Below, piece after piece: positions 1-64,000 of a stretch of DNA of 64,000 nucleotides. The DNA is from Deltaproteobacteria bacterium. Its GTDB lineage: Bacteria; Desulfobacterota; Binatia; JACPRU01. Numbering within the stretch: the stretch's first letter is position 1; every line of letters starts with the position of its first letter. The position numbers and the translations under genes are program-made. The DNA is taken from positions 1-64,000 of the forward strand of contig JACPRU010000018.1 of the NCBI GenBank assembly GCA_016189835.1. The letters are read 5' to 3'. The notes under the pieces were generated by a model that searched no databases, had not been told where the DNA came from, and was given only the letters and a program-made list of their open reading frames with translations.

Positions 1-87
1 CCGGGAGACCGCCTCCGCGGTGCGCGGCGGCGAGAACTCGAACGAGAACGTTCGAGGCTCGCGGGCGAACTTTTCGTGGATTCTCAT
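1..87 (-). CDS. metF: Methylenetetrahydrofolate reductase, N-terminal fragment cut by the window edge
   Basis: The minus strand is open from an ATG at 87 to the left edge (29 codons). It reads MRIHEKFAREPRTF then SFEFSPPRTAEAVSR. The (F)SFEFxPPRT block is the first beta strand of the MetF TIM barrel, where the family usually reads FSFEFFPPKT. MetF reduces 5,10-methylene-THF to 5-methyl-THF for methionine synthesis. The barrel core and FAD site lie outside the window. No clear Shine-Dalgarno precedes the ATG, so the start is tentative. The assignment rests on one short motif. Confidence 0.6.
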   Translation of the reverse strand, partial: MRIHEKFAREPRTFSFEFSPPRTAEAVSR

Positions 88-189
88 CGAACGGCGACCG
101 GATAGAGGGTCTGGCAGGGGGAGTCAATCGACCCGGGCGGGTCGAGGGCCCTTTGGCGGCACCGCCGCGGTCCGCTACAATCCATCGCG

Positions 190-636
190 ATGCGCAAGCC
201 CCGCCTCCTCCTCGCGCTGGCGCTGATGGCGCTCCCCGCGGTGACGGACGGCGCCGCCGGCTGGGGCGCCCAGGCGGGCGACGCCCCGCTGCAGGTCGTG
301 GCGCGCTGCGAAGCGCGCTCGAGCCGGTGGGAGGGTGGGGCGATCTTCAGTTATTCCGAGCTGTCGGTGTCGCGCGTGGTGCGCGGCGTCCCGGATCACG
401 TGCTGGTGGTCCGCCAGCGGGGCGGAAGCGTCGACGGCATCGGCCAGAGGGTCTCGCACGCCGCGCTGCTCGAGCCGGGGCAGCGCTACCTGCTGTTTCT
501 CGAACCCGACGAATCGGGAGCCTGGACGCCGACCTCCAAGGGCGTGAACGAGATCGTCGAGCAGGCCGACCTGAGCGACACGGTCGCCGGCGAGCCGCTC
601 GACGAGGTGATCGGCGCCCTGGGCGCGGCGAACTGA
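190..636 (+). CDS. Secreted protein of unknown function
   Basis: This 148-residue protein has a classic Sec signal: MRKPR, then a leucine/alanine core at residues 6-17, with likely cleavage near residues 20-24. The mature part is about 125 residues with alternating hydrophobic strands (LQVVARCEA, ELSVSRVVRG, HVLVVRQRGG, RYLLFLEPDE), suggesting a small beta-rich periplasmic domain. No catalytic motif or membrane anchor is visible. It converges on the next minus-strand gene with a 7-base gap. I do not recognise the family. Confidence 0.7.
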   Translation: MRKPRLLLALALMALPAVTDGAAGWGAQAGDAPLQVVARCEARSSRWEGGAIFSYSELSVSRVVRGVPDHVLVVRQRGGSVDGIGQRVSHAALLEPGQRYLLFLEPDESGAWTPTSKGVNEIVEQADLSDTVAGEPLDEVIGALGAAN

Positions 637-643
637 AGCCGTT

Positions 644-1048
644 CTACCCGTGCTCGAGCGGCGCGCCGCGGGCGTTCCACAGGCTCTCGGCCCTCTCGCG
701 CAGGATGTGCCGTGCGCGGTCGATCAGACCCTCGTTGCGCTGCACGCGCCGTTCGAGATCGCGGAACCTGCCGAGCGCGATCCGTTCCGCGGCCACCGCG
801 CTCTCGATCGACAGCGACCGGTCGGCCTGCATCGCTTCGAGCACGCGCAGGTAGGTCTGGAATTCCGCTTCGGTCACGTTGTCGGCATCGTTGCCGTGCC
901 TGCCGCTCGCCGGGTCGGAATTGCGGCTCCAGCCGGCCAGCATCTCGAAGATCGGCGGCGTGCCGAGACGGTAGTGCAGCCACTCCGTGGCGACGAACGT
1001 GCCCACCATCAGAACGAGCACACGAATCGCTGCTTCCACGCGGCTCAT
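644..1048 (-). CDS. Small membrane-anchored protein of unknown function
   Basis: This 134-residue product starts at ATG 1048. Residues 6-26 (AAIRVLVLMVGTFVATEWLHY) form one membrane segment at the N-terminus. The rest is soluble, charged and strongly helical (about residues 55-130), possibly a short coiled coil. No enzyme motif is seen. It is convergent with the secreted protein to its left. Family unknown. Confidence 0.65.
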   Translation of the reverse strand: MSRVEAAIRVLVLMVGTFVATEWLHYRLGTPPIFEMLAGWSRNSDPASGRHGNDADNVTEAEFQTYLRVLEAMQADRSLSIESAVAAERIALGRFRDLERRVQRNEGLIDRARHILRERAESLWNARGAPLEHG

Positions 1049-1215
1049 GCGCGCGTCACCGAGATCCCTCGATCTACGAAATATCAGAGCCGGGGGGTGA
1101 ATCCTACCGGGTCACGTTCGCCGGAGACGAACCGACGACGAGGAAGGGAAACGACGCACGACGGTGACGCCCGACGGGGGCGCGGCGCGCGGCAACCGGC
1201 CCCCGGTCGAGCGCC

Positions 1216-1548
1216 CTACCAGCGGCGTCCGCCGCGTCCGCCGCCTCCGCCGCCGAAGCCGCCGCGCCCGCCGCCACCCCCGCCACCCTCACGCCGTGCT
1301 CCCTCGGGCCGCGGTCGCGCCTCGTTCACGTTCAAGCGGCGCCCTTGCAGATCCGTCCCGTTCAAGGCGGCGATCGCTGCTTCCGCCTCCTCCTTGCTGG
1401 ACATCTCGACGAATCCGAATCCCTTGGACTGGCCGCTGAACTTGTCCTTGATGATGGTCGCCGAATCGACCTGTCCGTGCGCGGCGAACACGTCGCGCAG
1501 TTGATCCTCCGTCACTTGATAGGACAGGTTCCCCACGTAGATCTTCAT
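1216..1548 (-). CDS. RRM-type RNA-binding protein with Gly/Arg-rich tail
   Basis: This 110-residue protein carries one RNA recognition motif at residues 1-77. RNP2 is KIYVGNL (2-8) and RNP1 is KGFGFVEM (42-49), the consensus RNA-contacting strands. Residues 82-110 form a Gly/Arg-rich (RGG-like) tail. This is the bacterial single-RRM family (Rbp of cyanobacteria and proteobacteria), thought to bind single-stranded RNA, sometimes under cold stress. The start is the ATG at 1548, preceded by a GGGAGAG Shine-Dalgarno. The frame is open further upstream to a TTG at 1683, but homology begins at the ATG. The tail's low complexity makes C-rich spurious frames on the other strand. Confidence 0.93.
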   Translation of the reverse strand: MKIYVGNLSYQVTEDQLRDVFAAHGQVDSATIIKDKFSGQSKGFGFVEMSSKEEAEAAIAALNGTDLQGRRLNVNEARPRPEGARREGGGGGGGRGGFGGGGGGRGGRRW

Positions 1549-1854
1549 GCTCTCTCCCTTTCCTAGCCGCGCACCGTCAGGCGGCAAAATCGCGAACGAG
1601 CCGAGTGCCGGTTCGCGGTCGCGGGGCGGGGGCCGCGCACCAGAATCGCTGCCGTAAGGAAGACCCTTGACGACGAACGACAAGCTCCTTTGGGAAGCGG
1701 ACTCTCGTAACCCCGACCCTGCTCCGGATCTCCTACCACAGTGCTTCGCGTCGTGACAAACGGATCGTCGAAGCCGCGGTGCCGATTTGGAACGGAGCGT
1801 CCCCGCGCCGCCCGGCCGCGGTGAGCGCCGCGCGATCTGCCGCCGCTGCGCCGG
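1549..1854. other. Intergenic stretch upstream of the RRM gene
   Basis: These 306 bases separate the RRM gene from the end of the next minus-strand gene. No conserved coding sequence, tRNA or strong terminator is visible. It probably holds the promoter and a long 5' leader for the RRM gene. No convincing -35/-10 pair could be chosen. Confidence 0.4.
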
Positions 1855-2136
1855 TTACGGTGCGCCGGAGCCGCTCTGCGGCGACTCGCGCGGCGGGGTG
1901 ATGGTTTGGCTCAGGGCTCGCCCGGTGTCCTTGCCCGCCTCGGCGACGTCTCGGCCGACCTGCTTCCACTCCTCTTTGCGATCGGTGGCATCGGGGTTGA
2001 CGGACTCCCCGAGCGCCCGCGCCGTCTGTTTGCCGCTCTCCTTCCAGGACCGGCCGCTCTCGCGCCACGAGGCGCGCTGCGCCGAGGTGCAGGCCATCAG
2101 CAGCGCCAGCGAGACCATCCATGCCAACGTTCTCAT
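1855..2136 (-). CDS. Small lipoprotein of unknown function
   Basis: Starting at ATG 2136 gives 93 residues with a lipoprotein signal: MRTLAWMVSLALLMAC, with the lipobox cysteine at residue 16. The mature part is short, hydrophilic and charged, with repeated W-x-E-SGR/SGK and DxxxAGKDTGRAL segments that look like amphipathic helices. An upstream extension would place charged residues before the signal, so the internal ATG is preferred. It is divergent from surE. Function unknown. Confidence 0.7.
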   Translation of the reverse strand: MRTLAWMVSLALLMACTSAQRASWRESGRSWKESGKQTARALGESVNPDATDRKEEWKQVGRDVAEAGKDTGRALSQTITPPRESPQSGSGAP

Positions 2137-2151
2137 GACCCCAGCGTAGCC

Positions 2152-2168
2152 CCGAGCGACTCGCTCGG
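2152..2168. other. Short perfect hairpin between divergent genes
   Basis: CCGAGCG and CGCTCGG (2152-2158 and 2162-2168) form a perfect 7-bp stem around a 3-base loop. It lies 16 bases upstream of the lipoprotein ATG, in the divergent region with surE. It could be an operator or an mRNA leader hairpin. No T-run follows, so it is not a standard terminator. Confidence 0.3.
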
Positions 2169-2271
2169 AAAGAGGCGAAAACGCGAGGCGGATCATCCCC
2201 CGGGTCGGATCCGCGGCCGCGGGCTCGATCGACAAACTTCCGAGCTTCGGTTAGTTAAGCCGTCGCGCGGC

Positions 2272-3021
2272 ATGATCCTGGTCTCGAACGACGACGGTAT
2301 CCATTCCGAGGGGCTGAGGGCGCTGCGCGACGCGATGGCTTCGCTCGACGAGGTGGTGGTGGTGGCGCCGGACCGCGAGCGCAGCGCGGTCAGTCACTCC
2401 CTGACGCTGCACCGGCCGCTGCGCGCCGAGGAGATCCGCCCCGGCTGGTACGCGGTCGACGGCACGCCGACCGACTGCGTCCTGCTGGCCGTGCACCGCG
2501 TGCTCGGCGAGCGGCCGCGGCTGGTGGTCTCGGGCATCAACCGCGGCGCCAATCTGGGCGACGACGTGCACTATTCCGGGACCGTCTCGGCGGCCAAGGA
2601 GGGGACGCTGCTCGACATCCCCTCGATCGCGGTCTCGCTGGTCGGCCGCCGGACGTTCCGCTTCGACGCGGCGGCGCGCTTCGCCGAGCGCCTCGCCGCG
2701 TTCACTCTCGACGCCGGCCTGCCGCCGAACACGCTGCTGAACGTCAACGTTCCGCAGACCGAGGACGGCGCGGTTCCGCGGCGCTTCCAGATCACGCGCC
2801 TCGGCCGGCGGCGTTACGGCGACGTCATCGTCGAGAAGACCGACCCGCGCGGCCGCGCCTATTACTGGCTCGGCGGCGCCGAAAGCGAGCTGCGCGGCGA
2901 GCCGGGGACCGATCTGGCGGCGGTCGCCGGCGGGTCGATCTCGGTGACGCCGATCCACCTCGACCTCACCAACTACGAGTGCTGGGAGCGGCTGTCGAGC
3001 ATGGAGCTCCCATGGCCGTGA
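2272..3021 (+). CDS. surE: 5'-nucleotidase SurE
   Basis: This 249-residue SurE survival protein is a metal-dependent phosphatase acting on nucleoside 5'- and 3'-monophosphates. The start is the ATG at 2272, which gives the family N-terminus MILVSNDDGIHSEG with metal-binding D7 and D8. The conserved serine is in RSAVSHSLTL and the conserved Asn is in VSGINRGANLGDDVHYSGT. It overlaps pcm by 10 bases. surE-pcm-nlpD is the classic stationary-phase survival cluster. Confidence 0.97.
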   Translation: MILVSNDDGIHSEGLRALRDAMASLDEVVVVAPDRERSAVSHSLTLHRPLRAEEIRPGWYAVDGTPTDCVLLAVHRVLGERPRLVVSGINRGANLGDDVHYSGTVSAAKEGTLLDIPSIAVSLVGRRTFRFDAAARFAERLAAFTLDAGLPPNTLLNVNVPQTEDGAVPRRFQITRLGRRRYGDVIVEKTDPRGRAYYWLGGAESELRGEPGTDLAAVAGGSISVTPIHLDLTNYECWERLSSMELPWP

Positions 3022-3659
3022 ATTACGAAGGCGCGCGGCAGAAGATGCTCGAGTCGCAGATCCGCGCCCGCAACGTGCGCGATCCGCGGGTGCTCGAGGC
3101 GATTCGCCGCGTGCCGCGCCACCTGTTCGTCGAAGAGGCGCTGCGCGACCGCGCCTACCTCGACAAAGCGCTGCCGATCGGCGAGAAGCAGACGATCTCC
3201 CAGCCGTACATGGTGGCGGCGATGAGCGAGGCGCTCAAGCTGCGCGGCCGAGAGCGCGTGCTCGAGATCGGCACCGGCTCGGGCTACCAGACGGCGGTGC
3301 TCGCCGAGCTCGCCGAGAGCGTGTTCTCGATCGAGCGCATCGCCGCGTTCGTCCCGGTGGCGCGCCGGCGGCTGGAATCGCTCGGCTACTACAACGTGCT
3401 CATCAAGGTCGGCGACGGTACGATCGGCTGGAGCGAGCACGCGCCCTACGACGCGATCCTCGTCACGGCGGCGGCGCCGCACGTTCCGCGCCCGCTGCTC
3501 GAGCAGCTCCAGGTCGGCGGGCTCCTGGTGGCTCCGATCGGCGGCGAGGAGACGCAGTCGCTGCTGCGCATCCGCAGGGACGAGGACGGCTTCCACGAAG
3601 AGGATCTCGGCGAATGTCGCTTCGTGAAGCTGATCGGCCGGCATGGCTGGGAGCAGTGA
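3012..3659 (+). CDS. pcm: Protein-L-isoaspartate O-methyltransferase
   Basis: This 215-residue Pcm uses S-adenosylmethionine to methylate isoaspartyl residues in damaged proteins so that they can be repaired. Visible motifs are the substrate-side TISQPYMVAAM and the SAM motif VLEIGTGSGYQTAVLAEL. The start is the ATG at 3012 inside the end of surE, with GGAG 5 bases upstream. Its last 17 bases overlap nlpD, so the three genes are probably translationally coupled. Confidence 0.97.
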   Translation: MAVNYEGARQKMLESQIRARNVRDPRVLEAIRRVPRHLFVEEALRDRAYLDKALPIGEKQTISQPYMVAAMSEALKLRGRERVLEIGTGSGYQTAVLAELAESVFSIERIAAFVPVARRRLESLGYYNVLIKVGDGTIGWSEHAPYDAILVTAAAPHVPRPLLEQLQVGGLLVAPIGGEETQSLLRIRRDEDGFHEEDLGECRFVKLIGRHGWEQ

Positions 3660-4389
3660 GGGGGTCTCCCGCGCCATCGCCCGCGGCCTTCGAGCCGGTG
3701 TCGCTCTGTCGCTTGCGCTGAGCGTCGCCGCATGCGCCACCCGCACCGCCGCGCGCGGGCGCGGCATCTACCACGTGGTCGGGCGAGGCGAGAACCTCTT
3801 CCGCATCGGCAAGACGTACAGCGTCGACTATCGCGATCTGGCGCGCCGCAACGGCATCGCCGACCCGGCGCGGATCGAGGCCGGGCGGCGCATCTTCATC
3901 CCCGGCGCCACGCGCCGGCTGCCGGTGGAGATCATCGCGCCGCTGTCGGCCTCGGAGCGCGCTCCGGACCCGCGCGAGTGGCCCGCCGGCGCCGCCCCGT
4001 TCCGCTGGCCGACGCAGCTCGGCACGCTGACGTCCCGATTCGGGCCCCGCAACGGCACGTTCCACGACGGCATCGACATCGCCGCGCCCGAGGGCACGCC
4101 GGTGTACGCGGCGCGCGACGGGCGCGTCATTTACAGCGACCAGATCCCTGGATATGGAAACATCGTGATCGTCGAGCACGACGGCGGTTTGTCGACCGTC
4201 TACGCCCACAACGAGCGCAACGAGGTGTCTTCCGGTGACGTCGTCCGTCAGGGCGAAGAGCTGTCTCGAGTGGGCCGCACCGGGCGGACGACCGGTCCCA
4301 ACCTGCATTTCGAGATCCGCAGCCGCAACGTCGCTCGCAACCCGCTCTTCTACTTGCCCCGGCGGAGCGGCGCGGAGGACGGCTCTTGA
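3643..4389 (+). CDS. nlpD: NlpD-type LysM/M23 lipoprotein, probably an amidase activator
   Basis: 248 residues. A lipoprotein signal ends at the lipobox cysteine C31. A LysM peptidoglycan-binding domain lies at about 42-88 (YHVVGRGENLFRIGKTYSVD). An M23/LytM domain lies at about 120-228. The zinc ligands H141 and D145 and the final H222 are present. The catalytic HxH pair is NLH (N220-L-H222), so the first histidine is lost. Degenerate LytM proteins such as E. coli NlpD and EnvC do not cut murein but activate amidases during division, and I infer that role here. rpoS, which often follows nlpD, is absent; apt follows instead. Confidence 0.9.
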   Translation: MAGSSEGVSRAIARGLRAGVALSLALSVAACATRTAARGRGIYHVVGRGENLFRIGKTYSVDYRDLARRNGIADPARIEAGRRIFIPGATRRLPVEIIAPLSASERAPDPREWPAGAAPFRWPTQLGTLTSRFGPRNGTFHDGIDIAAPEGTPVYAARDGRVIYSDQIPGYGNIVIVEHDGGLSTVYAHNERNEVSSGDVVRQGEELSRVGRTGRTTGPNLHFEIRSRNVARNPLFYLPRRSGAEDGS

Positions 4390-4904
4390 GAGACCTGAAG
4401 GCGTTCATCCGCGACATCCCCGATTTCCCCAAGTCGGGGATCCTGTTTCGCGACCTGACTCCGCTGCTGCTCGACGCGACCGCGTTCCGCGAGACCGTCG
4501 AGCTGATCTGCGACCCGTTCCTCCAGCGCGTCGACGTCGTCGTCGGCATCGAATCACGCGGCTTCATCGTCGGGGCCGCGGTGGCGTATCACCTCGGCAC
4601 CGGGCTGGCGCTGGTGCGCAAGCCCGGCAAGCTGCCGGCCGCCACCTTCGAGGCGCGTTACGACCTGGAGTACGGCACCGACGGGCTGCAGATCCACCAG
4701 GACGCGTTTCGCCACGGCAGCCGCGTGCTGATCGTCGACGACCTGCTGGCCACCGGCGGTACGGCGGCGGCGACCATCGAGCTCACGCGGCGCAGCGGCG
4801 GCGAGGTGGTCGCCTGCGCGTTCGTCATCGAGCTCGACGCGCTCGGCGGCCGCGAGCGCCTGGCCCCGACCGAGGTTCATTCGCTGATCCGCTACGGCGG
4901 GTAA
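4386..4904 (+). CDS. apt: Adenine phosphoribosyltransferase
   Basis: This 172-residue Apt salvages adenine to AMP using PRPP. The PRPP-binding loop is [13 protein letters not shown], and the N-terminus [21 protein letters not shown] is typical of the family. Its TTG start (4386) overlaps the nlpD stop as TTGA, implying translational coupling. fumC follows after 10 bases. The length is normal for the family. Confidence 0.97.
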
Positions 4905-4914
4905 GGAGCTTCTC

Positions 4915-6309
4915 ATGAGCGGATTCCGCACCGAGCGCGACAGCATGGGGGAGATGCAGGTCCCCGCCGACGCCTACTACGCGGCGCAGACCGCCCGCGC
5001 CGTGGAGAACTTCCCGATCTCCAAGCTGCGCTTCGGACGCCCGTTCCTGCGTGCGCTGGCGCTGATCAAGCTCTGCGCCGCCAAGGCCAACGGCGAGCTC
5101 GGCCTGCTCGCGCCGCCCAAGGTTCCGGCGATCCTGCAAGCCGCCGGCGAAGTGGCCGACGGCAAGTTCGATCGGGAGTTCGTCGTCGACGTCTTCCAGA
5201 CCGGCTCCGGCACCTCCACGAACATGAACATGAACGAGGTGATCGCCACCCGCGCGATCGAGATCCTCGGCGGCAAGCGCGGCGACAAGTCCGTGCATCC
5301 GAACGACGACGTCAACATGGGTCAGTCGACCAACGACGTGTTTCCCACGGCGATCCACGTCGCCGCCCTCGAAGCGGTGGAGCGGCGGCTCCTGCCGGCG
5401 CTCGGCGCGCTCGCCGAGGCCTTCGAGGCGAAAGCCGCCGAGTTCGCCGAGGTGGTGAAGTCGGGCCGCACCCACCTGCAGGATGCGGTGCCGGTGACGC
5501 TCGGCCAGGAGTTCTCCGGCTACGCGAGCGTCATCCGCCACGGCATCCGCCGGGTCGAGAGCTGCCGGCGGCATCTCGCCGAGCTGCCGCTCGGCGGCAC
5601 CGCGCTCGGCACGGGCATCAACGCCGACCCGCGCTTCGCGCCCCGCGCGATCGAGGAGCTGAACCGTCTGACGGGCCTCGAGTTTCGTCGCGCCGAGAAC
5701 GCCTTCGAGGCGATGCAGAACCGCGACGCGGCGGTCGAGCTCTCGGGCGCACTGCGCACCGTCGCCGTCGGTCTGATGAAGATCGCCAACGACCTGCGCC
5801 TGCTGACCTCGGGCTCGCGCACGGGCCTGAACGAGATCGAGCTGCCGGCGACGCAGCCCGGCTCGAGCATCATGCCGGGCAAGGTCAACCCGGTGATCCC
5901 CGAGGCGGTCAACATGGTGGCCGCGCAGATCATCGGCTACGATGCGGCGATCGCCGTGGCGGCGATGAACGGCAACCTCGACCTCAACGTCATGATGCCG
6001 GTGATCGCCCACGATCTGCTCGAATCGATCGAGCTCGCGGCGTCGGGGTCGAGCGTGTTCGCGGACAAGTGCGTGCGCGGCATCAAGGCCAACGCCGAGC
6101 GCTGCCGCGAGTACGCCGAGCTCACCGGCCAGCTCGTCACCGCCGTGGCGCCGGTGATCGGCTACGACAAGGCGGCCGCCGTGTACAAGCAGGCGGTGGC
6201 CCGCAACACGTCGATCCGCCAGATCATCCTCGAGGAGAAGCTGCTGCCGCCGGAGCAGCTCGACGAGATCCTCGACCTGAGGAAGCTGACCCGAGGGGGG
6301 CGGGCGTAA
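4915..6309 (+). CDS. fumC: Fumarate hydratase, class II
   Basis: This 464-residue FumC catalyses reversible hydration of fumarate to malate in the TCA cycle without an Fe-S cluster. It has the fumarase/aspartase signature [12 protein letters not shown] and the upstream [18 protein letters not shown] and [13 protein letters not shown] blocks. The length matches class II enzymes (about 460). It lies just downstream of apt. The end is followed by 65 bases before the next gene. Confidence 0.97.
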
Positions 6310-6374
6310 CCGCCCGCCTCTCCCGCGCCCCCCATGACTCGATCCGATCCACCGAGGCTCGGCGCGGAGCCGCG

Positions 6375-6749
6375 GTGAGCGACTGGCGGCAGCGGCTCGA
6401 GTCGGCGAAGCGGCTGAGCACCTGCCGCCTCACCACCTGCGGCCGCCGAACCGGCCGGCCGCACATCGTGACGATCTGGTTCGCGATCGGAGAGGACGGT
6501 CGCGTCTACCTGGCCACGCTGCGCATGGGGCGCGATTGGCCGAAGAACGTGCTGGCGAACCCCGAGGTGACGCTGACGCTCGGCGAGCTCAGGCTGCGCG
6601 GGCAGGCGCGGCTACTGACCGACGAGAGGCAACGGGCCCGCGTCGACTCGCTGATCGCCGGCAAGTACTGGGGCGCCCGGATCGCGGGCTGGCTCGGCTT
6701 CAAGCCGCAGGGCGCATTCGAACTGCGCGTGGACGGCGAAGCCGCCTGA
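6375..6749 (+). CDS. Split-barrel flavin/F420-binding protein (deazaflavin-dependent nitroreductase-like)
   Basis: This 124-residue protein starts at GTG 6375. The sequence LTTCGRRTGRPHIVTIWF, followed by DWPKNVLANPEVTLTLG, matches the DUF385 / PNPOx-like split-barrel family. Members bind F420 or FMN and reduce diverse substrates. The cofactor cannot be decided from sequence alone. It follows fumC after 65 bases and converges on maoC. Confidence 0.75.
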   Translation: MSDWRQRLESAKRLSTCRLTTCGRRTGRPHIVTIWFAIGEDGRVYLATLRMGRDWPKNVLANPEVTLTLGELRLRGQARLLTDERQRARVDSLIAGKYWGARIAGWLGFKPQGAFELRVDGEAA

Positions 6750-6750
6750 A

Positions 6751-6764
6751 CGGTCGCCCGACCG
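6751..6764. terminator. Weak hairpin between convergent genes
   Basis: CGGTC-GCCC-GACCG forms a short stem in the 21 bases between two convergent stop codons. It could serve both strands, but there is no T-run, so termination is only suggested. Confidence 0.25.
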
Positions 6765-6770
6765 CCTCGG

Positions 6771-7235
6771 CTACTTGTAGTAGCGGTAGAGCGCCTCTGC
6801 GACGCAGCCCGGCTTCGCTTCGCCCTCGACCTCGAAGCTCATGCCGATGGTCACCTGCGCGCCGGCTCCGTTGGCGATCTCCTCGACGTCCGCGAGCGTC
6901 GCCTTCAGGCGCACGCGCTTGCCGACGCGCACCGGCCCGGGATAGCGCAGCTTGTTGAGCCCGTAGTTCACGCCCATGCGGATGCCCTTCACGGCGATGA
7001 TCTGATCCATCAGGTGAGGGGCGAGCGACAGCGTGTAGTAGCCGTGGGCGATCGGACCGCCGAACGGTGATTCCTTCGTCGCGCGCGCCGGGTCGACGTG
7101 AATCCACTGGTGATCGTGCGTCGCATCCGCGAAGCGGTTGATCTCTTCCTGGGTGACGAGGTGCCAATCGGAGACGCCGATCTCCTGGCCCTTGATGGTC
7201 TTCAATTCATCGAGCGTGAGCGTGCGTGCGGCCAT
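6771..7235 (-). CDS. MaoC-like (R)-specific enoyl-CoA hydratase/dehydratase
   Basis: 154 residues with a single hot-dog fold. The hydratase-2 motif is clear: FADATHDHQWIHVDPARA followed by FGGPIAHGYYTLSL, with the catalytic Asp and His in the first block. Members hydrate trans-2-enoyl-CoA to (R)-3-hydroxyacyl-CoA, or act on related acyl-CoA substrates. The exact substrate is unknown. On the minus strand, a structured repeat (7322-7407) lies 86 bases upstream of its start. Confidence 0.88.
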   Translation of the reverse strand: MAARTLTLDELKTIKGQEIGVSDWHLVTQEEINRFADATHDHQWIHVDPARATKESPFGGPIAHGYYTLSLAPHLMDQIIAVKGIRMGVNYGLNKLRYPGPVRVGKRVRLKATLADVEEIANGAGAQVTIGMSFEVEGEAKPGCVAEALYRYYK

Positions 7236-7321
7236 GTCGGTTCCTTTCCGGTGCCAGTGGATCGTCGGATCGAACCGACGACCCCGCTCTCGGCGGGGTG
7301 GCGAACTGGGGCGTGGAGACT

Positions 7322-7407
7322 CTCAGCGCGGCACAGCCGCAACCAACCGGTGGTCGCGTACCGGGACCTCGTATATCTTCGTGCAAAACAGCGAAGTCGC
7401 GTCCTAG
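7322..7407 (-). repeat. Structured dispersed repeat, copy C
   Basis: Read on the minus strand, this 86-base element matches 10147-10237. The first 35 bases are identical, a short variable middle follows, and the last 39 or so bases are nearly identical. It contains the same two hairpins, CTTCG/CGAAG and GCGGC/GCCGC. It lies between the zinc-ribbon gene and maoC, in the same orientation relative to the downstream gene as the copies before rplY. Confidence 0.9.
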
Positions 7408-7420
7408 TTCGCCTAGTCGC

Positions 7421-7603
7421 TCAGTGCTTGTGCTCGACCTTCTTTCCGTAGCTCACTTCGCCCTTGTCGACGCGCAGGGAGAAACCGCACTCGGGGTTCG
7501 TACACACCCACGCCTTGAACAACACCGAGGAACCCTCCTGACCGTAGTCCGAAAGAGGTATGAGAGTGCCATTGTTGCATTTCTGACACTTCGGAAGGTC
7601 CAT
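7421..7603 (-). CDS. Small zinc-ribbon protein
   Basis: 60 residues from ATG 7603, with a very strong GGAGGGG Shine-Dalgarno just upstream. Two cysteine pairs (CQKC near residue 6, CTNPEC near residue 35) form a zinc-ribbon module. The C-terminus is lysine- and histidine-rich (YGKKVEHKH). The frame is open upstream, but the Shine-Dalgarno fixes the start. Function unknown; it may bind nucleic acid or protein. Confidence 0.75.
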   Translation of the reverse strand: MDLPKCQKCNNGTLIPLSDYGQEGSSVLFKAWVCTNPECGFSLRVDKGEVSYGKKVEHKH

Positions 7604-7729
7604 CTTCCCCTCCTTTCCCGGCAGTCCGAGCTGCCGCCCAGCACCGGAGGCGAGTGTAGTGTCGGGTCCGGATGAACGCAAGGAGCGGGGCGGGGGGTCA
7701 GGGGGTGCGAGCTACGAGCCAGGGAGAAA

Positions 7730-7801
7730 TGCCCCCGCCAAGAATCGAACTTGGACCTGCAGCTCCGGAGGCTGCCGTGATATCCATTTCACCACGGGGG
7801 C
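7730..7801 (-). tRNA. tRNA-Arg (anticodon CCG)
   Basis: On the minus strand a complete cloverleaf can be folded. The acceptor stem is GCCCCCG/CGGGGGC, the anticodon stem is GCAGC/GCTGC with loop CTCCGGA (anticodon CCG), and the T arm is CCAAG-TTCGATT-CTTGG. The discriminator base is A. The CCA end is not encoded and must be added by a nucleotidyltransferase. Confidence 0.95.
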
Positions 7802-7826
7802 GGCTCGATCCGCGCTGCATACACCA

Positions 7827-8720
7827 TCACCGGTGGCTCGTCGACCTGGTTCGGCCGAAGCCGGTGCCGCGCGATGCGCCCCTCGACAGGACCGCGCCGA
7901 ACACCCGCACCATCCCCTCGTGGATCCGCCCGTTGCTGGCCAGCGTCTCGGCGGCGAAGGGATCGAAGCTCCCGCCGCGAAAATCGCTGGCCCGGCCGCC
8001 GGCTTCCTCGACCACCAGGGCTCCGGCCGCCGTGTCCCACGGCTTCAACTTCCACTCCCAGAAGCCGTCGACGCGTCCCGCGGCGACCCAGCACAGGTCG
8101 AGCGCCGCCGAGCCGGCACGCCGGATGCCCTGCGCGCGCAGCAGGAAGGCCTTGAAGAACGAGAGGTAGAAGTCCGCATGCTCGCGACGGTCGTAAGGGA
8201 AGCCGCTGGCGAGCAGCGAGGCCTCAAGACGGCGGGTGCGGCTGACCCGCAGTCTGCGGCCATTGAGGAAAGCGCCGCGCCCGTGCCACGCGGTAAAGGT
8301 CTCCTCGCGCAGCGGGTCGTAGACCAGGCCGAGCACGGTCTCGGCCCCCCGGCGAAGCGCGATCGAGACCGACACCTGAGGGTAGCCGTGCGCGAAATTC
8401 GTGGTGCCGTCGAGGGGATCGACGATCCAGAGGAACTCGTGATCGCCCCGGGCCCCGGATTCCTCGGCGAGCACGGCGTGCGCGGGGAACGCTCGGCCGA
8501 TCTCCACCAGGATGGCCGTCTCGCAGGCACGGTCGACGTCGGTGACGAGATCGACGGCGCTCGACTTGGTGGCGATCGCGCCCTGGCGGCGCCAACGCCG
8601 CTTCAGGATCGCGCCGGCGCGCTCGGCCGCGCGCCGGGCCGCGGCTTCGAGCCGCTCGGGCCCGGGGTCGGATGCGGCCTTCCGCTGCACGGTCTCTCCA
8701 TACTGCGGCCTCCGACGCAT
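7827..8720 (-). CDS. Inositol monophosphatase family protein (SuhB-like)
   Basis: 297 residues from the ATG at 8720. It carries the Mg2+-dependent sugar-phosphatase motifs: EESG, then WIVDPLDGTTNFAHGYP, and a C-terminal WDTAAGALVVEEAGG. Such enzymes hydrolyse myo-inositol-1-phosphate or related sugar phosphates; some (SuhB) also take part in rRNA antitermination. The start is chosen because the upstream sequence is low complexity, and a GGGAGG lies about 9 bases before this ATG. The C-terminus ends 26 bases from tRNA-Arg. Confidence 0.9.
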   Translation of the reverse strand: MRRRPQYGETVQRKAASDPGPERLEAAARRAAERAGAILKRRWRRQGAIATKSSAVDLVTDVDRACETAILVEIGRAFPAHAVLAEESGARGDHEFLWIVDPLDGTTNFAHGYPQVSVSIALRRGAETVLGLVYDPLREETFTAWHGRGAFLNGRRLRVSRTRRLEASLLASGFPYDRREHADFYLSFFKAFLLRAQGIRRAGSAALDLCWVAAGRVDGFWEWKLKPWDTAAGALVVEEAGGRASDFRGGSFDPFAAETLASNGRIHEGMVRVFGAVLSRGASRGTGFGRTRSTSHR

Positions 8721-8988
8721 GGGAACGGGCCTCCCGCGACAGGGCCTCCCGCGACGCCTGTCGCGGCCGGCGCCCCGCCGAGGCCTTGCGGTCGCGGCCC
8801 CGCCGCGGCTCGCCTGGGCCCGGCTCACGTCGCCACGACGCTCGTGACCAGCTCTCGTTGACAGCATGAAAGGCCGCGGATAGCATGCGGCGTTTCTCGT
8901 TTTTGGGGGCGGTGCTTCGAATCGGGACGGAGTGAAGATCGAGGGGAGTTGGCGTCGCGGCTCCAGGGCTGGCGCGACCGGATCGTGG

Positions 8989-9059
8989 TGGGCGGTCGCC
9001 AAGTGGTAAGGCACCGGTCTTTGGAACCGGTATCGAAGGTTCGAATCCTTCCCGCCCAG
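8989..9059 (+). tRNA. tRNA-Gln (anticodon TTG)
   Basis: The acceptor stem TGGGCGG/CCGCCCA, anticodon stem CCGGT/ACCGG with loop CTTTGGA (anticodon TTG), and T arm AAGG-TTCGAAT-CCTT fold into a standard tRNA-Gln. The discriminator is G and CCA is not encoded. It lies 26 bases before prs, an arrangement common in deltaproteobacteria. Confidence 0.96.
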
Positions 9060-9085
9060 TCTCCAGGACCTCCGAGAAGCGCAAG

Positions 9086-10045
9086 ATGAACGAGCGGGCG
9101 AAGGACGAGCTGATCCTCTTCACCGGGAATTCCAACCGGGCGCTGGCCACGGCCGTGGCCAAGGACCTCGGCGTCGCGCTCGGCGCCGCCGAGGTGCGCA
9201 CCTTCAGCGACGGTGAGATCCTCGTCGAGATCGACGAGAACGTCCGCGGCGGCGACGTCTTCGTGCTGCAATCCATCTGCACCCCGGGCAACGACCACCT
9301 GATGGAGCTGCTGCTGATGCTCGACGCCCTGAAGCGGGCGTCGGCCAAGCGCATCACCGCCGTCATGCCCTACTACGGCTACGCGCGTCAGGATCGCAAG
9401 GTGGCGCCGCGGGTGCCGATCAGCGCCAAGCTGATCGCCGACCTGGTGACGACCGCGGGCGCCTCGCGGGTGCTCACCATGGACCTGCACGCCGGACAGA
9501 TCCAGGGCTTCTTCAACATTCCCGTCGACAACCTCTACGCCACCCCGGTCTTGCTGCCGTACGTGCGGGAGCGCGTCGCCGGCGACAAGGTGGCGGTGAT
9601 CAGCCCGGACGCCGGCGGCGTCGAGCGTGCCCGCGCGTTCGCCAAGCGGCTCAACGCCTCGCTCGCCATCATCGACAAGCGGCGGCCGAGCCCGAACGAG
9701 GTCGCCGAGATGCACATCATCGGCGAGGTCGACGGGCGCTGCGCGATCCTCGTCGACGACATCGTCGACACCGCCGGAACGATCGTCATGGCGGCCGGCG
9801 CGCTGCGCCGGGCGGGTGCGCGCAAGGTGATCGCCTGCTGCACGCACGGCGTGCTGTCCGGTCCGTCGATCGACCGCCTGAAGGCATCCGACATCGAGGA
9901 GCTGGTGGTGACCGATACGATCCCGCTCGGCGCGGAAGCCGGACGCAGCGGGCGAGTACAGGTGCGCTCGGTGGCACACCTGCTCGCCGAGGCGATCCGT
10001 CGCACGCACGACGAGGAGTCGATCAGCTCCCTGTTCCTGTCCTGA
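9086..10045 (+). CDS. prs: Ribose-phosphate pyrophosphokinase (PRPP synthetase)
   Basis: This 319-residue Prs makes PRPP from ribose-5-phosphate and ATP, feeding purine, pyrimidine, histidine and tryptophan synthesis. Typical blocks include [16 protein letters not shown], the ATP-side [21 protein letters not shown], the metal-site [11 protein letters not shown], and the PRPP loop [12 protein letters not shown]. The length fits the class I family. The next gene, rplY, is separated by two repeat copies. Confidence 0.98.
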
Positions 10046-10052
10046 CGTGCTC

Positions 10053-10143
10053 GAGGCAGGATTTCTCGCTTCCCCACGAAGACATGAGATGAGAATGTTT
10101 CGCTACCCGACCGACGTTTCGGCTGCGGTCTTGCCGCGCTGAG
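10053..10143 (+). repeat. Structured dispersed repeat, copy A (diverged)
   Basis: This stretch aligns with 10147-10237 but is clearly diverged. Shared blocks are the CACGAAGAyATGAGA core and the terminal TGCCGCGCTGAG. Both hairpins survive sequence change: CTTC/GAAG near the left and GCGG/CCGC near the right. The left boundary is approximate. It is in tandem with copy B. Confidence 0.7.
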
Positions 10144-10146
10144 CTC

Positions 10147-10237
10147 CTAGGACGCGACTTCGCTGTTTTGCACGAAGATATGAGAAACGAGGCCTCAGTA
10201 CGCGACCACCGTTTGGTTGCGGCTGTGCCGCGCTGAG
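10147..10237 (+). repeat. Structured dispersed repeat, copy B
   Basis: A 91-base element nearly identical to the reverse complement of 7322-7407. Hairpin 1 is CTTCG/CGAAG (10158-10162 and 10173-10177). Hairpin 2 is GCGGC/GCCGC (10219-10223 and 10227-10231) with a 3-base loop. Its end overlaps the rplY Shine-Dalgarno (GAGGAG, 10235-10240), so the element is part of the rplY leader. Confidence 0.9.
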
Positions 10238-10245
10238 GAGAAACC

Positions 10246-10941
10246 ATGGAGATCGTGTCCATCACCGTCGAGAAGCGTTCCGTCTGCGGCAAGGGGCCGG
10301 CACGGCGGGCTCGGGCCGCCGGCAAGATCCCCGGCGTGTTCTACGGACCGAATCAAAGGGACGCCATCACGCTCGAGGTCGACGAGAAGGAGTTCGCGAA
10401 GAAGATCGCGGTGCTCGAGGGCTCGGCGCTGGTCCAGTTCGATTCGCCCACGCCGGAGCTGAAGAGCCGCATGGTGCTGCTGCGGGAAGTGCAGAGCCAT
10501 CCGGTGAGTGGAGCGGTGCTGCACGCCGACTTCTACGAGGTCGATCTCCAGAAGAAGCTCGAGGTCACGGTCGCGTTGCACTTCACGGGCAAGGCGGCGG
10601 GCGTCGAGGCGGGCGGCATCCTGCAGCCGATCGTCCGCGAGGTGACGGTCGAGTGCCTGCCCACCGAGATCCCCGCCTTCATCGAGGTCGACGTCACGGC
10701 GCTCGGCATTCACGACTCGATCCACGTCGCCGATCTGAAGCTCCCGGCGGGCATCGAGCCGGTCTACGACACGAACTTCACGGTCGTGACCGTCTCGCCG
10801 CCGACCGTCGAGGAGGTGAAGGTCGAGGCGCCGCCGGAGGGCGCCGTGGAAGGGGCCGCTGCGCCCGCGGCGGAGGTGGCCGCGCCAGCGGGCGAAGCCA
10901 AGCCCGGCGAAGGCGCGAAGAAGCCGGAGAAGGGCGAGTGA
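10246..10941 (+). CDS. rplY: Ribosomal protein L25/TL5 (CTC family)
   Basis: 231 residues. The N-terminal L25 domain (about 1-93) binds 5S rRNA, and the C-terminal TL5 beta domain (about 95-185) is followed by an alanine/proline/glutamate-rich tail (190-231). The long CTC form is linked to general stress in some bacteria. A GAGGAG Shine-Dalgarno lies 5 bases before the ATG and overlaps repeat copy B. pth follows closely. Confidence 0.96.
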   Translation: MEIVSITVEKRSVCGKGPARRARAAGKIPGVFYGPNQRDAITLEVDEKEFAKKIAVLEGSALVQFDSPTPELKSRMVLLREVQSHPVSGAVLHADFYEVDLQKKLEVTVALHFTGKAAGVEAGGILQPIVREVTVECLPTEIPAFIEVDVTALGIHDSIHVADLKLPAGIEPVYDTNFTVVTVSPPTVEEVKVEAPPEGAVEGAAAPAAEVAAPAGEAKPGEGAKKPEKGE

Positions 10942-10967
10942 CCGGTGCCCCGGCGGGACCGGCGGAG

Positions 10968-11540
10968 ATGAAGGTCGTCGTCGGGCTCGGCAACCCCGGG
11001 TCGTCCTATGCGCGCACGCGCCACAACGTGGGGTTCTGGGTGGTCGACCGGCTCGCCGAACGACACCGCCTGCGGTTTTCCAGGCGCGAGTACAAGTCGC
11101 AGGTCGCTCGGGGACGAATCGGAGCCGAGGACGTGGTGCTGCTCAAGCCACAGACCTTCATGAACGCCTGCGGCGAAGCGGTCGGGCGCGCGCGCCGCGA
11201 CCTCGGGCTCGATCCGCACGAGTTCCTGGTCGTGTACGACGATCTCGACCTCGGCGTGGGACGCGTGCGGGTCAAGGCCGAATCGGGCGCCGGCGGCCAC
11301 CACGGCGTCGAATCGGTGATCGAAGCGCTCGGCAGCAAAGCCTTTCCACGCGTGCGCATCGGCGTCGGCCGCCCGCCCGCCAGCGGCGCGATCGACTACC
11401 TGCTCGAGCCGCCGGCCGCGGAGGAGCTCCGCATTCTCGGCGCTTCGGTCGACCAAGCGGCCGATGCGGTCGAGATCGTGCTGGGCGAGGGCGTGGTTTC
11501 GGCGATGAATCGCTTCAATGGAGCACCGGGTATCTCCTGA
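10968..11540 (+). CDS. pth: Peptidyl-tRNA hydrolase
   Basis: This 190-residue Pth releases peptides from stalled peptidyl-tRNA. It shows the family blocks VVVGLGNPGSSYARTRHNVGF (catalytic His), TFMN and YDDLDL. In E. coli N114 lies in GGHNG; here the motif reads GGHHG, so this Asn is replaced by His. The ATG at 10968 gives normal family length. A GTG at 10938, overlapping the rplY stop as GTGA, is an alternative start adding 10 residues. In related genomes ychF often follows; here rpsF does. Confidence 0.94.
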   Translation: MKVVVGLGNPGSSYARTRHNVGFWVVDRLAERHRLRFSRREYKSQVARGRIGAEDVVLLKPQTFMNACGEAVGRARRDLGLDPHEFLVVYDDLDLGVGRVRVKAESGAGGHHGVESVIEALGSKAFPRVRIGVGRPPASGAIDYLLEPPAAEELRILGASVDQAADAVEIVLGEGVVSAMNRFNGAPGIS

Positions 11541-11618
11541 TCCGAGGCTCCGCCAACGACTCCTTGCTCGCGCCGCGCTCGGTCCGGTGCGGGCCACCAG
11601 ACCACAGGGAGGATGCGA

Positions 11619-11990
11619 ATGTACGACTACGAGACGCTGATGGTGCTCCACCCCGACCTCGGGGAAGCCGGCGCCAAGGAGCTGGTCCAGAGGATGCGAA
11701 CCGTCCTCGAGGCCGGGCGCGCCGAGATCAAGAAGGTGGACGAGTGGGGAATGCGCGAGCTCGCCTACGTGATCCACAAGCAACGGCGGGGCTTCTACGC
11801 GCTGATCGAGTACCGCTGCGAGCCGCAGGCGGTTCGGGAGCTCGAGCGACAGCTCAAGCTGAACGACCAGGTGCTGCGCTTCGTCTCGGTGCGACAGATC
11901 CACAAGAAGGCACCACCCCCTCGCCGGCCGCGTCCGGACCGCGATGAGGCGGGCGGCCCCGGCTCAGAAACCGCCGAGGATCTCGGCTGA
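11619..11990 (+). CDS. rpsF: Ribosomal protein S6
   Basis: This 123-residue S6 is a component of the 30S platform that pairs with S18. The core (MYDYETLMVLHPDL to LRFVSV) is typical, followed by a charged, proline-rich tail. Two ATGs are close together (11613 and 11619); GGGAGG has ideal 6-base spacing to 11619, so that one is chosen. It is followed by priB, rpsR, DUF2232 and rplI. Confidence 0.96.
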   Translation: MYDYETLMVLHPDLGEAGAKELVQRMRTVLEAGRAEIKKVDEWGMRELAYVIHKQRRGFYALIEYRCEPQAVRELERQLKLNDQVLRFVSVRQIHKKAPPPRRPRPDRDEAGGPGSETAEDLG

Positions 11991-12025
11991 GCGCCAGGAT
12001 TCGCTGGAAGAACCGGATCGAGCTG

Positions 12026-12298
12026 GTGGGAACGGTGGCGTCGTCGCCGCTGCGGCGCCGCACTCCGGCGGGAACCCCGGTGGTGCTGTTCCGGCTGCGC
12101 GTCGAGCCGAGCCCGGACGATCCCGCGGTCGGCGGGTGCGTCGTCGCCGTGGCGGCGCTCGGCGAGCGCGTCGCCGACCTCGCCGAGGGGGACACGGTCG
12201 AGGTCGAGGGGGCGCTGACCGAGCGGCGGTGGAAGGGAGCCGGGGGGGTCCGGCAGAGCCATTTCGAGGTACTGGCCCGCTCGGTCTCGGTGCTGTAA
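12026..12298 (+). CDS. priB: PriB-like single-stranded DNA-binding protein
   Basis: Between rpsF and rpsR, the place of priB in E. coli, this frame reads [23 protein letters not shown]. That aligns with the E. coli PriB N-terminus ([23 protein letters not shown]), an OB fold used in replication restart. The first normal start is the GTG at 12026, but it would cut off the conserved KNRIEL segment. In frame upstream are only CTG 11987 (overlapping the rpsF stop as CTGA), ATT 11999 and CTG 12023. True translation may therefore begin at a rare start at 11987 or 11999, giving about 100 residues. Confidence 0.8.
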
Positions 12299-12332
12299 GA
12301 ACGAAGGCTCCGGGAGAATCGAGGAGGAATCC

Positions 12333-12629
12333 ATGGAAGCAGGGAGAGGCCACGGCGGAGGCGGTGCCAAGCGCCGCGGCAGGCCGGGCGACGACAAGAT
12401 GCCGTTTCGCCGCCGTATGCAGCGGCGGAAGATTTGCCGCTTCTGCGCGGAGCGCATCCCGATCGACTACAAGGACGTGCGGCTGCTCGGCAACTTCATC
12501 ACCGAACGGGGCAAGCTGATCCCGAGCCGCATCACCGGCAACTGCGCCCGACATCAGCGCGAGCTCACCACCGCGGCCAAGCGGGCGCGCAACGTGGCCT
12601 TGCTGCCGTTCAGCTCGAGCACGGTGTGA
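12333..12629 (+). CDS. rpsR: Ribosomal protein S18
   Basis: This 98-residue S18 has a long basic N-terminal extension (about residues 1-30). The core contains [43 protein letters not shown], shown here in two overlapping parts: KICRFC and the NCARHQ block. The CxxC plus C-x2-H pattern is the zinc-binding type of S18. A strong GAGGAGG Shine-Dalgarno precedes the ATG. Confidence 0.96.
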
Positions 12630-12639
12630 AGCGTCGACG

Positions 12640-13596
12640 ATGATCGATCGGCATCCCGACCGGCGCGCCGTGGTCCTGCTCGGCTCCTTGCGGGCGGCCA
12701 TGGCGACGTCGGTGCTGTTCCTGATCGGGTTCGTGCTGCCGTTCGGCGGGCCGCTGCTCATGCTGCTGACGCCGCAGCCGGCCCTGCGTCTGTACCAGCG
12801 CGCGGGCTGGGGCCCGTTGCTCGCCGCCGTCGCGCTCGCGGCAACGGCGATCGGCCTCGCCGGCGGTCTTTCCGCGGTCGCCGTGTACGCGCTGACCTTC
12901 GCGCTGCTGACGGTCCTGCTGCCCGTGCTGCTCGGTCGCGCGTGGAGCCTCGAGGCGACCGTCGCCGTGGCGACGGCCGCGGTGGGCGCCGCGCTCGCCG
13001 CCGGTGCGCTGATCGCCGCGTCGCCCGCGGAAGTGCTCGCGGCGGTCCGCGGCTCGCTCGAGGACGTTCGCCGTCAGGCGATGGCCGTGTACGGCCGGGC
13101 CGGCCTGGCGGCGGAAGTGCTCCGCGACCTCGAGGAAGGCAGCCGCGGCGTGATCGACCTGCTGCTGCGGTTGTCGCCGTCGCTCTTCCTGCTGTCGATC
13201 TCGGTGACGGTGCTCCTCAACCTCGATCTGCTGCGACGCGAGCAGCGTACCCGCGGGCTGGTGCCGGTGTTCGGGGATCTGACGCGCTGGAAGTGCCCGC
13301 CCGAGCTCGTCTGGCCGCTGATCGCCAGCGGCTACGCGACGCTGCTGCTCGACGGGCTGCCGCGCCTCGCCGCGTTGAACGCGTTCACCGTGCTGCTCGC
13401 CGTCTACTTCTGCCAAGGCCTGGTGATCGCGCAATTCTACATGCGCCGCTGGCGTTCGCCGCTGTGGGTGAACGGCCTGGTCTACCTGTTCATCCTCGTC
13501 GAGTGGCTGCTCGCCACCGGCGTCATGCTGCTCGGAGTCTTCGACCTGTGGGCGGACTTCCGCCGCCTGAACCCGCGTCCGGCGGGCGATGATTGA
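12640..13596 (+). CDS. DUF2232 (YybS-like) membrane protein
   Basis: 318 residues with about eight membrane segments: for example 20-45, 57-80, 82-100, 103-128 and 175-195, then three more near the C-terminus. Its place between rpsR and rplI matches the conserved YybS/DUF2232 position in deltaproteobacteria and Firmicutes. The family may be a transporter-like integral membrane protein; the function is not known. rplI follows after 18 bases. Confidence 0.85.
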   Translation: MIDRHPDRRAVVLLGSLRAAMATSVLFLIGFVLPFGGPLLMLLTPQPALRLYQRAGWGPLLAAVALAATAIGLAGGLSAVAVYALTFALLTVLLPVLLGRAWSLEATVAVATAAVGAALAAGALIAASPAEVLAAVRGSLEDVRRQAMAVYGRAGLAAEVLRDLEEGSRGVIDLLLRLSPSLFLLSISVTVLLNLDLLRREQRTRGLVPVFGDLTRWKCPPELVWPLIASGYATLLLDGLPRLAALNAFTVLLAVYFCQGLVIAQFYMRRWRSPLWVNGLVYLFILVEWLLATGVMLLGVFDLWADFRRLNPRPAGDD

Positions 13597-13614
13597 CGCG
13601 AGGGAGAATCGACC

Positions 13615-14085
13615 ATGGAAGTGATCCTGCAACAGGACGTGGAAAACCTCGGAACGATCGGCGACGTCGTACGGGTGAAGCGCGGATACGCGCGCAACTA
13701 TCTGTTCCCGCGCGGGCTGGCGCTCGAGGCCGACGCCAAGAACCTGGCCACGCTCGAGCACCGCAAGCGCGCCCTGGCGGCGAAGAAGACGAAGCTGCAA
13801 CAGGCGAACGAGGCCGCCGCCGCCCGGCTCTCCGCGGCGCAGATCGTCATCGAAGCGCGCGCCGGAGAGGAGGACAAGCTGTTCGGCTCGGTGACCAGCA
13901 TCGAAATCCAGCGCGTGCTCGCGGCGCAAGGCTTCGAGATCGACCGCAAGAAGATCGTGCTCGAGGCGCCGATCAAGAGCGTCGGGCAGCACACCGCCCA
14001 CGTCGATCTGGGGGCGGGGGTGCGCGCGGCGCTGCAGATCTCGGTCGTGCGCATCGCCGAGGGCGGGTCGGCCGCGGAATCCTGA
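13615..14085 (+). CDS. rplI: Ribosomal protein L9
   Basis: This 156-residue L9 binds 23S rRNA and helps keep the reading frame. The N-terminal domain MEVILQQDVENLGTIGDVVRV with KRGYARNYLFPRGLA is a clear family signature. A long connecting helix (about 40-80) and a C-terminal domain follow. GGGAG lies upstream of the ATG. It ends 4 bases before the convergent murJ. Confidence 0.97.
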   Translation: MEVILQQDVENLGTIGDVVRVKRGYARNYLFPRGLALEADAKNLATLEHRKRALAAKKTKLQQANEAAAARLSAAQIVIEARAGEEDKLFGSVTSIEIQRVLAAQGFEIDRKKIVLEAPIKSVGQHTAHVDLGAGVRAALQISVVRIAEGGSAAES

Positions 14086-14089
14086 GGCG

Positions 14090-15802
14090 TCAGCGCGGGG
14101 CGAACCGCCGCCGCACGAGCTCCCCCGCTCGCTCGAGGTCGCGCAGGCCGAGCCGCCGACCGGCCAGGTAGAACGTCGTCAGGCCGAGCGCGATCGTCGT
14201 CGTCACGCGGACCAGGTCGCGGAGAAATCCCCCGTCCGCTCCGAGCAGCGCCAGCCACAGCCAGCAAGCGGCGCTCATCAACGCGGTGGCGGCCAGAGCT
14301 CGCGCCGCCTCCACTCCCAGCCCGAGCGCGCCTCCGCCGACGCGGCGCGCGAGCAACGCGAAGAGCAGCGCGGAATTGCACAGCGCGACGACCGAGGTGG
14401 ACAGCGCGAGCCCGCCGTGGCCGAGGCCGAGGAGCCTGGTCGCCGCCCAGTTGCAGGCGAGATTGACCGCCACCGAGAGCAGGCTGACGCGCATCGGCGT
14501 CCGCGCGTCGTCGAGCGCGTAGAAGGCGGGTCCGAGGATCTTGATCGCCGCGTAGCCGGTGAGCCCCAGGGAATACGCCGCGAGCGCGACCGCCGCGGCG
14601 TGCGTGTCGGCGGCGACGAAGCGCCCGTGCTGGTAGATGAGCGCGATGATCGGCTCGGCGAGCAGCGCCAGGCCGGCCGCCGCCGGGAGACAGAGCAGCA
14701 GCAGCAGGCGCAGCCCCTCCCCCAGGCTGGCGCGAAACGACTCCAGGTCGCCGCGCGCCGAGGCGCGGGCCATGGCCGGCAGCGCCACGGTGCCGAGCGC
14801 CACCCCGAACATGCCGATCGGTAGGTACATCAGCCGGAACGCCACGTTCAGCCACGACACCGGCCCGTTGCCGAGCTCGGAGGCGAAGTAGGTGTTGACG
14901 ACCACGTTGATCTGCACCGCGGCGATGCCGAGGGTCGCCGGGCCCATCAGCCGCAGCACCTGGAGGACGCCGGGGTCGCGAAAGCCGCCGATCGCGCGGT
15001 AGGAGAAGCCGACGCGCCGCAGCGCCGGCACCTGCACGAGCAGCTGCAAGGCGCCGCCGGCCAGCGTTCCGCAGGCCATTGCGATCAGCGCCGAGACGGT
15101 CTCCGACGGCAGCGGCGGCGCGCCGCCGTGCAGCGGCGACCACACCGCGGCGAGATAGCGGGGAGAAAGGATCTGCACGAAGGCGAGCCCGCCGACGATC
15201 GAGCCGAGGTTGAAGAACGAAGAGGCGGAAGCCGGGATCAGGAAGACCGACCGGGCGTTCAGCACGCCCATGGCGACCGCGGCGAGCGCGACCAGCAGCA
15301 GGAACGGGAACAGGATCCGCGTGAGCGTGATCGTCAGCTCGGCCTTCCCGGGATCGGTGCGAAATCCCGGGGCGATCCAGTCGACGATCCAGGGAGCCGC
15401 GATCATTCCCAGCACGACGATCGCGCCGACCAGCGCCGCGAGATCGTTCAGCACGCGATTGGCGAGCCGCCAGGCGGATTCCGCTCCTTCCCGCTCGAGC
15501 TTCTGCGAGAACGTCGAGACGAAGGCCGCCGACAGCGCTCCCTCCGCGAACAGGTCGCGCAGCAGGTTGGGGATCCGGAAGGCGGCGATGAAGGCGTCGA
15601 GCTCGCGGCCGGCGCCGAACAGGCTGGTGAACACGACCTCGCGAATCAGACCGAGGAGGCGGCTGCCGAGCACCGCGAGGCCGACGCCGCCCGCCGCGCG
15701 CGACAGGCCGCGCGAGCCCACGGGCGCCGGGCTCACGCGTTCCCCGCCGGGGTCTGCCGGGGCGGACCGGCCGGCGCCGTCCGCCGCCTCAATAGGCGCC
15801 AC
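14090..15802 (-). CDS. murJ: Lipid II flippase MurJ
   Basis: This 570-residue MurJ (MviN) moves lipid II across the inner membrane for peptidoglycan synthesis. About 14 membrane segments are visible. The N-terminal hallmark SRLLGLIREVVFTSLFGAG with DAFIAAFRIPNLLRDLFAEGALSAAFVS is present, shown here as two blocks. The GTG start at 15802 overlaps the end of the PPOX gene by 14 bases. A shorter start further in cannot be excluded because the first 35 residues are not conserved. Confidence 0.95.
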   Translation of the reverse strand: MAPIEAADGAGRSAPADPGGERVSPAPVGSRGLSRAAGGVGLAVLGSRLLGLIREVVFTSLFGAGRELDAFIAAFRIPNLLRDLFAEGALSAAFVSTFSQKLEREGAESAWRLANRVLNDLAALVGAIVVLGMIAAPWIVDWIAPGFRTDPGKAELTITLTRILFPFLLLVALAAVAMGVLNARSVFLIPASASSFFNLGSIVGGLAFVQILSPRYLAAVWSPLHGGAPPLPSETVSALIAMACGTLAGGALQLLVQVPALRRVGFSYRAIGGFRDPGVLQVLRLMGPATLGIAAVQINVVVNTYFASELGNGPVSWLNVAFRLMYLPIGMFGVALGTVALPAMARASARGDLESFRASLGEGLRLLLLLCLPAAAGLALLAEPIIALIYQHGRFVAADTHAAAVALAAYSLGLTGYAAIKILGPAFYALDDARTPMRVSLLSVAVNLACNWAATRLLGLGHGGLALSTSVVALCNSALLFALLARRVGGGALGLGVEAARALAATALMSAACWLWLALLGADGGFLRDLVRVTTTIALGLTTFYLAGRRLGLRDLERAGELVRRRFAPR

Positions 15803-16247
15803 CGAGCTTGGAATGATCCCAGCTCGTCACCCGCTCGGGGTGCACGCGGATGGCGACGCGCTTGGCCGCCTGCTGGCGCAGGGCATCGCGCACCGAGGGG
15901 TCCGTGGCGTCGAAGTAGCGCGACTGGATGTCGGCGAGGATCGCCGTGCAGAGATCGAGGTCCTCGACCAGCTCGGCTCGGCCGCGGATCATCAAGCCGC
16001 GCAGCTCGGAGTACTTCGCCCCGGATTCGGCGAGCAGCGAGACCCGCGGATTTCGCCGGATGTTGAGCACCTTCTGCGACTTGCGGAACGTCGCCATGTG
16101 CACGAGTCCGCCGATGGTCGAGAACCACATGGCCACCGCGTGCGGGTATCCCCGCGAATCGATCGAGCTCAGCACCAGTGTCCTGGCGGCGGCGAGGAAG
16201 TCCTGCTGCTCCTGCGCCGTCATGGCGATCTGTTGCCTGCGGTTCAT
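15789..16247 (-). CDS. Pyridoxamine 5'-phosphate oxidase-like (PPOX/F420) protein
   Basis: 152 residues with a split-barrel fold of the PPOX class: LSSIDSRGYPHAVAMWFSTI (strands 2-3), KVLNIRRNPRVSLL and the C-terminal SWDHSKLGGAY. Close families use FMN or F420 to oxidise or reduce small molecules. The reaction cannot be predicted. It overlaps murJ by 14 bases and follows the 53-residue gene by 21 bases, so the three may form an operon. Confidence 0.8.
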   Translation of the reverse strand: MNRRQQIAMTAQEQQDFLAAARTLVLSSIDSRGYPHAVAMWFSTIGGLVHMATFRKSQKVLNIRRNPRVSLLAESGAKYSELRGLMIRGRAELVEDLDLCTAILADIQSRYFDATDPSVRDALRQQAAKRVAIRVHPERVTSWDHSKLGGAY

Positions 16248-16268
16248 CGCGCGCCCGGCTGCGGCCGG

Positions 16269-16430
16269 TTACTTCTTTTGGTGGCCGGCGCTGTAATGCC
16301 CGCTCTGTTGCGTCGCCCAGTCCCGCCACTGCAGGGTGTAGCGGCGGAACTGCCGCAAATGGTCGCCGTAGTTCGCGTAGAAATAAAAGGCCACCGCGCC
16401 GAACACCACTCCCCACAGAAACTGTCGCAT
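16269..16430 (-). CDS. Short single-pass membrane protein (53 residues)
   Basis: The minus-strand frame from ATG 16430 to TAA 16269 reads MRQFLWGVVFGAVAFYFYAN, then a charged tail ending GHQKK. Residues 4-20 form one membrane helix. The tail is basic and tryptophan-containing (LQWRDWATQQ). A GGAG lies 8 bases upstream. Together these support a real small gene placed just before the PPOX gene. Function unknown. Confidence 0.7.
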   Translation of the reverse strand: MRQFLWGVVFGAVAFYFYANYGDHLRQFRRYTLQWRDWATQQSGHYSAGHQKK

Positions 16431-16486
16431 GCGGGTTCTCCTGCCTCGTTAAGGTATCGAAGCCACCCCGGGGCCTCAAGCGCGTG

Positions 16487-16568
16487 AAAAGGGGTCGGGA
16501 GTCTTTTCGTGGCGAAGCCCTGCCGAGCCGTTCCAGGAAGAGCTCCGAAAAGACTCCCGACCCCTTTT
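16487..16568. repeat. Palindromic repeat, copy 1 (22-bp arms, 38-base loop)
   Basis: Arms at 16487-16508 and 16547-16568 are perfect inverted repeats with core GGGGTCGGGAGTC. The same arms occur at 62463-62511 with a short loop. It lies between divergent genes, so it is not acting as an ordinary terminator there. It resembles REP-type mobile palindromes; no RAYT transposase gene is in the window. Confidence 0.9.
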
Positions 16569-16632
16569 TGCCCTCGCTCGCGGCCAACCGCGCTCGCCGC
16601 TCGGTGTCGATTGTGGTACGTAGCGGGTTACC

Positions 16633-17382
16633 ATGTCGGGTCATTCCAAGTGGTCGTCCATCAAGCACAAGAAGGCCGCCAAGGACGCCAAGCGCGGCAA
16701 GTTGTTCACCAAGTTGATCAAGGAGATCACGGTGGCCGCGCGCGGCGGCGCCGATCCGAACGGCAACCCGAGGCTGCGCACCGCGGTGCTGACGGCGCGC
16801 GCCGCCAGCCTGCCGAACGACACCATCGAGCGCGCGATCAAGAAGGGCAGCGGGCAGCTCGAGGGACAGCAGTTCGAGGAGATCGACTACGAGGGCTACG
16901 GTCCGGGCGGGGTGGCGGTGATGGTTCGCGTGCTGACCGACAACCGCAACCGCACGGTCAGCGAGCTGCGCTTCCTGTTCGGCAAGCACGGCGGCAATCT
17001 CGGCGAGGCGAACAGCGTGGCGTGGATGTTCCACAAGCGCGGCGTGATCCACGTGGACAAGCAGGGGACGGACGAGGACCGGGTGATGGAGGTCGCTCTG
17101 GAAGCCGGCGCGGAGGACGTCTCCGAGGCGGGGGATCTCTTCGAGGTCACCTCGGCGCCCGACGGGCTGGAGGCGATCCGTGCCGGGCTGGAGCGCGCCG
17201 GCCTGAAGGTCGCCAGCGCCGAGGTGACGATGGTGCCGAGCACGACGGTCCATCTGACGGGTGCACCGGCCGGGGCGGCGCTCAAGCTTCTCGAGGCGAT
17301 CGAGGACCACGACGACGTGCAGAGCGTCTCGGCGAACCTCGACATCGACCCGGCGGAGCTCGAGAAGCTGTCGGCCGCGTGA
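16633..17382 (+). CDS. yebC: YebC/PmpR family translation/transcription regulator
   Basis: 249 residues beginning [20 protein letters not shown], the diagnostic YebC N-terminus. Some members bind DNA as regulators and others help ribosomes through proline runs. The three-domain length fits. Its stop overlaps the ruvC GTG as GTGA. yebC-ruvCAB is a conserved order in proteobacteria. Confidence 0.96.
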
Positions 17383-17912
17383 CGGGGACGGGCTTCGAAC
17401 GAACGGTCAGAGTGCTCGGCATCGATCCGGGCACCGCGGTGACGGGCTGGGGAGTGGTGGAGACCGCCGGGACAGGATTCCGCTGCGTGGCGAGCGGCAC
17501 GCTCCACCTCTCCTCGCGGCGGCCGCTCGCCGGGCGCCTGCAGCAGATCCGCACCGTCGTGGCCGCGTTGCTCGACGAGCACGACCCCGCGGCGCTGGCG
17601 CTGGAAAAGGCGTTCGTCGCCCACAACGTACAGAGCGCCTTTCGCCTCGGCGAGGCGCGAGGCGCCGTGCTGATCGCGGCCGCGGAGGCCGGCGTCTCGG
17701 TGTTCGAGTACGCCCCGGCGGCGGTGAAGCTCGCGGTGGTGGGGTACGGTCGAGCCGACAAGCGACAGATGGTGCGCGGGGTGGCGCTGCGCCTGGGAGC
17801 CCCGGCGGCCGAGCGTGCCGACGAGGCGGACGCGCTGGCGCTGGCGCTCTGCCACCTGATCGGGGCGCGCTGGCGTGGGCTGGCGGGATCGCGCCGCGAG
17901 GTTGCGCCGTGA
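17379..17912 (+). CDS. ruvC: Holliday junction endonuclease RuvC
   Basis: This 177-residue RuvC resolves Holliday junctions made by recombination. Acidic active-site residues sit in [14 protein letters not shown] (first Asp), [11 protein letters not shown] (Glu) and [15 protein letters not shown] (the two Asp). The start is GTG 17379, overlapping the yebC stop. A second GTG at 17412 gives a start closer to the usual MLGIDPG. It overlaps ruvA by GTGA. Confidence 0.95.
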
Positions 17913-18499
17913 TCGCTCGCTTGCGGGGCTGGCTTCGCGAGCGCACGCCGGAGGAGGTGGTGATCGACGTCGGCGGCGTCGGCTACCAGCTGTTCGTGTC
18001 GGCGCAGACGCTGGCCGCGCTGCCGGCGGAGGGCGAGGAGGTGGAGCTGCTGACCGTCACGCATCTGCGCGAGGACGCGCTGCAGCTCTTCGGCTTCGCG
18101 GAAGCGGCCGAGCGGATGCTCTTCCAGATGCTGCAATCGGTGTCGGGCATCGGCCCCCGCCTGGCGCTCGGCATCCTGTCGGGCATGCCGGTGGAGGAGC
18201 TTCGCGAGGCGATCCGCCGCCGCGATCTGGTGCGCCTGACGCGCATCCCGGGGGTCGGCAAGAAGATCGCCGAGCGCCTCTCGCTCGAGCTCGCGGACAA
18301 GTTGCTCGCGCTGCCCGCCGAGCGCGCCCCGCGGCGCGACGCCGCGCTCGGCGACGTCGGCACGCGCGCGGTGTCGGCGCTGATCAATCTCCAGTTCCGC
18401 CCCGCCGAGGCCGAGCGAGCCGTGGAAGGGGCGCTCGCCGCCGGGTTCACCACCCTGGAAGAGGTGGTGCGCGAGGCGCTGAGGAGCACGCGGCGGTGA
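17909..18499 (+). CDS. ruvA: Holliday junction DNA helicase subunit RuvA
   Basis: This 196-residue RuvA holds the four-way junction for RuvB. The OB-fold domain is at 1-63 ([20 protein letters not shown] with [10 protein letters not shown]), the helix-hairpin-helix repeats are at about 70-140 ([30 protein letters not shown]), and domain III is at the C-terminus. The start GTG 17909 overlaps the ruvC stop. Confidence 0.97.
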
Positions 18500-19524
18500 G
18501 GCGCGAGCGCTCCGGGACGCTCGGACCGATCGGCGGCGACGACGATCGCTTCGCCGATCAATCGCTTCGGCCGCAGAGCTTCGCCGACTACGTCGGGCAG
18601 GATCGAGTGAAGGAAAACCTCCAGCTCATGGTGACCGCCGCCCGGGCGCGCGGCGAAGCCCTCGACCACCTGCTGTTCCACGGTCCGCCGGGACTGGGAA
18701 AGACCTCGCTCGCGCACCTCGTCGCGCGCGAGATGGGCGTGAACATCCGGACCACCTCCGGGCCGATGATCGAGCGCGCCGGCGACCTGGCGGCGATCCT
18801 CACCAACCTCGAGCCGCGCGACGTGCTGTTCATCGACGAGGTCCATCGGCTGAACCGCGTGATCGAGGAGGTGCTCTATCCGGCGATGGAGGACTTCAAG
18901 CTCGACCTGGTGATCGGCCACGGCCCGGGAGCGAGCATGTCCAAGATTCCGCTCCAGCCCTTCACGCTGATCGCCGCCACCACGCGGTCGGGGCTGCTCG
19001 GAGCGCCGCTGCGCAACCGCTTCGGCAACGACTTCCGCCTGGAGTTCTACACGCACGCCGAGCTGGAGACGATCGTCGCCCGCTCCGCGCGCATCCTCTC
19101 GGTGCGCCTCGAGGCGGACGGCGCCGCCGAGATCGCCCGGCGCTCGCGGGGAACGCCGCGCATCGCCAACCGGCTGCTGCGCCGGGTGCGGGATTTCGCC
19201 GAGGTGCGCGCCGACGGGATCATTCGCCGCCAGGTGGCGCGCGACGCGCTGCGGCTTCTCGACATCGACGAGATCGGGCTCGAGCCGATGGACCGCGTGC
19301 TGCTCTCGACGATCGTCGACAAGTTCGACGGCGGACCGGTCGGCATCGACAACCTGGCGGCGTCGATCGGCGAAGAGCGCGACACCCTCGAGGACGTCTA
19401 CGAGCCGTATCTCCTGCAGATCGGCTTCCTGCAGCGCACCCCGAAGGGTCGAGTTGCAACCTCGAGCGCCTGGCGGCATCTTGGCAAGGAGCCGAGCAAG
19501 GGACCGCAGGGAGGCCTGTTCTAG
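18496..19524 (+). CDS. ruvB: Holliday junction DNA helicase ATPase RuvB
   Basis: This 342-residue RuvB is the AAA+ motor that drives branch migration with RuvA. The Walker A motif is [11 protein letters not shown], Walker B is [10 protein letters not shown], and sensor 1 lies in LIAATTRSG. The C-terminal winged helix ends in the conserved [17 protein letters not shown] 18496 overlaps the ruvA stop by GTGA, making the third such junction in a row. Confidence 0.98.
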
Positions 19525-19557
19525 CAGTTCGCGTCGACCGGAGGCGGCTCACATCCG

Positions 19558-19770
19558 ATGATCGATCTCGGAAGGATGCTGATCCTGCTGGGGGCGCTCC
19601 TGGTGGTGGCGGGCGCCGGGCTCGTGTTCGCCGGCAGGATTCCCTGGATCGGTCGGCTGCCCGGCGACATCGTCATCCGGCGCGACGACTTCGTCTTCGT
19701 CCTCCCGCTGACGACCTGCCTGCTGGCGAGCGCCGTCGTGAGCCTCGTGCTCTATCTGTTGCGCCGCTGA
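19558..19770 (+). CDS. DUF2905 small membrane protein
   Basis: 70 residues with two membrane helices (7-27 and 46-66) separated by GRIPWIGRLPGDIVIRRDD. That sequence is the DUF2905 signature. Family function is unknown. It lies between ruvB and the NtrY kinase and is probably part of the same transcript. Confidence 0.9.
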   Translation: MIDLGRMLILLGALLVVAGAGLVFAGRIPWIGRLPGDIVIRRDDFVFVLPLTTCLLASAVVSLVLYLLRR

Positions 19771-19789
19771 GGACGGAGGATCGCCTGAC

Positions 19790-22015
19790 GTGAGCGTTCA
19801 TCTCGAGGAGCCGGGCGCGATCGAGACGGAGCCGGCCGGCGTCGAGGGACGCCTCAACCGCCGCGACGCTTGGCTGATCGCGCTGGTCGCCCTCGGCGTC
19901 TTCCTGTTCGCCGTGTTCGAAGCGCGGCTGCCCCAGTTCTCGAGCGCGCAGTCGCTGATGAACCACCTGACGTTCTTCCTGCTGATCAACCTGAACGTGC
20001 TGCTGCTCGTGGTGTTCGTGTTCCTGGTCGGGCGCAACCTCGTCAAGCTGATGCTCGAGCGGCGCCAGCGCATCCCCGGTTCGCATCTGCGCACCCGCCT
20101 GGTGGTCGCGTTCGTCGGCCTGTCGCTCGTGCCCGCCGTGCTGCTGTTCATCGCCTCGACCAACTTCATGGACAACTCGATCGAGAAGTGGTTCGACGAG
20201 CAGGTGGAGCGCTCGCTCGAGGGCTCCCACGAGGTGGTGCAGGCGTTCTACCAGACCACCGCGCAGTCGATGCGGACGCGCGCGCGCGAGATCGCCGCGG
20301 ACGTCGCCGTCCGCGGGTTGATGGCGCCGGAGCGTGGCGCCGAGCTGACGCGGTACGCGGAGGCGCGCCGCGCCGAGGCCGGGCTCGGCGCCGTCGCGGT
20401 GTTCTCGCCGCAACGCGACTTGCGCGCGGTGGCGTTCTCGGCGGCGGCGGGAAGCATCACGGTGGCCCCCGAGGGCGCGGCGTTCCGGGAGCTGCTGGAG
20501 GGCGAGGAGATCACCCGGATCGAGCCGCTCGGCGGCGGCGACATCGTTCGCGGCGCCGCGCCGATCGTGGTCCAGGGGAGCGTGGTGGGCGCGGTGGTGG
20601 TCGATCAGTACGTCCCGGTGAGCCTGGCGCAGCGGTCCGAAGGCATCGAGCGGTCGTTTCGGGAATACCGCGAGCTGAAGATCCTCAAGCAGCCGATCAA
20701 GAACACCTACCTGCTGACGCTCACGCTGATCACGCTCGTCGTCGTGTTCGCCGCCACCTGGTACGGGCTCTCGCTCGCCAAGGGCATCACCGTGCCGATC
20801 CAGCAGCTCGCCGAGGGCACCCGCGAGGTCGCGCACGGCAACTGGGACGTGCGCATCCCGGGGGCGGGCGGCGACGAGATCGGGACGCTGGTTTCGGCCT
20901 TCAACCAGATGACCGGCGACCTGAAGAAGTTCAACGCCGAGCTCGAGGAGCGCCGCCGGCACATGGAGACGGTGCTCGCCAACATCCGGGCCGGAGTGGT
21001 GTCGGTGTCGCCGGCCGGGACGATCACCACCTGGAACGCCGCCGCCGAGCGCCTGCTCGGCATCTCGGCGCGCCAGACCCGCGGGCGGACCGCGTCGGAA
21101 GTGCTGGCCGGGCCGGCGCTGGAGCCGGTCCGCAGCATGCTCGACGAGCTGCTGGCGACCGGGGTGAGCCAGAGCGAGCGCCAGGTCGAGGTCGTGCACT
21201 CGGACGACGCCTTCACGCTGCTCGCCGCCGCCGCTCCGCTGCGGGAGCCCGCCGCGAGCCCGGAAGCGCCGACCGGCGCGGTGCTGTTCTTCGAGGACAT
21301 CACCCAGATCCTCAAGGTGCAGCGCATGGAGGCGTGGCGGGAGGTCGCGCAGCGCATCGCTCACGAGATCAAGAATCCGCTGACGCCGATCCAGCTCTCC
21401 GCGCAGCGGCTGCAGAAGCGCTACGCGCACATCCTGCGCGAGGAAGTCTTCGAGGAATGCACGCGCACCATCGTCAAGCAGGTCGAGGATCTGAAGACGC
21501 TGGTCAACGAGTTCTCGAGCTTCGCGCGACTGCCCACCGGCCACCACCGTCCCGAGGACTTGAACGCTCTGGTCGAGGAGGCGGTCGTGCTGTTCCGCGA
21601 AGGGCATCGCGAGATCCGCTTCGACGTGCGCACCGACCCGGCGGTTCCGGCGCTGCTGCTCGATCGCGAGGGCATCAAGCGGGCGCTGATCAACATGCTC
21701 GACAACGCGGTGGCCGCCTGCGGGAACGGCCGCGGCTCGGCGGCGAAGATCGAGATCACCACCGCGTACCTCGAGTCGCTCGACCTGGTGCGGCTCGAGC
21801 TGGCGGACAACGGCTCGGGGATGACCCCGGAGGTCAAGGCGAGGCTGTTCGAACCGTATTTCTCCACCAAGAAGCACGGCACCGGCCTCGGCCTGGCGAT
21901 CGTCTCGGCGATCTTCTCCGACCACCACGCCTTCATCCGCGTCCGCGACAACGAACCGAAGGGGAGTCGCTTCGTCGTCGAGTTTCCAGTAAGGGGGGAG
22001 GCCGCGAATGCCTGA
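19790..22015 (+). CDS. NtrY-type membrane sensor histidine kinase
   Basis: 741 residues from GTG 19790. Three N-terminal membrane segments (about 27-43, 60-80, 104-122) precede a periplasmic sensor (about 123-305). A fourth membrane segment (306-330), HAMP (331-385) and a PAS domain (390-510) follow. The dimerisation box is RIAHEIKNPLTPIQLSAQR with phosphorylated H525. The ATPase has N635 (LINMLDNA), D673 (DNGSGM) and GTGLGLAI. The HEIKNPLTPIQLSA box is typical of NtrY. Its last 8 bases overlap the next gene, a receiver-LpxC fusion, instead of ntrX. The signal is unknown. Confidence 0.93.
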   Translation: MSVHLEEPGAIETEPAGVEGRLNRRDAWLIALVALGVFLFAVFEARLPQFSSAQSLMNHLTFFLLINLNVLLLVVFVFLVGRNLVKLMLERRQRIPGSHLRTRLVVAFVGLSLVPAVLLFIASTNFMDNSIEKWFDEQVERSLEGSHEVVQAFYQTTAQSMRTRAREIAADVAVRGLMAPERGAELTRYAEARRAEAGLGAVAVFSPQRDLRAVAFSAAAGSITVAPEGAAFRELLEGEEITRIEPLGGGDIVRGAAPIVVQGSVVGAVVVDQYVPVSLAQRSEGIERSFREYRELKILKQPIKNTYLLTLTLITLVVVFAATWYGLSLAKGITVPIQQLAEGTREVAHGNWDVRIPGAGGDEIGTLVSAFNQMTGDLKKFNAELEERRRHMETVLANIRAGVVSVSPAGTITTWNAAAERLLGISARQTRGRTASEVLAGPALEPVRSMLDELLATGVSQSERQVEVVHSDDAFTLLAAAAPLREPAASPEAPTGAVLFFEDITQILKVQRMEAWREVAQRIAHEIKNPLTPIQLSAQRLQKRYAHILREEVFEECTRTIVKQVEDLKTLVNEFSSFARLPTGHHRPEDLNALVEEAVVLFREGHREIRFDVRTDPAVPALLLDREGIKRALINMLDNAVAACGNGRGSAAKIEITTAYLESLDLVRLELADNGSGMTPEVKARLFEPYFSTKKHGTGLGLAIVSAIFSDHHAFIRVRDNEPKGSRFVVEFPVRGEAANA

Positions 22016-23282
22016 GACGATCCTCATCGTCGACGACGAGGCGCAGATCCGCGCGGCCGTGAGCGGAGTGCTCGCCGACGAAGGGTTCCGCGTGGTGCAA
22101 GCCGACAACGGCCGCAGCGCGCTGGCGACGATCGCCGCGGAGCACCCGTGCCTGGTGCTGCTCGACATCTGGATGCCGGAGATCGACGGGATCGAGCTGC
22201 TCCGCCAGATCCAGGAGCGCCACCCGGGGACTCGGGTCATCGCCATCTCCGGTCACGGCAACATCGAGACGGCGGTGCGCGCCACGCAGCTGGGGGCGGT
22301 GGATTTCATCGAGAAGCCGTTTTCGCTCGACGGGCTGCTGCAGCGGGTGGAACGGGCGCTCGGCGCCCCGGCCGCTGCCGACGATGCCCGCGAGCGGGCG
22401 CCGCGCGTTGCCCCGCGTCGTCCCGCGGCTTCCTCGGCGAACGGCCGCACGCGGCCGGCGCGCACGCTCTCGCGCAGCGTCGTGATCAACGGGCACGGCC
22501 TCCATTCCGGCGTTCGCACCGGTTTGATCCTGCGACCGGCTCCGCCGGGGACCGGGGTCGTCTTCGAGAGCATCTCGACGGAGGTGGAGATCCCCGCGCT
22601 GGTCGACTACGTCACCTCGACCGGCTACGCGACGACCCTGTTCCGCGACGGCACCGCGGCCAAGACGGTCGAGCATCTGCTCGCCGCGCTGCACGCCTTC
22701 GGCGTCACCAACCTGCGCGTGAAGATGCAGGGCGAGATCCCGATTCTCGACGGCTCCGCGCTGGGGTTCTGCGATCTGGTGCGGTCGGGCGGCATCGAGA
22801 CCCAGGACGAGGAGATCGTCGAAGAGATCGTCGTCGAGCGCCGCTTCTCGATCGGTGACCCGACGCACGGCAAGTACATCGCCCTCGAGCCGGCCGACGC
22901 TTTCGAGATCGACTACACGCTGGACTACCCGCATCCGGTCGGCCGCGAGCACGTCGTCTACCGTCACGACGGCCCGGACCGGTTTCGCGCCGAGATCGCG
23001 CCGGCGCGCACGTTCGGCTTCCTCAAGGACGTCGACGCGCTCGAGCAGATGGGGCTCGCCGACGGCGGCCGCTTGCACAACTGCATCCTGGTCGGCGACG
23101 ACGGGGTGATCAACACCAAGCTGCGACTCGAATGCGAGTTCGCCCGGCATAAGATCCTCGACATCATGGGGGACTTCTTTCTGCTCGGTCGGCCGATCCG
23201 CGGACGCATCGTCGCTCGCATGACCGGACACGGCGACAACATCGCGCTGCTGAAGCAGGTGCACCGGGCCGTGGATCTCTGA
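22008..23282 (+). CDS. Response-regulator receiver fused to LpxC deacetylase
   Basis: 424 residues. Residues 1-118 are a complete receiver: acidic pocket D9/D10, phospho-acceptor D53 (LLDIWMP), S81 (ISGHG) and K103 (IEKPF); IEKPFSLDGLLQRVERAL is NtrX-like. Residues 119-152 form an Ala/Arg/Pro linker. Residues 153-424 are full LpxC, which removes acetate from UDP-3-O-acyl-GlcNAc in the committed lipid A step. Zinc ligands H223, H381 and D385, catalytic E222 and H408 (MTGHGDN) are intact. The ATG at 22008 has a GGGGGGAGG Shine-Dalgarno inside the kinase gene end. NtrX's AAA+ and HTH parts are absent. The frame is continuous with no start or stop at the junction. Confidence 0.95.
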   Translation: MPETILIVDDEAQIRAAVSGVLADEGFRVVQADNGRSALATIAAEHPCLVLLDIWMPEIDGIELLRQIQERHPGTRVIAISGHGNIETAVRATQLGAVDFIEKPFSLDGLLQRVERALGAPAAADDARERAPRVAPRRPAASSANGRTRPARTLSRSVVINGHGLHSGVRTGLILRPAPPGTGVVFESISTEVEIPALVDYVTSTGYATTLFRDGTAAKTVEHLLAALHAFGVTNLRVKMQGEIPILDGSALGFCDLVRSGGIETQDEEIVEEIVVERRFSIGDPTHGKYIALEPADAFEIDYTLDYPHPVGREHVVYRHDGPDRFRAEIAPARTFGFLKDVDALEQMGLADGGRLHNCILVGDDGVINTKLRLECEFARHKILDIMGDFFLLGRPIRGRIVARMTGHGDNIALLKQVHRAVDL

Positions 23283-23308
23283 GGACGCGCCCCCCGGTTC
23301 GCGATCCC

Positions 23309-23336
23309 TTGTGCGCGTGGGGCGCGATGGTACAGT
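23309..23336 (+). promoter_or_regulatory. Candidate sigma-70 promoter for the PilZ gene
   Basis: TTGTGC (23309-23314), a 16-base spacer and TACAGT (23331-23336) lie 47 bases before the PilZ ATG. Both boxes are near consensus in GC-rich surroundings. Confidence 0.4.
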
Positions 23337-23382
23337 AAGGTTTCACCGCAGAATTCGCAGCCTCTCCGGGGGCCGAGAAGTG

Positions 23383-23694
23383 ATGAGCGAGGCAACGGAA
23401 CGGCGAGGAGCCGAACGGCGAGCCACAGACCGGGGCGGATCGGTCTCGTTCGGCCAGGAGGTCCTCGCGTGCCGGATCGTCGATCTCTCGGAGACCGGGG
23501 CACAGGTGCGCATCGACGGCAAGCGAGCGAGCCGCAACCTGGTCGGCAAGCGCGCCTCGTTGACGCTCGAGGGTCCGAAGCCGCGCGTGCTCGCCGGTCG
23601 CGTGGCGTGGGCGCGCCCGGCGGTGAACGGCGTCTATCTCGGCCTCGCCATCGACGAGGGCGACGCCAAGCCGCTGCAGGGCGCTCCGCAGTGA
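23383..23694 (+). CDS. PilZ-domain (c-di-GMP-binding) protein
   Basis: 103 residues from ATG 23383. The PilZ signature is seen as an arginine-rich N-terminus (ERRGAERRATDR, RxxxR-like) and DLSETGAQV (D/NxSxxG) about 25 residues later. Single-domain PilZ proteins bind cyclic di-GMP and regulate surface traits or secretion. It stands between the receiver-LpxC fusion and the convergent gspN. The frame is open upstream, but homology starts at this ATG. Confidence 0.85.
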   Translation: MSEATERRGAERRATDRGGSVSFGQEVLACRIVDLSETGAQVRIDGKRASRNLVGKRASLTLEGPKPRVLAGRVAWARPAVNGVYLGLAIDEGDAKPLQGAPQ

Positions 23695-23709
23695 CCGGGG
23701 CCCGGCGGT

Positions 23710-24615
23710 TCAGCGCACCCGCACGGCGCCGAGCGGACCGTACAGCGTGAAGGAGTACGTGCCGTCGGGCGGCCGCTGGTTGCGATGCAGCAGCATCAGC
23801 AGCGGCTCGAGGCCGGCGGGCGCGCCGGGGACCGGCCTCAGGCCGAGCGTGGCGCTGACCAGCGGCACCGAGCCGGCGCCCAGCCAGTAGATCTGTCCGC
23901 GCAGCTCGGCGTCGATCTCGGCTCCCGAGAGCTTCAGTGAACGGACGTCGAGACGCCCCGCCTTGAACTCGAACTCGCCGTCGCCGCTCGCGAAGTGAAG
24001 ATCCGGAATGACGAAGCCCTGGGCCTTGCCCTGAGTGAGCGCGCCATCCCTCAACCGCACCTTGCCGCGGCCCTCGAGGGTGCGGAGGTCTCCCTGGCCG
24101 CCGAGGTGGATCTCTCCCGAAATCTCGCCGGCCCAGCGGCCCTCGACGAGCCGGGTCAGGTGCGGATAGTCGGCGAGCCGCAGCCCGCTCCACTCGAGGT
24201 CGAGCGCTCCACTGCGGCCGACGGAACCCGAGACGCTGCCGCCGTACGCGCTGCCCGACATGGCGAGCGGAAAGCCGCCGCGGCCGAAGAGCGTCAGCCA
24301 CGACGGGCTGAGCACCACTTGCTCGGCCGCGATCCACGGCTCGGCGTCCTTGCCGGGAGCGATCAAGCGAGCGTCCGAGAGGTGATAGCCGCTCCACGGC
24401 CGCAGCCAGACCTCGCCGTACCGGATCTGCCAGCCCGAGTCGCGCTGGAGCTCGTCGGCCCAGTGGCGCACGACGAGATCGTGGGGAAACGTGAGTAGCA
24501 GGGCCAGCAGGAACCAGGCGGCGGTCCACGCCGCGTAGAGCCAGGTCGACGGCGCCGGCGGCCTGCGCGGCAGGAGGCGGCCGAGACGGCCGGCGACGCT
24601 TTGCAGGCTCGCCAC
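23710..24615 (-). CDS. gspN: Type II secretion system protein N
   Basis: 301 residues from GTG 24615, one base after gspM. One membrane segment (about 25-44) is followed by a periplasmic region with a W-rich repeat-like beta pattern (WLRPWSGYHLSDARL, SGEIHLGGQGDLRTLEGRGKVRL), typical of GspN. The role in secretion is not fixed; it is found in some clusters. It is the last gene of the T2SS operon. Confidence 0.85.
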   Translation of the reverse strand: MASLQSVAGRLGRLLPRRPPAPSTWLYAAWTAAWFLLALLLTFPHDLVVRHWADELQRDSGWQIRYGEVWLRPWSGYHLSDARLIAPGKDAEPWIAAEQVVLSPSWLTLFGRGGFPLAMSGSAYGGSVSGSVGRSGALDLEWSGLRLADYPHLTRLVEGRWAGEISGEIHLGGQGDLRTLEGRGKVRLRDGALTQGKAQGFVIPDLHFASGDGEFEFKAGRLDVRSLKLSGAEIDAELRGQIYWLGAGSVPLVSATLGLRPVPGAPAGLEPLLMLLHRNQRPPDGTYSFTLYGPLGAVRVR

Positions 24616-24616
24616 T

Positions 24617-25171
24617 CTAGCTCGCCGACTTGACGCTCGACACCGCGAAGGTGACGTCGAACTGATAGGGATCCGAGACCCGCTTCTTGATCTGCAGCCG
24701 GGACACGTGGACCGGGACCGCGGCTTGCTCGATCGAGTGGAGCAGCGACACCGTCTGCTCCAGCGTGACGCCGAGCAGCTGCACGTTCACGGAGTCCTCC
24801 ACGTAGCGATCGCCGACGGTCCGCGACGACGGGTCGATCGAGTGGATCCTGTCCCGGCTCATGGCCTTCTTGATCAGGCCTTCGAGCGTCGAGTACAGGG
24901 CGTTCGGCGAGCGGTCGGCGTTCTTCGCGGTCAGCTCGTCGGCCTGGCGCTTGAGCGCGAGGTACTGTGCGCTCAGAGCCTCGACGCGCTCGAGCTGTCG
25001 CTGCTTGGCGGCGATGCCGTGGCGAAGCGAGCTCTGGACGGAGTGCAGGGCGCGGATCATCAGCACCGCGACGACGATCACGAAGGTCGCGACGCCGATC
25101 GCGACGAACAGGCGCTCGCGGGGCGCGAGGCGCGCGTAGGCGTGCTGCAGGTTGGCGACCGACAGCTTCAT
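24617..25171 (-). CDS. gspM: Type II secretion system protein M
   Basis: 184 residues. One membrane helix (23-40) is followed by a coiled-coil stretch (about 43-85) and a ferredoxin-like domain in the periplasm. GspM links with GspL in the inner-membrane platform. The start ATG 25171 overlaps the gspL stop by ATGA. Confidence 0.88.
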   Translation of the reverse strand: MKLSVANLQHAYARLAPRERLFVAIGVATFVIVVAVLMIRALHSVQSSLRHGIAAKQRQLERVEALSAQYLALKRQADELTAKNADRSPNALYSTLEGLIKKAMSRDRIHSIDPSSRTVGDRYVEDSVNVQLLGVTLEQTVSLLHSIEQAAVPVHVSRLQIKKRVSDPYQFDVTFAVSSVKSAS

Positions 25172-26607
25172 CCCTCGGCCGCCTTGCGAAACAGCAGGTT
25201 CATGCGGAACTCGACCTTGCCGTCCGGGGTCGCTCGCGGATCCTTGACCTGCACCTCGTGGAATCGCGGCGATTCGGCCACCTTCTTGCGGATCGTCTCG
25301 ACGGCCTCGAACGACGAGGTCTTGCCGCGAAGGTGCACGCCGTCGGGGTCGACCGCCAGCTCGTCCACGTTCAGACGCGGCTCGGTCGGGGCGCGCTCGG
25401 AGATCTGTCGAAGCGTGTCGAGCACGGAGACCGGCCCGTCGGGCCCGAAGCCGAGTTGCTGCTGCTGCTTCTGCAGCTTGCGGATCTCCTGTGCGAGCTG
25501 CTCGGCCTCGTCGACCGGCGGCACGTCGGGCAGCACCGAGTGAAAGGTCTCGCGCACCGCACCGCGCAGCTCGCCGTACTGCCGGGACAGCTCGTAGTAG
25601 GAAACCCCCTGCCACAGGGCGAACAGCGCCACCACGGCCGCGCCGAGCGAGCCCAGGCGGGCGACCGCCCCTTGGATCTCCTCCTGGGCGCCCCGGTACG
25701 AGAACTGCTCGCGCCGGAAGTTCAGGCCGAGCGTCGGCTCGTCGGCGATCTCGCGCAGCGCCAGGCCGAGCGCCGGCGCGTAGGTTCCCTGGTGGCCGTG
25801 CAGCGCGGCCGGGACGCGGCGCAGCGGCAGGTCCTCGAGCCGCTGTACCGTCAAGCCGATCTGGCGCCGCAGCAGATCGAGCAGCGCCGGCTCGGAGGAT
25901 CCGCCGACGAGCAACGGCGGCAGGTCCGCGGCTAGGCCGCCGGGCGGGGCCCCGTCGGCGCTCTTCAGGCTCCAGCCGATCTCTCGGGCGAGCGCCGGCG
26001 CGAGCGGCTCGCCGGCCACGTCGACGACGCGCAAGCTCTCGAGGACTCCGCCCTCGTACAGCGCGAGCGTGCCGCGTCCGGCGCTGAGATGCAGGAAGCC
26101 GTAACGCTCCGGCCGCTCGCCCTCGAAGAGCTGGAGCACGTTGAGGGTGGCGAGCGGAGCGAAGTCGACAATCGCCGGATCGAGGCCGGCCTCGGAGAGG
26201 ACGTTCAGATGCTCCTCGATGCGGGGTTTCGGCACGAGCGCGGCGAACACGCGCGTGCCCTCGCCGGTGCGGGCGAGGATCTGGAAGTCGACGACCGCGT
26301 CCTCCACCGCGAACGGCACCTGGCTCTCGAGCTCGAACGGAACCGTCTGCTGCAGCCGTCGCCAGTCGCGAAACGGCAGGTCGAGGATGCGGAACGCCGC
26401 CGCATTGCCCGGCAGCGCCGAGAGCACGGCGTCCGCCTGCACGGGATGGCGCGAGACGAAGCCGCGCAGCTGTTCGCCGAGCGGGACGGAGGCGAGGCGC
26501 GGCTCGGAGAAGTAGCCGACGATCTGGTAGCTCCGGAAGCTCGTCTCGACCACGACCGCGACCAGATGAGCGCCGTGCGGGTCGAGTGCCAGGATCCGGT
26601 TCGGCAT
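25168..26607 (-). CDS. gspL: Type II secretion system protein L
   Basis: 479 residues. A cytoplasmic actin-like domain (1-330) resembles PilM and binds the GspE ATPase. A membrane helix (about 340-358: LGAAVVALFALWQGVSYYE) and a periplasmic ferredoxin-like domain (about 390-479) follow. The start ATG 26607 lies 11 bases after gspK. GspL couples ATP use in the cytoplasm to pseudopilus assembly. Confidence 0.93.
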   Translation of the reverse strand: MPNRILALDPHGAHLVAVVVETSFRSYQIVGYFSEPRLASVPLGEQLRGFVSRHPVQADAVLSALPGNAAAFRILDLPFRDWRRLQQTVPFELESQVPFAVEDAVVDFQILARTGEGTRVFAALVPKPRIEEHLNVLSEAGLDPAIVDFAPLATLNVLQLFEGERPERYGFLHLSAGRGTLALYEGGVLESLRVVDVAGEPLAPALAREIGWSLKSADGAPPGGLAADLPPLLVGGSSEPALLDLLRRQIGLTVQRLEDLPLRRVPAALHGHQGTYAPALGLALREIADEPTLGLNFRREQFSYRGAQEEIQGAVARLGSLGAAVVALFALWQGVSYYELSRQYGELRGAVRETFHSVLPDVPPVDEAEQLAQEIRKLQKQQQQLGFGPDGPVSVLDTLRQISERAPTEPRLNVDELAVDPDGVHLRGKTSSFEAVETIRKKVAESPRFHEVQVKDPRATPDGKVEFRMNLLFRKAAEG

Positions 26608-26618
26608 GGGTCAGCGAT

Positions 26619-27659
26619 TCAGCGCCGCACGGCGGTCATTCCATCGGATGGTCCGGGCGAAGTCAAGGAAGCCGTCCGGACCTCGTCGCGCCAGTCGAGC
26701 ACGACGAGGCGCAAGCCGCTCCTCTGCACGGTGACGGCGACGGCGCGCGTCACCGCGCCGGCGACGCCGATGCCGTGAACCGTGAAGTACTGGCTGCGCA
26801 CGTCGAAGCAGGAGCGCACCTGCTGCGGAATCTGCCTCCACCCGGGGATCTCGTTCAGCTCGCCGACCGACAGGAACGGCTGCTGCTCGCGGCGCGCGAC
26901 GATCGCCTTGGCCGCCGGGGCATCGTCCACGGCGGCGAGCAGCGCGGTGAGCAACCCCTCGGAAGCGGTGTTCACGTTGATGCGCAGGTCCTCGCGCGGC
27001 AGCGCCGTGAGCAGCGATCGCAGCAAAACCCAGTGCTCTCGCGTCAGCTCCCCGAAGCCGCGCACGAGCTGCAGCTCGTCGAGCGTCAGCATCCGTCCGT
27101 TGCGCGGCAGGTAGGGAGGCGAGAGGCGCTGGTAGTCGTCGCGTTCGGCGCCGCTCTTGACGCTCGCTTCGTCGTCGGGGTCGAGCCAGTCGAGCAGCGG
27201 AAACAGCAGGTTCACGTCGAGGCCGATCGCCGCGAGAAGGCCCTGGAACAAGGTCTTGCGTGCCTCGAGCGTGATCGCATTCACGCCGGGTCCGGGCGTG
27301 AGCGAGTTCACGTTGAAGCGGGCCGATTCGTCGTCGATGCGAAATCCGGCCTCGCCGACGCCGTCGCCGAGCGGGCGGGGTGGAAGCGGCAGCGCCCAGG
27401 GATCGAGCAGCGTCTCGACCGGGGGGCGATCCGGCGGGTTGCCGGCCTTCGCGACGGCGTCGAGCCGCAAGGCCAGATCGCCGAGAGCGACGCCGGCGCG
27501 AGCGAGGTATCGGCCCTGCAGCGCGGCGAGCGAGTTGCGCGTGAGGTGGGTCTCGACGTTGGTCGAGTAGGTGAATTCGACGACGACGACCGTCAGCAGC
27601 GCCACGACCAGCAGCGTGGTCAGCAGCGCCATGCCCGCGGGCCGGCGGTCGCGGGTCAT
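26619..27659 (-). CDS. gspK: Type II secretion system minor pseudopilin K
   Basis: 346 residues from ATG 27659, which overlaps the gspJ stop by ATGA. The prepilin-type N-terminus is MTRDRRPAGMALLTTLLVVALLTVVVVEF, given here as two parts. The G/MALLTTLLV cleavage site lacks Glu at +5, the known exception in GspK. The large domain (about 40-340) caps the pseudopilus tip with GspI and GspJ. DPDDEASVKSG fits the conserved GspK region. Confidence 0.93.
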   Translation of the reverse strand: MTRDRRPAGMALLTTLLVVALLTVVVVEFTYSTNVETHLTRNSLAALQGRYLARAGVALGDLALRLDAVAKAGNPPDRPPVETLLDPWALPLPPRPLGDGVGEAGFRIDDESARFNVNSLTPGPGVNAITLEARKTLFQGLLAAIGLDVNLLFPLLDWLDPDDEASVKSGAERDDYQRLSPPYLPRNGRMLTLDELQLVRGFGELTREHWVLLRSLLTALPREDLRINVNTASEGLLTALLAAVDDAPAAKAIVARREQQPFLSVGELNEIPGWRQIPQQVRSCFDVRSQYFTVHGIGVAGAVTRAVAVTVQRSGLRLVVLDWRDEVRTASLTSPGPSDGMTAVRR

Positions 27660-28438
27660 CGCGCCCCCCCCGGCGGCGCCGCCAGGCGGGGCGCCGCCGG
27701 CGCCGCCATCGGCAGATCGATCGCCGTGCGGTAGGTCGCGGGGCGGCCGCGCTCGTCGCCGACCGTGAGGGTGATCTCCACCGCGAGCGGCGCGGGCGCG
27801 AAGCGGCGCGGATCGGTCGAATCCCATTCCGGCCCCCAATCCCTGCCGTCGAAGAAGCGCAGATCGAGGCCGAGGACGTCCGGCAGGACGAGTGTCGTGG
27901 ACTCGACGTGCGCTTCGTCGGGGTCGAAGGCGTCTCCCGTCAGGCTGAACAGTGCCTCGCGGTAGAGGCCGAGCCGATCCGCATCCTCGCCGAGCGGGGA
28001 GACGAAGTAATGGACGACGCCGAGATCGGTCGCTCCGAACGTGATTGCCGTCGGGCGCCGCAAGAACGCGCTGAACGCGAGATCGTGCAGCGCGGCGTCG
28101 CCCGCCGCGCGCAGCCGGCCGAGGAACAGTCCCTGCCGGGGCGGGAAGAGCGCGGTGCGCGGTGGCGGCGTCGGGGCGCGGGAGGAACCCGCGGCCGGAG
28201 CGGGCGCGGAACCGACGCCCCCCCTCGGACGCGCCAGCGTCAGGTCGCGGGTCATGCTCGCCAGCGCGGACCGCACCGCCGCGGCCCGGTCCGCGCGCCC
28301 CTCGGCGAGGTCCTTCGAGGAGAGCGCCCGGGCGAACACGCCGTAGACGATGGACAGGACGAGGCCGAGGATCGCCAGCGTGACGGTGATCTCGAGCAGC
28401 GTGAAGCCGCGGCTCGCGCGCGCGCGGCCGGCGCTCAT
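27656..28438 (-). CDS. gspJ: Type II secretion system minor pseudopilin J
   Basis: 260 residues with leader MSAGRARASRG cut before FTLLEITVTLAILGLVLSIV (Glu at +5). The C-terminal part is beta-rich with a proline-rich insertion (about 100-115) and forms the pseudopilus tip with I and K. The ATG overlaps the gspI stop by ATGA. Confidence 0.93.
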   Translation of the reverse strand: MSAGRARASRGFTLLEITVTLAILGLVLSIVYGVFARALSSKDLAEGRADRAAAVRSALASMTRDLTLARPRGGVGSAPAPAAGSSRAPTPPPRTALFPPRQGLFLGRLRAAGDAALHDLAFSAFLRRPTAITFGATDLGVVHYFVSPLGEDADRLGLYREALFSLTGDAFDPDEAHVESTTLVLPDVLGLDLRFFDGRDWGPEWDSTDPRRFAPAPLAVEITLTVGDERGRPATYRTAIDLPMAAPAAPRLAAPPGGAR

Positions 28439-28941
28439 CGGTCCGGCCTCCGAATCAACGTGACCAGCCGCACCGCATCGGCATCGCCGCCGTCCCAGAA
28501 CACGCGCAGGCGGATCTCCCGCATCTCCTCCTCGAGCTCGCGCGCCGGGCCGCGCAGGATCTCGACCTGCCAGTGGAAGTCGGGATCGCTCTCGAAGTCG
28601 CCGCTCGCCTGCGCGGGGTCGGGGAAGCGCTCCGCGGTCAGGGTTCTGGTCATCAGCCCCTGCGCGAGCAGCGTCGCGCGGTTCAGCCGCTGGTCGTGAG
28701 CCACGATCTCGATGTTGCGGCCGTGCAGCGACAGCAGGCTGACGAGCGCGGTGGCGATGATCGCGATCGCCACCAGGACCTCGAGCAGGGTGAAGCCGCC
28801 GCGCCGTCCGTAAGCCCGTCCGAGTTCCGCGGACCGAGCCGACGAGTCGAGCGCCAGGCAGCGGGCCCGCCGCGATCCGGCGGATGCTCCCGCGCTCTGG
28901 CGACGGTTCTTGCGGGCTCGACGGGCCGGCGCTCGGCTCAT
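28435..28941 (-). CDS. gspI: Type II secretion system minor pseudopilin I, with long leader
   Basis: 168 residues. The prepilin cleavage site GG/FTLLEVLVAIAIIA is at residues 49/50, so the leader is 49 residues, far longer than the 6-15 usual for pseudopilins. The leader is basic and disordered-looking. No ATG, GTG or TTG lies between the ATG 28941 and the site (only a CTG at codon 29), so the long leader seems real. It would be cut by prepilin peptidase, which is not in this window. Confidence 0.92.
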   Translation of the reverse strand: MSRAPARRARKNRRQSAGASAGSRRARCLALDSSARSAELGRAYGRRGGFTLLEVLVAIAIIATALVSLLSLHGRNIEIVAHDQRLNRATLLAQGLMTRTLTAERFPDPAQASGDFESDPDFHWQVEILRGPARELEEEMREIRLRVFWDGGDADAVRLVTLIRRPDR

Positions 28942-28955
28942 GGGCGACGGGGGGA

Positions 28956-29498
28956 TTACTCCGCGGGGCTCCGCGGGCGGGAGTCGAGGTTCTGGTAGCC
29001 TTCGATCACCTCGCCGCGGCCGCGCACCGGGTCGACGCGCAGCGTGTAGGCGTGGCCCGCGGAGTCGACCAGGTGGACCACCGTGCGGTCCGCGTAGCCC
29101 TCCGGATAGAAGCGGGTCGGCACCAGGCCGGCGGACAGCGTGCCGGCCCCGGGCACCACCACGTCGGCGACGCGCACGCCGGCGGGAAGCTCGACGCGCC
29201 GGGCGAGCAGGTCGGTGGCCTCGACTGGCAGGCCGGTGCCCGCCTCGGGCCGCGCCACCCAGTATTGCTGGCGGTCGAGATCGAAGTTGAGCGTCAGCAC
29301 CTCGCCGCGCAGCGCCGCCTCTTCGTAGAGGTAGCGCGTCAGGTGGGCGAGACGGCGGGTGGCGGCGCCGAGCTCGGCGGCGGTCAAGCTGCGCAGCTTG
29401 GGCAGCGCGAATCGCGTGACGATGGCGACGATCAGCAGGACGATCGACAGCTCGATCAACGTGAAGCCGCGGTCGCTTCGCCGCCAGCGAGCGGTCAC
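28956..29498 (-). CDS. gspH: Type II secretion system pseudopilin H
   Basis: 180 residues from GTG 29498. Leader MTARWRRSDRG is cut before FTLIELSIVLLIVAIVTRF. A soluble beta-domain follows (about 60-170). It lies 4 bases after gspG. GspH sits between the major pseudopilin and the tip complex. Confidence 0.92.
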   Translation of the reverse strand: MTARWRRSDRGFTLIELSIVLLIVAIVTRFALPKLRSLTAAELGAATRRLAHLTRYLYEEAALRGEVLTLNFDLDRQQYWVARPEAGTGLPVEATDLLARRVELPAGVRVADVVVPGAGTLSAGLVPTRFYPEGYADRTVVHLVDSAGHAYTLRVDPVRGRGEVIEGYQNLDSRPRSPAE

Positions 29499-29502
29499 CG
29501 CG

Positions 29503-29922
29503 TCATCCCAGGTCCTTGCTGTCGATGTCGGCGTTCTTGCCCTCGCCGCCCGGCTCGCCGTCCGCGCCCAGGCACCTGAGCGCGAAGCCCTGGCCGTCGC
29601 TCAGATAGATGTACGAATTGCCCCACGGGTCTTGCGGGATCTTCTGGACGTAGCCCTCGGGATCGTATTTTCGCGGCTGCGGGCCGCTGGTCGGCCGCTG
29701 CACCAGTGCGGCGAGCCCTTGCTCGGTGGTGGGGTAGCTCGCGTTGTCGAGCTTGTAGAGGTGAAGGCCCTGCTCGATCTGCTTGAGATCCGCCTTGGCC
29801 TTGGTGAGGCGCGCGTTGTCGGTCTGGCCGATCACGTTCACCGAGACGATCGTCGCCAGCAGGCCGATGATGAAGACCACGACCAGAATCTCGATCAGAG
29901 TGAACCCGGCGGCACGGCGCAT
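29503..29922 (-). CDS. gspG: Type II secretion system major pseudopilin G
   Basis: 139 residues. Leader MRRAAG precedes FTLIEILVVVFIIGLLATIV. The C-terminal domain has the GspG motif NASYPTTEQGLAALVQRP and the calcium-loop region DPWGNSYIYLSDGQ. GspG forms the pseudopilus shaft. The 133 bases upstream may hold its own promoter, fitting a need for higher expression than the other components. Confidence 0.97.
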   Translation of the reverse strand: MRRAAGFTLIEILVVVFIIGLLATIVSVNVIGQTDNARLTKAKADLKQIEQGLHLYKLDNASYPTTEQGLAALVQRPTSGPQPRKYDPEGYVQKIPQDPWGNSYIYLSDGQGFALRCLGADGEPGGEGKNADIDSKDLG

Positions 29923-29985
29923 GTCGACTCTCCGAACGGTTCGGACGCAACCCGGCGACGGGGGCTCCTCTGCCGAGCGCCGGTC

Positions 29986-30014
29986 ACGATACCAGGGGGC
30001 GGCGGGGCGGGCAA
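29986..30014 (-). promoter_or_regulatory. Candidate internal sigma-70 promoter for gspG-N
   Basis: On the minus strand TTGCCC (30009-30014), a 17-base spacer and TATCGT (29986-29991) are placed 64 bases upstream of the gspG ATG. This is the only large gap inside the T2SS operon. Confidence 0.4.
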
Positions 30015-30055
30015 ACCAGGTTTCCCGTGCGCCCGCGCGCCGCGCGCCTCGCGCG

Positions 30056-31279
30056 TCAGCGGATCAGCTGGCCCATCTGGAGGATCGGCAACAGGATCGA
30101 CAGCACGATGAACGTGACCAGCGCGCCCATGAACACGATCATCGCCGGCTCGAGCAGCGTCGTCAGCGTGGCGATCGTGTTGTCGACCTCGCCCTCGTAG
30201 GTCTCGGCGGTCTTGAACAGCATCTCCTCGAGCCGCCCGCTGCGCTCGCCGACGGCGATCATGTGGATCATCAGCGGCGGGAAGATCCCGCTCTTCCGGA
30301 GCGGCGGGGCGATCGACTGTCCCTCGCGGATCGCGTCGCGCGCGGCCTCGGTGGCGTCGAACAGCACGCGGTTGTCGACGATGTTCTTGACGATGTCGAG
30401 CGACGGCAGCAGACCGATGCCGCTCTGCAGCAGCGTCGAGAGCGTGCGCGAGAACCGCGCCACGGCGATCTTCTGCTGCAGCTTGCCGAACACCGGGACG
30501 CGCAGCCGCCAGCGGTCGTAACGATAGCGGCCGTTCGGCGTCCGCAGGTAGGCGCGCAGGCCGATCGCCGCGACGGCGCCGCCCAACACGAGCAGCGGCC
30601 ACCCGGCGGCGAAGGCTCCCGACACGGCCATCAGCAGGCGCGTCGGCAGCGGCAACACCTGCTTCGATTCCGCGAAGATGCGCGTGATCCTCGGCACCAC
30701 GTAGGAGAGCAGGAAGAACAGGATGGTCGCGCCGAGCACGAGCATGATCGTCGGGTAGGTGAGGGCGGCGCGCAGCTTGCTGCGCAGCCGCGCGCTCGAT
30801 TCGGTGTAGTCGGCCAGCCGCAGCAGCACCACGTCGAGCGCTCCGCTCGCCTCCCCCGCCCGCACCATGTTGATGTAGAGGTCGCTGAAGATCTTGGGGT
30901 GCTCGCTGAGCGCGTCGGCGAGCGAGCTGCCCTCGTTCACGCGCTCGCGCGTTTGCGTCAGCACGCCCTTCAGGCGCTGCGAGTCGGCCTGGTCGATCAG
31001 CGCCGACAAGCAGTCGACCAGGGGCAGCCCCGCGGAGATCAGCGTGGAGAGCTGTCGGGTCACGACCGCCAGCTCCTGCGGGCCCACGCGCTCGAACCAG
31101 CGTCCGAGCGAGCGCGCGGCGCGGGGAGCCTCGGCCGCGACGGCGCTCTCGGTGACCGAGGTGGGAAAGACGCCGGAGCGACGCAGCTTGAGCCGGGCGG
31201 CGCGCGCGCTGTCGGCGTCGATGATCCCGCTGACGTTCTTGCCGTCGGGACTCAGGCCCGCGTACGAATAAACCGGCAT
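30056..31279 (-). CDS. gspF: Type II secretion system inner-membrane protein F
   Basis: This 407-residue GspF is the platform protein. Two homologous cytoplasmic domains (about 70-170 and 270-370) and three membrane segments (about 170-195, 222-242, 375-400) are visible. The repeated ETGE-like loops read RAGEASGALD and VGERSGRLEE. It works with GspE and GspL. The gap to gspG is 133 bases. Confidence 0.96.
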   Translation of the reverse strand: MPVYSYAGLSPDGKNVSGIIDADSARAARLKLRRSGVFPTSVTESAVAAEAPRAARSLGRWFERVGPQELAVVTRQLSTLISAGLPLVDCLSALIDQADSQRLKGVLTQTRERVNEGSSLADALSEHPKIFSDLYINMVRAGEASGALDVVLLRLADYTESSARLRSKLRAALTYPTIMLVLGATILFFLLSYVVPRITRIFAESKQVLPLPTRLLMAVSGAFAAGWPLLVLGGAVAAIGLRAYLRTPNGRYRYDRWRLRVPVFGKLQQKIAVARFSRTLSTLLQSGIGLLPSLDIVKNIVDNRVLFDATEAARDAIREGQSIAPPLRKSGIFPPLMIHMIAVGERSGRLEEMLFKTAETYEGEVDNTIATLTTLLEPAMIVFMGALVTFIVLSILLPILQMGQLIR

Positions 31280-31294
31280 CGGCTCAGAACCGCG

Positions 31295-32995
31295 TCATTC
31301 GACGACCAGGTCCTCCTGGGTGACGCGGATCACCTCCTCGATCGTCGTCAGCCCATCGAGGACCTTCTGCGCCCCGTCCTCGCGCAGCGTCGGCATGCCG
31401 CGCGAGGTCGCGCTGCGGCGGATCGTCGCCGCGTCGGCGTTCTTCATGATCAGGGCACGGACCTCGTCGTCGACGATCAGCAGCTCGTGGATGCCGATCC
31501 GGCCGCGATAACCGGTGTGCTTGCACTCCGCGCAGCCCCCCCCGGGTCGGTAGACGTTGCCCGTGACGCGCTGCGGGTCGATGCCGACCTCGCGCAGCTG
31601 CTCGGCGGAGGGCGCGTAGGCGGCGCGACAGGCGGTGCACACCCGGCGCACCAGCCGTTGCGCCATCACCGCGTTGACCGACGAGGAGACGAGAAACGGC
31701 TCGATGCCCATGTCGACCAGGCGGGTCACGGCGCCGAAGGAGTCGTTGGTGTGCAGCGTGGAGAACACCAGGTGGCCGGTGAGCGCGGCATGGATGGCGA
31801 TCTCGGCGGTCTCGACGTCGCGGATCTCGCCGACCATGATCACGTCGGGATCCTGGCGCAGGATCGACCGCAAGCCGCTGGCGAACGTCAGCTCGATCTT
31901 CGGGTTCACCTGCATCTGGCCGACGCCGGCGAGCTGGTACTCGATCGGATCCTCGATGGTGATGATGTTCTTCTCGTTCGAGTTGATCTTCTGCAACGCC
32001 GCGTAGAGCGTCGTCGTCTTGCCGCTGCCGGTCGGCCCGGTGACGAGGATGATGCCGTGGCTCTGCCGGACCAGCCGCTGCACCGTCTTCAGGTTCTGGC
32101 CGACGAGACCGAGCTGCTCGAGCTCGAGCAGCGTCGCCGTGCGTTCGAGCAGCCGCATCACGATGCGCTCGCCGAACGCGGTGGGGATCACCGAGACGCG
32201 GATGTCGACGTCCTTGCCGGCGATCTTGGTGCGGATGCGGCCGTCCTGCGGCAGCCGCTTCTCGGCGATGTTCAAGCCGGCCATGATCTTCACGCGCGAG
32301 ACGATGATCGGCTGGAAGCGCTTGGGCGGCTTGACGATGTCGTAGAGGATGCCGTCGATGCGGAAGCGAACCACCAGCTCGCGCTCGAACGGCTCGATGT
32401 GGATGTCCGAAGCGCGGTCCTTGACCGCCTGGAAGATCAGCTGGTTGACGAGGCGGATGATCGGCGCCTCGTCGCTCGCGTCGAGCAGATCCTGAGGCTC
32501 TTCCAGCTCGGTGGCGATCAGGTCGAGACGCTCCTCGTCGAGGCCCGATACCAGCTCCGCGGTCGATCCGGCGGCCCGATCGTAGGCGCGGTTGATGGCC
32601 TCGGCGATCGCCGCCGCGGGTGCCACCACCGCGCGGATGGTCCGTCCGAAGACCAGCCGCAGGTCGTCGATCGGGCCGATCGCCGACGGGTTGCCGGTGG
32701 CCACCACGACGACGTCGCCGTCGACCGCGATCGGCAGCAGGTTGTGGCGCTTGGCGAACTGGATCGGCAGGCGCACGAGCAACTCCGGCGCCACGGTCTC
32801 CGCGGGGAGCTGCTCGACGAACGGCAACCCGTAGTAGCTCGCCACGATCTGTGCCCAGCGCAGCGCGCTCACCGCGCCCATCTCGAGCAGCACCTCGCCC
32901 AGGTCCTTTCCGTCGCGCAGGCGCTCGCGGGCTCGGTCGAGGACTTCGGGGGCGATGCCGGCGTCGCGCACCAGGCTCGCTTCCAGTCCGTTCAC
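31295..32995 (-). CDS. gspE: Type II secretion ATPase E
   Basis: 566 residues from GTG 32995. The N-terminal MshEN-type domains (1-150) bind GspL. The ATPase core has Walker A TGPTGSGKTTTLY at about 320, an Asp box (ITIEDPIEY), Walker B DPDVIMVGEIRD and a His box (STLHTNDS). The zinc domain keeps two Cys pairs (CTAC, CAEC). It powers pseudopilus extension. A related ATPase is encoded at 58267. Confidence 0.97.
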   Translation of the reverse strand: MNGLEASLVRDAGIAPEVLDRARERLRDGKDLGEVLLEMGAVSALRWAQIVASYYGLPFVEQLPAETVAPELLVRLPIQFAKRHNLLPIAVDGDVVVVATGNPSAIGPIDDLRLVFGRTIRAVVAPAAAIAEAINRAYDRAAGSTAELVSGLDEERLDLIATELEEPQDLLDASDEAPIIRLVNQLIFQAVKDRASDIHIEPFERELVVRFRIDGILYDIVKPPKRFQPIIVSRVKIMAGLNIAEKRLPQDGRIRTKIAGKDVDIRVSVIPTAFGERIVMRLLERTATLLELEQLGLVGQNLKTVQRLVRQSHGIILVTGPTGSGKTTTLYAALQKINSNEKNIITIEDPIEYQLAGVGQMQVNPKIELTFASGLRSILRQDPDVIMVGEIRDVETAEIAIHAALTGHLVFSTLHTNDSFGAVTRLVDMGIEPFLVSSSVNAVMAQRLVRRVCTACRAAYAPSAEQLREVGIDPQRVTGNVYRPGGGCAECKHTGYRGRIGIHELLIVDDEVRALIMKNADAATIRRSATSRGMPTLREDGAQKVLDGLTTIEEVIRVTQEDLVVE

Positions 32996-33074
32996 GGCGC
33001 GAGTCTACCGAGAACGGCGGTCGCGTTCCAGGCGCGGAACCGTCGCGGAACCGTCGACCGGTTCGCGCGCGAGG

Positions 33075-35819
33075 TCAGCGCGAGCGCTTCCAGGGCGAAT
33101 CGCCGGCGATCATCGCCCGCAGCCGCTCGGCGGAGATCGGCTTCCAGCGCACCACCGCCCCGCCCAAGCGCTCGAGCGGCCGCCCTTCGGGATACACCGA
33201 CAGCGCCGTGGCGGCGTCGGGGAAGATCTCGAGGCACGTGTACTTCGCCTCGAACGCCGACGAGGCGTACTCGTAGGCGGCGCCTTTGGCGAAGAACTCG
33301 CCGGCCTCGAGCGGCATGTAGACGGTGAGGAAGCCGCTCGTCGATTGCAGCTCCGGGGGCGCGGTCCCCTTCTCGAGCAGCGCCAGCAGCACGGCGAAGC
33401 GATGACCCGCGACGGGGATGCCGAGCGCGCCCGGGGAGCTCGGCAGGATCGGCGCGGGCGGCGGCGGAGCGGGGCGCGGCACGGCGGCCACCGGCGGCGG
33501 CGGGGGGGCCGGACGCGGCTCTGCGCTCGAGGCCGGTGGCGGTGGCTCCGCGGGTGCGAGCGCGGGCCCGGGCGGGGTCGGCGCAGCGGCCGGTGCTTGC
33601 CAGGACGGCGCGTCGAGCTGCTCGCGCCGGCGCGGGCCGGTCTTCTGGTCGCGCATCGAGCGCTGGAAGCGGTCGCGGTAATCGAGCGAGAACTCCTCGA
33701 GATCGCTCTCGTCGCGAACGATGTGCGGCGTCAGGAACACCAGCAGGTTGACCTTGTTTCGCCGGTCGTCGGTGTTCCTGAAGAGGTTTCCGAGCCCGGG
33801 GATGTCGCCGAGGAACGGGATCTTGCTCTGCGAGTTGGACACGTTGTCGGAGATCAGGCCGCCGAGCGCCACCGTGTGGCCGTCGCGCGCCACGATCGTC
33901 GTCGAGGCGGAGCGCACGGTGGTTGTCGGTCCGGCGATGTTCGGATCGACCGGGGGATTCGGCACCACCGCCGACACCTCCTCGTAGAGATCGAGGCGCA
34001 CGACGTCGCCCTGGGAGATCTGCGGCGTGAGGCGCAGCGTGATGCCGACGTCCTGTCGCTCGACCGTCGCGAAGGTGTTGGCGAGGTTCGTCGTGTCGGT
34101 GGCGCGGCTGGCGATGAACGGGATGTTCTGGCCGACCAGGATCTCGGCTTCCTGGTTGTCGGAGGTGAGAATGTTCGGCGCCGACAGGATGTTGACGTCG
34201 GTGTCGGACTGCAGCGCCGAGAACAGCGCGACCTGGGCGGGAACCTTGGTGCCGTCGGGAAGCGTGATCGTCTGATTGCTGGCCGCCGCCAGCACCAGAC
34301 CCGACAAGCTCTGCGGCGCGGTGAGCGCGGTGTTCAGGTCCTTCAAGTTGAGCCGCCCGAGGCCGATGCCCTCGTTGCCGAGCTCGGTGCCCCCCTGGTA
34401 CTCGAAGCCGAGCTGGCGCGACTTGTCGAGCGAGATCTCGAGGATGATCGCCTCGACGTAGACCTGCCGGCGGGGAATGTCGATCTCCGCGATCACCCGC
34501 CGCAGCACGTCGTAGTCCTGCGGCGCGGCGCTGATCAGCAGCGAGTTCGTGTAGGGATCGGCGGTGACCCGCACCTCGCCGACGAACTCTCCGCCGCCGC
34601 CGCTCGCGCTGACCGCGCCGCCGGCGGCCGGCGCGCCGCCCGGGGCGGCGCCGCCCGAGCCGCCATACGCTCCGCCGATCGCCTGGCCGAGAGGACCGGA
34701 TCCCAGCCCCCCCGCGCCGAGCATGCCGCTGCTGCGCGAGAAGCTGCCGAGCTGCTGCCGGCGGGTGGTGCGCCGCGGCGACCCGCCCGCCCCGCCGCTC
34801 GTCGGCCCGGCCGCGCCGCCGCGCCCGGTGCCGATCAGCTCCGACAGGACCTGCACCATCTCGACCGCGTTGGCGTATTTCAGCGCCACGACGTTGATCT
34901 TCGACACGCCCTCGAGCTTCTTGTCGAGCTCCTGGACGAGCTTGCGGATGGTGCGCATCTGCGCCGGCCTCGCCAAGGCCACCACCGAGTTCGTGCGCTC
35001 GTCGGCGATGATCTTGAACGGCGCGGCGGCGGCCGGACCCGCGGCGGGCGGCGCCGGCTGGCCGGCCGGGCGCGGCGCCGCCGGCGCCGCCTTGCCGGCG
35101 CGCTCGATCTGCGCCTCCAGAACCTGTTGCAACGTGGCGGCGACGTTCTGCGCGTAGGAATTATCGAGGTGGATGATCTCGATCCCGCGCTCGGGCATCT
35201 CGATGTCGAGCTCGGAGATGACTCCGAGCAGGCGCTCGATGTTCGAGGCCGTGTCGATGAGGACGAGCGTGTTCGCCGGATCGTACGCCGAGACCAGGCC
35301 CTCCTTCGACACCATCGGCTGCAGCACCGGCACGAGCGTGCTGGCGTCGGTGAAGGAGAGCGGCACGAGCTGCGTGACGAACTCGTCGCCCGCCGCAGCC
35401 CGCGTCGCCAGCGGCGCGCCGGACTCGCGCGCCTCGCGCACGGGCACGATCTTGGTGACCGGTCCGGCGGGCAGCGTCGTGAATCCCTTGACCTCCAGGA
35501 TCGACTGGAAGACGCGGTAGGCTTCCTCGATGCTGATCTTGGTCGGCGAGATCACCGTGACCTTGCCGCGCACCTTCTCGTCGAGGATGAAGTTCCTGCC
35601 GGTGATCTCGCTGATGAACTTGACCAGCACGCCGATCTCGACGTCCTGGAAGTCCATGGTGATGAGCTGGTTCTGCGGGGTTTTCTCCGCGACGGATCCC
35701 GCCGACGCCCGCGTCGGGCTCGCCGCGGCGGGGGGCGGCTTTGCCGGCTGGGCTGCGGCGGCGAGCGTCCCGAGCAGCGAGATCCCCGCGAGCGCGGCGG
35801 CGGTGGCGCGGATTCTCAC
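33075..35819 (-). CDS. gspD: Type II secretion secretin D with extra C-terminal domain
   Basis: 914 residues from GTG 35819. A signal peptide (about 1-23) is followed by N0-N3 domains, a Gly/Arg/Ser-rich insertion (about 335-410) and the secretin core ending with KVNLLVFLTPHIVRDESD. After residue 725 comes a 189-residue extension: a proline-rich linker (about 740-795) and a folded region of about 110 residues. Usual secretins end in a short S-domain for pilotin binding, so this is unusual. The start overlaps gspC by ATGA-type coupling. It forms the outer-membrane channel. Confidence 0.95.
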   Translation of the reverse strand: MRIRATAAALAGISLLGTLAAAAQPAKPPPAAASPTRASAGSVAEKTPQNQLITMDFQDVEIGVLVKFISEITGRNFILDEKVRGKVTVISPTKISIEEAYRVFQSILEVKGFTTLPAGPVTKIVPVREARESGAPLATRAAAGDEFVTQLVPLSFTDASTLVPVLQPMVSKEGLVSAYDPANTLVLIDTASNIERLLGVISELDIEMPERGIEIIHLDNSYAQNVAATLQQVLEAQIERAGKAAPAAPRPAGQPAPPAAGPAAAAPFKIIADERTNSVVALARPAQMRTIRKLVQELDKKLEGVSKINVVALKYANAVEMVQVLSELIGTGRGGAAGPTSGGAGGSPRRTTRRQQLGSFSRSSGMLGAGGLGSGPLGQAIGGAYGGSGGAAPGGAPAAGGAVSASGGGGEFVGEVRVTADPYTNSLLISAAPQDYDVLRRVIAEIDIPRRQVYVEAIILEISLDKSRQLGFEYQGGTELGNEGIGLGRLNLKDLNTALTAPQSLSGLVLAAASNQTITLPDGTKVPAQVALFSALQSDTDVNILSAPNILTSDNQEAEILVGQNIPFIASRATDTTNLANTFATVERQDVGITLRLTPQISQGDVVRLDLYEEVSAVVPNPPVDPNIAGPTTTVRSASTTIVARDGHTVALGGLISDNVSNSQSKIPFLGDIPGLGNLFRNTDDRRNKVNLLVFLTPHIVRDESDLEEFSLDYRDRFQRSMRDQKTGPRRREQLDAPSWQAPAAAPTPPGPALAPAEPPPPASSAEPRPAPPPPPVAAVPRPAPPPPAPILPSSPGALGIPVAGHRFAVLLALLEKGTAPPELQSTSGFLTVYMPLEAGEFFAKGAAYEYASSAFEAKYTCLEIFPDAATALSVYPEGRPLERLGGAVVRWKPISAERLRAMIAGDSPWKRSR

Positions 35820-36655
35820 CGGATCTCGTAGCTCAGCGTGGTGGGTTGTCGGTTCCGCGTCACGTCGACCGAGATGCGGCCTTCGTTGCGCAGCTCCTCG
35901 ATCAGGGCCATGGCGCGCGCCGGATCGGTGAGGTCGTTGCCGTTGATGCGCGTCACCACGTCGCCGTTCTTGAGGCCGATCTTCTCGAACACCGAGTCCT
36001 GACGGATCGCGAACAGCCGGAAGCCCGCGGCCTTACCGTCCTGGAAGTGGGGCACGGCGCGAATCTGCGTGAAGAGCTGGTTCAAGTTGTTCATCGCCTG
36101 GTCGACCTCGGAGCGGTCGATCACGAAATCGGTGTCGCCGCGCGCCTGGATTCCCCCGGCGGCCGCGCCGGGGGCAGACGCCTCCCCCGCCCGGCCGGTC
36201 GGCACGACGATCTTCAGGACCTCCTCGCCCTCCGGCCCCTTGAGCACGACGTGGTCCCACTCCACCCGCGCCAGCGTGCGGCCGTGAACCCCGTCGCCCA
36301 ATCGGTACAGCCGCTGCGTCTTGGCGGCCTCGTCCTCGATGACCGCGTACGAATCGATGCCGGAACCCGGGGCGGTGCCGAGCAGCTTCGCCTTCAGCTC
36401 GCCCGCCGGCGTCGACGCGTCCGGCTCGGTCGATCGCGGCGGATTGAAGATGTCGCGCGCGGTGATCGGCGCGTAGTAGGAGAGCGGTCGCTTCGCGGCC
36501 GGCGCGCTCTCGGCGGGCGCGGCGCGGCTCGACGGCCGCGGGATCGCGCGCCAGCGGCCGGCCAGCCACGCGTTCACCGCGCTCGCCGAGAGAAAAGCCG
36601 CGACCGCCAAGAGGAACAGCTGGCCGGCGGTGAGCAGGGTGCGCGTGGAGATCAT
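35816..36655 (-). CDS. gspC: Type II secretion system protein C
   Basis: 279 residues. An N-terminal membrane helix (about 9-30) precedes the HR domain (about 70-145: ARDIFNPPRS, LLGTAPGSG, YAVIEDE) that binds GspD, and a C-terminal PDZ domain (about 195-279, KIGLKNGDVVTRINGNDLTD). GspC connects the inner platform to the secretin and may help select substrates. It is the first gene of the operon. Confidence 0.95.
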   Translation of the reverse strand: MISTRTLLTAGQLFLLAVAAFLSASAVNAWLAGRWRAIPRPSSRAAPAESAPAAKRPLSYYAPITARDIFNPPRSTEPDASTPAGELKAKLLGTAPGSGIDSYAVIEDEAAKTQRLYRLGDGVHGRTLARVEWDHVVLKGPEGEEVLKIVVPTGRAGEASAPGAAAGGIQARGDTDFVIDRSEVDQAMNNLNQLFTQIRAVPHFQDGKAAGFRLFAIRQDSVFEKIGLKNGDVVTRINGNDLTDPARAMALIEELRNEGRISVDVTRNRQPTTLSYEIR

Positions 36656-36693
36656 CCGACCTTAGCGTGGTGATTCCTTGGCGATGATCGAGC

Positions 36694-36722
36694 CGTATAG
36701 AAGAATCACCCCGGGGTTGCAA
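36694..36722 (-). promoter_or_regulatory. Sigma-70-type promoter for the gspC-N operon
   Basis: On the minus strand TTGCAA (36717-36722), a 17-base spacer and TATACG (36694-36699) lie 39 bases upstream of the gspC ATG. This is a near-consensus match with ideal spacing. Confidence 0.6.
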
Positions 36723-36770
36723 GCAAACTTCCTGCCGCGCGTGAGCCGCCGCCGCGCGCGGCAAGCTACG

Positions 36771-36799
36771 TTGCAGCGTGGATTTTCGAGGTGTAGGAT
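36771..36799 (+). promoter_or_regulatory. Sigma-70-type promoter for the S41 protease gene
   Basis: TTGCAG (36771-36776), a 17-base spacer and TAGGAT (36794-36799) lie 34 bases before the S41 ATG. It is divergent from the gspC promoter in the same intergenic region. Confidence 0.5.
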
Positions 36800-36832
36800 C
36801 GGTGTATTGCCGGTCCGGAAGGTAGACCACCC

Positions 36833-38257
36833 ATGTCGTTTCTGAAGCGGAGAAGGCGGCTATTGCTCACCGTCGCCCTCGTCGCCGGGCTCTGGCTGGC
36901 CAGCGGCGTGGCGAGCAGCGTCCAAGCCGTCGCCCGTGAGACCTACGAGAACCTCGAGGTCTTCACCAACATCCTGGCCATCGTACAGAAGAACTACGTG
37001 GATCAGGTGACCACCAAGCAGCTGGTCGAGGGCGCGATCACCGGCATGTTGACCTCGCTCGATCCGCACAGCGCCTACCTCACGCCGGATCTCTATCGCG
37101 AGCTGCAGGTCGACACACAGGGGAGCTTCGGCGGCCTCGGCATCGAGATCACCGTGAAGAACGGCATTCTCACCGTGGTCTCGCCGATCGAGGACACTCC
37201 CGCGTTCCGCGCCGGCATCAAGCCCGGCGATCAGATCCTCAAGATCGAGGGCGAGTTCACCAAGGACATGAGCCTGGTGGAGGCCGTGAAGAAGATGCGC
37301 GGCCCGAAGGGCACGAAGGTGACGCTCACGCTGCGCCGCGAGGGCGTGCCGGAGCTCTTCGACGTGGCGGTGACGCGCGAGATCATCCAGATCCAGAGCG
37401 TCAAGTCGCGTGCGCTCGACAAGGGCTACGGCTACGTCCGCGTCACGCAGTTCCAGGAGCGGACCGACGAGGACCTCGAAAAGGCGATCGAGAAGTTCCG
37501 CGAACAGAATGCCGGCAAGATCGAGGGGCTGGTGCTCGATCTGCGCAACAACCCCGGGGGCCTGCTCACCCAGGCGGTGCGCGTCTCGGATCTGTTCGTC
37601 GATTCCGGAATGATCGTCTACACCGACGGGCGGCTCGAGAGCCAGAAGCAGCGCTACTACGCGCACAAGCGCAAGGATCGGGTCGACTGCCCGATGGTGG
37701 TGCTGGTGAACGGCGGCAGCGCGAGCGCGGCCGAGATCGTCGCCGGCGCACTACAGGACCACCGCCGCGCGCTCATTCTCGGTACGCAGACGTTCGGCAA
37801 GGGCTCGGTGCAGACGATCCTGCCGCTCGGCGACAGCTCGGCGCTTCGCCTGACGACGGCTCGCTACTACACGCCGCGCGGACGCTCGATCCAGGCCACC
37901 GGCATCACGCCCGACATCATCATGAGCAACGACCTGGTCGCCGCCAAGTCCGGCGCCTCCGGCGAGGGCGCGGACTTCCTGCGCGAGGAGAACCTGCGCG
38001 GCCACTTCGACAACGGACAGAAACCGGACGGCAAGCCCGAGAAGCCCGCCGAGGAGGGCAAGCCCGCGGTCGACAAACCGGCCGCCGCGCCCGAATCGAA
38101 GGCGCCGACCGGCGAGCCCGCCGTGAAGCCGGCGAGCAGCGTCGAGATCCGCGAGGGCGAGCTCGGCAAGGACCCGCAGCTCGACCGCGCGCTGGAGCTC
38201 CTGAAGAGCTGGAAGGTCTTCAAGGCGCTGACCAGCCAGGCGACGGAAACCGGGTGA
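36833..38257 (+). CDS. C-terminal processing (S41) periplasmic protease
   Basis: 474 residues. The N-terminal signal anchor (about 9-28) is followed by a PDZ domain (about 95-180) and the S41 core. The Ser/Lys dyad is in NGGSASAAEIVAGAL (Ser) and TQTFGKGSVQ (Lys). The C-terminal tail (about 400-440) is Lys/Pro/Ala-rich. CtpA/Prc-type enzymes trim envelope proteins. The gene leaves the same region as gspC divergently. Confidence 0.95.
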   Translation: MSFLKRRRRLLLTVALVAGLWLASGVASSVQAVARETYENLEVFTNILAIVQKNYVDQVTTKQLVEGAITGMLTSLDPHSAYLTPDLYRELQVDTQGSFGGLGIEITVKNGILTVVSPIEDTPAFRAGIKPGDQILKIEGEFTKDMSLVEAVKKMRGPKGTKVTLTLRREGVPELFDVAVTREIIQIQSVKSRALDKGYGYVRVTQFQERTDEDLEKAIEKFREQNAGKIEGLVLDLRNNPGGLLTQAVRVSDLFVDSGMIVYTDGRLESQKQRYYAHKRKDRVDCPMVVLVNGGSASAAEIVAGALQDHRRALILGTQTFGKGSVQTILPLGDSSALRLTTARYYTPRGRSIQATGITPDIIMSNDLVAAKSGASGEGADFLREENLRGHFDNGQKPDGKPEKPAEEGKPAVDKPAAAPESKAPTGEPAVKPASSVEIREGELGKDPQLDRALELLKSWKVFKALTSQATETG

Positions 38258-38308
38258 CGGAGGCGCCCCGGCGCCCACGGCAGCCGCCCGCCGCGGCGAC
38301 GCTTCTCC

Positions 38309-39700
38309 TTGGCGCAGACGCCCGACAACCCGCGCGCCTCCGAGCCGCTCGTGGCGGCCGAGCGACCGCGCTGGCTGACGGTCGGCGAGCTGGTCCGGCG
38401 CATCCAGGGGGCGCTGGAGGCGGGCCTGGGGCCGGTGTGGGTGGTCGGCGAGATCTCCAACCTCCGGGCCGCGCCGTCCGGGCACTGTTACTTCACGCTG
38501 AAGGACGACCAGGCGCAGCTCACCGCGGTGCTGTTCCGCAACGCCGCCGCGCGGCTCCGCTTCCGGCCGAGCGACGGCCTGGAGGTCGTGGCCGGCGGCC
38601 GCATCCGCCTCTACGAGGCCCGCGGCGCGCTCCAGCTCTACGTCGATTCTCTCGAGCCGCACGGGCTCGGCGCGCTGCGGCGGCAGCTCGAGCGGTTGCG
38701 CGACCAGCTCGCCGCGGAAGGGCTGCTCGACGCGCAGCGCAAGCGGCCGTTGCCGTTTCTGCCGCGCACGATCGGCGTGGTCACCGCCCTCGGCGGCGCG
38801 GCGATTCACGACATTCTCAGCGTGCTCCGCGATCGCTTCGCGGAGCGGCGCGTGATCGTCCGGCCGGTGCGCGTCCAGGGCGCCGGCGCCGAGCGCGAGA
38901 TCGCGCAGGGCATCGACGAGCTGTCGGCGCTGGCCGAGGTCGAGGTGCTGATCGTCGGGCGGGGCGGGGGCTCGATCGAGGATCTCTGGGCGTTCAACGA
39001 CGAGGGGGTGGCGCGCGCCATCGCCGGGTGCCGAGTCCCGGTGGTGTCGGCGGTCGGGCACGAGATCGACGTGACGATCGCCGATCTCGTCGCCGACGCC
39101 CGCGCGCCGACGCCGAGCGCCGCCGCGGCGCTGGTGGTGCCGCGCAAGCTCGACCTCGAGATCGGCGTGGAGGAGCGCCGCCGCGCACTCGCCGCCGCCC
39201 TGAAGCGTCACCTCGAGAGCCGCCGCCGGGCGCTGGCCGGGCTGCGCCTGCGGCTGCGCGACCCGCGGCGCGGAGCGGTCCTGGCGCGGGCGAGGGGGCG
39301 CGAGCTCGCGGCGCGCTTGCGGCGCGGCTTCGGCCGGGCGCTGCTCGAGGCGCGCGATTCGCTACGGCTGCTCGAGGACCGACTGGTGCTCGGCTCTCCG
39401 GCCCGCCGCCTCGCGGCGTTGCGTGCCGGTCTCGGCGAGGCCGAGCCGCGCCTGGCCGGCGCGCTGCGGCAGCGCTCGCTGCTCGCCCGCGCGCGCCTGC
39501 GAACCGCCGCGGCAACGCTCTCGAGCCTGTCCCCGCTCGCCGTCCTCGAGCGCGGCTACGCCGTCGCCTGGAAGGTCGGCGACGATCGCCCGCTGCGCGC
39601 CGCGGACGCCGTCCGGGTCGGCGACGCGCTGCGCGTGCGGCTCGCCCGCGGAGCACTGCGGGCGCGGGTCGAGTCGCGAGAGCCCGAGCGCGATGATTAG
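38309..39700 (+). CDS. xseA: Exodeoxyribonuclease VII large subunit
   Basis: 463 residues from TTG 38309. An OB-fold (about 22-115: VWVVGEISNLRAAPSGHCYF, TLKDD) is followed by the catalytic domain (IGVVTALGGAAIHDI, VGRGGGSIEDLWAFN, VSAVGHEIDVTIADLVAD) and a coiled-coil C-terminus. With XseB it degrades single-stranded DNA from both ends. Its stop lies within the start of the M23 gene. Confidence 0.97.
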   Translation: MAQTPDNPRASEPLVAAERPRWLTVGELVRRIQGALEAGLGPVWVVGEISNLRAAPSGHCYFTLKDDQAQLTAVLFRNAAARLRFRPSDGLEVVAGGRIRLYEARGALQLYVDSLEPHGLGALRRQLERLRDQLAAEGLLDAQRKRPLPFLPRTIGVVTALGGAAIHDILSVLRDRFAERRVIVRPVRVQGAGAEREIAQGIDELSALAEVEVLIVGRGGGSIEDLWAFNDEGVARAIAGCRVPVVSAVGHEIDVTIADLVADARAPTPSAAAALVVPRKLDLEIGVEERRRALAAALKRHLESRRRALAGLRLRLRDPRRGAVLARARGRELAARLRRGFGRALLEARDSLRLLEDRLVLGSPARRLAALRAGLGEAEPRLAGALRQRSLLARARLRTAAATLSSLSPLAVLERGYAVAWKVGDDRPLRAADAVRVGDALRVRLARGALRARVESREPERDD

Positions 39701-40610
39701 CCGTCGCTTCGAGTCGTCGCCCCCGGCGCCGGGATGCTTCGCAGGGGCTCTGCGGCGCGCGCCGCTCGTCGGGCTGCTGGCGCTCGCCTCGCCGCTGCGC
39801 GCGCTCGGCTCCGATACCCTGGCGGTGAGCGTCGAGCCGTCGACGGTCTCGCTCGGCGGCCTGGCCGTGGTGCGCGTCGGCGGGCACGGCGTCCGCGGCA
39901 CGTTCGAGGGCAAGCCGCTGCGCTTCTTCACCGCCGGAGGAGGCGGCAAGGCGGCGCTGGTCGGCATCGATCTCGAGCACCCGGCCGGGCGGTTTCCGAT
40001 CGAGGTCTTCGCCGGCCGCGAACGCGCGCGGACCGAGCTCGCGGTGCTCGAGAGCGAGTACCCCGAGGAGCGTCTCACGGTGCCGCCGGCCTACACCGCG
40101 CCCGATCCGGCCACGCTGCGGCGGATCGAGCGCGAGCAGCAGCGGCTCGCCGCGCTGTGGGAGCGGAGCGGCGCGGAGCGGAGCTGGCGGGGCGCGTTCC
40201 TGCCGCCGACCGACGGCGCTCCGGGCTCGCCGTTCGGCTTGCGGCGGTTCTTCAACGGCGAGCCGCGCAGCCCGCACGCCGGTATCGACTTCCGCGCTCC
40301 GCGGGGCGCTGCGGTGCGGGCCGCGAACCGTGGTCGGGTGGCGCTGGCGGACGATCTGTTCTTCACCGGCAAGACCGTGGTCGTCGACCACGGTTGCGGT
40401 CTCTTCACCCTCTACGTGCACCTGTCGCGCCTCGCGACGCGCGCCGGCGCGCTGGTGGACAAGGGGCAGGAGATCGGCAAAGTGGGCAGCACGGGGCGGG
40501 CGACCGGCCCGCATCTGCATTTCGCCGCGCGCGTGGGCGAGGCACGGATCGATCCCGCCGGCTTGCTCGGACGAGACCCGGCGGCGATCGGCGAGGGAGG
40601 TACGCGATGA
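39693..40610 (+). CDS. M23 family metallopeptidase (intact active site)
   Basis: 305 residues from ATG 39693, overlapping xseA by 8 bases. A signal peptide or anchor (about 15-38) and a beta-domain (about 40-150) precede the M23 domain. Unlike NlpD at 3643, it keeps all catalytic parts: SPHAGIDFRAP (His and Asp) and GPHLHFAARVG (HLH). It probably cuts peptidoglycan cross-links. It lies inside the xseA-xseB pair. Confidence 0.9.
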   Translation: MISRRFESSPPAPGCFAGALRRAPLVGLLALASPLRALGSDTLAVSVEPSTVSLGGLAVVRVGGHGVRGTFEGKPLRFFTAGGGGKAALVGIDLEHPAGRFPIEVFAGRERARTELAVLESEYPEERLTVPPAYTAPDPATLRRIEREQQRLAALWERSGAERSWRGAFLPPTDGAPGSPFGLRRFFNGEPRSPHAGIDFRAPRGAAVRAANRGRVALADDLFFTGKTVVVDHGCGLFTLYVHLSRLATRAGALVDKGQEIGKVGSTGRATGPHLHFAARVGEARIDPAGLLGRDPAAIGEGGTR

Positions 40611-40834
40611 AATTCGAGGACGGAATGAGCGACCTCGAGGGCATCGTCGAGCGGCTCGAGACCGCGGAGCTGCCGCTCGAGGACGCGCTCGCGCTGTTCG
40701 AGAAGGGCATTGGGCTCGTTCGCGAGCTCTCGAAACAGCTCGACGAGGTGGAACGCAAGCTCGAGGCGCTGACGCGCGGCGCCGGCGGGGAGGCGCAACT
40801 GCGGGAGATGGAGGAGCCGAAGCGTGAAGATTGA
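40607..40834 (+). CDS. xseB: Exodeoxyribonuclease VII small subunit
   Basis: This 75-residue XseB has the usual short helical fold: MSDLEGIVERLETAELPLED with ALALFEKGIGLVRELSKQLDE. The start ATG 40607 overlaps the M23 stop, with an excellent GGGAGG upstream. It ends inside ispA (GTG at 40824). Confidence 0.95.
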   Translation: MKFEDGMSDLEGIVERLETAELPLEDALALFEKGIGLVRELSKQLDEVERKLEALTRGAGGEAQLREMEEPKRED

Positions 40835-41711
40835 GGAGTACCTGAGGAGCCGGGCCGCCGAGGTCGATGCGGCGCTCGTCGAGCTGATCGGCGAATACCG
40901 GCCGAAGGTCGAGCCGAAGCTGCTCGAAGCGATGGAGTACAGCCTCGTCTCCCCCGGGAAGCGCATCCGCCCGATCCTCGTGCTGGCGGCCGCCGAGGCG
41001 GTCGGCGCCGAGGCCCGGCCGCTGCTGCCCTTCGCCTGCGCGGCCGAGATGGTGCACGCCTACTCGCTCGTTCACGACGATTTGCCGGCGATGGACGACG
41101 ACGATCTGCGCCGCGGCCGTCCGACCAACCACAAGGTGTTCGGCGAGGGCATCGCGATCCTCGCCGGCGACGGCCTGCTGACCGAAGCCTTCGCCGTGAT
41201 GAGCCGCGACCGGGCGGCGCCGCCGGTCGAGCGCCGTCTCGCGGCGATCCGCGAGCTGGCGGCGGCGGCCGGAGCCGAAGGCATGGTCGGCGGTCAGACC
41301 GCCGACGTGCTGGCCGAAGGCCGCGCCGCCGATCTGCCCGAGGTCGAATCGATCCATCGCCGCAAGACCGGCGCGCTGCTGCGCGCCTGCGTGCGCATCG
41401 GCGCGCTGCTCGGCGGTGCCGACGCGGCGAGCCTCGAGCGTCTGTCGCGCTACGGCGAGACGATCGGCCTGGCGTTCCAGGTCGCCGACGACCTGCTCGA
41501 CGAGATCGGCGACACGCGAGCGACCGGCAAGCAGGCGCAGCGCGACCGGGCGCGCGGAAAGGCGACGGTGCCGGCGCTGCTCGGCGTCGAGCGCGCGCGG
41601 GGGCTGCTGCGCGAGCTGCGGGCGCGCAGCCTGGCGGACCTCGACGGTTTCGGGCCGAACGCCGATCCGCTGCGCGGGATCGCGCGCACGGTCGTCGACC
41701 GGGCGCTGTAG
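40824..41711 (+). CDS. ispA: Short-chain polyprenyl diphosphate synthase (farnesyl diphosphate synthase)
   Basis: 295 residues from GTG 40824, overlapping xseB by 11 bases. The first Asp-rich motif is HDDLPAMDDDDLRRGRPTNH and the second is QVADDLLDEIGD. It condenses IPP with DMAPP and GPP to make FPP for quinones and lipid carriers. In related genomes dxs follows; here tlyA starts 8 bases later. Confidence 0.95.
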   Translation: MKIEEYLRSRAAEVDAALVELIGEYRPKVEPKLLEAMEYSLVSPGKRIRPILVLAAAEAVGAEARPLLPFACAAEMVHAYSLVHDDLPAMDDDDLRRGRPTNHKVFGEGIAILAGDGLLTEAFAVMSRDRAAPPVERRLAAIRELAAAAGAEGMVGGQTADVLAEGRAADLPEVESIHRRKTGALLRACVRIGALLGGADAASLERLSRYGETIGLAFQVADDLLDEIGDTRATGKQAQRDRARGKATVPALLGVERARGLLRELRARSLADLDGFGPNADPLRGIARTVVDRAL

Positions 41712-41719
41712 CGGACGGC

Positions 41720-42463
41720 GTGTCCTCCAAGGCGAGGCTCGATCTGTTGCTCGTCGCCCGCGGGTTGGCGAAGTCCCGCGAGGAGGCGCAACGGCTGATC
41801 CTCGCCGGAGAAGTTCGCGTGGGCGACCAGCCGGCGGCCAAGCCGTCGCAGAGCGTGGCTGCGGACGCGCCGCTCGTGGTCGGCGCCCGCCCCCGGTTCG
41901 TCAGTCGCGGCGGAGAGAAGCTCGACGGCGCGCTGTCGGCGCTCGGCGTGGAGGTCGCCGGCGGGGTGGCGATCGACGTCGGAGCCTCCACCGGCGGCTT
42001 CGCCGACTGCCTGCTCGGCCGCGGGGCTCGCCGCGTCTACGCCGTGGACGTCGGCTACGGCCAGCTCGACTGGAAGCTGCGGCGCGATCCCCGGGTCACG
42101 GTCATCGAGCGGCAGAACATCCGCACGCTCGACCGCTCGGCGATCACGGAGCTCGCCGACCTCGCCGTCGTCGACGTTTCCTTCATCTCGCTGCGCCTGG
42201 TGCTGCCCAAGGTGCGCGACCTGCTTTGCGCCCCGGCGCGGATCGTCGCTCTGGTCAAGCCGCAGTTCGAGGTCGGCAGGGGGCGGGTCGGCAAGGGCGG
42301 CGTCGTGCGCGATCCGGCGCTGCATCGCCAGGCGGTGGATGGGGTGCGCGAGGTCGCCCGGGCGCTCGGGCTCGTCGAATTCGGCTTCGTCGAATCGCCG
42401 CTGCTCGGCCCCAAGGGAAACCGGGAGTTCTTTCTCGGCTGGAGCGTCCCGCGCGCCGGTTGA
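41720..42463 (+). CDS. tlyA: TlyA family rRNA 2'-O-methyltransferase
   Basis: 247 residues from GTG 41720. An S4 RNA-binding domain (1-60: SKARLDLLLVARGLAKSREEA) precedes an FtsJ/RrmJ-like methyltransferase (SAM motif DVGASTGGFADCLL; VVDVSFISL; LVKPQFEVG). TlyA methylates 16S and/or 23S rRNA cytidines in mycobacteria. Some annotations call it hemolysin A. Confidence 0.94.
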   Translation: MSSKARLDLLLVARGLAKSREEAQRLILAGEVRVGDQPAAKPSQSVAADAPLVVGARPRFVSRGGEKLDGALSALGVEVAGGVAIDVGASTGGFADCLLGRGARRVYAVDVGYGQLDWKLRRDPRVTVIERQNIRTLDRSAITELADLAVVDVSFISLRLVLPKVRDLLCAPARIVALVKPQFEVGRGRVGKGGVVRDPALHRQAVDGVREVARALGLVEFGFVESPLLGPKGNREFFLGWSVPRAG

Positions 42464-42531
42464 CAGTGCCTCGCCGAGAGTCGAAGTTGGCGGCGGTGGC
42501 GGCCGCGACGGCGGCGCACGCCGCCGCGCTC

Positions 42532-42984
42532 ATGAGCGACCGCAGCGATCGTCTCGCCCGAATGCTCGCCTCGAAGCGCGAGGAGATCTTCGCCGTCCTG
42601 CGCCGAGAGTTCGGCGAACGGCTGGCCGAGGACGCCCTGACGTCTCAGGACGAGAAGATCGAGATCGGCGATCGGTCGGTCGTGGTGCTCGGACAGGACC
42701 TGGAGCTCGAGCGCCTGGAAATGCGCCGGCGCGAGCTACGGCGCGCCGACGAGGCGCTCGAGCGTCTCGCCCGCGGCAGCTACGGGCTCTGCGACGACTG
42801 CGGCGCGGAGATCGCCGAGGAGCGCCTCGAGATCCTGCCGTTCGCCACCCGTTGCGTGGAATGTGCGCGGCGCAAGGAGATCGAGGACAAGCGCGTCGAG
42901 ATCACCGGCCGCGGCTTTCGCGCCGGCTTCCGCGACGTCCGCGAGGACGCGGAGGAGGAGGGGATCGAGGAGGGGGAAGAGTGA
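42532..42984 (+). CDS. DksA/TraR-type zinc-finger protein
   Basis: 150 residues from ATG 42532 (a longer start, up to about residue -25, is possible). A helical coiled-coil region (about 1-85) is followed by a C4 zinc finger, YGLCDDCGAEIAEERLEI with RCVECARRKE, shown as two parts (about 85-115). The tail is acidic. Such proteins bind the RNA polymerase secondary channel or act in sporulation and stress. The exact member is not certain. Confidence 0.85.
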   Translation: MSDRSDRLARMLASKREEIFAVLRREFGERLAEDALTSQDEKIEIGDRSVVVLGQDLELERLEMRRRELRRADEALERLARGSYGLCDDCGAEIAEERLEILPFATRCVECARRKEIEDKRVEITGRGFRAGFRDVREDAEEEGIEEGEE

Positions 42985-43054
42985 GCGGGTGAGGCACCGC
43001 CGGTTGCGTTTCCGCCGCCGGTGATTACCCTGGCGGCGCGCGGCGCTCGGCGGG

Positions 43055-43246
43055 CTACTTCGGATAGACCATCCGCACCTGACCCGCGGCGACTTCGCGC
43101 AGGCTGGTCACGATGTCCTTGTTGTCGGTTTCCACCAGAGGGCGAGCACCCTTGAGGAGCTGCTTGGCGCGCTTCGAGGCGAGCAGTACGAGCTCGAAGC
43201 GGTTCGGCACCTTGGTGAGGCAATCTTCGACGGTGATGCGAGCCAT
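43055..43246 (-). CDS. rpoZ: RNA polymerase omega subunit
   Basis: 63 residues, [20 protein letters not shown] with [10 protein letters not shown], is the omega signature. It helps RNA polymerase assembly and ppGpp binding. It is convergent with the DksA-like gene and divergent from dnaJ. The family is usually 65-90 residues, so this is at the short end. Confidence 0.95.
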
Positions 43247-43320
43247 GGTCTTCTCCCGATCTGGCGGTCTCTACCTGGGCGGGCAGCGCGGCGCAAGGGG
43301 CGGCTGCGCGGGCGGCGGCG

Positions 43321-44430
43321 ATGGCTGAGAAGGACCTGTACGCGGCACTGGGGGTCGCCCGCACCGCCTCGGCCGACGAGATCAAGAAGGCGTACCGCAA
43401 GCTCGCCCGCAAGCATCATCCCGACGTCAACCCCGGCAACAAGCAGTCCGAAGAGCGGTTCAAGGACATCTCCTTCGCCTACGACGTGCTGTCGGACCCG
43501 GAGAAGCGGAAGGTCTACGACGAGTTCGGGGTCGAGGGGCTGAGCAGCGGCTTCGATCCGGAGCGCGCTCGGCAGTACCGCGAGTGGCGAGCGCGCTCCG
43601 GCGGCCAGAGCTCGGGATTCGGCAAGTACTCGAGCTTCGAAGACCTGTTCGGCGATCTCGGCGATCTGGTCGGCGGAAGGGGCGACCGCGCGGCCAGCCG
43701 CGGGGCCGACCTCGAGTACGCCCTAGACCTCGACCTGCTCGACTCCGTGCGCGGCACCGCGCGCACCATCGAGCTGCGCCGGCCGGTCGCGTGCCCGCAG
43801 TGCGGGGGCTCGGGGGGCGAGGGAGCGACCGTCTGTCCGCTGTGCGACGGCCGGGGACAGGTGCGCGTCGGCGCGGGGCCGATTCCCTTCGGCCGGACGT
43901 GTTCGCGCTGCTCCGGCAGCGGCCGGGCGTACGCCCGGCCGTGCTCGCGCTGCGGCACCAGCGGGCGCATCGACGAGGTGGACCGCCTGAGCGTCAAGAT
44001 CCCCGCCGGCGTGGACGAGGGATCGAAGATCCGGCTGGCGGGCAAGGGAGCGCCCGGCCGCCACGGCGGGCCTGCCGGCGATCTCTACATCCACGTGCAC
44101 CTGCGGCCCCACCCGCTCCTCGAGCGGCGGGGGCTCGATCTGCGCCTCGACCTGCCGGTGACCGTCGGCGAGGCGGTGTTGGGCGCCGCCGTGACGGTGC
44201 CGACGCCCGGCGGGGACGTGAGCCTGCGCATCCCGCCCGGCAGCCAGAGCGGGCGGCAGCTGCGCCTGCGCGGCCGCGGAGTGAGGGACGCCAAGAGCAA
44301 GGCGAGCGGCGATCTCTACGTTCGGCTGCTGGTGCAGGTGCCTCGCGACGGCGGGGATCGCGCTCGCCGCGCGGTCGAGGAGCTCGAGCAGTGCTACGCG
44401 GAGAGCCCGCGGAAGGACTTCAAGCTCTGA
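43321..44430 (+). CDS. dnaJ: Molecular chaperone DnaJ
   Basis: 369 residues. J domain (1-68) with HPD (KHHPDVNP), a G/F-like linker (about 75-125), and four zinc repeats ([32 protein letters not shown]; the last departs from CxxCxGxG). The C-terminal substrate domains follow. It supplies substrates to DnaK. The linker is less Gly/Phe-rich than in E. coli DnaJ. It is followed by cbpM-like and rpoH. Confidence 0.94.
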
Positions 44431-44440
44431 AGGCGACGCC

Positions 44441-44743
44441 ATGAGGTACCTGCGATTCGCCGAGATCGCCGAGCGTCATGGCATCGAGCGGGTCGAGCTC
44501 GAGGCGCTGGCCCGGGAGCAGATCATCGAGATCAAGCAGACGCTCGACGAGGAGCCCGTGGTGTCGAGCGAGGACGTCGAGAAGGCGTGCATCGCCCGCA
44601 TGCTGATGAACGAGCTCGACGTCAACCTGGCCGGCGCCGAGGTGATCGTGCACATGCGAGCGGAGATGATCGCCATGCGCCGCCAGTTCGGCGAGATCCT
44701 GCAGGCGCTGGTCGAGGAGATCCGCCAGGCCGCGGCCCGTTGA
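44441..44743 (+). CDS. CbpM-like chaperone modulator
   Basis: 100 residues, all-helical, matching the CbpM/MerR-like family (MRYLRFAEIAERHGIERVEL, VEKACIARMLMNELDVNLAG, AEVIVHMRAEM). CbpM inhibits the DnaJ-like CbpA in E. coli. It starts 10 bases after dnaJ, so a linked role is likely. This is inferred from position and fold. Confidence 0.8.
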   Translation: MRYLRFAEIAERHGIERVELEALAREQIIEIKQTLDEEPVVSSEDVEKACIARMLMNELDVNLAGAEVIVHMRAEMIAMRRQFGEILQALVEEIRQAAAR

Positions 44744-44789
44744 GCCACCCGGCGAATTCCCGTAGCTTGAGCGCCCGCGGTCGGGGATC

Positions 44790-45821
44790 ATGGCGGAAGC
44801 TCCGGAAAAGCCCAGCTGGCCCGACGAGGAGGCGCTGCAGCCCGACGAGGTGCAGGTCAAGATCGACGCCGACGACGGCGACGATGCGGAGCCGCGCTCC
44901 GTCGAGACCGCGCTCGTCCCCCGCGACGCCCTCGGCCGCTATCTCGCGGAGATCCGCCGCTACCCGCTGCTGACCCCGGAGGAGGAGCACCGGCTCGCCG
45001 TCGAGTACAAGGAATACGGCGACGTCAAGGCCGCCTACCGGCTGGTCACCGCGAACCTTCGACTGGTGGTGATGATCGCCCGCCGTTACGAGAACGCGTT
45101 TCGCAACCTCTTCGACCTCATCCAGGAGGGCAACATCGGCCTCATGGAGGCGGTCAAGAAATTCGATCCCTACCGCGGCATCCGCTTTCCGAGCTACGCG
45201 GTGTGGTGGATCCGCGCCTACATCATCCGCTACCTGATGAACAACTTCCGCCTGGTGAAGCTCGGCACCACGCAGGCCCAGCGCCGGCTGTTCTTCAACC
45301 TGCAGAAAGAGAAGCAGCGGATCGAGGCCGAGGGATTCGAGGTCTCGCCCAAGCTCATCGCCCGCCGCCTCGAGGTGAAGCCGAGCGAGGTCGTGGAGAT
45401 GGAGCAGCGCATGAGCGCCCGCGACGTTTCGGTGGACAGCCCAGTGTCGCCCGGGGAGGAGGGGACGATGCTCGATTTCCTGCCGAGCGAGTCCTCGACC
45501 GAGGAGGCGGTGGCGGACGCGCACTACCGGAAGGCGATCGCCGAGAAGATGCGCGAGTTCGGCGTGACCCTGAGCGGCAAGGACCGCACGATCTTCGAGA
45601 AGCGCCTGCTCACCGAGGATCCGATGACGCTGCAGGAGATCGGCGAGCTGTACGACATCAGCCGGGAGCGCGTCCGCCAGGTCGAAGAACGGTTGAAGAA
45701 GCGGCTCAAGGAGTACCTGCTCGGCCAGATGAAGGATATCGAGACGGTCGAGGTCGTGACCTCGGGGGCCCGCCGCCGGCGAAAAGCGAGCGAGGAGCCG
45801 CCGCCGCCGAAGCCGGGGTGA
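44790..45821 (+). CDS. rpoH: RpoH-type (sigma-32 family) sigma factor
   Basis: 343 residues. Region 2 (NLRLVVMIARRYENAFRNLF, DLIQEGNIGLMEAVKKFDPY), the RpoH box QAQRRLFFNLQKEKQR and region 4.2 (LQEIGELYDISRERVRQVEE) are present. The RpoH box separates it from RpoD and RpoS. It probably directs transcription of heat-shock genes such as dnaJ and lon here. The N-terminal 50 residues are acidic and family-specific. Confidence 0.92.
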   Translation: MAEAPEKPSWPDEEALQPDEVQVKIDADDGDDAEPRSVETALVPRDALGRYLAEIRRYPLLTPEEEHRLAVEYKEYGDVKAAYRLVTANLRLVVMIARRYENAFRNLFDLIQEGNIGLMEAVKKFDPYRGIRFPSYAVWWIRAYIIRYLMNNFRLVKLGTTQAQRRLFFNLQKEKQRIEAEGFEVSPKLIARRLEVKPSEVVEMEQRMSARDVSVDSPVSPGEEGTMLDFLPSESSTEEAVADAHYRKAIAEKMREFGVTLSGKDRTIFEKRLLTEDPMTLQEIGELYDISRERVRQVEERLKKRLKEYLLGQMKDIETVEVVTSGARRRRKASEEPPPPKPG

Positions 45822-45827
45822 CGGCGC

Positions 45828-46841
45828 TCAGCGCCGCTCGCCGGGATCGAGGCCGCGCTGGACCCAGGCGAGGAAGGCCCCGGGGTACTCGGGAGCCGGG
45901 GCGGTCGCCTGCTCGAGCCGGTCGAGGATCTCGGGCGTGATCGCGACGTCGCCGGCGGCGAGATTGTCGTCCAGCTGGCTGCGCGTCCGGGCGCCGATGA
46001 TCACCGAGCTGATCTCCGGCTTGGCGAGCTGCCAGGCGATCGCCAGCGCCGCGGGCGTCACGCCGAGCGCGCTCGCGGACTCGCGAACGACGTCGACGAT
46101 CGCGAACGCGCGGTCGGTGAAGTAGTCCTTGTAGATTGGGATGTCACGCTGCCCGAGGCGGGCGTCGGGCGGGCGGGAACCGCGCTGGATCTTGCCGGTC
46201 AGCATGCCCGCGGCGAGCGGGCTCCAGGGCAGGATGCCGAGGCCGAGCTCGCGGCAGGCGTCGAAGTGCTCCCGCTCGATCGTACGCACCAGCAGGTTGT
46301 ACTGCGGCTGCAGCGAGACGAAGCGGTTCAGGCCGCGTGCCTCGCACCAGGTGACGGCGCGGGCGATCCGGTACGCGCGGTAGTTCGAGCAGCCGAGATA
46401 GAGCACCTTGCCCGCGCGGACCAGGTCGTCGAGGGCGCACAGCGTCTCCTCGAGCGGAGTCGACAGGTCCTCGGCGTGCACCTGGTAGAGGTCGATGTAG
46501 TCGGTCTTCAGGCGCCGGAGGCTCGCCTCGCAGGCTTCGCGAACGTGCTTGCGCGACGAGCCGCGCTGGTTGGCGCCGCGCCCCGTCGGCATCGTGCACT
46601 TGGTGGCGAGCACGAAGCGCTCGCGGCGGCCGGCGAGCGCCTTGCCGCAGATCTCCTCGGAGCGCCCGTCCGCGTAGATGTCGGCGGTATCGACGAAGTT
46701 TCCGCCCGCCTCGAGAAACCGGTCGACGAGGTCGAGAGAGGTCTGCTCGTCGCAGCCCCATCCGGCGGTGCCGAACGTCATGGCGCCGAGGCAGAGCTCC
46801 GAGACGCGAAGACCGCTTCGACCGAGGGTGCGCAGGCGCAT
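45828..46841 (-). CDS. Aldo/keto reductase
   Basis: 337 residues, TIM barrel. The catalytic tetrad is visible: NFVDTADIYADGRSEE (Asp, Tyr), LATKCTMPTG (Lys) and YQVHAEDLSTP (His). The NADPH loop reads AWQLAKPEISSVIIGARTRS. Substrate unknown. It converges on rpoH with a 6-base gap. Confidence 0.94.
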   Translation of the reverse strand: MRLRTLGRSGLRVSELCLGAMTFGTAGWGCDEQTSLDLVDRFLEAGGNFVDTADIYADGRSEEICGKALAGRRERFVLATKCTMPTGRGANQRGSSRKHVREACEASLRRLKTDYIDLYQVHAEDLSTPLEETLCALDDLVRAGKVLYLGCSNYRAYRIARAVTWCEARGLNRFVSLQPQYNLLVRTIEREHFDACRELGLGILPWSPLAAGMLTGKIQRGSRPPDARLGQRDIPIYKDYFTDRAFAIVDVVRESASALGVTPAALAIAWQLAKPEISSVIIGARTRSQLDDNLAAGDVAITPEILDRLEQATAPAPEYPGAFLAWVQRGLDPGERR

Positions 46842-46924
46842 TGATCGTCCTCCGGGGTCATGGTTTAGAGGTCAACTTCGCGCTTTGGGCGTGCTCGTTC
46901 AAGATCGGAGGCGGACGGTTCCCG

Positions 46925-47974
46925 ATGAAAGTCGTCCTCGCAGGCTTCCCGCGCGTCGGCAAGACCACGGTGTTTCAGTCGCTCACCGGCCTGGCGGATT
47001 CCACCACCGCGCGCGGAGCCGCGGCGCGCGGCGTGATCCGCGTCCCGGACGCGCGCGTCGACAAGCTCGCCGCGATCTATCACCCGAGGAAGACGACTTA
47101 CGCGACGGTCGGCTTCGTCGACGTGCAGCCGCCCGAGGCGGCGAGCGCCGAGAAGGCGACGCTGCTGTCGCCGCCGCTGGTCGCCGAGCTGAAGGACGCC
47201 GACGCGGTCGCCGCCGTCGTACGCGGCTTCGCCGATCCGTACTCGGGAGCGCCCGCGGACCCGGAGGGGGAGTTCGCTCGCTTCGACGAGGAGCTGATCC
47301 TCACCGACCTCGGCGTGCTCGACCGCCGAATCGAGCGGCTCGAGAAGGAGGGCAAGAAGGATCGCGAGAGCGCGCTGCTGGCACGACTGGTCGCAGCGCT
47401 CGGCGAGGGCAAGCCGCTGCGCGTCCTGAGCATCGCCGCCGAGGACGCGAAGGCCTTGTCCGGCTACCAGCTGATCTCCCGGGCGCCGCTGCTCGTGGTG
47501 CTGAATCGCACCGACGAGGAGGCCGCGCTGCCGCTGCCGGCCGGTCTCGTCGAGCTGGTCGCGCATCACGGGGGTGAGTGCCTGGCGATGGCCGGACGGA
47601 TCGAGCGGGAGATCGCCGAGCTCGCCCCCGAGGATCAAGCGCCGTTCCTGCGCGATGCCGGGCTCGAGGCCTCGGCGCGCGACCGCTTCGTGCAGGCGGC
47701 CTACCACAAGCTCGACCTGGTGAGCTTTCTCACTGCCGGCGAGGACGAGGTGCGGGCCTGGACGATCCCGCGGGGAACGGTGGCGCAGAAGGCGGCCGGC
47801 AAGATCCACAGCGACATCGAGAAGGGCTTCATCCGCGCCGCGGTCATCGCCTACGACGACTTCGTTCGTTACGGCGGAGAGGCCGAGTGCAAGAAGGCGG
47901 GGAAGGCGCGCCTCGAGGGGAAGGAGTATGTGGTCGCGGACGGGGACATCATTCACTTTCGGTTCAACGTGTAG
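46925..47974 (+). CDS. Divergent YchF-like GTPase/ATPase
   Basis: 349 residues from ATG 46925. The TGS-bearing C-terminus is clearly YchF-like: RAWTIPRGTVAQKAAGKIHS, DFVRYGG, KEYVVADGDIIHFRFNV. The G1 loop is GFPRVGKT (YchF: GLPNVGKS). The G3 region, DIAGLV in YchF, is DVQPPE here and lacks the glycine. G4 reads NRTD (194-197), closer to NKxD than YchF's NxxE. Nucleotide use may therefore differ. ychF usually sits near pth, but it is not there in this window. Role unknown. Confidence 0.8.
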   Translation: MKVVLAGFPRVGKTTVFQSLTGLADSTTARGAAARGVIRVPDARVDKLAAIYHPRKTTYATVGFVDVQPPEAASAEKATLLSPPLVAELKDADAVAAVVRGFADPYSGAPADPEGEFARFDEELILTDLGVLDRRIERLEKEGKKDRESALLARLVAALGEGKPLRVLSIAAEDAKALSGYQLISRAPLLVVLNRTDEEAALPLPAGLVELVAHHGGECLAMAGRIEREIAELAPEDQAPFLRDAGLEASARDRFVQAAYHKLDLVSFLTAGEDEVRAWTIPRGTVAQKAAGKIHSDIEKGFIRAAVIAYDDFVRYGGEAECKKAGKARLEGKEYVVADGDIIHFRFNV

Positions 47975-48063
47975 GTGCGGGTGGCGGTCGGTGAGCGGGG
48001 CGGCGGCGCGGATGGAGCTGACGGGCCCGCGAGGTGTCGCGACGACCTCTTCGACGGTGCCTG

Positions 48064-49266
48064 ATGCTCGCCGCTGACTTCTCCGCCGCCCGCGAGCGGA
48101 TCCGGGCGCACATCCTGCGTACACCGCTCGAGACCAGCCGGACGCTCAGTCGGCTGGCGGGCGCCAAGCTGCACCTGAAATGCGAGAACCTCCAGAAGAC
48201 CGGATCGTTCAAGGTCCGCGGGGCGCTGAACCGGCTGCTCGGGCTGTCGGCCGCCGAGCGGCGCCGGGGCGTGGTGGCGGCTTCGGCGGGCAATCATGCG
48301 CAAGGGATCGCTTACGCGGCGGGGATCGCCGGCGTCCGGGCGACGGTGGTGATGCCGCGGACGGCGGCCATCGCCAAGGTCGAGGCCACCCGCGGCTACG
48401 GCGCCGAGATCGTGCTCGCGGGCGGCGACTACGCGGCGGCCTTCGCCCACGCCGCGGCGCTGGCCCGCCGTCGGCGGGCGCTGCTGGTTCACGCCTTCGA
48501 CGACGAGCAGGTGATCGCCGGCCAGGGCACGGTCGCGCTGGAGATCCTCGAACAACTGCCGGAGGTCGAGGTGGTGGTCGTGCCGGTCGGCGGCGGCGGG
48601 CTCGCCGCCGGCATCGCGAGCGCGCTGTCGACGGCGTCTCCCGCCGTGCGGGTGGTCGGCGCCCAGGCGGAGCTGGCTTCCACGCTGCGCCCGAGCCTGC
48701 GGGCCGGGCGCCGCATCGAGGCGCCGCCCTCGCCGACGATCGCCGACGGCCTGGCCACCTCGGGGATCGGCGTTCGCCCCTGGCGGGTCCTGCGTCGGCA
48801 TCTCGATCGCGCCGTGACCGTCTCCGAGGCCGAGATCGCCGCGGCGATCCTGCTGCTGCTCGAGCGCTCCAAGCTGGTGGTCGAGGGAGCGGGCGCGGTC
48901 GCGCTGGCGGCCTGCCTGGGGCCGCTGCGGCGATCGATCGCGGGCCGGCGGGTCGCGGTGGTGCTTTCCGGCGGCAACATCGACGTCAACGTCCTCGATC
49001 GAATCCTGAACCTCGGCCTCGCCGAACAGGGGCGGGTGTTCCGCTTCGCCACCGTGCTGATCGACCGCCCCGGGGCGCTCGCGGCGCTCGCCGACGTCAT
49101 CGGCCGGGCCGGAGCGAACATCAAGCAGATTCACCACGATCGTGGCCGGGTCGGGGTGGGCGTGCTCGAGACGCTGGTCACGGTCGAGCTCGAGACGCGA
49201 GGGCGCGACCAGGTGCCGGAGATCGTTTCGCTGCTGCGCGCCGCGGGCTACCGCTTGCTGCGCTAG
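48064..49266 (+). CDS. Threonine/serine dehydratase with ACT domain
   Basis: 400 residues from ATG 48064. The PLP-lysine region is KCENLQKTGSFKVRGALNRL, and the glycine-rich phosphate loop is PVGGGGLAAG. An ACT domain (about 325-400: FATVLIDRPGALAALADVIG) suggests isoleucine or other amino-acid control. It may act in isoleucine synthesis (IlvA) or in threonine breakdown (TdcB); the single ACT domain and length are between the two. Confidence 0.93.
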   Translation: MLAADFSAARERIRAHILRTPLETSRTLSRLAGAKLHLKCENLQKTGSFKVRGALNRLLGLSAAERRRGVVAASAGNHAQGIAYAAGIAGVRATVVMPRTAAIAKVEATRGYGAEIVLAGGDYAAAFAHAAALARRRRALLVHAFDDEQVIAGQGTVALEILEQLPEVEVVVVPVGGGGLAAGIASALSTASPAVRVVGAQAELASTLRPSLRAGRRIEAPPSPTIADGLATSGIGVRPWRVLRRHLDRAVTVSEAEIAAAILLLLERSKLVVEGAGAVALAACLGPLRRSIAGRRVAVVLSGGNIDVNVLDRILNLGLAEQGRVFRFATVLIDRPGALAALADVIGRAGANIKQIHHDRGRVGVGVLETLVTVELETRGRDQVPEIVSLLRAAGYRLLR

Positions 49267-49400
49267 CCGAGCGCCGGCTCGCGCGGAGCGCGGATCGCGT
49301 CTCCCGCGCCGGGCCGATCGCGGTCGCGGCTCGCGGGACCCTCCCTTGCGCGTGTCCACCCCGGGATGGTAGCTGGGGAGGTTCAGCGAGGACACCGATC

Positions 49401-49430
49401 ACACCGCCGCCGTCCGGCCTGCGGCGGTGT
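49401..49430 (+). other. Strong hairpin in the leader of the next gene
   Basis: ACACCGCCGC and GCGGCGGTGT (49401-49410, 49421-49430) form a perfect 10-bp stem with a 10-base loop. It ends 9 bases before the Shine-Dalgarno of the gene at 49450. There is no T-run. It may end the upstream transcript or control translation. Confidence 0.5.
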
Positions 49431-49449
49431 CCGAGCCAAGGGAGGACGG

Positions 49450-49794
49450 ATGCTCACCGTCAATGCCAACCAGATCGAGCTCATGCAGAAGATCGCACGC
49501 AAGATCGATCGCAGGCTCATGTTTCAACTCCACCACCTCGCCGACGGGTCGATCGAGGTGAAGCTCAGCCACGGCAACCGCAAGACGGAGACACGCGTCA
49601 GCAGCGCCGCGCTGGAGGCCGCGCGGGACGACGTCGCTCAGTTCGAAGCGCTGCGGCTGCAGGTCAAGCGCGTCTACGACCGCATGTGGGCGCCGGCGCC
49701 GCCGCCCAAGACCCCGCGCGTCGAGATCCAGCGCGACATCGCCTTCGGCTTCCGGCCGGGCGGTCAGCGCGGCCGGCCGGGCGGACCGAGGTAA
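49450..49794 (+). CDS. Hypothetical protein
   Basis: 114 residues from ATG 49450 with a strong GGGAGG. The N-terminal half (about 1-80) is mixed alpha/beta, with ELMQKIARKIDRRLMFQLHH and conserved-looking SIEVKLSHGNRK. The C-terminal 35 residues are proline, glycine and arginine-rich. No known motif was recognised. It is monocistronic by context, before the convergent lon. Confidence 0.65.
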   Translation: MLTVNANQIELMQKIARKIDRRLMFQLHHLADGSIEVKLSHGNRKTETRVSSAALEAARDDVAQFEALRLQVKRVYDRMWAPAPPPKTPRVEIQRDIAFGFRPGGQRGRPGGPR

Positions 49795-49873
49795 GCGCCC
49801 GCGGGGAGCGCTCTCGGCCTTCGAGCGGATGCGTCTCCGCGCGCGTCGCGGCGGCGCGCGCACGAGACACCTT

Positions 49874-49894
49874 CCCGCCGCGGCGCGCGGCGGG
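49874..49894. terminator. Strong GC hairpin between convergent genes
   Basis: CCCGCCGC and GCGGCGGG (8-bp stem, 5-base loop) lie between the hypothetical gene and the end of lon. No T-run follows on either strand, so a factor-dependent or weak terminator is possible. Confidence 0.3.
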
Positions 49895-49929
49895 CGGCCG
49901 GCCAGGCTCCTGCCCCGGCGCTCTGCGGG

Positions 49930-52386
49930 TCACACGGCGGCGCGCTTGCGCTCGACCGCCGCGGGCTCTTCTCTCGGCGCCTCGACCTTCTTCGGCTCGA
50001 GCGCGTGCCCCAGGGCCTCGTCGATCGTCTCGACGAAGAAGAACGTCATCTCCTGGCGGACGTTCGACGACAGCTCCTCGAGGTCCTTGGCGTTGCGCTT
50101 CGGCAGGATCACGGTCGAGATCCCCGCGCGCTTGGCGGCCAGCACCTTCTCCTTGATCCCGCCGACCGGGAGCACCTTGCCGCGCAAGGTGATCTCGCCG
50201 GTCATGGCCAGATCGTGGCGAACGATGCGGCCGGCGAGCAGCGAGACCAGCGCCACCGCCATCGCCACTCCGGCGGAAGGCCCGTCCTTGGGGATCGCCC
50301 CGGCGGGCACGTGCACGTGCAGATCGGCGCTCTCGAAGAAGTCGGCGGCGATGCCGAGCTTCTCGGCGCGCGAGCGGATGAACGAGAGCGCGGCCTGAGC
50401 CGACTCCTTCATGACGTCGCCGAGGTGCCCGGTGAGCGTCAGGCTCTTCTTGCCGGCCATGCGGGTGGCTTCGATGAACAGGATCTCGCCGCCGTTCGGC
50501 GTCCAGGCGAGGCCGGTGGCGACGCCGGGCTCCTGGACGCGCTCGGCGATCTCCGAGAAGAACTTCTCGGGGCCGAGGAACTCGTGCACCTTGGCCGCGT
50601 CGACGACGACGCGGTCGGTGTTGCCTTCCGTCACCCGGCGCGCGACCTTGCGGCACACCCGGCCGATCTCGCGCTCGAGGTTGCGCAGACCGGCCTCGCG
50701 CGTGTAGCTGCGGATGATCTCCTGCACGGCCTCGGTGGCGAGCTCGACGTTCTCCGCGGTGAGCCCGTTCTCCGTCTGCTGCTTGGGGATCAGGTGGCGG
50801 CGTGCGATCTCGAGCTTCTCCTCCTCGGTGTAGCCGGCGAGCTCGATCACCTCCATCCGGTCGCGCAGCGCCGGCGGCACCGGCTCGAGGTAGTTCGCGG
50901 TGGTGATGAACATCACCCGGGAGAGGTCGAACGGCACGTCGAGATAGTGGTCGACGAACGTCGAGTTCTGCTCCGGATCGAGGACCTCGAGCAGCGCCGA
51001 GGACGGATCGCCGCGGAAATCCATGCCGAGCTTGTCGATCTCGTCGAACATGAACAGCGGATTGTTCGAGCCCGCGTTGCGAATGGCCTGGACGACACGG
51101 CCGGGCAGGGCGCCGATGTAGGTGCGGCGGTGGCCGCGGATCTCCGCCTCGTCGCGCACGCCACCGAGCGAGATCCGCTGGAACTTGCGGCCCATCGCCT
51201 TGGCGATCGAGCGGCCGAGCGAGGTCTTGCCGGTGCCCGGCGGGCCCACGAAGCAGAGGATCGGCCCCTTCGGGTCCTTCTTCAGCTTGCGTACGGCCAG
51301 ATACTCGAGGATGCGGTCCTTGATCTTCTCGAGATCGTAGTGGTCCTCGTCGAGCACGCCGCGCGCGTGCGGGATGTCGAGGTTGTCCTCGGTCGACTTC
51401 GACCACGGCAGGGTGACGAGCCACTCGAGGTAGGTGCGCACGACCGTGTGCTCCGCCGACTCCGGCGGGATGATCTTCAGGCGCTCCATCTCGTTGTCGG
51501 CGGCCTTGCGCGGCTCCTCCGGCATCCCCGCTTCTTCGATCTTGCGGCGCAGCTCCTCGAGCTCGCCGGACCGCGGGTCGCCCTCGCCGAGCTCCTTCTG
51601 GATCGCCTTCATCTGCTGGCGCAGGTAGAACTCCTTCTGATTCTTGTTGAGCTCGGTCTGCACCTGCGACTGGATCTTGTGACCGAGCTCGAGCAGCTCG
51701 ATCTCGCGGCCGAGAATGGCCGACAGCTTCTCGAGGCGGGAGCGGACGTCGGTGGTGTTCAGCAGATGCTGCTTCTCCTCGAGCGAGATGTTGAGGTTCG
51801 AGGCCACCAGGTCCGTGACCTTGGCCGGATCCTTGATGTTCATCACCACGACCTGCAGCTCGTCGGGCAGGTAGGGGATCATCGACACGAACTTGGCGAA
51901 TTGATTCACCATGTTCGCCTGCACGGCTTCGAGGTCCTGCGACGGCTGGACCAGGTCGGGAAGCTGGCGAACGTGTGCGCGGAAGTACGGCTCGTGCTGC
52001 ACGAACTGAACGACCTCGACGCGGCGCAGGCCCTGCACCAGGATCCGCACGCTGCCGTCCGGGTACTTGAGCATCTTCAGGATGCGTCCGGCGGTGCCGC
52101 GCGCGTACAGCCCGCTCGCCGCCGGCGCCTCCTCCTCGGGATTGCGCTGGGCGACCAGCGCCAACATGCGCTCGCCCCCGAGACACTCCTCGACCAGCTT
52201 GAGGGAGCTGCCCCGGGAGATCAGCAGCGGCACGATCGCGGACGGGAAGATGACCACGCCCCGCAGTGGAAGTAGCGGCAACGCCTCAGGAATCGCGATG
52301 CCGCTGATGTCCTCCTCGAAGCCGTAGAACTTCTGTTCTTGGATCTCCTCGACAGAGGGGTCTTTGGGGTCTCGTGTGCCCGCCAT
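49930..52386 (-). CDS. lon: ATP-dependent protease Lon
   Basis: 818 residues. An N-terminal substrate domain (about 30-250), an AAA+ domain with Walker [14 protein letters not shown] and Walker [13 protein letters not shown], and a serine-lysine protease domain ([17 protein letters not shown] for Ser; [20 protein letters not shown] for Lys) are visible. It degrades misfolded and regulatory proteins. RpoH encoded in this window may control it, but no clear sigma-32 promoter was found upstream. Confidence 0.98.
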
Positions 52387-52490
52387 AGCGCACCGACCGC
52401 GCGTGTCTGCAACGAGCGCGAACCCGAGCGCGCCACGCGGTTCGACGAAAAGCTAATACACGCCCCGGGGGGTGACAAGGGCAGGGATCG

Positions 52491-52513
52491 AAAAAAGGCC
52501 GCGGAAGATCCGC
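52491..52513 (-). terminator. Rho-independent terminator of trmI
   Basis: On the minus strand GCGGA-TCT-TCCGC forms a stem followed by GGCC and six T residues. It lies 22 bases after the trmI stop and ahead of lon, so it should separate the two transcripts. Confidence 0.6.
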
Positions 52514-52534
52514 TCCCGACGGACGCGCCGCAGG

Positions 52535-53329
52535 TCAGAGCGGCGCCAGGCGGCGAGCTACGGTCAGGAACCCGGTGTGCGCCACCATGCGGTGCTGGGG
52601 CCGGATCGACAGATCGCGCACGTGCCAGAAGCGCTGCAGGGTCTCGAAGGTCTCGACCGCCCCGAAGGCGGGGTGCTCGTCGAGACGGTCGACCAGCGAT
52701 TTCACCTGCAACACGGTCGGCACGTATCCGACCAGCACGCCCCCCGGCAGCAGCGCGCGCGCGGCCACGTCGAGCGCCCGCCAGGGCTCGGGGACGTCGA
52801 GGATCATGCGATCGATCCCGGTCTCGTCGATCGAGGCGTAGACGTCGCCCGGCTTGAGCGTCCACTGCGGGGCGTCGCCGAAGAAGCGCGCGACGTTGCG
52901 GCGCGCCATCGCGATGTGGTCGTCGCGGCAGTCGTAGGAGATCACCCGTCCGCCCGCGCCGACCGCCCGCAAGAGCGCGATCGTCAGCGCGCCGGGGCCG
53001 ACCCCGGCCTCGACGACGGTGGCGCCGGGAAAGACGTCTCCCCAGACCAGGATCGTGGCGACGTCCTTGGGGTAGATGACCTGCGCCTGCCGCGGCAGGT
53101 GCAGCACGAGGTCCGCGTAGGTGGGCCGCAGCACGAGGAACGTCTCGTTCGAGGAATTCGTCACCCGCCGGCCGTCCTGGTCTCCGATCAGGGCGTCGCA
53201 TTCGACGTGGCCGCCGCGCACCGGCACGCGGGTGCCGGCGCGCAGCGTGCGCAGGTAGCGCCGCTGCTTGCGGTCGATGAACAGCACGGCGTCGCCCGAG
53301 CGCAGCCGCTGGTCGCGCGAGGTTTCCAT
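52535..53329 (-). CDS. trmI: tRNA (adenine-58-N1)-methyltransferase
   Basis: 264 residues. An N-terminal beta domain (1-75, RYLRTLRAGTRVPVRGGHVE) and a SAM-binding Rossmann domain (VVEAGVGPGALTIALLRAVG, ISYDCRDDHIAMARRN, DRMILDVPEPW) match TrmI, which methylates A58 in the T-loop of tRNA. The DVPEPW block is the conserved active site. It is divergent from the ABC exporter genes. Confidence 0.94.
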   Translation of the reverse strand: METSRDQRLRSGDAVLFIDRKQRRYLRTLRAGTRVPVRGGHVECDALIGDQDGRRVTNSSNETFLVLRPTYADLVLHLPRQAQVIYPKDVATILVWGDVFPGATVVEAGVGPGALTIALLRAVGAGGRVISYDCRDDHIAMARRNVARFFGDAPQWTLKPGDVYASIDETGIDRMILDVPEPWRALDVAARALLPGGVLVGYVPTVLQVKSLVDRLDEHPAFGAVETFETLQRFWHVRDLSIRPQHRMVAHTGFLTVARRLAPL

Positions 53330-53422
53330 GCCGAGCCTTCTAGCAGAAGATTGGCGGGACGCCGCGAGCCGGTGGCGGCGCGGCTGGTCTCAGCTGGGAC
53401 GGGTCGCTACACTTGCGGGGAT

Positions 53423-55168
53423 ATGCGCCGTCTCCACGCCTACATGCACCGCTACCGGTGGCGGTACGTGTTCGGTTTGGCGTGCTTGCTGGTGACCGCC
53501 AGCCTGGCGATGCTCATCCCCTTCCTGCTCAAGCGCGCGGTCGAGGTCATCGAGCACGACCGCGCGCTCTCCGGCCTCTCCTTCTACGTGGCTCTGATCA
53601 TCGGCATGGCGATCGTGCAGGGCGTGGCGCGCACCTTCTCTCGCTTCGTGATCTTCAACATCGGGCGCGACATCGAGTACGACCTGCGCAACGACCTCTT
53701 CCGTCATCTCGAGACGCTGCCCCAGAGCTTCTACCAGCGCAGCCAGACCGGCGACCTCATGTCGCGCCTGGTGAACGACATCGGCGCGGTGCGCATGATG
53801 ATCGGCCCCGGGATCCTGAACTTCATCAACACCCCCATCTACTACGTCTACGCCGTGTCGATCATGGTGACGATCAGCGTGCCGCTCACGCTGCTGTCGC
53901 TCACGGCGTACCCCGTGGTGCTGTGGATCGTGAAACGGATGTCGCGCCAGCTCATGGAACGAACGGTGAAGGTGCAGGAGGGGCTGGCGGCGCTGTCCGC
54001 CCGCGCCCAGGAGAACCTCGCCGCGATGACCGTGGTGAAGGCGTACGCCCTCGAGGGGGCGGAAATCGCCCACTTCGAGAGGATGAACGGCGAATTCCAG
54101 GAGCAGAGCCTGGCGCTCGCGCGCGTGCGTGGCTTCATCGTGCCGGTGATGAAGCTGGTGTCGAGCGCGGGGATCCTGGTGGTGCTGTGGTTCGGCGGAT
54201 GGCAGGTGATCCGCGGCCGCATCGGCATCGGCGATCTGGTCGCGTTCATTGCCTACCTGCATCTGCTGGCCTGGCCGACGATGGCGCTCGGCTGGATGCT
54301 GTCGATCCTGCAGCGCGGCCGGGCGTCGATGAAGCGCCTCGAGCACATCTTCGCCGCCGACCCGGGGGTCGCCGGACCGCCCGCGGACGGCGAGGCGCCG
54401 GTCGAACGCGGAGAGCTCGAGCTCGAGAACGTGCGCTTCGCGTATCCCGGGATCCGCAAGTCCGCCCAAGTGCTCGACGGCGTTCGGCTGCGGGTCCCGG
54501 CCGGCGCGACGCTGGCGATCGTCGGCCGCACCGGCGCGGGCAAGACGACGCTCGTGCAGCTGATCCCGCGGCTCTTCGATCCACAGTCGGGCATCGTCCG
54601 CATCGACGGGCGCGACGTGCGGTCGCTGTCGCTGGCCACGCTGCGCCGCTCGCTCGGCGTCGTCCCGCAGGACCCGTTTCTGTTCTCCACGACCCTGCGC
54701 GACAACATCGCTTACGGCATCACCGGCAACGGCGACGCCGACGATCGGGTGCGCTGGGCGGCGTCGGTGGCCGGTCTGGGGGCGGATCTCGACGTGTTGC
54801 CCCGCGGACTCGAGACCCCGGTCGGCGAGCGCGGCATCACGCTGTCGGGCGGACAGAAGCAGCGCGTCACGCTGGCCCGCGCTCTGGCGATCGATCCCAA
54901 GATCCTGATCTTCGACGACGCGCTGTCGAGCGTCGACAGCGAGACCGAGCGCTGCATCCTGCGCCAGCTCCGCGAATCGTTTCCCGGCCGCACCCGCATC
55001 GTGATCTCTCACCGGCTGTCGACCGTGCGCGGCGCCGACACGATCGTCGTGCTGGACGGCGGCGCCATCGTCGAGAGCGGCACGCACGAGGATCTCATGC
55101 GCCGCGGCGGCGTGTACGCGGAGATGTTCGAGGAGCAGATCGTCGAGAGCGAGCTGGAGACGCTGTGA
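53423..55168 (+). CDS. ABC exporter half-transporter, degenerate NBD partner
   Basis: 581 residues from ATG 53423. Six membrane helices (about 20-300) are fused to an ATPase domain. Walker A is GRTGAGKTT (368 on) and the signature LSGGQKQR (474-478) is standard. After Walker B, LIFDDALSSVD has Asp at 499 where the catalytic Glu should be. The next gene supplies the intact Walker B. This is the usual pattern of heterodimeric exporters such as MdlAB and LmrCD. Cargo unknown. Confidence 0.93.
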   Translation: MRRLHAYMHRYRWRYVFGLACLLVTASLAMLIPFLLKRAVEVIEHDRALSGLSFYVALIIGMAIVQGVARTFSRFVIFNIGRDIEYDLRNDLFRHLETLPQSFYQRSQTGDLMSRLVNDIGAVRMMIGPGILNFINTPIYYVYAVSIMVTISVPLTLLSLTAYPVVLWIVKRMSRQLMERTVKVQEGLAALSARAQENLAAMTVVKAYALEGAEIAHFERMNGEFQEQSLALARVRGFIVPVMKLVSSAGILVVLWFGGWQVIRGRIGIGDLVAFIAYLHLLAWPTMALGWMLSILQRGRASMKRLEHIFAADPGVAGPPADGEAPVERGELELENVRFAYPGIRKSAQVLDGVRLRVPAGATLAIVGRTGAGKTTLVQLIPRLFDPQSGIVRIDGRDVRSLSLATLRRSLGVVPQDPFLFSTTLRDNIAYGITGNGDADDRVRWAASVAGLGADLDVLPRGLETPVGERGITLSGGQKQRVTLARALAIDPKILIFDDALSSVDSETERCILRQLRESFPGRTRIVISHRLSTVRGADTIVVLDGGAIVESGTHEDLMRRGGVYAEMFEEQIVESELETL

Positions 55169-57051
55169 CGACGGCGAGCGAAGCCCAGGCCGAGATCGAT
55201 CGCGACGAGATCAGCGGCAAGGCCTACGACCTGCGCCTGATGCGCCGCCTGCTCGGCTACGTCGCGCCCTACCGCGGCCCCTTCGCGCTGTCGGTCCTCT
55301 GTCTGATGCTGAGCTCCATCGCCCTGCTCGCGCAGCCCTACCTGCTGAAGATCGCCATCGACCGTTCGATGGCCGCCAAGGACCTGGTGGGACTGTCGGG
55401 CATGGCCGCGCTGTTCGTGGTGGCGGCGGTCGTCGAGCTCGCGTTCTTCTACGGAAACTACTACCTGACGATGCTGGTCGCGCAGCGGGCGCTCTCCGAC
55501 CTGCGAGTCGAGGTCTTCGCCCACCTCCAGCGTCTGCCGATCGCCTACTTCGATCGCCATCCGGTCGGCCGGCTGGTCACCCGCATGACCACCGACGTCG
55601 ACGTGATCAACGAGATGTTCGCCGCCGGCGCGCTGACGATCGTGATGGACGGCCTCACGCTGCTCGGCATCGTCGCGATCCTCTTCCACCTGCACGCGAC
55701 GCTGGCGCTGGTCACGCTGTCGCTGATGCCGCTGATGGCGCTCGCCATCAACTTCTTCCGCATCCAGGCGCGCCAGTCCTACCGGCTGATCCGCGAGCGC
55801 ATCGCCCGCATCAACGCCTTCCTCCAGGAGCACATCTCGGGCATGGCGATCGTGCAGCTGTTCGCCCGCGAGGCGCGGACCTTTCGCGAGTTCGACCAGC
55901 TGAACGACGCGCATCGCCAGGCGAACCACCTGTCGAACGTCTACGAGGCCGCGCTGTTCTCGATGGTGGAGGCGGTGAGCTCGATCTCGATCGCGCTCAC
56001 GGTCTGGTACGCGAGCGGGCGGATCGTCGCCGGCGCGATCGCCCTGGGCACGCTGGTGGCGTTCGTCGAGTACATCCAGAAGTTCTTCATCCCGATCCGC
56101 GACTTCTCCACCAAGTACGCGGTGATGCAGTCGGCGATGGCGGCCGCCGAGCGAGTGTTTCAGCTGCTCGACACGCCGCTGCCCCCGGCGCAGGAGCGCC
56201 GGCACGCGCCGGCGCGGGTCGCCGGTCGAGTGGACTTCGAAGGGGTGTGGTTCGCCTACAAGCCGACGGGCCGGGAGTCCGCGGCTCGGGCGCGCGAGCC
56301 TGTTCCTCGGGCGGCGGGGGCTCACGGCCCCGACTGGGTGCTGCGCGACGTCTCGTTCTCGGTCGCTCCCGGGGAGACCGTGGCGATCGTCGGCGCCACG
56401 GGCTCGGGGAAGACCACGCTGATCAAGCTGCTCGCCGGCTTCTACGACGTGCAGAAGGGATCCGTGAAGATCGACGGCGTCGACGTCCGGGAATGGCAGC
56501 TCGAGCGCTTGCGGCGCAGCGTCGGCATCGTGCTCCAGGACGTGATGCTGTTCTCGGGGGACGTCGCCTACAACATCACTCTCGGTCGCCCGGAAATCGG
56601 CGCCGCGCGCATGGAGGCGGCGGCGCGCGCGGTGCACGCCCACCCGTTCGTCGCGCGATTGCCCGGCGGCTACGCCGAGCGCGTGCGCGAGCGCGGCAAC
56701 AACTTCTCGACCGGGCAGCGACAGCTGCTGTCCTTCGCCCGGGCGCTGGCGTACGACCCGGCGATCCTCGTGCTCGACGAGGCGACCTCCAGCGTCGATC
56801 CGGAGACCGAGGCGCTGATCCAGGACGCGCTCGATCGGCTGCTCCAGAATCGCACCGCGATCCTCATCGCTCATCGCCTGTCGACGATCGAGCGCGCCGA
56901 CCGCATCGTCGTTCTCCACCGCGGCGAGGTGCGGGAGATCGGCACCCACGCGGAGCTGCTCGCCCGCGGCGGGATCTACGCCAAGCTCCATCGGCTGCAG
57001 TTCGCCGCGCATGCGGGGCGGGAGGCGGAGGCCGCGGAGATCCAGGAGTGA
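55165..57051 (+). CDS. ABC exporter half-transporter, catalytic NBD partner
   Basis: 628 residues from GTG 55165, overlapping its partner by GTGA. The membrane domain (about 25-320) precedes an ATPase domain with Walker A GATGSGKTT (410 on) and Walker B LVLDEATSSVD with Glu539. Its signature is altered: STGQRQ (515-520) instead of LSGGQ. The good site is formed by this Walker B and the partner's LSGGQ. An insertion (about 370-392) lies before Walker A. It overlaps the next gene by GTGA. Confidence 0.93.
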   Translation: MTTASEAQAEIDRDEISGKAYDLRLMRRLLGYVAPYRGPFALSVLCLMLSSIALLAQPYLLKIAIDRSMAAKDLVGLSGMAALFVVAAVVELAFFYGNYYLTMLVAQRALSDLRVEVFAHLQRLPIAYFDRHPVGRLVTRMTTDVDVINEMFAAGALTIVMDGLTLLGIVAILFHLHATLALVTLSLMPLMALAINFFRIQARQSYRLIRERIARINAFLQEHISGMAIVQLFAREARTFREFDQLNDAHRQANHLSNVYEAALFSMVEAVSSISIALTVWYASGRIVAGAIALGTLVAFVEYIQKFFIPIRDFSTKYAVMQSAMAAAERVFQLLDTPLPPAQERRHAPARVAGRVDFEGVWFAYKPTGRESAARAREPVPRAAGAHGPDWVLRDVSFSVAPGETVAIVGATGSGKTTLIKLLAGFYDVQKGSVKIDGVDVREWQLERLRRSVGIVLQDVMLFSGDVAYNITLGRPEIGAARMEAAARAVHAHPFVARLPGGYAERVRERGNNFSTGQRQLLSFARALAYDPAILVLDEATSSVDPETEALIQDALDRLLQNRTAILIAHRLSTIERADRIVVLHRGEVREIGTHAELLARGGIYAKLHRLQFAAHAGREAEAAEIQE

Positions 57052-58166
57052 CGGCGCTGCGCGCGCTCGCGCTCGCCGTGGCCGCCGGGCTGGCGAGCGG
57101 CTGCTCCGCCGGCTACGTGGCGCGGGCCGCCTACGAGGAGGCACGCATTCTCTGGCGCCGCCAGCCGATCGAGCAGGTCCTCGAGCGGCCGAGCCTCCCG
57201 GACGCCGAGAAGCGCAAGCTCCAGCTCGTGCTCGAGGTGCGCCGCTACGCCGAGGAGCACGTCGGGCTCAGCGTCGGCGGCAGCTTCCGGTCGATCTCGC
57301 GCATCGACGGCGGGGCGGTGGTGCAGCTGCTGGTCGCGTCGCGACGCGATCGGCTCGAGCCGCGCACCTGGTGGTTTCCGATCGTCGGCCGGGTTCCGTA
57401 CAAGGGGTTCTTCTCGAAGCCGGCAGCCGCGGCGGCGGCCGCGGCGCTCGAGCGCGAGGGCTACGACACCCACGTCCGGCCGGCGATCGCGTTCTCGACG
57501 CTCGGCTGGTTCGACGATCCGCTGCCGTCGCTGCTCCTGCAGCGGGACGAGGTCACGCTGGCCGAGGTGATCTTTCACGAGCTGTTCCACAACACGCTGT
57601 TCCTGCCCGGCGAGGTGACGTTCGACGAATCGGCCGCGACCTTCGTGGGCCACCGGGCGGCCGTGGAGTTCTTCTGCTCCGGGGAGCGGGCGGCGAGCCC
57701 GCAGTGCGCGCAGGCGACGCAGGACTGGCGAGACACGCTGACCATTGCCGCCGCTCTGGCCGACGGGATCTCGCGGCTGGAGAGCTTTTACGCCGCGCGC
57801 CCCGCGGGGGCGGAGCTCGAGGAGGGCCGGCGACGCGCCTTCGCGGAGATCCGCGAGCGCCTGCGCAGCCTGAAGCTCCAACCCGGCCGCCGCGCGGACT
57901 TCGCCGCGGGGCCGATCAACAACGCGAGCCTGCTCGAGCAGCGCGTGTACCTGCGCGACCTCGACCTCTTCGAGATGCTCTACCGGCGCGAGCGCAGCCT
58001 GCCGGCCGCGGTGCGGCTGCTGTGCACGGCGGCGGCCAAGGGCGGAGACCCGTTCGGCCGCCTGCGCGAGGCGCTGGCCGAGCCCCCCCCGGGGGACGTC
58101 GTTCCGCCGCGCCCCGCTCGCGCGGGAGAATTCTCGCCGACGGATGTCGGTTATACCCGCCAGTAG
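57048..58166 (+). CDS. Predicted zinc aminopeptidase lipoprotein
   Basis: 372 residues from GTG 57048, overlapping the exporter by GTGA. The signal ends in the lipobox ASGC at about residue 19 (ALAVAAGLASGCSAGY). The metal-binding motif is HELFH (177-181), followed by TFDESAATFVGHRAA with a possible third ligand. It matches the PF10023 predicted aminopeptidase family. Its coupling to the exporter suggests related cargo or envelope work, but that is inference. Confidence 0.85.
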   Translation: MTALRALALAVAAGLASGCSAGYVARAAYEEARILWRRQPIEQVLERPSLPDAEKRKLQLVLEVRRYAEEHVGLSVGGSFRSISRIDGGAVVQLLVASRRDRLEPRTWWFPIVGRVPYKGFFSKPAAAAAAAALEREGYDTHVRPAIAFSTLGWFDDPLPSLLLQRDEVTLAEVIFHELFHNTLFLPGEVTFDESAATFVGHRAAVEFFCSGERAASPQCAQATQDWRDTLTIAAALADGISRLESFYAARPAGAELEEGRRRAFAEIRERLRSLKLQPGRRADFAAGPINNASLLEQRVYLRDLDLFEMLYRRERSLPAAVRLLCTAAAKGGDPFGRLREALAEPPPGDVVPPRPARAGEFSPTDVGYTRQ

Positions 58167-58167
58167 C

Positions 58168-58186
58168 AAGATGGCGGCGCCATTTT
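58168..58186 (+). terminator. Candidate terminator after the aminopeptidase gene
   Basis: ATGGC-GGC-GCCAT with flanking A/T pairs and a TTTT tail begins 2 bases after the stop. The stem is about 5-9 bp and the T-run is short. Confidence 0.5.
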
Positions 58187-58212
58187 GTCGCCACCCTCCG
58201 ATAGCGTATTCT
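58185..58212 (+). promoter_or_regulatory. Candidate sigma-70 promoter for pilB-like gene
   Basis: TTGTCG (58185-58190), a 16-base spacer and TATTCT (58207-58212) lie 54 bases upstream of the ATG at 58267. The -35 box overlaps the terminator tail. Confidence 0.4.
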
Positions 58213-58266
58213 GCTTAGGATCCTCGCGAGGCAACAAGAGGAGACGAGCCTGACGAAGGAACCGAT

Positions 58267-59961
58267 ATGTCGACGATAGGTGGTTTGCTGATCAAGAAGT
58301 CGATGCTGACCGCCGAGCAGCTCGTCCAAGCGAAGAACGACCAGCAGCAGAAAGGCGGGCCGCTGGTCGCCAGCCTGATCCGGCTCGGGCTGATCCGCGA
58401 CGAGGATCTCCTGATGTGTCTGCATCAGGAGTACCGATTGCCGATCCTCGACCTGCAGTCGATCGAGCCGAGCCCGGAGGTGCTGCGCCTGATTCCCTCG
58501 GCGCTCGCCCAGAAACACCACGTGCTGCCGATCAGCCGCAACGGATCGATTCTCACCCTGGCCGTCGCCGATCCCTCGCACCTGGCCGCGTTCAACGAGG
58601 TCAAGTTCCTGTCGGGCTGCGACGTGAAGGTGGTTCTCGCGCAGGCGGGAGCGATCGACAAGGCGATCCAGAAGCACTACAGCCAGAGCGCCCAGGCCTA
58701 CGAGGAAGTGCTCGCCAAGCTCGAGGCCGAGAAGCCGTCGGACAGCGGCATCGAGATCGACGAGATGCAGCGGGCGAGCGAGGACGCGCCCGTCGTCCGT
58801 CTGGTCTCGACGTTGATGTCGGATGCGATCGAGAAGCGCGCCAGCGACATCCACATCGAGCCGTACGAGGACGGGCTGCGCGTGCGCTTCCGCATCGACG
58901 GCGTGCTCCACGAGGTGATGCAGCCGCCGGTGCGCCTCAAGGCGGCGATCGCCTCGCGCATCAAGGTCATGGCCGCGCTCGACATCGCCGAGCGGCGGCT
59001 GCCGCAGGACGGCGTGATCAAGTTGAAGGCGTCGGGGAATCGAGAGATCAACTTCCGCATCTCGGTGCTGCCGACCGTGTTCGGCGAGAAGGTCGTGCTG
59101 CGCGTGCTCGCCAAGGGGAACCTGCAGTACGACCTCGACAAGCTCGGCATGGAGGAGCCCGCGCTGCGTACGTTCAAGAAGGCGATCGCCGAGCCCTCCG
59201 GCATGGTGCTCGTCACCGGCCCCACGGGCAGCGGCAAGACGACGACGCTCTACTCCGCGCTGGCCGCGCTGAACAAGGAGGAGCGTAACATCTCGTCGGC
59301 CGAAGACCCGGTGGAAATCTACATGCGGGGCATCAACCAGGTGAAGATCAGCGAGGACATCGGCCTGACCTTCGCGGCGGTGCTGCGCTCGTTCCTGCGC
59401 CAGGACCCCGACGTGCTGATGGTCGGCGAGATCCGCGACTTCGAGACCATCGAGATCGCGGTCAAGGCGGCGCTCACCGGCCACCTCGTGCTGTCCACGC
59501 TGCACACCAACGACGCGCCGTCGACGATCGGCCGGATGCTCAACATGGGAGTCGACGCCTTTCTGGTCTCTTCGTCGTTGAACCTGATCGTCGCCCAGCG
59601 CCTGGCGCGCGTGATCTGCCCGCACTGCAAGGTGCCGATCGAGGAGTATCCGCGCGAGGCGCTGCGCGACGTCGGCTTCCGCGAGGACGAGCTCGACACG
59701 CTCACGCTCTATCAAGGCCGCGGCTGCGAGGAGTGCTCCAACACGGGTTACCAGGGGAGGCTGGCCTTCTACGAGGTGCTGCCGATGACCGAGGAGATGC
59801 GCAGCCTGGTGATCGCCCACTCCACCAGCGACGAGATCCGGCGGCGGGCGATTTCGCAGGGGATGGTCACGCTGCGCGAGGGCGGCCTGCAGAAGGCCCG
59901 CGAGGGCCAGACGACGATCGAGGAGGTGCTGCGGGTGACCTCCTCGGACACCCCGACCTGA
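58267..59961 (+). CDS. Type IV pilus/T2SS-family assembly ATPase, PilB-like
   Basis: 564 residues. MshEN domain (1-140), Walker A TGPTGSGKTTTLY (about 317-330), Asp box NISSAEDPVE, Walker B DPDVLMVGEIRDFET and two CxxC pairs (CPHC, CEEC) are present. The NISSAEDPVE text is closer to PilB than to GspE. It has no other pilus genes beside it in the window. It is convergent with the ABC-2 permease. Confidence 0.92.
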   Translation: MSTIGGLLIKKSMLTAEQLVQAKNDQQQKGGPLVASLIRLGLIRDEDLLMCLHQEYRLPILDLQSIEPSPEVLRLIPSALAQKHHVLPISRNGSILTLAVADPSHLAAFNEVKFLSGCDVKVVLAQAGAIDKAIQKHYSQSAQAYEEVLAKLEAEKPSDSGIEIDEMQRASEDAPVVRLVSTLMSDAIEKRASDIHIEPYEDGLRVRFRIDGVLHEVMQPPVRLKAAIASRIKVMAALDIAERRLPQDGVIKLKASGNREINFRISVLPTVFGEKVVLRVLAKGNLQYDLDKLGMEEPALRTFKKAIAEPSGMVLVTGPTGSGKTTTLYSALAALNKEERNISSAEDPVEIYMRGINQVKISEDIGLTFAAVLRSFLRQDPDVLMVGEIRDFETIEIAVKAALTGHLVLSTLHTNDAPSTIGRMLNMGVDAFLVSSSLNLIVAQRLARVICPHCKVPIEEYPREALRDVGFREDELDTLTLYQGRGCEECSNTGYQGRLAFYEVLPMTEEMRSLVIAHSTSDEIRRRAISQGMVTLREGGLQKAREGQTTIEEVLRVTSSDTPT

Positions 59962-59970
59962 CGCCGCCCG

Positions 59971-61662
59971 TCACTCGCGGCGGCTCTCCAGCGCGCGGAT
60001 GCCGATGCGGGCGGCCGCTGCGAAAACCGCGACGTCGATCAGCGCGACCGCGGCGAAGCTCGCGGCGATGCCGATCCGCTGCCCGGCGGACAGCGGGCGG
60101 TCGAGCAGTCGCGACGCCAGCAGGGTCCACAGCGGCCAGGCTTCGAGGACGACGTTCACACCGATGAACAGGATGGCGAGGATCATGTAGGCCACGCCGC
60201 CGAAGCTCGACGGGATCTTGGCCGCGTTCTCGTAGTCGAACTGCGGGTAGAGGCTGCCGAGGCACAGGCCGAGCGCGGCGATGCCGAGCGTCATCAGCGC
60301 GAGCGTGACCGCCGACACCCACATCGTCACCGGGTTCACGCCGAGCGCCCGGTTGCTCAGCACCAGCAGGACCAGGCCGAGCGCGGCGAGCGGGCCGACG
60401 CCGCTCCACAGCTTGCTCCACCACACGCGGCGCAGCTCGAGCGGAGCGCTCTGCAGGATCCAGAACGCCCGCCCCTCGAGGCTGATCGCCGGGTAGAGGA
60501 ACCGCACGGCCACCGCGGCGATGACGAAGCCGGCGAGCGCCAGATTGAGAAACGCCAGCGCGTGCTCGAGGTAGAACCGGGCCAGGAACGCACCGGCGCG
60601 GGGCAGCACGCGGAAGTTGTAGACGTAGACGACGACGAGGGCGCCGAGCAGCACGAGCTGGGACCACTGCGTGGGGTCGCGCCAGAACGTCTTCACGTCC
60701 TTGACGATCAGCGCCCGCGACACCGGGGCGATCGGCAAGCGCGAGGACCAGCGGTCCCAGAGCGCCAGCCGCGTCACGCGCGCCCGCTTGGCCTGCTGCG
60801 CGCGCGACCAACCGCCGGCGTAGACGCGCTCGGCCACCATCGAGCAGCCGACGAGGGCGGCCGCCGCGCTGGTCGCCAGCGCGAGATACGCGAGCCCCGA
60901 CTGCTGGCCGGGGCGGGGGGCGAAGAACGGGATCAGCGCCGCCGCCGCCCAGCTGCTCGGCAGGTAGGGCGACGTCGGCGCCTGGACCGCGGCGAGGAAT
61001 TGCAGGAAGTCGGCGAAGGCCTCCGGGTGCACCAGCCGCTCCGGCCGCAGGAAGCGCAGGGAGAGGTACAGCAATGCCACGGCGAGGACGGACAGCAGGA
61101 GCAGCACGTCGCGGGTATTGCGCGCGGGGAACACGCGCACGAGCAGCATGGTGAGCGCCACGCCGAGCGCGCACGGCAGGACGAGGAACGGCGGCAGCAC
61201 CGCGGCGACGGCGAGGTAGAAGCCGGCGCCGGCGTGGTGCACGACGCCGTAGGCGAGGAAGATCGGCAGGCCGAACAGCACGATCATCCACGACGAGTCC
61301 CACAGCGTTTCGAGGAAGCGGCCGGCGTGCAGCGAGGCCGCGGGCAGGGGCGAGGCGAGCAGCAGGCCGAGATCCTCCGACAGGTAATACGTCGAGAGCG
61401 CCGTGACGACGTTCGAGAACAGCAGGATGGAGAAGAACGACAGCAGCACCAGGTCGAGCAGGCGCTCGGCCAGCACCGGGCCGAGCTCGGGAACCCCCTG
61501 GAAGTAGGCGAGCACCCGGGCGAAGAAGACGAAGATGGCGGCCCAGAAGATCGCGCCGAGCGCGAGCAGCGCCGTGCTGCGGCGCCGCTCACCGCCGCCG
61601 GCACGGCGCCATCGACCGCGCAAGGCGAGCCATCGCGGGCGGAGCAGGCCGAGCCCCGACAT
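59971..61662 (-). CDS. ABC-2 type transporter permease
   Basis: 563 residues with about 12-14 membrane segments. It follows its ATPase after 9 bases. The sequence lacks enzyme motifs; the region WRDPTQWSQLVLLGALVVVY is typical of large ABC-2 permeases in which the permease halves are fused. Substrate unknown. Confidence 0.85.
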   Translation of the reverse strand: MSGLGLLRPRWLALRGRWRRAGGGERRRSTALLALGAIFWAAIFVFFARVLAYFQGVPELGPVLAERLLDLVLLSFFSILLFSNVVTALSTYYLSEDLGLLLASPLPAASLHAGRFLETLWDSSWMIVLFGLPIFLAYGVVHHAGAGFYLAVAAVLPPFLVLPCALGVALTMLLVRVFPARNTRDVLLLLSVLAVALLYLSLRFLRPERLVHPEAFADFLQFLAAVQAPTSPYLPSSWAAAALIPFFAPRPGQQSGLAYLALATSAAAALVGCSMVAERVYAGGWSRAQQAKRARVTRLALWDRWSSRLPIAPVSRALIVKDVKTFWRDPTQWSQLVLLGALVVVYVYNFRVLPRAGAFLARFYLEHALAFLNLALAGFVIAAVAVRFLYPAISLEGRAFWILQSAPLELRRVWWSKLWSGVGPLAALGLVLLVLSNRALGVNPVTMWVSAVTLALMTLGIAALGLCLGSLYPQFDYENAAKIPSSFGGVAYMILAILFIGVNVVLEAWPLWTLLASRLLDRPLSAGQRIGIAASFAAVALIDVAVFAAAARIGIRALESRRE

Positions 61663-61671
61663 CCCCCGGCC

Positions 61672-62427
61672 TCAGGCCCTCAGCGCCTGGATGACCTCGA
61701 GGAGATCCTCGGCGCCGGTGAGCTTCAGGAAGATCTCCTCGAGGCCGGCGCCGTCGCCCACGCGGGCGCGCAGCTCGGCAAGCGTGCCGACGGCGACGAG
61801 GTGCGCCGACCGGATGATGCCGATGCGGTCGCACAGCGCCTCGGCGATCTCGAGGCTGTGCGTGGAGAGAAACAGCGTGGCGCCGCGGTCGGCGAGCGAG
61901 CGCAGCGTCGCGCGCAGCACCCGCGCGCCGCGCGGGTCCATGCCGACCATCGGCTCGTCGACCACGAGGACGCTCGGCTCGTGCAGCAGCGCCGCGGTGA
62001 AGGCGAGGCGCTGCTTCATTCCGTGGGAAAAGCTCTCGATCAGCTCCCCCGACCAGTCCGCGAGGTCGAAGGTCTCGAGCAGCTCCGCGATGCGCGCCTC
62101 GCGCGCGGGCCCGGCGACTTCGTAGAGGTCGCCGCAGAAGCGCAGGAACTCCACCGCGGTCAGCTTCTCGTAGAGAAACGGACGATCGGGGACGAAGCCG
62201 CACAGCCGCTTGGCCTCGAGCGGCTGTTCGGCGAGATCGAAGCCGCCGAGCCGGATGCGTCCCGCGGTCGGTTGCAGCAGGCCCATCATCATGCGGATCG
62301 TCGTCGTCTTGCCGGCTGCGTTGGGGCCGAGGAAGCCGAAGATCTCGCCGCGAGACACTCGCAGCGAGAGGTCCTTCACCGCCGTGAACTCGCCGTAGCG
62401 CTTGGTCAGCCGCTCGAGCTCGATCAT
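61672..62427 (-). CDS. ABC transporter ATP-binding protein
   Basis: 251 residues. Walker A is LGPNAAGKTTTIRMMMGLL, the signature is SHGMKQRL, Walker B is VLVVDEPMVGMDP, and H-loop text is STHSLE. It is the CcmA/DrrA type that pairs with ABC-2 permeases. It starts 35 bases after a palindromic repeat that follows the transglutaminase gene. Confidence 0.95.
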   Translation of the reverse strand: MIELERLTKRYGEFTAVKDLSLRVSRGEIFGFLGPNAAGKTTTIRMMMGLLQPTAGRIRLGGFDLAEQPLEAKRLCGFVPDRPFLYEKLTAVEFLRFCGDLYEVAGPAREARIAELLETFDLADWSGELIESFSHGMKQRLAFTAALLHEPSVLVVDEPMVGMDPRGARVLRATLRSLADRGATLFLSTHSLEIAEALCDRIGIIRSAHLVAVGTLAELRARVGDGAGLEEIFLKLTGAEDLLEVIQALRA

Positions 62428-62462
62428 CGCACGCCCAGGCTAGCGCTTGCCCGCGCCGCGAA

Positions 62463-62511
62463 AAAAGGGGTCGGGAGTCTTTTCCGCCGGAAAAGACTCC
62501 CGACCCCTTTT
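62463..62511. repeat. Palindromic repeat, copy 2 (23-bp arms, short loop)
   Basis: Arms at 62463-62485 and 62489-62511 are perfect inverted repeats with a 3-base loop. They match the arms at 16487-16568. On the minus strand the hairpin begins 3 bases past the transglutaminase stop and ends in a run of T residues, so it may also end that transcript. Confidence 0.92.
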
Positions 62512-62514
62512 CGC

Positions 62515-63960
62515 TCAGGAGGCGTCTTCGACCTCGAGCCGCAGCCGGCCGATCATGCCGAGCAGAGCGACGTCCTTGTCCGGTCCGCCCTCGGCGAGCT
62601 TGACGTGGGTCGCGTCAGCGGGAAACTGGCCGAAGGTCGGATCGACCGCCACCCATTCGCCGAGCCAGACCTCGTTCCACGCGTGATAGTAGAAGGCCCC
62701 CGCGGCGCCGCCCTCGCCGGGCATGTAGACCGCCCCCGACGCGATGCGCGCGGGAAGGCCGGCGGCGCGGGCCAGCGCCGCGTAGAGCACGGCGTGCTCG
62801 TTGCAGTCGCCGCGGCGCTGCTCGAGGACCTGAAGGGCGTTGGGGACGCTGACGGTGGGCACCTTGGCGAGACTGCGGTACACCCAGAGGAGCAGCTTCT
62901 GCGCCGCGCGCGCGGCGTCGCCCTCGCCGCCCAGCGCCTCACGGGCAGCGCCGCCGACGCGGGCGTCGCCGGTCTGCAGGAACGGAGTCGCGCGCAGGTC
63001 GTCGGCGAAGCGCGCTTCGCGGTTCGGCAGCGGGAACGAGCGGAAGGTCGCGGGATCCTCGCGCTCGAGCAGCAGCTCGGTGCCCGAGCGGCGCTGGCGC
63101 GGCGGGAAGGACAGCGGGTGGTCGGCCGGAGCGTCGGAGATCCGCAGGCGCAGCCGGCGGGTGCTGCGCGGCGCGCCGATCACGCGGGCGACCGGAATCG
63201 CCGCGGCGCTTGCGAGGTCGATGCCCGCGCCAGGCTCCAGGCCGGCGAGCGCCGCCCGGCCGTCGGTCTCGCGCACGATCGTCAGGCCGAGCGGCCCCTC
63301 CTCCCGGATCACGCCGACGCCGGGCTCCACCCACAGGCGGAAGCGCGAGCCCTGGAACTCCTCGTCGACGCGATGCGCGAAGCGCACTCCGGAAGGCAGC
63401 ACCACGCGCTCGAGCGGGCCGACCGTGAGCGACACCGACGCGGGCGCGGCGCTCAGCGGATCGAACAGCGCGTAGCGCAGCGTCCGGCCGGGCTCGAGCG
63501 TCTCGTGCGCGAGCACGTCCTGCAGGGTCTCCGAGAGGGTGATCGAACCGCTCGGCGGCAACTCGATCGACAGCGCGCCGAGCGCGTCGGAATTGACCTC
63601 GAGGCGATCACCGCGCACCGCTCCGGACATCGACACGTCGATCGTTCCCGAGCGCAGACGGAAATCGAACCCCCGCAGGCGTAGCGCGCGGTCGGTGTCG
63701 GCGTTCCATCGGGTGCGGACCGACTGCGCCGCCCCCATCAGCCGCAGCTCGATCGCCGACTCGGCGGCGATCGCGAACCCGTCGGCCGTCGGCGAGCGCA
63801 CGCGGTGCGCGTAGCCGATCTTGCGGCCCTCGCCGTAGATGCCGCGCCACTCCTCGCCGGAGATCGCCGGCAGCGTGCTCGCCGGCGCCGGGGGCGGCTC
63901 GGGCCGCGGCCGCGAGCGGGCGATCAGCAGGGCCATGACCGCCGCCCACGACGCGAGCAC
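62515..63960 (-). CDS. Transglutaminase-like envelope protein
   Basis: 481 residues from GTG 63960, though the frame stays open to the window edge with basic KLRKPSRTLLRG residues, so the true start may lie beyond. One membrane anchor (1-15 here) precedes a periplasmic part. The papain-like triad of transglutaminase-core proteins is seen: RRGDCNEHAVLYAALAR (C386), FYYHAWNEVWLGEW (His) and VDPTFGQ (Asp). It may act on envelope proteins or peptides. It probably sits upstream of the ABC-2 pair in one operon. Confidence 0.85.
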   Translation of the reverse strand: MLASWAAVMALLIARSRPRPEPPPAPASTLPAISGEEWRGIYGEGRKIGYAHRVRSPTADGFAIAAESAIELRLMGAAQSVRTRWNADTDRALRLRGFDFRLRSGTIDVSMSGAVRGDRLEVNSDALGALSIELPPSGSITLSETLQDVLAHETLEPGRTLRYALFDPLSAAPASVSLTVGPLERVVLPSGVRFAHRVDEEFQGSRFRLWVEPGVGVIREEGPLGLTIVRETDGRAALAGLEPGAGIDLASAAAIPVARVIGAPRSTRRLRLRISDAPADHPLSFPPRQRRSGTELLLEREDPATFRSFPLPNREARFADDLRATPFLQTGDARVGGAAREALGGEGDAARAAQKLLLWVYRSLAKVPTVSVPNALQVLEQRRGDCNEHAVLYAALARAAGLPARIASGAVYMPGEGGAAGAFYYHAWNEVWLGEWVAVDPTFGQFPADATHVKLAEGGPDKDVALLGMIGRLRLEVEDAS

Positions 63961-64000
63961 GAGGCCGCGCAGCAGCGTTCGCGATGGCTTGCGGAGCTTC

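Follow-up and report, generated by a model that had tools for sequence, protein, structure and literature searches.

What does a lipid A enzyme do when it is joined to a response-regulator receiver and encoded in the place where the partner of a sensor kinase would be expected? The question is raised by a contig of an uncultured deltaproteobacterium, of which a stretch of 64,000 nucleotides (hereafter the window) was analysed, and in which a gene for an NtrY-type kinase runs directly into a single frame encoding both a receiver and the deacetylase LpxC, the enzyme with which a cell commits itself to lipid A.

The fusion gene and its surroundings

The fusion gene occupies positions 22008-23282 of the forward strand and is one open frame of 424 aa, identified by Pfam and by its relatives throughout the class. 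Its first 118 residues (22008-22361) form an NtrX-type receiver domain, assigned from its Response_reg match (Pfam, residues 5-115, E 1.6e-32), its nearest structures and its place in a receiver tree, and carrying the quintet D9, D10, D53, S81 and K103; the codon for D53, the putative phospho-acceptor, lies at 22164-22166. A linker (residues 119-151, 22362-22460) leads to the LpxC catalytic domain (residues 152-418, 22461-23261), which matches PF03331 (E 5.9e-78, 262.5 bits against a cut-off of 27) as well as the NCBIfam model TIGR00325 (lpxC; E 3.6e-68, 230.1 bits, above the cut-off of 187.25), and which has the full zinc and catalytic set of E222, H223, H381, K382, D385, D389 and H408. The original prediction had described an intact receiver at residues 1-118 (D9/D10, D53, S81, K103) and an intact LpxC at residues 153-424 (E222, H223, H381, D385, H408), and the residues are as described there. 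Judged by its profile matches and active-site residues, the window protein is by sequence a genuine LpxC as well as a genuine receiver; with receiver and enzyme domain in one polypeptide it has the layout of a response regulator with enzymatic output. Because the linker of the window gene holds no in-frame ATG, GTG or TTG, free LpxC made by internal initiation is not expected from it. Start codons do occur in the linkers of other members of the fusion family.

Directly upstream, at 19790-22015 (forward strand), lies the gene for a membrane sensor histidine kinase of NtrY type (741 aa; Pfam NtrY_N, HAMP, PAS, HisKA with H525, and HATPase_c) with several hydrophobic segments, the reading frame of which overlaps that of the fusion by 8 bases (22008-22015), as had been claimed at the outset. 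It is the sole NtrY-level ortholog in its genome, scoring 1603 bits against about 91 for the next kinase. As context only, a RuvB frame (17875-19524, forward strand) sits directly 5′ of ntrY in the order yebC-ruvC-ruvA-ruvB-ntrY-fusion, and a gene for a small PilZ-domain protein (23311-23694, forward strand; PF07238, 3.8e-9), for which we claim no membership in the module, follows on the 3′ side, with opposite-strand type II secretion genes beyond it. RuvB was also read next to NtrY at two other loci, L242 and L250.

The source genome, a draft MAG of 2.6 Mb, is complete to about 75%, and within that coverage no second LpxC was found. A distant LpxL/HtrB-type acyltransferase is present (C50:3574-4503, 143.7 bits, below the cut-off), and LpxK and KdtA were not found in the roughly half of the genome that was searched.

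Distribution in the class and across the phylum

A search for receiver-LpxC architectures, which the original prediction had proposed as a check, was run on class and phylum genomes and returned a full-length match, receiver and LpxC together, in 133 of the 148 genomes of the window's class; seven others gave partial matches and eight gave none. We read the partial matches as truncated at contig ends, four of the seven beginning no more than 25 bases from a contig start. Outside the class, about 68 of 297 genomes sampled from the phylum have a match over the full length or else a long frame that contains LpxC. Among those opened, the proteins are of three kinds: receiver-LpxC of about 410-465 aa; a longer form of about 700-776 aa in which a receiver, a sigma-54-type AAA+ domain, a Fis-like segment and LpxC follow one another (families f8, f10, f40, f54, f60 and f78); and a divergent receiver-LpxC in Nitrospirota and in family f39, where a stand-alone LpxC is also present in several genomes. 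One long form, in genome G104, has a stop that splits the receiver from the AAA+ domain.

With the same junction open in 133 of the 148 class genomes, and open again in numerous families elsewhere in the phylum, chance and assembly error are excluded as its source, and so is a restriction of the fusion to one organism. Two of the findings that had been named in advance as fatal to the idea did not turn up. A stop hidden at the junction, with a separate lpxC start behind it, is rejected because the junction is open in all those class genomes, some of them single-contig, and because the window linker is startless. A separate stand-alone LpxC doing the main job is rejected as well, since none was found in the window's own genome, itself about 75% complete, and there is only one case in the class: LpxC is single-copy in all but one of 140 class genomes, the exception (G420) carrying an extra stand-alone copy on a 3.1-kb contig that is likely to be contamination, as in the LpxC tree this copy clusters with one from a genome of Nitrospinota. 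On this distribution of sequences, the fusion is an ancient, class-wide trait of uncultured bacteria and not a one-off.

Probable descent from NtrX and the retention of NtrY

In a tree of LpxC, one branch parts all fused copies from all stand-alone ones (SH-aLRT 100; bootstrap/SH-aLRT of 100/100 in a second tree). Eleven columns set the fused clade apart, one of them by a change from E/D to K at residue 239, and they are candidates for contact with the receiver; residues 159, 171, 172, 174, 229 and 255 are clade-specific as well. The fusion shares its fold and full catalytic set with canonical LpxC (PF03331, TIGR00325) but differs in its N-terminal receiver, its separate clade and its short tail. 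In E. coli LpxC about 40 residues follow the last catalytic His and form a degron tail, whereas the window protein has 16 residues beyond H408, its final catalytic His, and so lacks a C-terminal degron tail of the E. coli type.

The receivers of the fusions group with those of NtrX and apart from NtrC-like ones (SH-aLRT 97), and the solved structures closest to the window receiver include 4d6x and 5m7n, which we take to be NtrX entries, ahead of NtrC receivers. A docking helix (L-x-D-E-G) and a G-H-G after S81 are common to fusions and NtrX and are not found in the NtrC-like set, and a single receiver column distinguishes the fusions from NtrX. The NtrX model NF051870 is the top response-regulator match of the window protein, at 135 bits, where the equivalog cut-off stands at 600. 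The likeness to NtrX extends to adjacency with ntrY and stops at the output: Pfam finds neither the sigma-54-type AAA+ core nor the Fis-type HTH of NtrX in the window protein, which is therefore not an NtrX, and the short fusions have LpxC in their stead.

What may have happened to these missing parts is suggested by the long fusions, in which Walker A and a WPGN segment are kept while GAFTGA, the Walker B acidic pair and the arginine fingers are lost; their Sigma54_activat match is weak (80-89 bits, where a true NtrX scores 254), and HTH_8 gives no match in Pfam. Since GAFTGA is also missing from alphaproteobacterial NtrX, its loss alone is not special; that of Walker B and the fingers is. 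From their domain order and motifs we regard the long fusions as an intermediate in which all of NtrX, its AAA+ core decayed, is joined to LpxC. It is plausible that the long form is ancestral to the short one. In the tree the long rows nest within the short rows with weak support, and a topology that keeps them together in a single clade is not rejected (p-AU 0.37).

The kinase tells a complementary story. NtrY lies directly 5′ of the fusion in every class family with flanking sequence, the two genes being adjacent, overlapping or closely spaced, and it does so in the long-form families f10, f40 and f78 and the short-form family f57 as well. An NtrY ortholog is kept, far above background kinases, in every genome searched, including those of several families in which ntrY stands apart from the fusion. 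In the nine fusion-only families with the two genes apart, no NtrX was found beside NtrY; as the genes do not adjoin there, the pairing in these families rests on retention. A true-NtrX query scored 487-733 bits in 13 of 13 genomes with stand-alone LpxC and at most 423 bits, the level of generic NtrC kin, in 14 of 14 fusion-only genomes, counts that come from genomes that are not phylogenetically independent; three genomes with both the fusion and a true NtrX (G208, G495 and G285) gave 482, 509 and 1008 bits. Since true NtrX is missing from all 14 fusion-only genomes while NtrY is retained, the fusion replaces NtrX, which bears out the earlier claim that it takes the place of ntrX.

What is probably the ancestral neighbourhood can still be seen in about 14 genomes with stand-alone LpxC, where lpxC lies just 5′ of ntrY, in most instances separated from it by a DUF4390 gene, and where ntrX in most cases, or else kdtA or lpxK, lies beyond ntrY. 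DUF4390 is PlrP, which has been proposed on genetic grounds to be the third component in some NtrYX systems (PMC13001219). As a sensor partner of the fusion it was rejected, since a search of 11 class genomes gave no match.

A receiver as the probable regulatory domain of LpxC

The reading that we prefer, and that is probably correct given the gene order, the trees and the conserved residues, is that LpxC activity is set by the attached NtrX-type receiver under the control of NtrY, in a module that arose once by fusion of NtrX to LpxC. NtrY would sense the state of the envelope at the membrane and would phosphorylate or dephosphorylate the receiver at D53, whose phosphorylation state would shift the packing of receiver against LpxC and so change deacetylase output; lipid A synthesis would then be tuned within the same molecule, without transcription or proteolysis. 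Both the transfer of phosphate from NtrY to D53 and its catalytic effect are steps that we infer from sequence. The original prediction had spoken of a phosphorelay, a term that we amend to two-component phosphotransfer, as no multi-step relay is envisaged. As to the sign of the effect, our guess leans slightly towards a lower LpxC output upon phosphorylation, on the model of Rhodobacter, where NtrYX lowers the expression of lpxC. The module would have a single origin, at a locus where lpxC and ntrYX were already neighbours and the gene for NtrX became fused to lpxC, after which the sigma-54 and DNA-binding part would have been lost. We consider it reasonably likely that NtrX, a transcription factor with an ancestral link to lpxC, became in this way an allosteric regulatory domain of LpxC, and that intermediates of this change survive in the decayed NtrX-LpxC proteins.

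A receiver could also be imagined to control how much LpxC there is, phosphorylation exposing or hiding a surface recognised by a protease in the manner of RssB or CpdR. The 16 residues after H408 are too short for an E. coli-type degron tail, so that a different handle would be needed. That E. coli controls LpxC through its amount, according to one review (PMC12444477), also speaks for this alternative; we nevertheless think it unlikely, because no adaptor or degron was identified and because the predicted packing of the domains suits allostery. AlphaFold2, run on 51 fusions, gave a pLDDT of 90.2 and a pTM of 0.88, with residues 121-139 predicted to be disordered (pLDDT <50) and with P. aeruginosa LpxC as the best structural match of the LpxC half; a pTM of 0.88 where LpxC alone makes up about 63% of the chain suggests that receiver and LpxC pack in a defined arrangement.

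Improbable, in our judgement, is a role of the receiver as a tether, recruiting LpxC to the NtrY of the inner membrane, with phosphorylation switching location only. The hydrophobic segments of NtrY and the NtrX docking face kept on the receiver would fit it, but a mere tether does not need an invariant D53 and K103, nor S/T81. In an alignment of 98 distinct fusions (87 short and 11 long) together with 27 rows of stand-alone LpxC, D9, D10, D53, K103 and P104 never vary where the position is present, the residue at 81 is S, T or C, and E222, H223, H381, K382, D385, D389 and H408 are invariant in fused and stand-alone rows alike. As the fusions span more than 25 families and share no more than 39-60% identity with the window protein, both halves are under strong selection. 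The invariance of D53 reflects, on this alignment, selection on the receiver and does not tell which output the receiver controls; allosteric control of catalysis is what we prefer over control of stability or tethering.

These genomes encode dozens of candidate kinases and receivers, and ntrY and the fusion are separate in several families, so that the receiver might answer another kinase or acetyl phosphate and the adjacent NtrY be incidental. The class-wide gene order, the retention of NtrY where NtrX is lost and the NtrX type of the receiver make this highly improbable. A neutral relic, with a receiver that regulates nothing, is harder still to credit when its phospho-site residues are invariant across so many families at such low identity. 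An assembly or frame artefact masking two genes, which the draft state of the MAG might bring to mind, is as good as refuted by the open junction and the startless linker.

How does the inferred module compare with known systems? CheB, PleD and RpfG are response regulators with enzymatic output that serve signalling; they too have receiver and enzyme in one chain, but the output of the fusion is an essential biosynthetic enzyme. Control of LpxC in E. coli by LapB-FtsH is likewise post-translational, acting through a degron and a protease where the fusion has a receiver domain (PMC12444477). Desulfovibrio vulgaris DVU2934 binds the lpxC promoter (PMC3333781) and is thus also a case of two-component control of lpxC, but by a transcription factor on a stand-alone gene. 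A further parallel is NtrYX acting on lpxC in Rhodobacter and Caulobacter, with the same kinase family and the same enzyme, where the link is transcriptional, and in Rhodobacter thought to be indirect, instead of covalent as here (PMC7240162, PMC12444477). Deletion of ntrYX in R. sphaeroides raised the lpxC transcript 8.8-fold (PMC7240162) and LPS about two-fold (PMC7240162, PMC12444477), an independent precedent for the action of NtrYX on lpxC. A receiver-LpxC fusion is not found by term in LpxC reviews of 2025 and 2026 (PMC12444477, PMC13333357), and, in keeping with the earlier remark that no described example came to mind, no description was found in the open-licence literature, an absence that is not proof.

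Lipid A synthesis is controlled at LpxC, which is also a leading target for antibiotics, and the controls described for it act by proteolysis, through protein partners or on transcription. If the enzyme has a receiver of its own, envelope sensing would be linked to LPS output directly and fast, and by its domains the fusion is a response regulator with an essential biosynthetic enzyme as its output. The series from lpxC beside ntrYX, through NtrX with a decayed AAA+ core joined to LpxC, to receiver-LpxC would trace the conversion of a transcription factor into an enzyme regulator. For the many bacteria in which these genes are separate, it predicts that NtrYX would be an LPS-homeostasis system, which bears on the question of what signal NtrYX senses.

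Other settings of the fused gene

Immediately downstream of the receiver-LpxC gene, on the same strand, the window encodes a small PilZ-domain protein (23311-23694). At L114 in genome G104 (3315-5483, minus strand), a stop splits the long NtrX-LpxC fusion into a 91-aa receiver and a 629-aa AAA+-LpxC piece, which reflects either an assembly error or a real split. The fused LpxC of G285, a family f89 genome (loci L187 and L245), most closely resembles the version found in family f33, and the genome has retained canonical NtrY-NtrX as well; from these sequences, the fusion was likely gained by recent horizontal transfer.

Divergent receiver-LpxC proteins

A divergent receiver-LpxC, with about 40% identity, is encoded in seven Nitrospirota genomes (G442, G452, G461, G485, G490, G495 and G500; Nitrospirota loci L167-L172, L213-L217 and L220) and in two genomes of family f39 (G208 and G252). 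It is accompanied by a stand-alone LpxC in G442, G461, G490, G495, G208 and G252, and both of the genomes tested among those with the two kinds of LpxC (G495 and G208) also encode a true NtrX. To judge by sequence, the fusion appears to have been put to use a second time here, as a paralogue.

LpxC absence and the lpxC-ntrY cluster

No LpxC match was present in several near-complete genomes of genus g73 in family f46 (G076, G109, G138, G165, G190, G235 and G256), and one was present in a sister genus (G040); lipid A synthesis may have been lost at the level of the genus. Across stand-alone-LpxC lineages of the phylum, a conserved cluster (L273-L286) runs lpxC, DUF4390 (PlrP), ntrY and then ntrX, kdtA or lpxK, which ties NtrY to lipid A genes.
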